Origin: a virus
Direction: 5' to 3' (one strand)
IMG/VR virus record: IMGVR_UViG_3300042516_005599
Span: 1 to 23,235 of that record
DNA: 23,235 bases
In this document: positions 1 through 23,235 of the stretch, piece by piece
Layout: the number at the start of each line of letters is the position of its first letter
Position numbering within the stretch: position 1 is the stretch's first letter
Notes under the pieces: generated by a model
Databases searched by the model: none
The model's input: the letters and a program-made list of their open reading frames with translations, nothing else
What the model was told of the DNA's origin: nothing
Position numbers and translations under genes: made by a program

Positions 1-2751
1 ACAGTTAAAAATAATACTATTACAGGTAGTGTTTTATCCCCATTTATATCATTACAACTTGAACCTACAGCTTCATCGGCTTCAACTTCTACAGATTTAC
101 ATTTTGTTGATTTATCTTTTAGCCCTCAAAATGAATTAAATGCAAGAGTATCTTCATCTATAGCTACTTATAATATAGCAGCTAATGCTTTAGGTACAGC
201 ATCATTTAATATAGATCAATATATTGGTGACCCAGCATTAATGGAATCATCATCATATGCTGCTTTAATTGAACAAAATTTACATTTTGTGTCTGCTAGT
301 TCTGCTGTTTCGGGTAGTGAAAAACGTTTAGATTATAAAGGATTTGTTGAGTTAGTAAAATATTTTGATAATAGTTTATTTAAAATGTTAAAAGATTTTG
401 TTCCTGCAAGAACAAATGCTTTAACAGGTATTACTATTAAATCCCCAGTATTAGAAAGAAATAAAGTTCCTGTATACCAACCTGATGTAACTAAGCAAGA
501 AACACATGATGCTAAGTATGCTGGTCCTACCATAAAACACGATAATACTTATAATTTTTCTAAATTACAAGGTGACAAATCTTCATTTTATACAGGTGAA
601 ATTTCAGGTTCTTATATAGATGTATATGATTATTTTGAAAATTCAAATCCTAATCCATACTTATTTCCTACTACATCTTTAGAAACAGATACTACAGCAT
701 ATAATAACTATTTGCATAGTGATTTTAATGTTATTTTAAATAATGTATCATCAAGTGTAGTTTCAATCCCAAGAAAAAAAGTTGAAACTATATATACTAA
801 TATTAATGGTAAAATATTTTCAAGTGGTAGTGAAATAAATTCAGATACTGAATTACAAGATAGTTATTTATCATTAAGAAGTCATCAAAATTCTCGTTAT
901 GATGGAACTAAATTATCTAGTTTAACATATAATAATTATACATCAGCATCTTTAGGATATATCGGTGATAATTCTTTTGGTAAAACAGCAGTTATTGACC
1001 ACTACACAAGAAAAATAGGTTTATTTACTCAAATTCAAGAAAATTTATTTTTTAACTATCCTAAAAGAAATAATGTATTTCTAAAATATCTTATAGATGA
1101 AAGTGGTAGTTTAACGGAATTAAATAAGAAAAATAAAAATTGGGAAGAAGTTCAAAATATTTTCAAAGCAGGAAATAATTTAATTGTTGGTCAATTTGAT
1201 AGTCAAAAATATGGCGATCAAAAAGGAGTTGATGGTAATAAAGCTATTTATGATAGTGGTTATTCTTATACTCCGACATTATATTATGCCTCATCTGATA
1301 ATTCGTTATATTTTGATTATGTAGGAAATACATTATCTAAAGTATTTAGAATAACCAATTCAGGAGGATTTATAAGCGGAAGTAGTAGTAATAAATATCC
1401 TATTAGCGACGGAAAAATTTATAATTTATTTAGAAAAAATCTTGATAATGCTGATCCTACGTATGCTGATGGTAATGAGTATTATTCACAACCTTCACCT
1501 AATACATTTTCAACTTATAGTATTCAAGAAACAAGTAATCAAAGATTTGTAGCTAATTTTGCAATACAAGTAGAATTTCCATCTGTTAATCTTTCAGGTT
1601 CATTTCAATTTAATATTAAAAAAGTTGGTGGTGCAACATTGGCTTCCCAATCATTAGCTGTTGCTTCAGGTTTTACTTCAACTCGCAGAACTGATTGGGA
1701 ATATGCTAGAAAAACAGGAAATTACTATACTTTACCTCAAGCTACAAAAGTATATAATGATTCTGGAGATTTAGTAGAAACATTATCTTCAGGAACTACT
1801 CTTAGAAGTATTCAAGCAGGTCCTGCTGTTATTAATTATGGTGGATATTCAGGTTGTAATTTTGTTACATCTGCTGAATATTGGGTAGTTGATGGTTATT
1901 ATAGTGGTATATCTGAAACATATAGTACATGTGATGATATATATGTACTACCTTCAGTTTCAGGTCCTTTTAATAGAAGTTTATATACATTACCTAGTTC
2001 TAGATTAACTAATACTTTATATTTCAATGTAAATACTGATTTTACTCAATTTACAATAAATGATAAAATTGGGTTTGAATTAATAACAGGTAGTGGAGGT
2101 TTTAATACTACCAATTTTACAGCTTCTGTACTAGGCTATGATCCAAATACTAAAGTAGGTGTATTATATAATACACTTCAAGAAAATCAAATAGGAACTA
2201 ATCCATTAGCTACTGATGATGCTGGTACTAAACCGTTTATATCTGGTTCTTATTTAAATAGTTTAGTATTGAATAGTTCATTAAGTTACTTTAAAGATTA
2301 TTTATTTTTACCTACTGTTGTTGTATCTGGAACAACTGTTACTAATACTTTATATAATACGTATGGTAATGTTGAAAATACATTTTCCCCTAAAATTGGA
2401 GATTATGTAGCTGTATATTATCCTAATGGTTATTTTGAATCATCAGTATCAAATGTTTATTTTGATGGTAATGGAAAATTAAATTTAGATTTATCTAATG
2501 AATTACCTAGTTATTTAAAAAAACCAACATTTGTTGATGCTGATATAACTAAATTTTTATATTTAAGTAAAATAAATGATGAAACTAATATAGTATTACA
2601 GTTTAATAAAACTGTAGATCAACCAACATCTTTAGGATTTATCATACCAAATAATTTACATCCTGATGTATTAGCTAATATAGATAGTATAACTAAAGAA
2701 GTAAAACAAAAATTAGTTGACTTTAATACTCCTGATTTAGGTAGCTTTTAA
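1..2751 (+). CDS. Large virion structural protein, 5'-truncated by the window edge
   Basis: The frame is open from base 1 and has no stop before 2749-2751. The ATG at 241 is therefore probably an internal methionine and the true start lies upstream. At least 916 residues are visible. The first 80 read as ordinary protein and run smoothly into a segment with FNIDQYIGDP and, further on, FFDN-like KYFDNSLFKMLKDFVPART, which I associate from memory with large structural proteins of uncultured and Bacteroidota phages. The rest is rich in Ser, Thr, Tyr, Asn and Gly with many SGS and SSS patches and no catalytic motif, as in beta-rich baseplate or fibre proteins. The next three genes also look structural, which supports a virion role. 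The exact role (baseplate, wedge or fibre) cannot be told. Confidence 0.75.
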   Translation, partial: TVKNNTITGSVLSPFISLQLEPTASSASTSTDLHFVDLSFSPQNELNARVSSSIATYNIAANALGTASFNIDQYIGDPALMESSSYAALIEQNLHFVSASSAVSGSEKRLDYKGFVELVKYFDNSLFKMLKDFVPARTNALTGITIKSPVLERNKVPVYQPDVTKQETHDAKYAGPTIKHDNTYNFSKLQGDKSSFYTGEISGSYIDVYDYFENSNPNPYLFPTTSLETDTTAYNNYLHSDFNVILNNVSSSVVSIPRKKVETIYTNINGKIFSSGSEINSDTELQDSYLSLRSHQNSRYDGTKLSSLTYNNYTSASLGYIGDNSFGKTAVIDHYTRKIGLFTQIQENLFFNYPKRNNVFLKYLIDESGSLTELNKKNKNWEEVQNIFKAGNNLIVGQFDSQKYGDQKGVDGNKAIYDSGYSYTPTLYYASSDNSLYFDYVGNTLSKVFRITNSGGFISGSSSNKYPISDGKIYNLFRKNLDNADPTYADGNEYYSQPSPNTFSTYSIQETSNQRFVANFAIQVEFPSVNLSGSFQFNIKKVGGATLASQSLAVASGFTSTRRTDWEYARKTGNYYTLPQATKVYNDSGDLVETLSSGTTLRSIQAGPAVINYGGYSGCNFVTSAEYWVVDGYYSGISETYSTCDDIYVLPSVSGPFNRSLYTLPSSRLTNTLYFNVNTDFTQFTINDKIGFELITGSGGFNTTNFTASVLGYDPNTKVGVLYNTLQENQIGTNPLATDDAGTKPFISGSYLNSLVLNSSLSYFKDYLFLPTVVVSGTTVTNTLYNTYGNVENTFSPKIGDYVAVYYPNGYFESSVSNVYFDGNGKLNLDLSNELPSYLKKPTFVDADITKFLYLSKINDETNIVLQFNKTVDQPTSLGFIIPNNLHPDVLANIDSITKEVKQKLVDFNTPDLGSF

Positions 2752-2774
2752 TTAAAAAATTTATAAAATATATA

Positions 2775-2782
2775 TATTTATA
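2775..2782 (+). promoter_or_regulatory. TATTTATA motif in intergenic gap
   Basis: The 49-base gap between two structural genes is almost pure A/T and contains TATTTATA 18 bases before the next ATG. The same octamer lies in three other gaps (13564, 16106, 18932). It may be a phage promoter element or part of a leader. No -35-like partner is evident, and the reverse strand reads TATAAATA, the T4 late promoter word, but pointing against the genes. Confidence 0.3.
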
Positions 2783-2800
2783 CGAAAATAACAAAGAATT

Positions 2801-3463
2801 ATGGCAATTTTAAATAATACAACAGTAACCGTAGATGCTGTATTAACCACTAAAGGTCGTGAATTATTAGCACGAAATGACGGTTCTTTTCAAATTACCC
2901 AATTTTCATTAGCTGATGATGAAATTGATTATACTCTGTATAATCCAACTCATCCGTCTGGATCTGCTTTTTATGGTGAAGCTATTGAAGCAATGCCTGT
3001 AATTGAAGCGTTTCCTGATGAAACACAAATCATGAGATACAAATTAGTAACTTTACCTCGTGGTACTTCAAAATTACCTGTAATTTCTTTAGGTTATAAT
3101 ATTATATCATTACGTCAAGGTGCTACTTTAACTATTACTCCTCAAACATTAAATTATTTAGGAGCTACTTCAACATTTGAAGCTAATGGTTATACTGCAA
3201 CAATTGCTGATATTAGATTATTATCTTCATTTAATGGTACTGGAATTAATAATACAACAACTCCAACAGATGCAAATGCTACTACTGGAGCCGTATTAAG
3301 TAAATCTGTTCTAGGTACTTCATTTACCTTAACTGGTACAACAATTAACACATTATTTGGTACTTCAGCTACTCAATTATCAACTACTTTAACAGTAACT
3401 GGTAGAGATTCAGGAGCTAGAATTACTATTCCGGTAAACATAATTAAAGTAAATAACGCATAA
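2801..3463 (+). CDS. Putative virion structural protein (220 aa)
   Basis: Starts at an ATG preceded by an A-rich leader without Shine-Dalgarno sequence. The N-terminus (VTVDAVLTTKGRELLA, then FSLADDEIDY and PRGTSKLP) resembles a family of phage structural proteins that I recognise from uncultured marine and freshwater phage genomes but cannot name. The C-terminal 100 residues are Thr/Ser/Gly-rich and beta-like, with TFTLTG-type strands ending in ITIPVNI, consistent with an Ig-like or bacterial-adhesin-like fold. No signal peptide or membrane segment is present. It sits one base before the next structural gene, so the two are probably co-translated. A tail or baseplate-associated role is inferred from context. 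Confidence 0.65.
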   Translation: MAILNNTTVTVDAVLTTKGRELLARNDGSFQITQFSLADDEIDYTLYNPTHPSGSAFYGEAIEAMPVIEAFPDETQIMRYKLVTLPRGTSKLPVISLGYNIISLRQGATLTITPQTLNYLGATSTFEANGYTATIADIRLLSSFNGTGINNTTTPTDANATTGAVLSKSVLGTSFTLTGTTINTLFGTSATQLSTTLTVTGRDSGARITIPVNIIKVNNA

Positions 3464-3464
3464 T

Positions 3465-4436
3465 ATGTCATTCGTAAGATACGCCACTGATGATTCAGTA
3501 ATAAGTTCAGAAACAGTAGTAAGAGGAATGTGGACTAACGATACCGCTAGTTTAACAACATTCTTTACTTCTAGTACTTCTACTAGTTCATACTATTTAA
3601 ATGTTTATAATACTCAAGCTACATCATCACTACAATTTGCAGTTCAATATGCGCATGTAAGTGGTTCGGGTTCTGCTCCACTTAATACTAGTGTGGCAAG
3701 TAATACTCCAACTCGTATTGTTTACGGACAATATAGAAGCTTAATTTACAATGATGAAAATGCTTCATTTGTATTCGGAACACAAACATCTCCTAATTTT
3801 ACAGTAATTAATATTGCTCGTTCACGCTATAAAGAATCAATTAAACCTGGTTCATTAACATTAAGATTATCAGGTTCAGGTGCTGGTTTAACTACATTAG
3901 TTTTAACAGATGATAGTATAGCAAGTGGTTCAATAACAAATTATATAGGATCAAACCGTTACTATAGTTTAGTTTCAGGTAGTGCTGGAGCAGTAACTTC
4001 TTCAAGAGCTGGGGCTAGTGGTAGTTATGGTTTATTATTCCCTGATTTAGGAGTAATTTTATTAAATTCATCTGCATTAGCTCAAACATCATCTGAAGGT
4101 GGTATTAATTTAGCGACCGGAAGTGTAGCTCTTTACAATGCAATATCAGGAAGTGGAGCATCATCATTTACACTTCAATCTGAAGAAACCGTGTCTTCCC
4201 GTTATTTCTTTACTAGAGTTAAAAATAGCGATTTTAATTACACAACTAATCCATCTATTATTAATAACAGTGGTAGTTTATTATATGATACTTTAATTAA
4301 CAACCCACAAACTTATGTTACAACTGTGGGTATGTATAATGACAATAATGAATTATTAGCTGTAGCTAAATTATCTCGCCCGTTAGTTAAAGATTTTACT
4401 AAAGAGTCTTTGATTAGAATTAAATTAGACTATTAA
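3465..4436 (+). CDS. Putative virion structural protein with C-terminal YNDNNELL domain (323 aa)
   Basis: Begins one base after the previous stop (TAATATG). The first 250 residues are Ser/Gly/Thr-rich with repeated SGS and SGSG patches. The C-terminal 90 residues hold a distinct domain with FFTRVKNSDFNYTTNPS and TTVGMYNDNNELLAVAKLS. The same domain, clearly paralogous, makes up most of the 103-aa protein at 13576-13887, which has TTIGFYNDNNELLMVAKFG. The two copies bracket the three repeat-rich genes, so the domain may be a docking unit in the same virion substructure. I cannot assign a T4 gp number. Structural role inferred from context and composition. Confidence 0.65.
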   Translation: MSFVRYATDDSVISSETVVRGMWTNDTASLTTFFTSSTSTSSYYLNVYNTQATSSLQFAVQYAHVSGSGSAPLNTSVASNTPTRIVYGQYRSLIYNDENASFVFGTQTSPNFTVINIARSRYKESIKPGSLTLRLSGSGAGLTTLVLTDDSIASGSITNYIGSNRYYSLVSGSAGAVTSSRAGASGSYGLLFPDLGVILLNSSALAQTSSEGGINLATGSVALYNAISGSGASSFTLQSEETVSSRYFFTRVKNSDFNYTTNPSIINNSGSLLYDTLINNPQTYVTTVGMYNDNNELLAVAKLSRPLVKDFTKESLIRIKLDY

Positions 4437-4446
4437 AAATACTTAA

Positions 4447-5811
4447 ATGGCTTCATTTAAAAGATTAAAAAGATCGGATGTAATATCCGTTCCATATGTA
4501 GCCAATAAAAATTGGGTTTTTGAATATTGCCCCTATCCTAAAAACGATCCTAATATAGCGATATATAAAGGAACCAACGTAACTGGTTCCTTTTCATCTA
4601 AAAGAGATCCAATTACTGAAGGACAATATGAGAGATTAGTCTACTCTCAAATAAATCACTTATATTACCAACAATATTCTTCTAGTGTTGAATTTCTTAA
4701 TACTAGTTCATTGTTATCTTCTTTATATTATGATGGTGCTTCTCAAATAAGAGCTACAGGTTCTTATTTTGATTATAATGAAAACCCAAATTTAATTAAA
4801 AATTTCCCAACAGGAGCTTTAGAAGGTATTCGTGTATTATCTATTAATCAAAACTTATATGGTGAGAAAATTTTACCATATGCTTTTGAATTATCATCAT
4901 CTGCATATTATGTTAAAGATGATGGTATAGGTAATTTGATAGACTATAAAAATTTTAATACTCATATAGGTAATATTTTTTATTCTCAAGGATTAGCTAT
5001 AATCACAAGTCAAGATTATCAGTTAATGTTTCCTCTTCCTCCATTAGCTCAATTTATTCAAACTTCATTTTTAGATACTTTTTCACCTAAAACTGTAGAT
5101 TTAACCGCGGCTAGTGATGGTAGAGGAGGAACTGTCGATGTTACATCTTATAAACTTAGCGGTCCATATGCTAGTTTATGTAGTGTGGATAGTAATGGTT
5201 TATTAACATTTAATGCTACTGATCCTGGGATTTATACTATATATTATACTTTTGATGCTGTATTAATTGATTCTTCTTGTGGAACTGAAAATAAAACTTT
5301 AACTAGTAATAGTGGAACTTTAGAAGTAATAATAAGAAATAACTGCGGATTTAAAGTAGCAGTAACAGAAACTACTGTAACTCCAGCTCCAACGACATCG
5401 CCAACTCCAGGACCAACATCTGCCCCAACAACTTCACCAACTACTTCACCTACAACGGCCCCAACTGCGGCCCCAGGATCAACTCCTCCTCCAACAACGG
5501 CGCCTACAACAGCACCTACTACTGCACCTACAACAGCGCCTACGACTGCTCCTACAACGGCACCTACAACAGCTCCAACAACTGTCCCAACTCCATCTCC
5601 AGTTGCTCCAGAATATCAATTATTAAATAGATGTGACGGTGGTGGTACTACTATATACTATTGGGATGGTGGTGGAATTTTAGATAGTGGTGATACAGTT
5701 TTGTCTGCTGTTGGAAATTGTTATTATCCAAACGGAGCATCATCAAATAATATAGTTGGATATGTTCCAATTAATGGTACTTTAAATAACTGTCCTGATG
5801 GATGCTATTAA
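4447..5811 (+). CDS. Virion protein with Ig-like domain, PTTAP linker and Cys-rich tip (454 aa)
   Basis: Four parts can be seen. Residues 1-200 form an N-terminal domain (FKRLKRSDVISVPYVANKNW, YERLVYSQINHLYYQ, HIGNIFYSQGLAIITSQDY) recalling structural proteins of uncultured phages. Residues about 205-305 look Ig-like (Big-type), with SVDSNGLLTFNATDPGIYTIYY. Residues 312-388 are a PTTAP-type tetrapeptide array. Residues 389-454 are a small module with four Cys, ending NNCPDGCY, that matches a module in the 1845-aa protein (12764-12964). The layout of attachment domain, spacer and tip suggests a fibre or adhesin exposed on the virion. Target unknown. Codons in the array are GC-richer than in the flanks, forced by Ala, Pro and Thr content. 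Confidence 0.7.
   Translation: MASFKRLKRSDVISVPYVANKNWVFEYCPYPKNDPNIAIYKGTNVTGSFSSKRDPITEGQYERLVYSQINHLYYQQYSSSVEFLNTSSLLSSLYYDGASQIRATGSYFDYNENPNLIKNFPTGALEGIRVLSINQNLYGEKILPYAFELSSSAYYVKDDGIGNLIDYKNFNTHIGNIFYSQGLAIITSQDYQLMFPLPPLAQFIQTSFLDTFSPKTVDLTAASDGRGGTVDVTSYKLSGPYASLCSVDSNGLLTFNATDPGIYTIYYTFDAVLIDSSCGTENKTLTSNSGTLEVIIRNNCGFKVAVTETTVTPAPTTSPTPGPTSAPTTSPTTSPTTAPTAAPGSTPPPTTAPTTAPTTAPTTAPTTAPTTAPTTAPTTVPTPSPVAPEYQLLNRCDGGGTTIYYWDGGGILDSGDTVLSAVGNCYYPNGASSNNIVGYVPINGTLNNCPDGCY
4567..4593 (+). other. Terminator-like hairpin inside a coding sequence
   Basis: A perfect 10-bp stem (AAAGGAACCA at 4567-4576 with TGGTTCCTTT at 4584-4593) closes a 7-base loop and runs into TTTT. It looks like an intrinsic terminator or attenuator about 120 bases into the 454-aa gene. 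Since it encodes ordinary protein (KGTNVTGSF), it may be coincidence. Confidence 0.3.
5380..5610 (+). repeat. PTTAP-encoding degenerate 12-nt tandem array, first of five
   Basis: About 77 codons of a tetrapeptide repeat Pro-Thr-Thr-Ala/Ser. Unit period is 12 nt with mixed synonymous codons (ACA, ACT, ACG; GCA, GCT, GCG, GCC). It encodes residues 312-388 of the 454-aa protein. Such Pro/Thr-rich chains are usually extended, and Thr could be glycosylated; both are inferences. Confidence 0.9.
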
Positions 5812-5818
5812 TATATAA

Positions 5819-8008
5819 ATGAAAAGATTTACAGTAACACTTGATCCGATTTCGCCAACAGGTCCCTTCAATATATACTATATTGATCCGACAGGAACCT
5901 ACGAGGCATTAAAATCAGATTTAGTGTCCCCTGCTATAAACATAATTTATGATGATTTATATAATGAAGGAAATGGGTATACTATATACACAAGTGATAC
6001 TGTTCAATTTATAGATGTAATTAATGTTAAACCGGAATGCTATGAAACTTATAGAACTCCGTACCCAATTCCATCTCCAACTCCATCTCCAACAACATCA
6101 CCTACAACATCACCTACAACTCCTCCAACAACATCACCAACAACTCCTCCAACTACGGCTCCAACTACGGCGCCTAGTACTGCCCCTACTACAGCTCCAA
6201 CAACAGCTCCTAGTGCAGCTCCTACAACTGCACCTTCAACAGCACCTACAACAGCTCCTAGTTTGGCTCCGACAACGGCTCCAAGTGGGGCTCCAACATC
6301 TGCTCCTAGTACTGCTCCAACAACAGCTCCGACTACAGCTCCTAGTTTGGCTCCAACAACGGCTCCAAGTGGGGCCCCAACATTTGCTCCTAGTACAGCA
6401 CCTACAACAGTACCTACGCCATCTCCAACTGAAGCTCCGACAACGGCTCCAAGTGAAGCTCCAACATTTGCTCCTAGTACTGCTCCAACCAATGCTCCAA
6501 CTACAGCTCCTACTTCATCCCCAGTAACTCCAGCTCCAAGTACGGCTCCAACTACAGCACCTACAACAGCTCCTAGTACTGCTCCTACTATGGCACCTAC
6601 AACGGCTCCAACAACATCACCAACTACTGCTCCTACTTCATCTCCAGTAACAACAGCACCTACAACTGCTCCGACTACAGCACCAACTACAGAACCTACA
6701 CCTGCTCCAACAACAGCTCCAACTTCAACTCCTACACCAGCTCCAACAACGTCTCCAACAACATCACCTACAACGGCCCCAACTGAAGCTCCAACTACGG
6801 CACCTACAACGGCTCCGACAACAGCTCCAACTACAGCTCCGACTGCTGCTCCTGGTTCACCACCAACTCCTCCAACCGAAGCCCCTACTACAGCTCCGAC
6901 AACGGCTCCAACTACGGCTCCAACCACAGAACCTACTCCAACCCCAACTGAAGCTCCAACTACGGCTCCAACTACAGCTCCAACCACAGAACCTACTCCA
7001 ACCCCAACTGAAGCCCCAACTACGGCTCCTACAACGGCTCCTACAACGGCTCCAAGTACAGCTCCAACAACAGCCCCTAGTACAGCTCCAACAACTGCTC
7101 CAACTACAGCCCCAACAACAGCTCCAACAACTGCTCCAACTACAGCACCAACATCAGCTCCAACTGAAGCTCCAGTAATTCCTCCATTTACAATTCCAAG
7201 TTTAACACTTGATTGTAATGCAGGAACCATGTCTGTAACAGCATCAAACGGAGTACCTCCATATGAATTTAGTGCTGATGGTGGATTTACATATTTTGAA
7301 GCTCCAGGTAGTAGTTATTCATTTAGCGGATTATCAGGAATTATAAATCCATGGGTTAGAGATTCAACTGGAAATATATATAGATATCAACAACTTGATT
7401 GTGGTCCTCTTAATGTAACATTTATACCATCATATTTAACATCTAATGCATCAGGTGAGATATTACAAGGTGCTACTTATTATAGAGATGCTTTTCAAGT
7501 TCAAAGTTCTAAAGGTGCTACAATAAGTGTTTCCGGAATACCAGATGCGGGAACAGATACTAGTTTCTTAGGATGGTCATATTACCCATCTACTTTAACA
7601 GGCCCAGTTATCACGGAAAATACTAATTATACTCATACTGTTGAAGGTAATGATTATATATATGGTATATTTAAAGATACATCAGTTACTGCAATTCCAT
7701 TCTGTTTTGCTTTATCTTTAACTAATACATTAACTGATGAAGAATTATTATGGTTCTGTGATGCTTGTAGAACTCCAACAAATGTATTCTTTAGCACCTC
7801 AGCATTAGCTGCTGCAGGTAATGATCCATCAAGAATTGCAATATGGTATAAAAATCCAGAATTAACAAATCAAGTAGATAATGGATTTTATAAACAACAA
7901 TATGCACCACTTGGATCTACTATATTTATATTAAATAATGGTGCTCCATCAGAATATGCTAAAGTTTGTGATTCATCAATGACAGAAAAAGCTCCAGTTA
8001 ATTGTTAA
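5819..8008 (+). CDS. Repeat-rich virion adhesin-like protein with SprB-like and InlB-like modules (729 aa)
   Basis: Residues 1-80 are a short N-terminal domain. Residues 81-456 are a PTTAP-type array, the longest uninterrupted one in the window. Residues about 460-525 (TLDCNAGTM, GVPPYEFSADGG, SFSGLSG) match the pattern of SprB-type repeats from gliding Bacteroidota adhesins (NGG-PPY-YS-GG-F-GL-G). Residues about 535-625 (GATISVSGIPDAGTDTSFLGWSYYP, ITENTNYTHTVEG, YIYGIFK) recall InlB B-type or FGW repeats. The last 100 residues contain four Cys and no recognised motif. No signal peptide is seen, so it is probably a virion component rather than secreted. It lies between two other array proteins, 7 bases after one and 15 before the other. 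A host-receptor-binding role is inferred. Confidence 0.65.
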   Translation: MKRFTVTLDPISPTGPFNIYYIDPTGTYEALKSDLVSPAINIIYDDLYNEGNGYTIYTSDTVQFIDVINVKPECYETYRTPYPIPSPTPSPTTSPTTSPTTPPTTSPTTPPTTAPTTAPSTAPTTAPTTAPSAAPTTAPSTAPTTAPSLAPTTAPSGAPTSAPSTAPTTAPTTAPSLAPTTAPSGAPTFAPSTAPTTVPTPSPTEAPTTAPSEAPTFAPSTAPTNAPTTAPTSSPVTPAPSTAPTTAPTTAPSTAPTMAPTTAPTTSPTTAPTSSPVTTAPTTAPTTAPTTEPTPAPTTAPTSTPTPAPTTSPTTSPTTAPTEAPTTAPTTAPTTAPTTAPTAAPGSPPTPPTEAPTTAPTTAPTTAPTTEPTPTPTEAPTTAPTTAPTTEPTPTPTEAPTTAPTTAPTTAPSTAPTTAPSTAPTTAPTTAPTTAPTTAPTTAPTSAPTEAPVIPPFTIPSLTLDCNAGTMSVTASNGVPPYEFSADGGFTYFEAPGSSYSFSGLSGIINPWVRDSTGNIYRYQQLDCGPLNVTFIPSYLTSNASGEILQGATYYRDAFQVQSSKGATISVSGIPDAGTDTSFLGWSYYPSTLTGPVITENTNYTHTVEGNDYIYGIFKDTSVTAIPFCFALSLTNTLTDEELLWFCDACRTPTNVFFSTSALAAAGNDPSRIAIWYKNPELTNQVDNGFYKQQYAPLGSTIFILNNGAPSEYAKVCDSSMTEKAPVNC
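6257..6508 (+). repeat. Three imperfect 84-nt higher-order repeats
   Basis: Units at 6257-6340, 6341-6424 and 6425-6508 share landmarks spaced exactly 84 nt apart, for example CCAAGTG at 6281, 6365 and 6449. Units 1 and 2 both start CCTAGTTTGG. Each encodes 28 residues (seven tetrapeptides), so duplication has acted on blocks larger than the basic 12-nt unit. Confidence 0.75.
6901..7020 (+). repeat. Two 60-nt tandem repeats, 57 of 60 identical
   Basis: Bases 6901-6960 and 6961-7020 differ at three positions by direct comparison. The unit encodes a 20-residue block with TTEPTPTPTEAP. This is near-exact tandem duplication inside the longer degenerate array. Confidence 0.85.
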
Positions 8009-8023
8009 TAAAAATATAAAAAA

Positions 8024-11000
8024 ATGCCATTAAGTTATTCTACAAGTATTTCTTATTCAAGTTCAGATTTTAGTTTTGCTAATGCTAAATCATCTGATGG
8101 AACTAATAGATATAATAATAAGAAAAAAGAAATAGTAGTTACTTCAGGAGCTGCTACTTATGGGTATGTTAAATTTCAAATAACCCTTACTGGGAGTAAT
8201 ATTAAATATGGTGCTGTAACTTTTTCTACATCTAATAATTCTTCAATATCAATAGGTCAAAATTTAGATGATGTATTCTATCCATGTATATTAGGTGCAC
8301 CTAACGGATATGAAATTTCTTTACAACCTGGGGTTCCTAAAACAATATATGTTATTGTGAATTCTAATTCAAAAATAACAACAAAAAAATTAAATATTAT
8401 AACTGCTGTAGGAGTATCTTCCCCAGCATCAGTTTCATTTGATATTCAATATGATTGTATAACTCCATTATATGAATATTCAGCAGGTGTTCATGTATAT
8501 TCTCCATATGATGCTGCTAATTCTTCTAAGTTAACTACTAAATTATATTCAAGAATACAAATAGGATCCGGAAATAATGATCCTTTCCCATTAAATCATA
8601 AATTATGGGCTTTACCTGATTTTAGCCATCCAGCATATCCATACTACTATTTAATTTCAGGTAATAATAATGTTGTTAAAGTAGGAGGTCCGTATGATAG
8701 AACATTTGGTGTTAAAACTTATTATTACATAACACATAGCGGATGGAATGATTTTTGGGGAATTGATCCTGTAGTACAAGTAAAAGAAGAGGGCCCTGCT
8801 GATTATGAAGGTGCTACTACTGTTTCAGCATGTGTAAACCCATTAATGACTGATATTGGAAAAGTTAAAAGTTGGTTAAATAAATCAACATATACTAAAC
8901 CTACATTATATCAGTATATTACTGGATATCATAGTTCTGTTAAAGAAGCTTCTAATGATAACTTTTTTGCTAAATGGGTATTTAGTAATAATAAATTTCA
9001 TGCTCTTACTGGTAGACGTCATAATATGCTTAGATTAGCATCTGGGTATAAAAAAGGTTTTGCTTCGGATTTTGCTTTTAGTAATAATTTTGAAGCATCT
9101 AACTTAATTGCCGCAGGTATAGCTTTAGGAGCTACAGCTTATGCTGGAGTATTATTAGCTAAAGCATTAACCTCCACTGCTATAGCATCTATTTCTACTA
9201 CTGCGGGAGCAGCAGCTGCGGCATCAATTTCTTCTCCAGTTGTAACAGCTGCTGTGGCTGATATTATTGCTAGTTTAACTTCTACTCTTACAGTTGCCGG
9301 GGTATCTTCAGCAGGTGCTGCTGCAAGTTCAACAACAATCCCTATAATATATAGTACAGTATCAGCAGTTGGTGCTGCTCAAAATACATTAGTCTTATAT
9401 AATGCTTTAGGACAAATAGCAAATTCAATGTCATCTACAGCTATTACTTATGCTAATATAATAACAGCAGGTCCTGGTTCTACTGCTATTAATGGTGGAT
9501 TTTTAAGCTCAGCTATGAGCCAAACTACTTCTGCTGCTTCTTCTGCTGTATCTACAGGGGCTAAATTAGCTACAACTTCAGGTACTTCAGCATCATCAGC
9601 AGCAACCATTTTTGGATTATCAGCTGCTACAGTTGTTCTTATAGTAATATTGATCATAATAGCTATTATTGTGATAATTCAATTAACTGAAAAAATTGAA
9701 AAATGGATTACCGAGCAGTGTAAAAATTTTATTTTTCATTATAATACAAATCCATATATTGAAATCGGAGATTCTTTAAAATTTAAAGATAGATTTCTTG
9801 ATCTTACTAATGGTATACAATGGTATTTTCCAATTGATATATTCGATCCTCCAATATATACTCAAACAAATGATGGATACTATTGTGATGGTGTATATTT
9901 TTATCAACAATCTGGTGGAGTTGTTACATCAAAAGAACTATCTTATTCTAATTATACTTTAATTTCAGAAACTCCTAATATAGTAACAGCATATGAAGAT
10001 TCATTAGATGTTTTAAATCCAACAACAGTAGTTGAAATTGATAGACTCCACCTATTACCATATGCATCTGGTGAGCCTATAGAATATACAGCTTCAGTAC
10101 CTTTATTTTATAGTGAATATCAAGATAATATAGTTAATATATATCCTAAAGGAGGACTACAAACTAAAATTGAAACAAAAACAATGTATGTTAAAGCTAG
10201 TTCATCTATTAGTTATACTAGCTTAGCAGATGCTAATTCTTCTTCATTTGCTTATTTAACATCATCATTAATTCCATTTGTATCATCATCAGGACCACAA
10301 TATACTCCAATATTCCCAACAGGTTCTGAACGACCAGTTCAAATAACTGGATCTCTTCCTATAATAGGAATAGCTACAACTGGTTCTATTAATGTATCAT
10401 CTTCATTAAACGCGTTTTTTACTCATGAATTAAAAATTGAAGATGTTCCAACTGCAGTTAATGTATATTATGATAACACTAGTAGCATTGATTTAAGTAT
10501 AGGAAAAAGATTGTATTATGATAGTTATGGTTATTTTGGTACCTTAGACGGATATTATTCAGTTTCAGGATCTGAAATTCCAAGTTCATCAGCATATAGA
10601 GTTTTTATTAAAACTAATGGAGGAATAATACAAAATATTTACTCTATGCCTTTATCAAGTAGTACAACTGTTACTGATCAAGCAAGTAGTTCTTATTCAT
10701 TAGTTACTGATTATAAAGATTATTCAAGTAATTGGTATTTAGTAAGCAATAATGATGATGAATTAAACACAGATTATGATAATATTGTTAATTATAGCAA
10801 TATAGGGTTACTTCACCCAGATCATATAATGTCAAGTTCTTATCTTAACTCTGTTGATTTACATCAATTAGTTTCTAGAAAAGGATTTATATCAGGAAGT
10901 ATGACTGGTACTGGTTCATGTGATAATTATTTTTATTTATATGATTCTAATTTTACAACTGCTAGTATAAATGAAGCTTCTTCATCTTATTTTTATCGAC

Positions 11001-13561
11001 CATGGTTGCCAATATCAGCAAAACCTTCATTTGCATATACTCCAACATCTTCAGTTCAAATAGATATAGAAGAAGTATGTTTTGTATCTGGATCAAATCC
11101 TTCAAGTTCATTATATGGATTTAATATATACTCTCGAAGTAATGGGTATTTACGTTCTTTTGGTACTGATGTTTATTTAACAACAAATATATATAAATCA
11201 GGAAGTGGATCACCTGTAATTTATAATATAACAGCATCTGATTTATCTCTTACAGTAAATTATAGTGTAAGTTCATCTTATACTAGTAGTTTTATTAATA
11301 GTGGTTACCAAACCTCTTGGTTTGTTCCTTACAATAATAGTGTATCATCAAGTGATATTGTTACTTCAATTTCAATAACATCATTATACACAGGTAGTGC
11401 AGTTTGTAAAACAAGTTACAATGTTGGAAGTTTTACAGGTTGTGATAATCCAACTCCTGCTCCAACAACAGCTCCAACAACAGCTCCTACAACGGCACCT
11501 ACTACGGCTCCAACAACAACTCCAACCCCTAACCCAACACCTGCTCCAACTACGGCTCCAACAACAACTCCAACCCCTAACCCAACACCTGCTCCAACTA
11601 CGGCTCCAACAACAACTCCAACCCCTAACCCAACACCTGCTCCAACAACCGCTCCAACTACGGCACCTTCAACAGCGCCTACTACTACCCCAACTCCTAA
11701 CCCAACACCTGCTCCTACAACAGCTCCAACTACGGCACCTACAACGGCTCCTACTACGGCACCTACAACGGTTCCTACTCCATCTCCTGTAACACCTGCT
11801 CCTAGTACGGCTCCTACAACAGCTCCTACTACGGCTCCAACAACCGCTCCTAGTACAGCACCTACAACAGCTCCTACTACGGCTCCAACAACTGCTCCAA
11901 CAACAGAACCTACTCCAGCTCCAACTGAAGCTCCAACAACAGCTCCAACAACTGCACCTACAACAGCTCCAACTACGGCACCTACAACGGCTCCAACATC
12001 TGCTCCAGTCTTACCTCCTTCTAGTGCATTAACCATGTGGGCTAGATTAGATTCAGGAACTAATCCATTACAAGGATGGGGTACATCTTTTGATGCATGT
12101 GCTGGTACAGGTACAGAAATTACAGTATTTGTAAATTCTACTGGATATACTTCAATATATGATGCTTATACTGATGGTAAAGCTTTATATACTACTAATA
12201 CTCTCCAAACATTGTATGCTGGTGCCGGAACTTATTTTAAAGCAGTTGCTAATAATTCATCAGGTGATTACTTTACAATAGACAATTCAGGATTTATAGA
12301 TATTTATAGTGCTTGTTCTCCACCAACTACAGCTCCTAGCACTGCTCCAACAACTGCCCCTACAACTGCTCCTAGTACAGCTCCAACAACTGCTCCAACA
12401 TCAGCTCCAATTCCATTAACAACTTACTATGAAGTATCTTCATGTGTAGATGTATTATATAAATTTACTACAATCCCACCTGATGGAATAAATCAAAGAT
12501 ATGTACTACCAGCAGAACCAGGAGTAAATTATATATATAATGGTAACTCAGTAACCCAATACCCAGCTCCTCCAACATATGATAGTAGCTTCCAGAAAAC
12601 AACATCATATAATTGTACAGACCCAACTCCATCTCCAACAACAGCTCCAACAACTGCACCTACAACAGCTCCAACTACGGCACCTACAACGGCTCCAACA
12701 ACTGCTCCAACTACAGCTCCAAGTACGGCTCCAACTACGGCACCTACAACGGCTCCTACTCCAGTATATTATTATAATGCTACTAGATGTGATAATAATA
12801 CAAATTATATTGTTTATGGTGGAACTAATTACTACAGTACAGGAACTGTTGTTATATCTGGAGGTACAACATATTGTTATACAATTCAAAATGAGGTAAT
12901 TGCTCAAGCTTACGATGATACAGTGGGTTCTTCAGTAAATAATTGTAATAATGTTGCTTGCTACACAACTCCAGCTCCAACAACTGCTCCAACTACAGCT
13001 CCTAGTACTGCTCCAACTACAGCACCAACAACAGCTCCAACTTCAGCTCCTGTAACCCCAGCCCCAACTACGGCTCCTACTACTACTCCAACCCCTAATC
13101 CAACCCCTGCTCCAACAACAGCTCCAACAACAACTCCAACACCTAACCCAACTCCAGCTCCAACAACAACTCCAACACCTAACCCAACTCCAGCTCCAAC
13201 AACAACTCCAACACCTAACCCAACTCCGGCTCCAACAACAGCTCCAACAACAACCCCAACACCTAACCCAACTCCGGCTCCAACCACAGCTCCAACTACA
13301 GAACCAACTCCTAATCCAACACCTGCTCCAACAACAGAACCAACTCCTAATCCAACACCTGCTCCAACAACATCTCCAACTCCTTCTCCAGTTACACCAA
13401 CATGCTATACTTACACTAACAGCGATTATTCCCCTGATATATTTGTAGAATATGTATCATGTGTCGGATCCACAACATCTACTAATTTAGCATTTGGTGA
13501 CAGTATTTGTGCTCAGTATCTTATATCAGGTGATTTATCTCAAGGAACAACTTGTGGTTAA
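8024..13561 (+). CDS. Giant modular virion adhesin with internal membrane segment and four PTTAP arrays (1845 aa)
   Basis: The largest gene of the window. Residues 1-150 look beta-rich ([16 protein letters not shown]). Residues 355-525 are Ala/Ser/Thr-rich and hydrophobic, ending in a strong membrane-spanning stretch at about 532-555 ([19 protein letters not shown]), followed by the charged TEKIEKW. Residues 560-1140 are Ser/Tyr-rich and fibre-like. Residues 1143-1328, 1433-1464, 1534-1580 and 1648-1792 are PTTAP/PTPNP arrays. They separate small modules at about 1329-1432, 1465-1533, 1581-1647 and 1793-1845, most with paired Cys. The module at 1581-1647 resembles the C-terminus of the 454-aa protein. 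A tip or side fibre, or a protein inserting into the host envelope, fits this design. No enzymatic motif was seen. The start is the ATG after an A-rich leader. Confidence 0.65.
9619..9690 (+). other. Predicted membrane-spanning segment within the 1845-aa virion protein
   Basis: About 24 consecutive, almost purely Ile/Leu/Val/Ala residues follow an Ala/Gly/Ser-rich region (from about 9085) that could form glycine-zipper-like helices, and precede a charged amphipathic stretch. Strongly hydrophobic single helices are unusual in fibre proteins. Confidence 0.7.
11450..12007 (+). repeat. PTTAP/PTPNP array A of the 1845-aa protein
   Basis: 186 codons of Pro/Thr/Ala/Asn/Ser tetrapeptides (residues 1143-1328). 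It includes the near-perfect 48-nt tandem at 11513-11656. Confidence 0.9.
11513..11656 (+). repeat. Three tandem 48-nt units, two exact
   Basis: Units at 11513-11560 and 11561-11608 are identical. The unit at 11609-11656 differs only near its end (ACAACC in place of ACTACG). Each encodes 16 residues containing [10 protein letters not shown]. The exactness points to recent duplication. Confidence 0.88.
12320..12415 (+). repeat. Short PTTAP array B
   Basis: 32 codons (residues 1433-1464 of the 1845-aa protein) linking two small modules. Confidence 0.85.
12623..12763 (+). repeat. PTTAP array C
   Basis: 47 codons (residues 1534-1580 of the 1845-aa protein) linking two small Cys-containing modules. 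Confidence 0.87.
12965..13399 (+). repeat. PTTAP/PTPNP array D
   Basis: 145 codons (residues 1648-1792 of the 1845-aa protein), dominated by [10 protein letters not shown] units. It includes three 36-nt tandem units at 13127-13234 and precedes the C-terminal Cys module. Confidence 0.9.
13127..13234 (+). repeat. Three tandem 36-nt units, two exact
   Basis: 13127-13162 and 13163-13198 are identical. 13199-13234 differs at one base (CCA to CCG). Each encodes [12 protein letters not shown]. Confidence 0.88.
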
Positions 13562-13563
13562 TA

Positions 13564-13571
13564 TATTTATA
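13564..13571 (+). promoter_or_regulatory. TATTTATA motif between stop and next start
   Basis: The 14-base gap after the giant adhesin gene contains TAATATATTTATAACATATG, with TATTTATA ending 4 bases before the ATG. It is the same octamer as at 2775, 16106 and 18932. It is too close to the start to act as a ribosome-binding site and would give a nearly leaderless transcript if it is a promoter for this gene. Confidence 0.3.
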
Positions 13572-13575
13572 ACAT

Positions 13576-13887
13576 ATGCCCGTAATACATAAAGACAATT
13601 TTAAATTATCCTTTACTAATCAACACACAGTGTATGAAAACTATATCACTGCTAAGATTAAAGAAAATGAATTTAATTTAACATATAATAAATCTTTACT
13701 TCAGACTGGCTCAAACGCCTACTCTGAAGTAAAGAACTTTGCTACTGGATCTGATTTCCATCCATACGCAACAACAATTGGTTTTTACAACGACAATAAT
13801 GAATTATTAATGGTTGCTAAATTTGGCCAACCTGTTCCTATATCAACAGAAACAGACATGACATTCTTAGTACGTTACGATACTTAA
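13576..13887 (+). CDS. Small virion-associated protein, YNDNNELL domain paralogue (103 aa)
   Basis: Nearly the whole protein aligns by eye to the C-terminal 90 residues of the 323-aa protein at 3465-4436. Shared landmarks are YITAKIKENEFNLTYNKS against YFFTRVKNSDFNYTTNPS, then TT(I/V)G(F/M)YNDNNELL and VAK. It therefore looks like a stand-alone copy of that domain. It closes the structural module, just downstream of the giant adhesin gene. No membrane or catalytic motif. The function of the domain is unknown to me; a virion role is inferred from position and paralogy. The gene carries a long inverted repeat at 13693-13735. Confidence 0.7.
   Translation: MPVIHKDNFKLSFTNQHTVYENYITAKIKENEFNLTYNKSLLQTGSNAYSEVKNFATGSDFHPYATTIGFYNDNNELLMVAKFGQPVPISTETDMTFLVRYDT
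13693..13735 (+). other. 13-bp perfect inverted repeat (hairpin) inside a small gene
   Basis: TCTTTACTTCAGA (13693-13705) pairs exactly with TCTGAAGTAAAGA (13723-13735) across 17 bases. The loop itself can form a GGC/GCC mini-stem (13708-13710 with 13717-13719). It is longer than I would expect by chance. No U-tract follows, so it is not a simple terminator. Confidence 0.45.
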
Positions 13888-13902
13888 AATAAAATAAAAG
13901 TT

Positions 13903-14349
13903 ATGATGCAAGTAATAGGCTCTACTACTAAAGTGGAGGATTTAATTAATGATCCCAATTTTAATATCAATGAATATGTAGGTTATATTTATGTAACAAG
14001 TCATATACCTACTGGACGTCAATATATTGGTAAAAAAATTTTTTTCCATACTACAAATAAAAAATTAGGTAAAAAAGAATTACTTGAAATCCCTATTACT
14101 AGAGGTAAAAGACCTACTAAAAAACAAGTAGTGAAAGAAAGTGATTGGAAAACATACTACGGTTCATCAACTGAAATCAAATCATTACCTAAAGAAGAAA
14201 TGTTACGTCATGTTTTAAAACTATGTAAAACTAGTAAACAGTTAACATATTGGGAAACAAAATATTTGTTTCAATATAATGTTTTAGAAGATGATCGTTA
14301 TATAAATGATAATATATTAGGTAAATTTTATCGTAAGGATTTGATATAA
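13903..14349 (+). CDS. GIY-YIG-family endonuclease, homing-like (148 aa)
   Basis: The N-terminal GYIYVTSHIPTGRQYIGKK reads as a GIY-YIG core (GYIY, then YIG after 12 residues). It is followed by WKTYYGSS, KEEMLRHVLKLCKT, LTYWETKYLFQYNVL and a terminal NILGKFYRKDL. This order is typical of small phage Seg-like GIY-YIG nucleases: catalytic Tyr in YIG, the Arg position perhaps in MLRHVL, and a Glu in YWETKYLF. A second ATG lies at 13906. It stands between the structural module and the replication genes, a position common for free-standing homing endonucleases. It could instead have a host-DNA-degrading or repair role. Confidence 0.72.
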   Translation: MMQVIGSTTKVEDLINDPNFNINEYVGYIYVTSHIPTGRQYIGKKIFFHTTNKKLGKKELLEIPITRGKRPTKKQVVKESDWKTYYGSSTEIKSLPKEEMLRHVLKLCKTSKQLTYWETKYLFQYNVLEDDRYINDNILGKFYRKDLI

Positions 14350-14375
14350 TAAATTTCCTAACTACATTTATTGTT

Positions 14376-15317
14376 ATGGAAAACCTAGTTTTGATAAACT
14401 TATTGGAAAATGTGTTAGGTAAATCTAAACCTACATCTAGAGGCAATCACTCATTTCATTGCCCGTTCTGTAATCACCATAAACCTAAGTTAGAAATTAA
14501 TACACTTACCAATGAAAAAAAGGAAAATCCTTGGCATTGTTGGGTTTGTAATACTAAAGGTAAAACAATTAGATCGTTGTTTAAAGCCTTAAAAATAAAT
14601 GGTTCTAAATTAGAACAATTAGATTCTATTATTATCCCAAACAAACAATCAGAAGTAAAATATGAACAAATCCAAATACCTAAAGAGTTTATTGCTTTTA
14701 AAGATGTTGATAAATTAGATAAATTAGGTCAAATTAAAGCAAAACACGCAGTTACTTTTTTAAAAAATAGAGGTGTTAATAAATCTCAAATATTAAAATA
14801 TAATATAGGATTTTGTTTAGAAGGTGAATATGCTGATCGAATTATTATCCCTTCATATGATGCTGATGGTCAATTAAATTATTTTATGGCCCGTTCATTT
14901 GAACTGGATTCATCACGCAAATATAAAAATCCATCAGTTAAAAATAAAAATATAATAGGATTAGAATATTTTATAAATTGGGAAGCTCCAATTATACTTG
15001 TTGAAGGTATATTTGATGCATTAACAATACAACGTAATGTTATACCTTTATTTGGTAAAACATTATCTGAAGCGCTAATGAAAAAATTAGTATTATCGGA
15101 TACTGAAAAAGTATATGTTGCTTTAGATAAAGACGCTCAACGTGAAGCGCTACAGCATTGTCAAACATTAATGAATTATGGTAAAGAAGTTTACTTAGTT
15201 GAAATGGATGGCAAAGATGCTAATGAAATCGGATTTAAGAATTTCTTAAATATAATTGAAAACACATATCCACTAACCTTTGAAAAAATAATGGGTATAA
15301 AACTAAAAATCTCATGA
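14376..15317 (+). CDS. DNA primase, DnaG-type, zinc finger plus Toprim (313 aa)
   Basis: Makes RNA primers for lagging-strand synthesis at the phage replisome. The N-terminal CHC2-like zinc finger has C29-x2-C32 and C55-x2-C58 (HCPFC, HCWVC). A catalytic core follows with RIIIPSYDADG, then Toprim motifs VEGIFDAL (E210) and ALDKDA (D251, D253), the acidic residues that bind metal. At 313 residues it is shorter than cellular DnaG (about 580) and has no fused helicase, so a separate replicative helicase should be encoded elsewhere. It overlaps the next gene by 4 nt (ATGA), so the two are likely translationally coupled. Confidence 0.88.
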   Translation: MENLVLINLLENVLGKSKPTSRGNHSFHCPFCNHHKPKLEINTLTNEKKENPWHCWVCNTKGKTIRSLFKALKINGSKLEQLDSIIIPNKQSEVKYEQIQIPKEFIAFKDVDKLDKLGQIKAKHAVTFLKNRGVNKSQILKYNIGFCLEGEYADRIIIPSYDADGQLNYFMARSFELDSSRKYKNPSVKNKNIIGLEYFINWEAPIILVEGIFDALTIQRNVIPLFGKTLSEALMKKLVLSDTEKVYVALDKDAQREALQHCQTLMNYGKEVYLVEMDGKDANEIGFKNFLNIIENTYPLTFEKIMGIKLKIS

Positions 15318-16105
15318 TTGAACAAAATTCGAATGTAATTAATGATCCAAATATTAAAAGGATTGTTGAACACACAACAGATTCTAAACAAATAAATATT
15401 TTAGATAGTCGTTTTTATAGACGTAGTAATAAGTATTACCCATCTGTTACTTCGATATTAAATTATTTTCCTAAAAACAATTTTTTTCATTCATGGTTAA
15501 AAGATGTTGGTCATAATAGTGAAATTATTATGCGTAAAGCAGCTAATGAAGGAACACAAGTACATGATGCTATTGAAGATTTTTTAGGTGGAAAAGAAAT
15601 TACATGGATTGATCAATATGGAACAGCTAGATATCAATTAGATGTTTGGAAAATGATTTTACGATTTGCTGATTTCTGGAATCAAGTAAAACCAGAATTA
15701 GTATCAAAAGAATATCATCTATTTTCTGATCAATATGAGTATGCCGGTACGGCGGATTTAATTGTAAGAATCAACGGGGAACTGTGGTTATTAGACATTA
15801 AAACTTCAAATTCACTACATACATCATATGATTTACAACTCGCGGCTTACGCGCAGGCTTGGAATGAAACTCATACTGAACATGTTACACGTACTGGTAT
15901 TATTTGGTTAAAAGCTAAAACACATAGAGAAGGTAAAGAAGGCTCAATGCAAGGTAAAGGATGGCAAGTTAAAATTGTAGATGATATAGAAAAGAATTTT
16001 ACTATGTTTACTAAAATACAAGACATATATAAACTTGAAAATCCAAATGCTTCTCCATATACTGAAACCTTACCTACATCAGTTAAATTGAATGCAGAAA
16101 ATTAA
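15314..16105 (+). CDS. PD-(D/E)xK superfamily nuclease, RecB/Cas4-like exonuclease (263 aa)
   Basis: The ATG overlaps the primase stop. Core motifs are in order: EYAGTADLI (D148), then LLDIKTS (D161, K163 of the DxK triad), then LQLAAYAQAW, the QxxxY motif typical of RecB-family and Cas4-like nucleases. An upstream GTQVHDAIEDF fits the helix that usually carries the first His/Glu of this family. There are no clustered Cys for the iron-sulfur cluster of Cas4. Such proteins in phages process DNA ends in recombination, replication or host-DNA breakdown. The coupling to primase points to replication or recombination; the exact substrate is unknown. Confidence 0.82.
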   Translation: MIEQNSNVINDPNIKRIVEHTTDSKQINILDSRFYRRSNKYYPSVTSILNYFPKNNFFHSWLKDVGHNSEIIMRKAANEGTQVHDAIEDFLGGKEITWIDQYGTARYQLDVWKMILRFADFWNQVKPELVSKEYHLFSDQYEYAGTADLIVRINGELWLLDIKTSNSLHTSYDLQLAAYAQAWNETHTEHVTRTGIIWLKAKTHREGKEGSMQGKGWQVKIVDDIEKNFTMFTKIQDIYKLENPNASPYTETLPTSVKLNAEN

Positions 16106-16126
16106 TATTTATAAGTATATTATACT
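16102..16126 (+). promoter_or_regulatory. 18-mer TTAATATTTATAAGTATA plus small palindrome
   Basis: TTAATATTTATAAGTATA at 16102-16119 overlaps the nuclease stop codon and recurs exactly at 18928-18945, also overlapping a stop codon. Here it runs into AGTATATTATACT (16114-16126), an odd palindrome with 6-bp arms around one base. It could be a promoter or operator for the enzyme genes downstream; the ATG follows at 16139. Confidence 0.4.
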
Positions 16127-16138
16127 GTATATTAATTA

Positions 16139-17017
16139 ATGAAAATAGTAATTTACCCAGGCGCGTTTAAACCACCTCATAAAGGTCATTTCCAAGTAGT
16201 TAAAAAATTAGTTGATAGAGATGATATTTCTGAGGTGGTTATTGCTGTTTCACCTAAAGATCGTGGTGGAGTGTCATTAGATCAAGCATTAAAAGTTTGG
16301 GAATTATATGTTAATTTATTAGGTCCTAAAGTTAAAGTTATACCATCTGAAGGTTCTCCTGTATATTATACATTATCTTCAATTAAAAATAACCCAGATC
16401 AAGATTTTGTAGTTGCATTTGGTAAAGAAGAAAGTTCTCGTTTTGCCTCATTAGCTGATAATCCTAAAGTTGAAGTATTTGATGCTGGTAATTTTGAAAA
16501 TATATCAGCTACTGACTTTAGAGATGCTATTCAAGCTCGTAATGTAAAACAAGTAGCTAATTTTTTACCTGCTGGTATTTCAACAAAACAATTTTTTGAT
16601 GCTTATGGTAGTGTTTATAATAACAATGAAGAACCTATCCATGAATCATCATTACACGAAAATAAATTCCCACTATTAAAAGAATTTATTGGGTATTGTA
16701 GAGAATATTTAAAATTAAAATCATTACCTCCATTAAAAATGTCATATGATCCTACAACAGCAGAATCAAGACGTTCATTTGGTGGGTATGATCCAAATAA
16801 TAAAAGTATAGAATTAAGTGTAGCTAATCGCCATCAAGCTGATGTTTTCAGAACATTAGCACATGAATTAGTTCATTACAAGCAAGATATACAAAATAGA
16901 TTAACACCTGAATCAGGCAAAACAGGTCATGCTCATGAAAATGAAGCTAATGCTGCTGCCGCTATAATGATGAGAAACTTCGCTCAAATGCGACCTGAAA
17001 TGTTTGTAGTAAAATGA
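16139..17017 (+). CDS. Nucleotidyltransferase fused to HELVH zinc metallopeptidase (292 aa)
   Basis: Residues 1-160 form a Rossmann-type nucleotidyltransferase (NMNAT / cytidylyltransferase superfamily). YPGAFKPPHKGH gives the HxGH motif (H14, H17), and NISATDFRDAI is the C-terminal ISxTxxR-like motif that binds the triphosphate. Residues about 175-292 are a second domain with FGGYDP and TLAHELVHYKQ (HExxH, H242, E243, H246). GHAHENEANA follows, where E267 or E269 can be the third zinc ligand, as in gluzincin-type peptidases. The substrate of the first domain (NMN, pantetheine phosphate or other) cannot be told from sequence. The 4-nt overlap with the kinase-phosphatase gene suggests a shared pathway. 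I have seen both domains in phage genomes; their fusion is noteworthy. Confidence 0.78.
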   Translation: MKIVIYPGAFKPPHKGHFQVVKKLVDRDDISEVVIAVSPKDRGGVSLDQALKVWELYVNLLGPKVKVIPSEGSPVYYTLSSIKNNPDQDFVVAFGKEESSRFASLADNPKVEVFDAGNFENISATDFRDAIQARNVKQVANFLPAGISTKQFFDAYGSVYNNNEEPIHESSLHENKFPLLKEFIGYCREYLKLKSLPPLKMSYDPTTAESRRSFGGYDPNNKSIELSVANRHQADVFRTLAHELVHYKQDIQNRLTPESGKTGHAHENEANAAAAIMMRNFAQMRPEMFVVK

Positions 17018-18345
17018 TAAAATTATTTGATTTATTAAAAGAAATTGTTTCACCTCAAAATAAAATGATAATTTTAGCTGGAGGTGCTGGAGTTGGTAAA
17101 TCTACTTTAATAGATAAAATTAAAGGATTATCACCTGGTTTTGAAATAATTAATCCTGATAAATACATTGAGGACAAATCAAGCCCAATGTTTAATAATT
17201 TATCAGCAGCTTCTGCTCAAGTAGATGATGTTGATGTACCTAATGCTCTTTCATCAGGTAAATCATTTATTTGGGATACAACAGCATCTAATGCTGCTAA
17301 ATTACTTGGGGGAACATATAAACGTAAAGAAACTCCAGGATTATTAAATGCTGCTTCTAATTACGATACATTAATGATTATGGTGTATGCTCATCCTATT
17401 GTATCATTTTTAAGAAATTTTAAACGTGAGCGTAAAGTACCTAAAATAGGTGTTATATCAACATGGAATAATGTATACGGTAATATTGATGCTTATAAAA
17501 ATAAATTAGGTGATAATTTTGTATTATATCAAGCACCAGATGATGAGTATAAAAAAGAAATAGAAGAATTTAATCAGGCCGTTCAACAAGGAAAATTATA
17601 TGAATGGTTAGAAGAACTAACATCTCAGAATCCAGAACAATTTGTATCTACTTTCCGTAAAACTCAGGATGCACCTTTATCACCTGAAGAACAAGCTAAA
17701 AAAGATAAAGCGACAGAAAAATCAAGAGAACTATTTAAACAATTAGTATCTCAATTAGAACGTGAATTTATCACTATAGATAAAAAAATTAAAGATTCTG
17801 TTTTATCTGAACCTGAACTTATATCTAAAGTAAAATCATTTAATAATCAATCTTCTGAATTAAACGAAGCACAACAACAATATAAATTATATTGTGATAT
17901 GGATGGTGTATTAGTTGATTTTGAACGTGGGTATAATGATTTAACTGGTAAAAAAACACCAGGTGTCAATTCAACATATAATAAAGAGGATTTTTGGGGA
18001 GCAATTACTAAAGCAGGTGCTAAATTTTGGGCTGATTTGGATTGGATGTCTGATGGAAAACAATTGTGGGATTATATTAAACAACATAATCCTAAATTAT
18101 TAACTGCTCCTTCACGTGAAATATCATCTGAAATAGGAAAAAAAGAATGGGTTGATAAACAAATACCGGGTACTCCAATTATATTCAAACAAGCAAAAGA
18201 CAAAAAGGATCTAGCAGAACCAAATGCTATATTAATTGACGATAGAAAAGATAATATCCAACAATGGATAGATGCTGGAGGAATTGGTATTCGCCATACT
18301 TCAACAGCATCAACAATAAAACAGTTAGAAAAATTAGGGTTATAA
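17014..18345 (+). CDS. P-loop kinase fused to HAD phosphatase, PNKP-like layout (443 aa)
   Basis: The N-terminal kinase has Walker A GGAGVGKST (residues 23-31) and zeta-toxin/PNK-style INPDKY and SFIWDTTAS. The middle (about 195-285) is charged and likely helical. The C-terminal HAD domain starts CDMDGVLVDF (nucleophile D295, acid D297), with LTAPSRE as motif II, a Lys-rich stretch, and LIDDRKDN as motif IV; it looks like the 5'(3')-deoxyribonucleotidase (NT5C) branch. T4 polynucleotide kinase/phosphatase has the same order of domains in 301 residues. A role in end repair of RNA or DNA is thus possible, but nucleotide salvage or an unrelated pairing is not excluded. The first 10 residues (MIKLFDLLKE) look like a cleavable capsid-targeting leader. 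Confidence 0.72.
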   Translation: MIKLFDLLKEIVSPQNKMIILAGGAGVGKSTLIDKIKGLSPGFEIINPDKYIEDKSSPMFNNLSAASAQVDDVDVPNALSSGKSFIWDTTASNAAKLLGGTYKRKETPGLLNAASNYDTLMIMVYAHPIVSFLRNFKRERKVPKIGVISTWNNVYGNIDAYKNKLGDNFVLYQAPDDEYKKEIEEFNQAVQQGKLYEWLEELTSQNPEQFVSTFRKTQDAPLSPEEQAKKDKATEKSRELFKQLVSQLEREFITIDKKIKDSVLSEPELISKVKSFNNQSSELNEAQQQYKLYCDMDGVLVDFERGYNDLTGKKTPGVNSTYNKEDFWGAITKAGAKFWADLDWMSDGKQLWDYIKQHNPKLLTAPSREISSEIGKKEWVDKQIPGTPIIFKQAKDKKDLAEPNAILIDDRKDNIQQWIDAGGIGIRHTSTASTIKQLEKLGL

Positions 18346-18346
18346 A

Positions 18347-18931
18347 ATGGCAAAAGAAACATTGTTACAAAAAGAATTCGCTGAAAAAGATATAAAACGA
18401 ATTCGTAATCTAGTATCAGGTAATTATAATGATGCTACACAAACTCAAGTAGGATATTCTCGTAGACATATTGAGCGAAAAGAGGGAGAAGTATGGGAAG
18501 AAAATGGTAAATCATGGACTGTAAAAAATGGAATAAAAATTAGTGTATCTAAATTAGAACGCGCTAAAACATACTCTTATACTCCTATTCTTTGTCCTAA
18601 TTGTTCTAAACCTATGAAAGGACAACATGATAAAAAAATGTTTCGTATTCATAGTATGTGTTTAGATTGCGTCATTGAAATGGAAACTAAATTAAAATTA
18701 GAAGGAAAATACGAAGAATACGAAAAAAATATTGTTAAAAACAATGCTAACTTTATGTTAGATGAATTTGAAAATGGATTTGAAGATTTTTTAAATAGTT
18801 TTGATGCTACTAGTTTTGTTACTGAACAAGGTGATATTGAAGATTGGCATGTAAAAGCATTAGATAAACAAAAAATCCGTAAACAAGTAACGAAAGATTT
18901 AGAAGAAGCTAGGGTTAAATTAAACTCTTAA
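18347..18931 (+). CDS. Zinc-ribbon phage protein of unknown function (194 aa)
   Basis: Starts one base after the kinase stop. The protein is basic and mainly helical with a central zinc ribbon: C83-x2-C86 (CPNC) and C105-x2-C108 (CLDC), 18 residues apart. The upstream segment EGEVWEENGKSWTVKNGIK is recognisable to me from hypothetical proteins of uncultured phages, without a known role. The C-terminus is acidic and helical (DEFENGFEDFLNSF). Possible roles are nucleic-acid binding or transcription regulation, by analogy with zinc ribbons only. Unlike several neighbours it has no LxE-type leader. Confidence 0.7.
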   Translation: MAKETLLQKEFAEKDIKRIRNLVSGNYNDATQTQVGYSRRHIERKEGEVWEENGKSWTVKNGIKISVSKLERAKTYSYTPILCPNCSKPMKGQHDKKMFRIHSMCLDCVIEMETKLKLEGKYEEYEKNIVKNNANFMLDEFENGFEDFLNSFDATSFVTEQGDIEDWHVKALDKQKIRKQVTKDLEEARVKLNS

Positions 18932-18945
18932 TATTTATAAGTATA
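18928..18945 (+). promoter_or_regulatory. Second exact copy of TTAATATTTATAAGTATA
   Basis: Identical 18-mer to 16102-16119, again overlapping the stop codon of the gene before, and ending directly at the ATG at 18946. It is a candidate promoter or processing site that would start the block of small leader-bearing genes. Confidence 0.4.
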
Positions 18946-19140
18946 ATGATCTTAAAAATTTTAAATGAGATGAATGACTCAACTGAGTTAAATGCTGCTG
19001 GGGTAGCAACAACGTGTATTGCTTTATTCAACAGCTTTTTTCAAATGCTAAATCCTGTACTTACTGGCCTATTTTATATCCTATCTATTGGATGGTTAGG
19101 AGTGCAAATATACTATAAAATTAAACGTAACGGAAAATGA
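18946..19140 (+). CDS. Small membrane protein, holin-like size (64 aa)
   Basis: Residues about 19-55 are hydrophobic and can form one long or two short membrane helices ([14 protein letters not shown] and [19 protein letters not shown]), ending in a basic tail KIKRNGK. Size and layout fit a holin or other small phage membrane protein, but many short membrane peptides look alike. The first 8 residues, MILKILNE, look like the leader of neighbouring proteins, with LNE as a possible protease site. It overlaps the next gene by 4 nt (ATGA). Confidence 0.6.
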
Positions 19141-19532
19141 AAGCTTCTGAACTTAGAGAACTTATTGCTTTGGAATTAAAAAAAGCTAAAAAAGATTATG
19201 ATGGAGATGGTAAAATAGAATCTTCACAAGATGAATATATGGGTTCTCGTGATAAAGCTATTAAAAAAGCAATGTCTAATGAAGATTTAGATATAGGTCA
19301 TCAAGACGATGAGCCAGGAATGCTTAAAAATGATCTAGCTAGAGCTGCTAAAATGGCAGCTATGTTATACAAAAAAGTAGATGCTTACGATAAAATGGGT
19401 GGTGAAGTAGATTTTCCACAATGGTGGCAAGAAAAAATAATTAAAGCTAAAAGTTATTTACAAAGTGCTTTTGATTATTTAGATGGCGAAGAAATGATAG
19501 CTCAAATAGATCGTTCTAATCAATCGGAATAA
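19137..19532 (+). CDS. Acidic/basic small protein with DxDGDG loop (131 aa)
   Basis: After the amphipathic start [19 protein letters not shown] comes [23 protein letters not shown]. This resembles an EF-hand or dockerin calcium loop, but position 12 is Gln rather than Glu. The C-terminal half is helical, with [29 protein letters not shown], a segment I recognise from hypothetical and virion-associated proteins of T4-like and uncultured marine phages. No enzyme motif. It is linked by ATGA and TAATG overlaps to both neighbours. The leader contains L-R-E, a possible prohead-protease site. Confidence 0.65.
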
Positions 19533-19780
19533 TGATTAAATTAGTTAATATATTAAGTGAAGTATCCGAGGTATCACCTCCATATATGTACTCACCAGTA
19601 GGATTTGGGTGCCACGTATGTAAATTCTACTATAAACAAGATGATAAACATATGTGTGCAAGCACAGATTATCAAGAATATATGGGTACTTCTGAATTAA
19701 TTGATAATGATGGAAATCAGATAAAAGATCCTTCTAAATGGTGTTCTAACTGGTTTTTACCAAAACAAGAAGAAAAATGA
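19532..19780 (+). CDS. Small Cys-rich protein, metal- or Fe-S-binding candidate (82 aa)
   Basis: The start codon shares one base with the previous stop. Four Cys are placed C-x2-C (CHVC), one 11 residues later (HMC), and one near the end in KWCSNW. C-x2-C ... C ... C followed by Trp recalls high-potential iron-sulfur proteins, but spacing differs from the usual motif and a zinc site is equally likely. The N-terminus [10 protein letters not shown] is nearly the same as MIKLFDLLKE of the kinase-phosphatase, a strong hint that it is a shared leader rather than part of the fold. Overlaps the next gene by 4 nt. Confidence 0.65.
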   Translation: MIKLVNILSEVSEVSPPYMYSPVGFGCHVCKFYYKQDDKHMCASTDYQEYMGTSELIDNDGNQIKDPSKWCSNWFLPKQEEK

Positions 19781-21192
19781 AGTTATCTGAATTAAAAAAT
19801 ATAATTCGTACTACTATAATGGAAAAAAAGCTTTGTCCTAAAGGCAAAGCTTATTACAATCGCCGTATAGCAGCAGGTGAAGTACCATCTGCTTATTTAT
19901 CAGGTCGTGCTGTTAAAGTATGTAAAGGATTAATGGAAGAAGATATTAATCCATTAACTTGGGAACCTATTATTAAAGCAGAATCTGAAGAAATAGAACG
20001 TACAGCAGAAGATTTAGGTTTACCTTATGATGTAGTATATGATTCTTTCGTTAATGGTAAAGAAGTTACTTTAAATGATGATATGTGGTCACGTTTAGAA
20101 AATACTGACTCATATGATGTAAATTCTGAAGAAGAAGCGGTAGAATTAGCGCAATATTACGGTAAAGATATTCAAAGCATATTGTCTGCTGAAAAAACTC
20201 CTCCCGCGTTAATATTGCAATATTCTCCAAATAAATTTTATTTAGTAGGTGGTAATACTCGTTTAATGGTTGCTAGAGCTAAAGGTGTAAATCCACAAGT
20301 TATTTTAGCTACTATTGAACCTTTAAATAAGTACGCTTACCAAGATGTAAATGATATATCTGAGTCACTTCGTGATTGGTTTAAAAAAGAAGATTGGGTT
20401 CGTATTGATACTCAAGGTAATATAACTGGTCCTTGTGGTACAATGAAAAAAGGACAAGCAACTACCCGTTGTTTACCTCGTGCTAAAGCGAATTCATTAA
20501 CTAAAGCAGAACGTGCTGCTACTGCTCGTAAAAAAGCAGCTGCTGATCGTAAAGGCGATCGTGTAGTTCCAAATACACCAAAAGCTAAAGTACGTTTAGA
20601 AGAAGATTGTGGATGTAATGGTCCTAAATTAATTTTAAAAGAAGGACAAAATGTTCCTGTATTATCTGAAGGATTAAAACATCATATAGCTGAAGGATTA
20701 CAATTAATTCATAATATTTATCGACCCTTATCTAAGCAATATTTTGAATTGTTCAATGAAGCTAGAAAATTATATAATGAAGGATTACTTTCAGTAACTG
20801 AAGATGATATTGAGATATTAGAATCAAATATTGGGGAAATGTTTACGTATAAAGGTATTGAATTTCCACTTGATTATATTTTAACTGAAGAAGAATTAGT
20901 AGCTGAAGTAGATAAAAAGAAAACTCCACCTATTGGAAAACCAAAACGTGGTGGTTCTAAAAAATTCTATGTATATGTTCGTAAACCAGGTGGAGGTATT
21001 AAAAAAGTATCATTTGGTGATACAACAGGTTTAAGAGCTAAATTGAATAACCCACAAGCTCGTCGTGCATTTGCTGCTCGTCATGATTGTAAAAATAAAA
21101 AAGATAGAACAAAAGCATCTTATTGGTCATGTCGTTTACCTCGATATGCTAAATTATTAGGTTTTAAAACAACATTTAGTGGATACTGGTAG
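19777..21192 (+). CDS. Mosaic phage protein with leader, ParB-like patch and basic C-terminal module (471 aa)
   Basis: Several modules in a row. Residues 1-16 are a leader (MKLSELKNIIRTTIME). Residues 17-52 hold CPKGKAYYNRRIAAGE and PSAYLSGRAVKVCKG, a short phage module. Residues about 60-185 contain FYLVGGNTRLMVARAKG, like the GGxxRxxA motif of ParB/Srx-type folds. Residues about 205-270 are basic, with DTQGNITGPCGTMKKGQ, RCLPRAKANSLTKAERAATARKK and VPNTPKAKV, a recurrent phage domain of unknown role. Residues about 285-390 are helical and acidic. Residues about 395-471 are a basic Cys-containing module (KFYVYVRKPGGG, RRAFAARHDC, YWSCRLPRYAK). The basic modules could bind DNA. A head-internal protein is possible given the leader and several (L/I)xE sites. 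Confidence 0.65.
   Translation: MKLSELKNIIRTTIMEKKLCPKGKAYYNRRIAAGEVPSAYLSGRAVKVCKGLMEEDINPLTWEPIIKAESEEIERTAEDLGLPYDVVYDSFVNGKEVTLNDDMWSRLENTDSYDVNSEEEAVELAQYYGKDIQSILSAEKTPPALILQYSPNKFYLVGGNTRLMVARAKGVNPQVILATIEPLNKYAYQDVNDISESLRDWFKKEDWVRIDTQGNITGPCGTMKKGQATTRCLPRAKANSLTKAERAATARKKAAADRKGDRVVPNTPKAKVRLEEDCGCNGPKLILKEGQNVPVLSEGLKHHIAEGLQLIHNIYRPLSKQYFELFNEARKLYNEGLLSVTEDDIEILESNIGEMFTYKGIEFPLDYILTEEELVAEVDKKKTPPIGKPKRGGSKKFYVYVRKPGGGIKKVSFGDTTGLRAKLNNPQARRAFAARHDCKNKKDRTKASYWSCRLPRYAKLLGFKTTFSGYW
19828..19852 (+). other. Compact stem-loop near the start of the mosaic gene
   Basis: AAGCTTTG (19828-19835) pairs with CAAAGCTT (19845-19852). With one G-U and one C-G pair inside, it makes a 10-pair stem and 5-base loop. 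It lies within codons 18-26. Such hairpins are expected a few times by chance at this base composition. Confidence 0.25.
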
Positions 21193-21448
21193 ACCATATA
21201 CTGATTTAGAAAATACCGAAGAATATGTAATAAGAGAGTTCGATGAGAATATAGATCCCATCGAACTTCTTTGGCATCGTGATGATGAACATAGAACATT
21301 ATATCTTCAAGGTGAAACTGATTGGAAAATACAATTAGAAGACGAATTACCAATTACATTTGCTCAACCAATATTTATACCCAAACACAAATACCATCGT
21401 TTAATTAAAGGAAATGGTAAGTTACGACTAAAAATTTATAAATATTAG
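21179..21448 (+). CDS. Cupin-like small protein (89 aa), GTG start
   Basis: No ATG exists in frame near the 5' end. The GTG at 21179 gives a 14-base overlap with the previous gene and is the most economical start. The conserved-looking part is REFDENIDPIELLWHRDDEHRTLYLQGETDWKIQLEDELP, then FIPKHKYHRLIKGNGKLRLKIYK. This pattern of short beta strands with HRD and KYHRL fits a single-domain cupin-like barrel that I recall from hypothetical proteins in phages. Metal ligands typical of enzymes are incomplete, so it may be structural. A 9-bp inverted repeat lies at 21237-21267. Confidence 0.6.
   Translation: MDTGRPYTDLENTEEYVIREFDENIDPIELLWHRDDEHRTLYLQGETDWKIQLEDELPITFAQPIFIPKHKYHRLIKGNGKLRLKIYKY
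21437..21444 (+). promoter_or_regulatory. TATAAATA, T4-late-promoter-like word in sense orientation
   Basis: TATAAATA overlaps the end of the cupin-like gene and ends 8 bases before the ATG at 21453. It equals the T4 late promoter core and points with the genes. In such AT-rich DNA an octamer can occur by chance, so support is weak. Confidence 0.25.
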
Positions 21449-21452
21449 TTAT

Positions 21453-22082
21453 ATGATAACGAAACAAAACTTTTTCTTAATTATAATATTAGTATTAATT
21501 GGAGTAATTGTAATACAACAATGTACTTCTAATAGTGATAGCGATAAACCAATAATTAAAGTTGATGGTAAAAAATATGAGCTATTATCTCAAAAAATAG
21601 ACACTGTATTTGTTGATAAATTTAAAACAAAATATTTAAAAGGTTCAGATATATACCATGAAACTATAGTTGAAAAAGAAAAACGAGTTGAAGTACCTGT
21701 TTATTTAAAAGGAGATACTATTCGTATAGTCGAAGATTACCATAAAAAAGTATTATATAAAGATAAATTAGTATTAGATGATAATTTAGGTACTATTGAA
21801 TTAACTGATACTATATCTATGAATAAAATTATTGGTCGTAAATGGAATGCTCAAGTTAGAGAACGTACTATAACCGACACTAAAATAGTAAAAGAATTAC
21901 CTAAAAACCAAGTATATGTTGGTGTGAGTGGTGTTGTTGGTAACTCATTAGTATTAGCTGGTCCTAATATATCACTGAAAACGAAAAAAGACAATATTTA
22001 TGGTCTGAATGTATATGTTGATCCTAATCTAAACAAATATATAGGAATTAACTTAGCTTGGAAAATTAAACTTAAAAAATAA
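21453..22082 (+). CDS. Membrane-anchored phage protein, spanin-like topology (209 aa)
   Basis: One N-terminal membrane segment (FFLIIILVLIGVIVIQQC, residues 7-24), then a hydrophilic chain with repeated short beta-like units of valine and aspartate (DTVFVDKFKTKYL, EKRVEVPVYLKGDTIRIVEDY). The C-terminus (QVYVGVSGVVG, YGLNVYVDPNLNKYIGINLAWKIK) looks like amphipathic beta strands. The topology and DTV/PVY style resemble proteins found in Bacteroidota phages and prophages (DUF6808-like in my memory). An Rz-like envelope-spanning lysis role is possible. C24 could be a lipoprotein Cys, but the preceding residues are a poor lipobox. Shares one base with the next gene. Confidence 0.6.
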   Translation: MITKQNFFLIIILVLIGVIVIQQCTSNSDSDKPIIKVDGKKYELLSQKIDTVFVDKFKTKYLKGSDIYHETIVEKEKRVEVPVYLKGDTIRIVEDYHKKVLYKDKLVLDDNLGTIELTDTISMNKIIGRKWNAQVRERTITDTKIVKELPKNQVYVGVSGVVGNSLVLAGPNISLKTKKDNIYGLNVYVDPNLNKYIGINLAWKIKLKK

Positions 22083-22498
22083 TGACTCAGAACGAAAAAT
22101 TGCGATTAATGGTTAAAAAAATGATCGCGGAAGCAGTTTCTCATCGTATTGCTCAAATTGATGAAGCTGGTGATATTGCAGCAAACGAAGCAAAAATTGC
22201 TCGTGTTGGTGAAGAATTAAATAAAGCAAATAAAATTTCAGAATTACTTGAAAGAATTAACTTACAACACTATATTGGTGAAAAGTTATATGGTAAAGTA
22301 AAAGAAGAAATGACTAAATCAATAGAAGAATATGAAGGTGCTAAGTTGGAACTTGAGGAACGAATGTCAGGAGGTAAAGACGCTGATAAAAAAGATAAAA
22401 AGAAAGGTAAAAAGTCAGCTGAAAAAGACGATAAAGCAGGAGACGATGCGCAAATGCTTGAAGCAAATCCTGTCGAAGTAGAAATACCACAAGTATAA
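22082..22498 (+). CDS. Coiled-coil, charged protein; candidate prohead scaffold/core component (138 aa)
   Basis: Starts MTQNEKLRLMVKKMIAEAV: an amphipathic helix with I-A-E followed by A, the same residues as the T4 internal-protein cleavage site (FIAE/A). Residues 20-95 are helical and coiled-coil-like (ELNKANKISELLERI, KSIEEYEGAKLELEERM). Residues 97-121 are Lys/Asp/Gly-rich low complexity, and the tail is acidic (QMLEANPVEVEIPQV). Small charged helical proteins with cleavable ends are typical of T4-like prohead cores (gp67, gp68, gp22). Assignment is by analogy, with no alignment made. Confidence 0.55.
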   Translation: MTQNEKLRLMVKKMIAEAVSHRIAQIDEAGDIAANEAKIARVGEELNKANKISELLERINLQHYIGEKLYGKVKEEMTKSIEEYEGAKLELEERMSGGKDADKKDKKKGKKSAEKDDKAGDDAQMLEANPVEVEIPQV

Positions 22499-22959
22499 TG
22501 ACTAAAAAAGAATTAGCAGATAAAGTAAGAGCTGCTGCTCGTGAAGTTGCTTCTCGGGCAGATAAACCAGACAATGCTACTCCAATGTCTTTGAAATATT
22601 CTGAGATGTTGTATAAATTTCCTAAACTACAGGAAACTTTAACTGAGTTGATGTCTACTGAATTTACTTTATTTGTAGAAAATATAGAATGGATTGCTCC
22701 ACGTCCAACTACATTTAAAGTAATCTTAAAAAACTTTAACGATTTTATTTTAATTTGGAATGGTGGTGATTTTATAGCTAGAGTAGCAGGTACTAATTAT
22801 GATTTAACTTCTATAAGTGCTGAAGAACGTGCTATTAAAGCTATTCAAGAATTATTAATTACTGGTCCTATCAACCCTGAAAAGGGCGCTGCTACTTCAT
22901 CTCAGAATCTAACTCCAGCAGAGGAAGCTCCAGCTGAAGAAACACCTGCTGAAGCATAA
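22498..22959 (+). CDS. Phage protein of unknown function with PAEE tail (153 aa)
   Basis: Shares one base with genes on both sides (TAATG). The N-terminus MTKKELADKVRAAAREVA is an amphipathic helix; RAAARE gives A-x-E rather than L/I-x-E. The middle (residues 45-120) looks like a compact alpha/beta domain (FTLFVENIEWIAPRPTTFKV, FILIWNGGDFIARVAGTNYDL). The last 20 residues are an acidic low-complexity tail of PAEE-type units. No recognised motif. The position next to the coiled-coil gene suggests the same module, perhaps head assembly. Confidence 0.6.
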   Translation: MTKKELADKVRAAAREVASRADKPDNATPMSLKYSEMLYKFPKLQETLTELMSTEFTLFVENIEWIAPRPTTFKVILKNFNDFILIWNGGDFIARVAGTNYDLTSISAEERAIKAIQELLITGPINPEKGAATSSQNLTPAEEAPAEETPAEA

Positions 22960-23235
22960 TGAATGTTATAACTAGATTTTTAGAATATTATTCGTATCGT
23001 TTCCCTAAAGGATATCCAGATATGACTAATCTTGAAGATAAGGCTTTATTATACGAAATATTAGCTGAGTTAGATATAAATGTAAATGAAGTAGCGTCTT
23101 CAGATTCAGCAGAAGGAATTAATATTTTAAAAGATAAATTTGGGTTTAAAGATGATGATTTTGTTGAAAAATCAGGCAAAACTTTTAAAGTATTAGTACC
23201 TAATAAAGAACGAGAAGAATATACTAAAAAAATAT
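22959..23235 (+). CDS. Unknown phage protein, 3'-truncated by the window edge
   Basis: An ATG at 22959-22961 shares one base with the previous stop (TAATG), and the frame is open to the end of the window (92 codons). It begins MNVITRFLEYYSYRFPKGYPD, then helical ALLYEILAELDI and charged DKFGFKDDDFVEKSGKTFKVLVPN. I recognise the FPKGYPD start loosely from uncultured phage hypothetical proteins, without a function. The continuation lies outside the window and may decide whether this is a head-assembly gene. Confidence 0.75.
   Translation, partial: MNVITRFLEYYSYRFPKGYPDMTNLEDKALLYEILAELDINVNEVASSDSAEGINILKDKFGFKDDDFVEKSGKTFKVLVPNKEREEYTKKI

Follow-up and report, generated by a model that had tools for sequence, protein, structure and literature searches.

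In bacteriophage T4, propeptides of 10-19 residues bring the internal proteins into the core, gp21 cuts after L/I-x-E, and the leader fused to foreign proteins packages them (PMC9026906; PMC5694885); the T4 internal proteins are basic (PMC9026906). With Asp in place of the Glu before the cut, T4 processing is prevented whereas targeting persists (PMC9026906). The first-pass annotation had assigned the start MKTYQEFIAE to the T4 internal proteins and Alt alike, which is correct for IPII and IPIII but not for Alt, which begins MELITELFDED, or for IPI, which begins MKTFKEFTSTTTPVSTITE. Similar starts are found on T4 head proteins, namely gp24 (MAKINELLRE), gp22 (MLKEQLIAE) and gp21 (LLIE). Large sets of inner-head proteins cut by the gp175/gp245 prohead protease are known from phiKZ, 201phi2-1 and SPN3US; in phiKZ, 19 head proteins are processed, and some of the inner-head proteins are ejected into the host (PMC10052503, PMC5694885). 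Here we describe unrelated proteins with interchangeable leaders whose sequences suggest that a mixed cargo is loaded into the head in T4-like water phages.

The window, i.e., the whole 23,235-base viral fragment from IMG/VR that was analysed, contains a primase, an exonuclease and most of a variable block, and stops short of the terminase. A nucleotide search against phage records gave no near DNA match to it, and PADLOC gave no convincing match to defence systems. Matches to its primase (46% identity) and exonuclease were found in Flavobacterium phage immuto, a cultured isolate from the host Flavobacterium sp. LMO8 that was examined over its complete genome. Immuto is one of nine genomes or large contigs that share the gene order primase, exonuclease, variable block, terminase, gp20, gp21 protease, scaffold, gp23, so that in these nine relatives (conserved order cargo-terL-gp20-gp21-gp22-gp23) the leader genes lie just upstream of the head genes. 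The gp21-type protease (PF03420) and the gp23 capsid protein (PF07068), which the annotation had proposed to look for nearby, were detected directly downstream of the leader genes in 10 of the 12 related records, among them G001, which has a kinase 93% identical to that of the window. For immuto the deposited gene starts were used; in the other genomes a simple script took the leftmost ATG, and some of those starts may therefore be wrong.

The candidate system resembles that of T4 in bearing a short N-terminal propeptide on unrelated proteins (in T4, IPI, IPII, IPIII and Alt), in the L/I-x-E ending of this propeptide, and in the gp21-family protease and gp23 capsid protein, here encoded by the relatives. 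It differs in that its leaders are not MKTYQEFIAE, fall into several classes and have many more candidate bearers per genome, and in that metabolic-type enzymes, as well as multi-module proteins that contain sites internally, are among the candidate cargo; there is also a second, mirrored tag. By inspection, the window leaders are nearer to the starts of gp24 and gp22 than to that of the internal proteins, and since they do not match the latter we describe them as CTS-like in function rather than as homologues of the internal-protein leaders. The likeness to phiKZ, 201phi2-1 and SPN3US consists in large sets of protease-processed head proteins, although cleavage is predicted here from sequence. 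In phiKZ and 201phi2-1 the sites are S-x-E (SQE, STE) and the propeptides often exceed 100 residues, whereas the leaders described here have 8-20 residues and L, I, V or M, not Ser, at P3.

Six similar starts had been proposed as leaders on the window (all features given here are on the + strand). All six are indeed present, and five of them are conserved with the (L/I)xE site in relatives, but the one at 18946 is not. In the leader MIKLFDLLKE of the kinase-nucleotidase (17014..17043), K3, L4 and E10 do not vary among 18 homologous kinases, down to 38% identity, whereas the linker to the P-loop does. The leader at 19532..19561 is kept in 8/8 sequences with the consensus MIKL(V/I)NILSE. The leader MKLSELKNIIRTTIME (19777..19824) is conserved and is swapped in relatives, the KKLCPKG domain standing behind MIKLTDILNEILTE in G005 and behind MIKLSDILLETLLE in G012. 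The orthologues of the protein with the leader MTQNEKLRLMVKKMIAE (22082..22132) keep the helix and the IxE, starting M(T/N)Q(N/K)E(K/Q)LRxxVKxMIAE in close relatives and (L/I)IKEAI in distant ones. The leader MKASELRE (19137..19160) is the weakest of the five because its site-bearing orthologue, in L071, is single and divergent. The start MILKILNE belongs to a membrane protein (18946..19140) and was ruled out as a leader: the site is missing from seven orthologues, whose N-termini read M(V/S/I/G)ITFL(S/P)LLNKMHQ.

To describe the site at N-termini, we defined the head region as the proteins encoded between the exonuclease and the capsid gene in nine genomes, and scored [LI]xE with the E at residues 6-20. 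The results showed an excess in the head region, where 143/258 proteins (55%) bear the site compared with 176/919 (19%) elsewhere (p 1.5e-28). When the first 20 residues were shuffled, 68 ± 6 site-bearing proteins were obtained for the head region and 153 ± 10 for the others. The difference persisted when each homology cluster was represented by a single protein (54% vs. 21%, median p 3.6e-9), for the variable block alone (83/175, p 2.9e-14) and in immuto, where 15 of 22 head-region proteins have the site as against 36 of 190 others; residues 21-35 gave no head-region excess (p 0.10), and residues 36-50 and 51-65 small differences only. Each genome has 12-21 site-bearing proteins in the head region. 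Moreover, pairs of non-homologous proteins that agree in at least 6 of the first 10 residues following the initial Met are 12-fold more frequent there (45/14,117 pairs vs. 69/272,556 among the others). Some of the non-head pairs are further leader copies, or signal-peptide-like. The position in the head region could reflect a common late operon, a confounder that the loss and swapping of leaders meet only in part. In the cargo block of the more distant pelagiphage HTVC008M no significant excess was found (4/14 vs. 17/97, p 0.26), and the extension to this phage was dropped; its nucleotidase (LVQE/QDSLPTIYCDMDG) and kinase (MIPFILKE) nonetheless resemble leader proteins.

Grouped by eye, the leaders form class I (MKxSxLxxIIKE-like), class II, MI(K/R)LxxLLxE, class III (MENFDLKKFLVENKL-like, in immuto and G011) and class IV (MKKQILSEQFRRMQKLAGIITE-like); MI[KRST]L begins 19/258 head-region proteins vs. 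5/919 others. The resemblance of class I leaders to the scaffold N-terminus and of class II leaders to the capsid N-terminus was weak (AUC 0.60 and 0.57, respectively), and an origin of either class by copying is not claimed. As read from the sequences, a given domain may have different leaders in different genomes, lack a leader, or form part of a larger protein, with (L/I/V/M)xE kept at the junction. Thus, the KKLCPKGKAYYNRR domain is preceded by MKLSELKNIIRTTIME in the window, MDLNKIKSIIENVIME in G001, MIKLTDILNEILTE in G005 and MIKLSDILLETLLE in G012; a nucleotidyltransferase that begins with MGGNVF in immuto has MIKLIDIAKLIVE/GGNVF in L012 and MISLIKLLHEVLIDE/GGNVF in G004; and at the start of an NMN-adenylyltransferase-like enzyme the window has MKIVIYPGAFKPPHKG and L009 has MNLGQHIAKQLLE/EKQYIIGVFPGAFKPPHKG. 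For nine modules, [LIVM]xE is found within 12 residues upstream in 61 of 71 distinct contexts, compared with 15.8% of random positions, the exact figure being optimistic because some junction anchors were picked after the first examples; several of the SLRDWF contexts had not been seen beforehand. The modular swap of leaders across folds put forward in the annotation is borne out in the form of swappable leaders with a conserved (L/I/V/M)xE at their junction.

The protein at 17014 combines a P-loop kinase part of zeta-toxin/polynucleotide-kinase-like fold (17044..17859) with an HAD-type 5'(3')-nucleotidase part (17869..18342; phrog_2643, 9.6e-29). In a Foldseek search, the solved structures nearest to the kinase model were zeta toxin and polynucleotide kinase (1gvn, 9.6e-6; 3q8x; 4gp6, 1.4e-4), and the Pfam matches to AAA_33 and Zeta_toxin were below the cut-off. 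In the structure model (mean pLDDT 71), residues 1-14 have pLDDT < 50 with a free helix at 4-11, and the leader is thus predicted to lie outside the folded domain. Leader-free orthologues of leader proteins point the same way. A leader inside a conserved fold and the absence of a protease, which had been named as observations that speak against packaging, were both looked for, and neither was found. The two parts are joined by a disordered linker (residues 280-296, pLDDT < 50) that carries an internal LNE site at residues 283-285 (17860..17868). The nucleotidase domain has (L/I/V/M)xE ahead of it in 13 of the 14 distinct contexts. It is a separate gene with its own leader in immuto, G010 and L016, whereas in the window it is fused behind SSELNE, and elsewhere behind other sites. 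The protein is partly like T4 polynucleotide kinase/phosphatase (pseT) in that a PNK/zeta-like P-loop kinase is followed by an HAD phosphatase; unlike in pseT, which itself has no leader, the HAD part is NT5C-like, matches 5'(3')-deoxyribonucleotidase (phrog_2643) and is a separate gene in relatives. The gene upstream encodes a leaderless nucleotidyltransferase and metallopeptidase (16139..17017) with internal IHE169, LHE174 and LKE182; its orthologue in G003, L009, L011, L012 and L015 bears the leader MNLGQxIAxQLLE.

The protein at 19777 appears to be a chain of modules separated by candidate sites. Its leader is followed by module 1, CPKGKAYYNRR (19825..19941; pI 9.8, ending LMEE). Further on, an internal ISE site (20356..20364) precedes the SLRDWF module (20365..20604; pI 10.4, ending LEE; phrog_23735, 9.1e-14). 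E stands directly before SLRDWF in 13/13 distinct contexts, and [LIVM]xE immediately upstream in 12 of these 13. The sites LEE, LKE, LSE and IAE surround DCGCNGP (20596..20694), and a basic C-terminal module of pI 9.7 with the GKPKRGGSKKFYVYV domain (20695..21189; phrog_7595, 6.7e-11) closes the protein; this domain module is a separate gene in G003, G004, G005 and immuto. Three of the predicted pieces are basic (pI 9.7-10.4), as are the T4 internal proteins. (L/I)xE also occurs within some stretches of the cargo proteins, and not all sites can therefore be cut sites. The structure model of this protein (mean pLDDT 48) was too poor to place the leader relative to the fold and was set aside.

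Sites of the same kind are found on the head proteins of the relatives. The capsid protein has ENQA(K/R)x(L/I)VxE at residue 59-60 in 9/9 cases, followed by a variable stretch and then by the conserved domain. This VxE falls near LTE65, the cut site of T4 gp23; with V at P3 it is slightly broader than the T4 rule. The protease N-termini are QLLIET or QILIET in three genomes, like T4 gp21. The scaffold C-termini mostly have (I/V)xE, one with D for E, followed by a closing RMQKLAGI-like tag; some cargo starts with the tag that closes the scaffold, tag and site then standing in mirror order. In immuto, candidate cut sites are IVSE/ANVTG on the capsid protein, IISE/VSEQ at the C-terminus of the scaffold (gp067), NILKE/VISPT on gp093, DLLLE/ESDF on gp087 and EILSE/KKADR on gp084, the protease being gp070. 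The nine genomes contain 13 C-terminal and 9 N-terminal copies of an RMQxLAG-like pattern, whereas shuffles expect 0.05-0.1 per class. A DNA scan of IMG/VR for RMQKLAGI yielded at least 81 in-frame cases in at least 80 contigs; among the matches listed, 66 lie within 1-4 residues of the C-terminus, 13 near the N-terminus and 2 elsewhere, and all 13 N-terminal cases have [LIVMT]xE directly after the tag. These positions and adjoining sites indicate that the tag occupies either end of a protein and that the candidate protease site separates it from the cargo in both arrangements. Among the called proteins of the window no copy of the tag was found.

Taken together, the conserved leaders and site positions, the swapping and loss of leaders, and the adjoining protease and capsid genes of the relatives make it very probable, at the level of sequence, that capsid targeting and prohead proteolysis of the T4 type operate in these phages, with leaders that can be swapped and with enzymes and polyproteins as cargo. 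By analogy with T4, the short amphipathic N-terminal helix would draw the cargo into the prohead core during assembly, and the gp21-type protease would cut after (L/I/V/M)xE, freeing the cargo in the maturing head, and would also cut the capsid protein and the scaffold at similar sites; core binding, cleavage and packaging are thus all inferred. The cargo would comprise the zeta-toxin/PNK-like kinase joined to the nucleotidase, small proteins of unassigned function and the basic multi-module protein, which the protease may cut into several pieces, and leaders would move freely between cargo genes. Among the observations that count against this explanation, leader-like helices are also found outside the head region, e.g., beside baseplate genes, and the scaffold N-termini have AIAE in some genomes but AIAD or AIVD in others. 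A more elaborate version, to which we give somewhat less than an even chance, is a two-part packaging code in which swappable leaders and a tag derived from the scaffold C-terminus, RMQKLAGI, would stand at either cargo end with the site between, the polyprotein cargo, enzymes included, being cut inside the head into several separate proteins.

Among other explanations, we consider it unlikely that the leaders are docking helices that stay uncut and anchor proteins on the scaffold or at the prohead-forming membrane, with xE as an acidic helix cap. The leaders are amphipathic and helical (in the kinase, helix 4-11 is predicted), T4 prohead assembly takes place on the membrane, and the position of E varies in class I leaders such as MKKSQLREIIRKEL, all of which would suit docking. 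On the other hand, the site is kept at internal junctions that no helix of this kind precedes (KLINLDE/SLRDWF, SSELNE/AQQQY, GADLNE/DCGC), and the capsid protein bears the same kind of site. It is still less probable that these are ordinary late cytoplasmic enzymes that adjoin the head genes, their leaders serving another late function such as complex formation: leaderless neighbours do occur in the same stretch (the 18347 family, an FAD oxidoreductase, a thymidylate-kinase-like protein), but the leader types recur on protease-adjacent head genes, and RMQKLAGI is common to scaffold and cargo.

Chance is the least probable explanation, with hardly any likelihood left to it. AT-rich phage proteins often start with K/E/I/L-rich helices, so that [LI]xE near the start would be common, and 19% of ordinary proteins do have the site; the start at 18946 and the primase start MENLVLINLLE are chance matches. 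However, the enrichment is confined to head-region N-termini, lies 11 standard deviations above the shuffles and holds at the cluster level (p 3.6e-9), which refutes chance for the leader set as a whole and leaves it standing for 18946.

With packaging by a T4-type leader and protease system as the preferred reading, delivery of the cargo into the host is the most speculative step, extrapolated from T4 and phiKZ. In the open-access literature we found no virion proteomics of the immuto group and no paper on the leaders or the RMQKLAGI tag; immuto and mass spectrometry are both absent from the one paper located on phages that infect its host strain. The results provide a sequence rule to predict, for many uncultured phages from aquatic habitats that form a large group, which proteins travel in the head, most such proteins being annotated there as 'hypothetical', and the rule is directly testable because a cultured relative exists. 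If true, our reading would add a scaffold-derived tag absent from the open-access literature searched, and would carry the concept of internal proteins, which in T4 covers a few small proteins, over to a wide range of swappable cargo with nucleotide-handling enzymes among it.

An RMQKLAGI-like tag (the gp067 C-terminus in the Flavobacterium phage immuto, sequences L141-L144; also sequences L207-L286) closes scaffold-like proteins and opens some cargo proteins, and an [LIVT]xE site separates the tag from the cargo, whichever the orientation. The portal proteins (gp20) of the nine genomes close with a conserved (L/I)L(N/D/S)E(D/E/S/T)(N/Q)(I/L)KD-like tail, which also includes a possible protease site.

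In the pelagiphage HTVC008M (L203), the kinase and the nucleotidase (106562-107224 and 111128-111718) appear leader-bearing, with MIPFILKE preceding GLYDPG and LVQE preceding QDSLPTIYCDMDG, respectively; despite this, the HTVC008M block taken whole showed no enrichment.

The 841-residue immuto gp079 (L143, 14006-16531) carries halfway along its chain the sequence KSELKEIMLEAYIEVLQE, which resembles a class I leader, and the domain immediately following this sequence is encoded by its own gene in the window (22498-22959). A small protein adjoining the baseplate genes (immuto L142, 81525-81944; G004_205 and G005_51 in related genomes) has a conserved MKLDLLKKLIKEAVKEAVREE-like N-terminus similar to class I leaders. 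Three long proteins rich in PTTAP/PTPSPV repeats (window 4447-13561), one of 1845 residues, are probably tail or surface proteins.

Distant from the head genes, the neighbouring immuto genes 24569-24994 and 25061-25456 (L141) encode products starting with MIKLIDLLTE and MKKQILSEQFKRMQFLAGIITE, respectively; these N-termini suggest that both may represent further cargo encoded beyond the head region.
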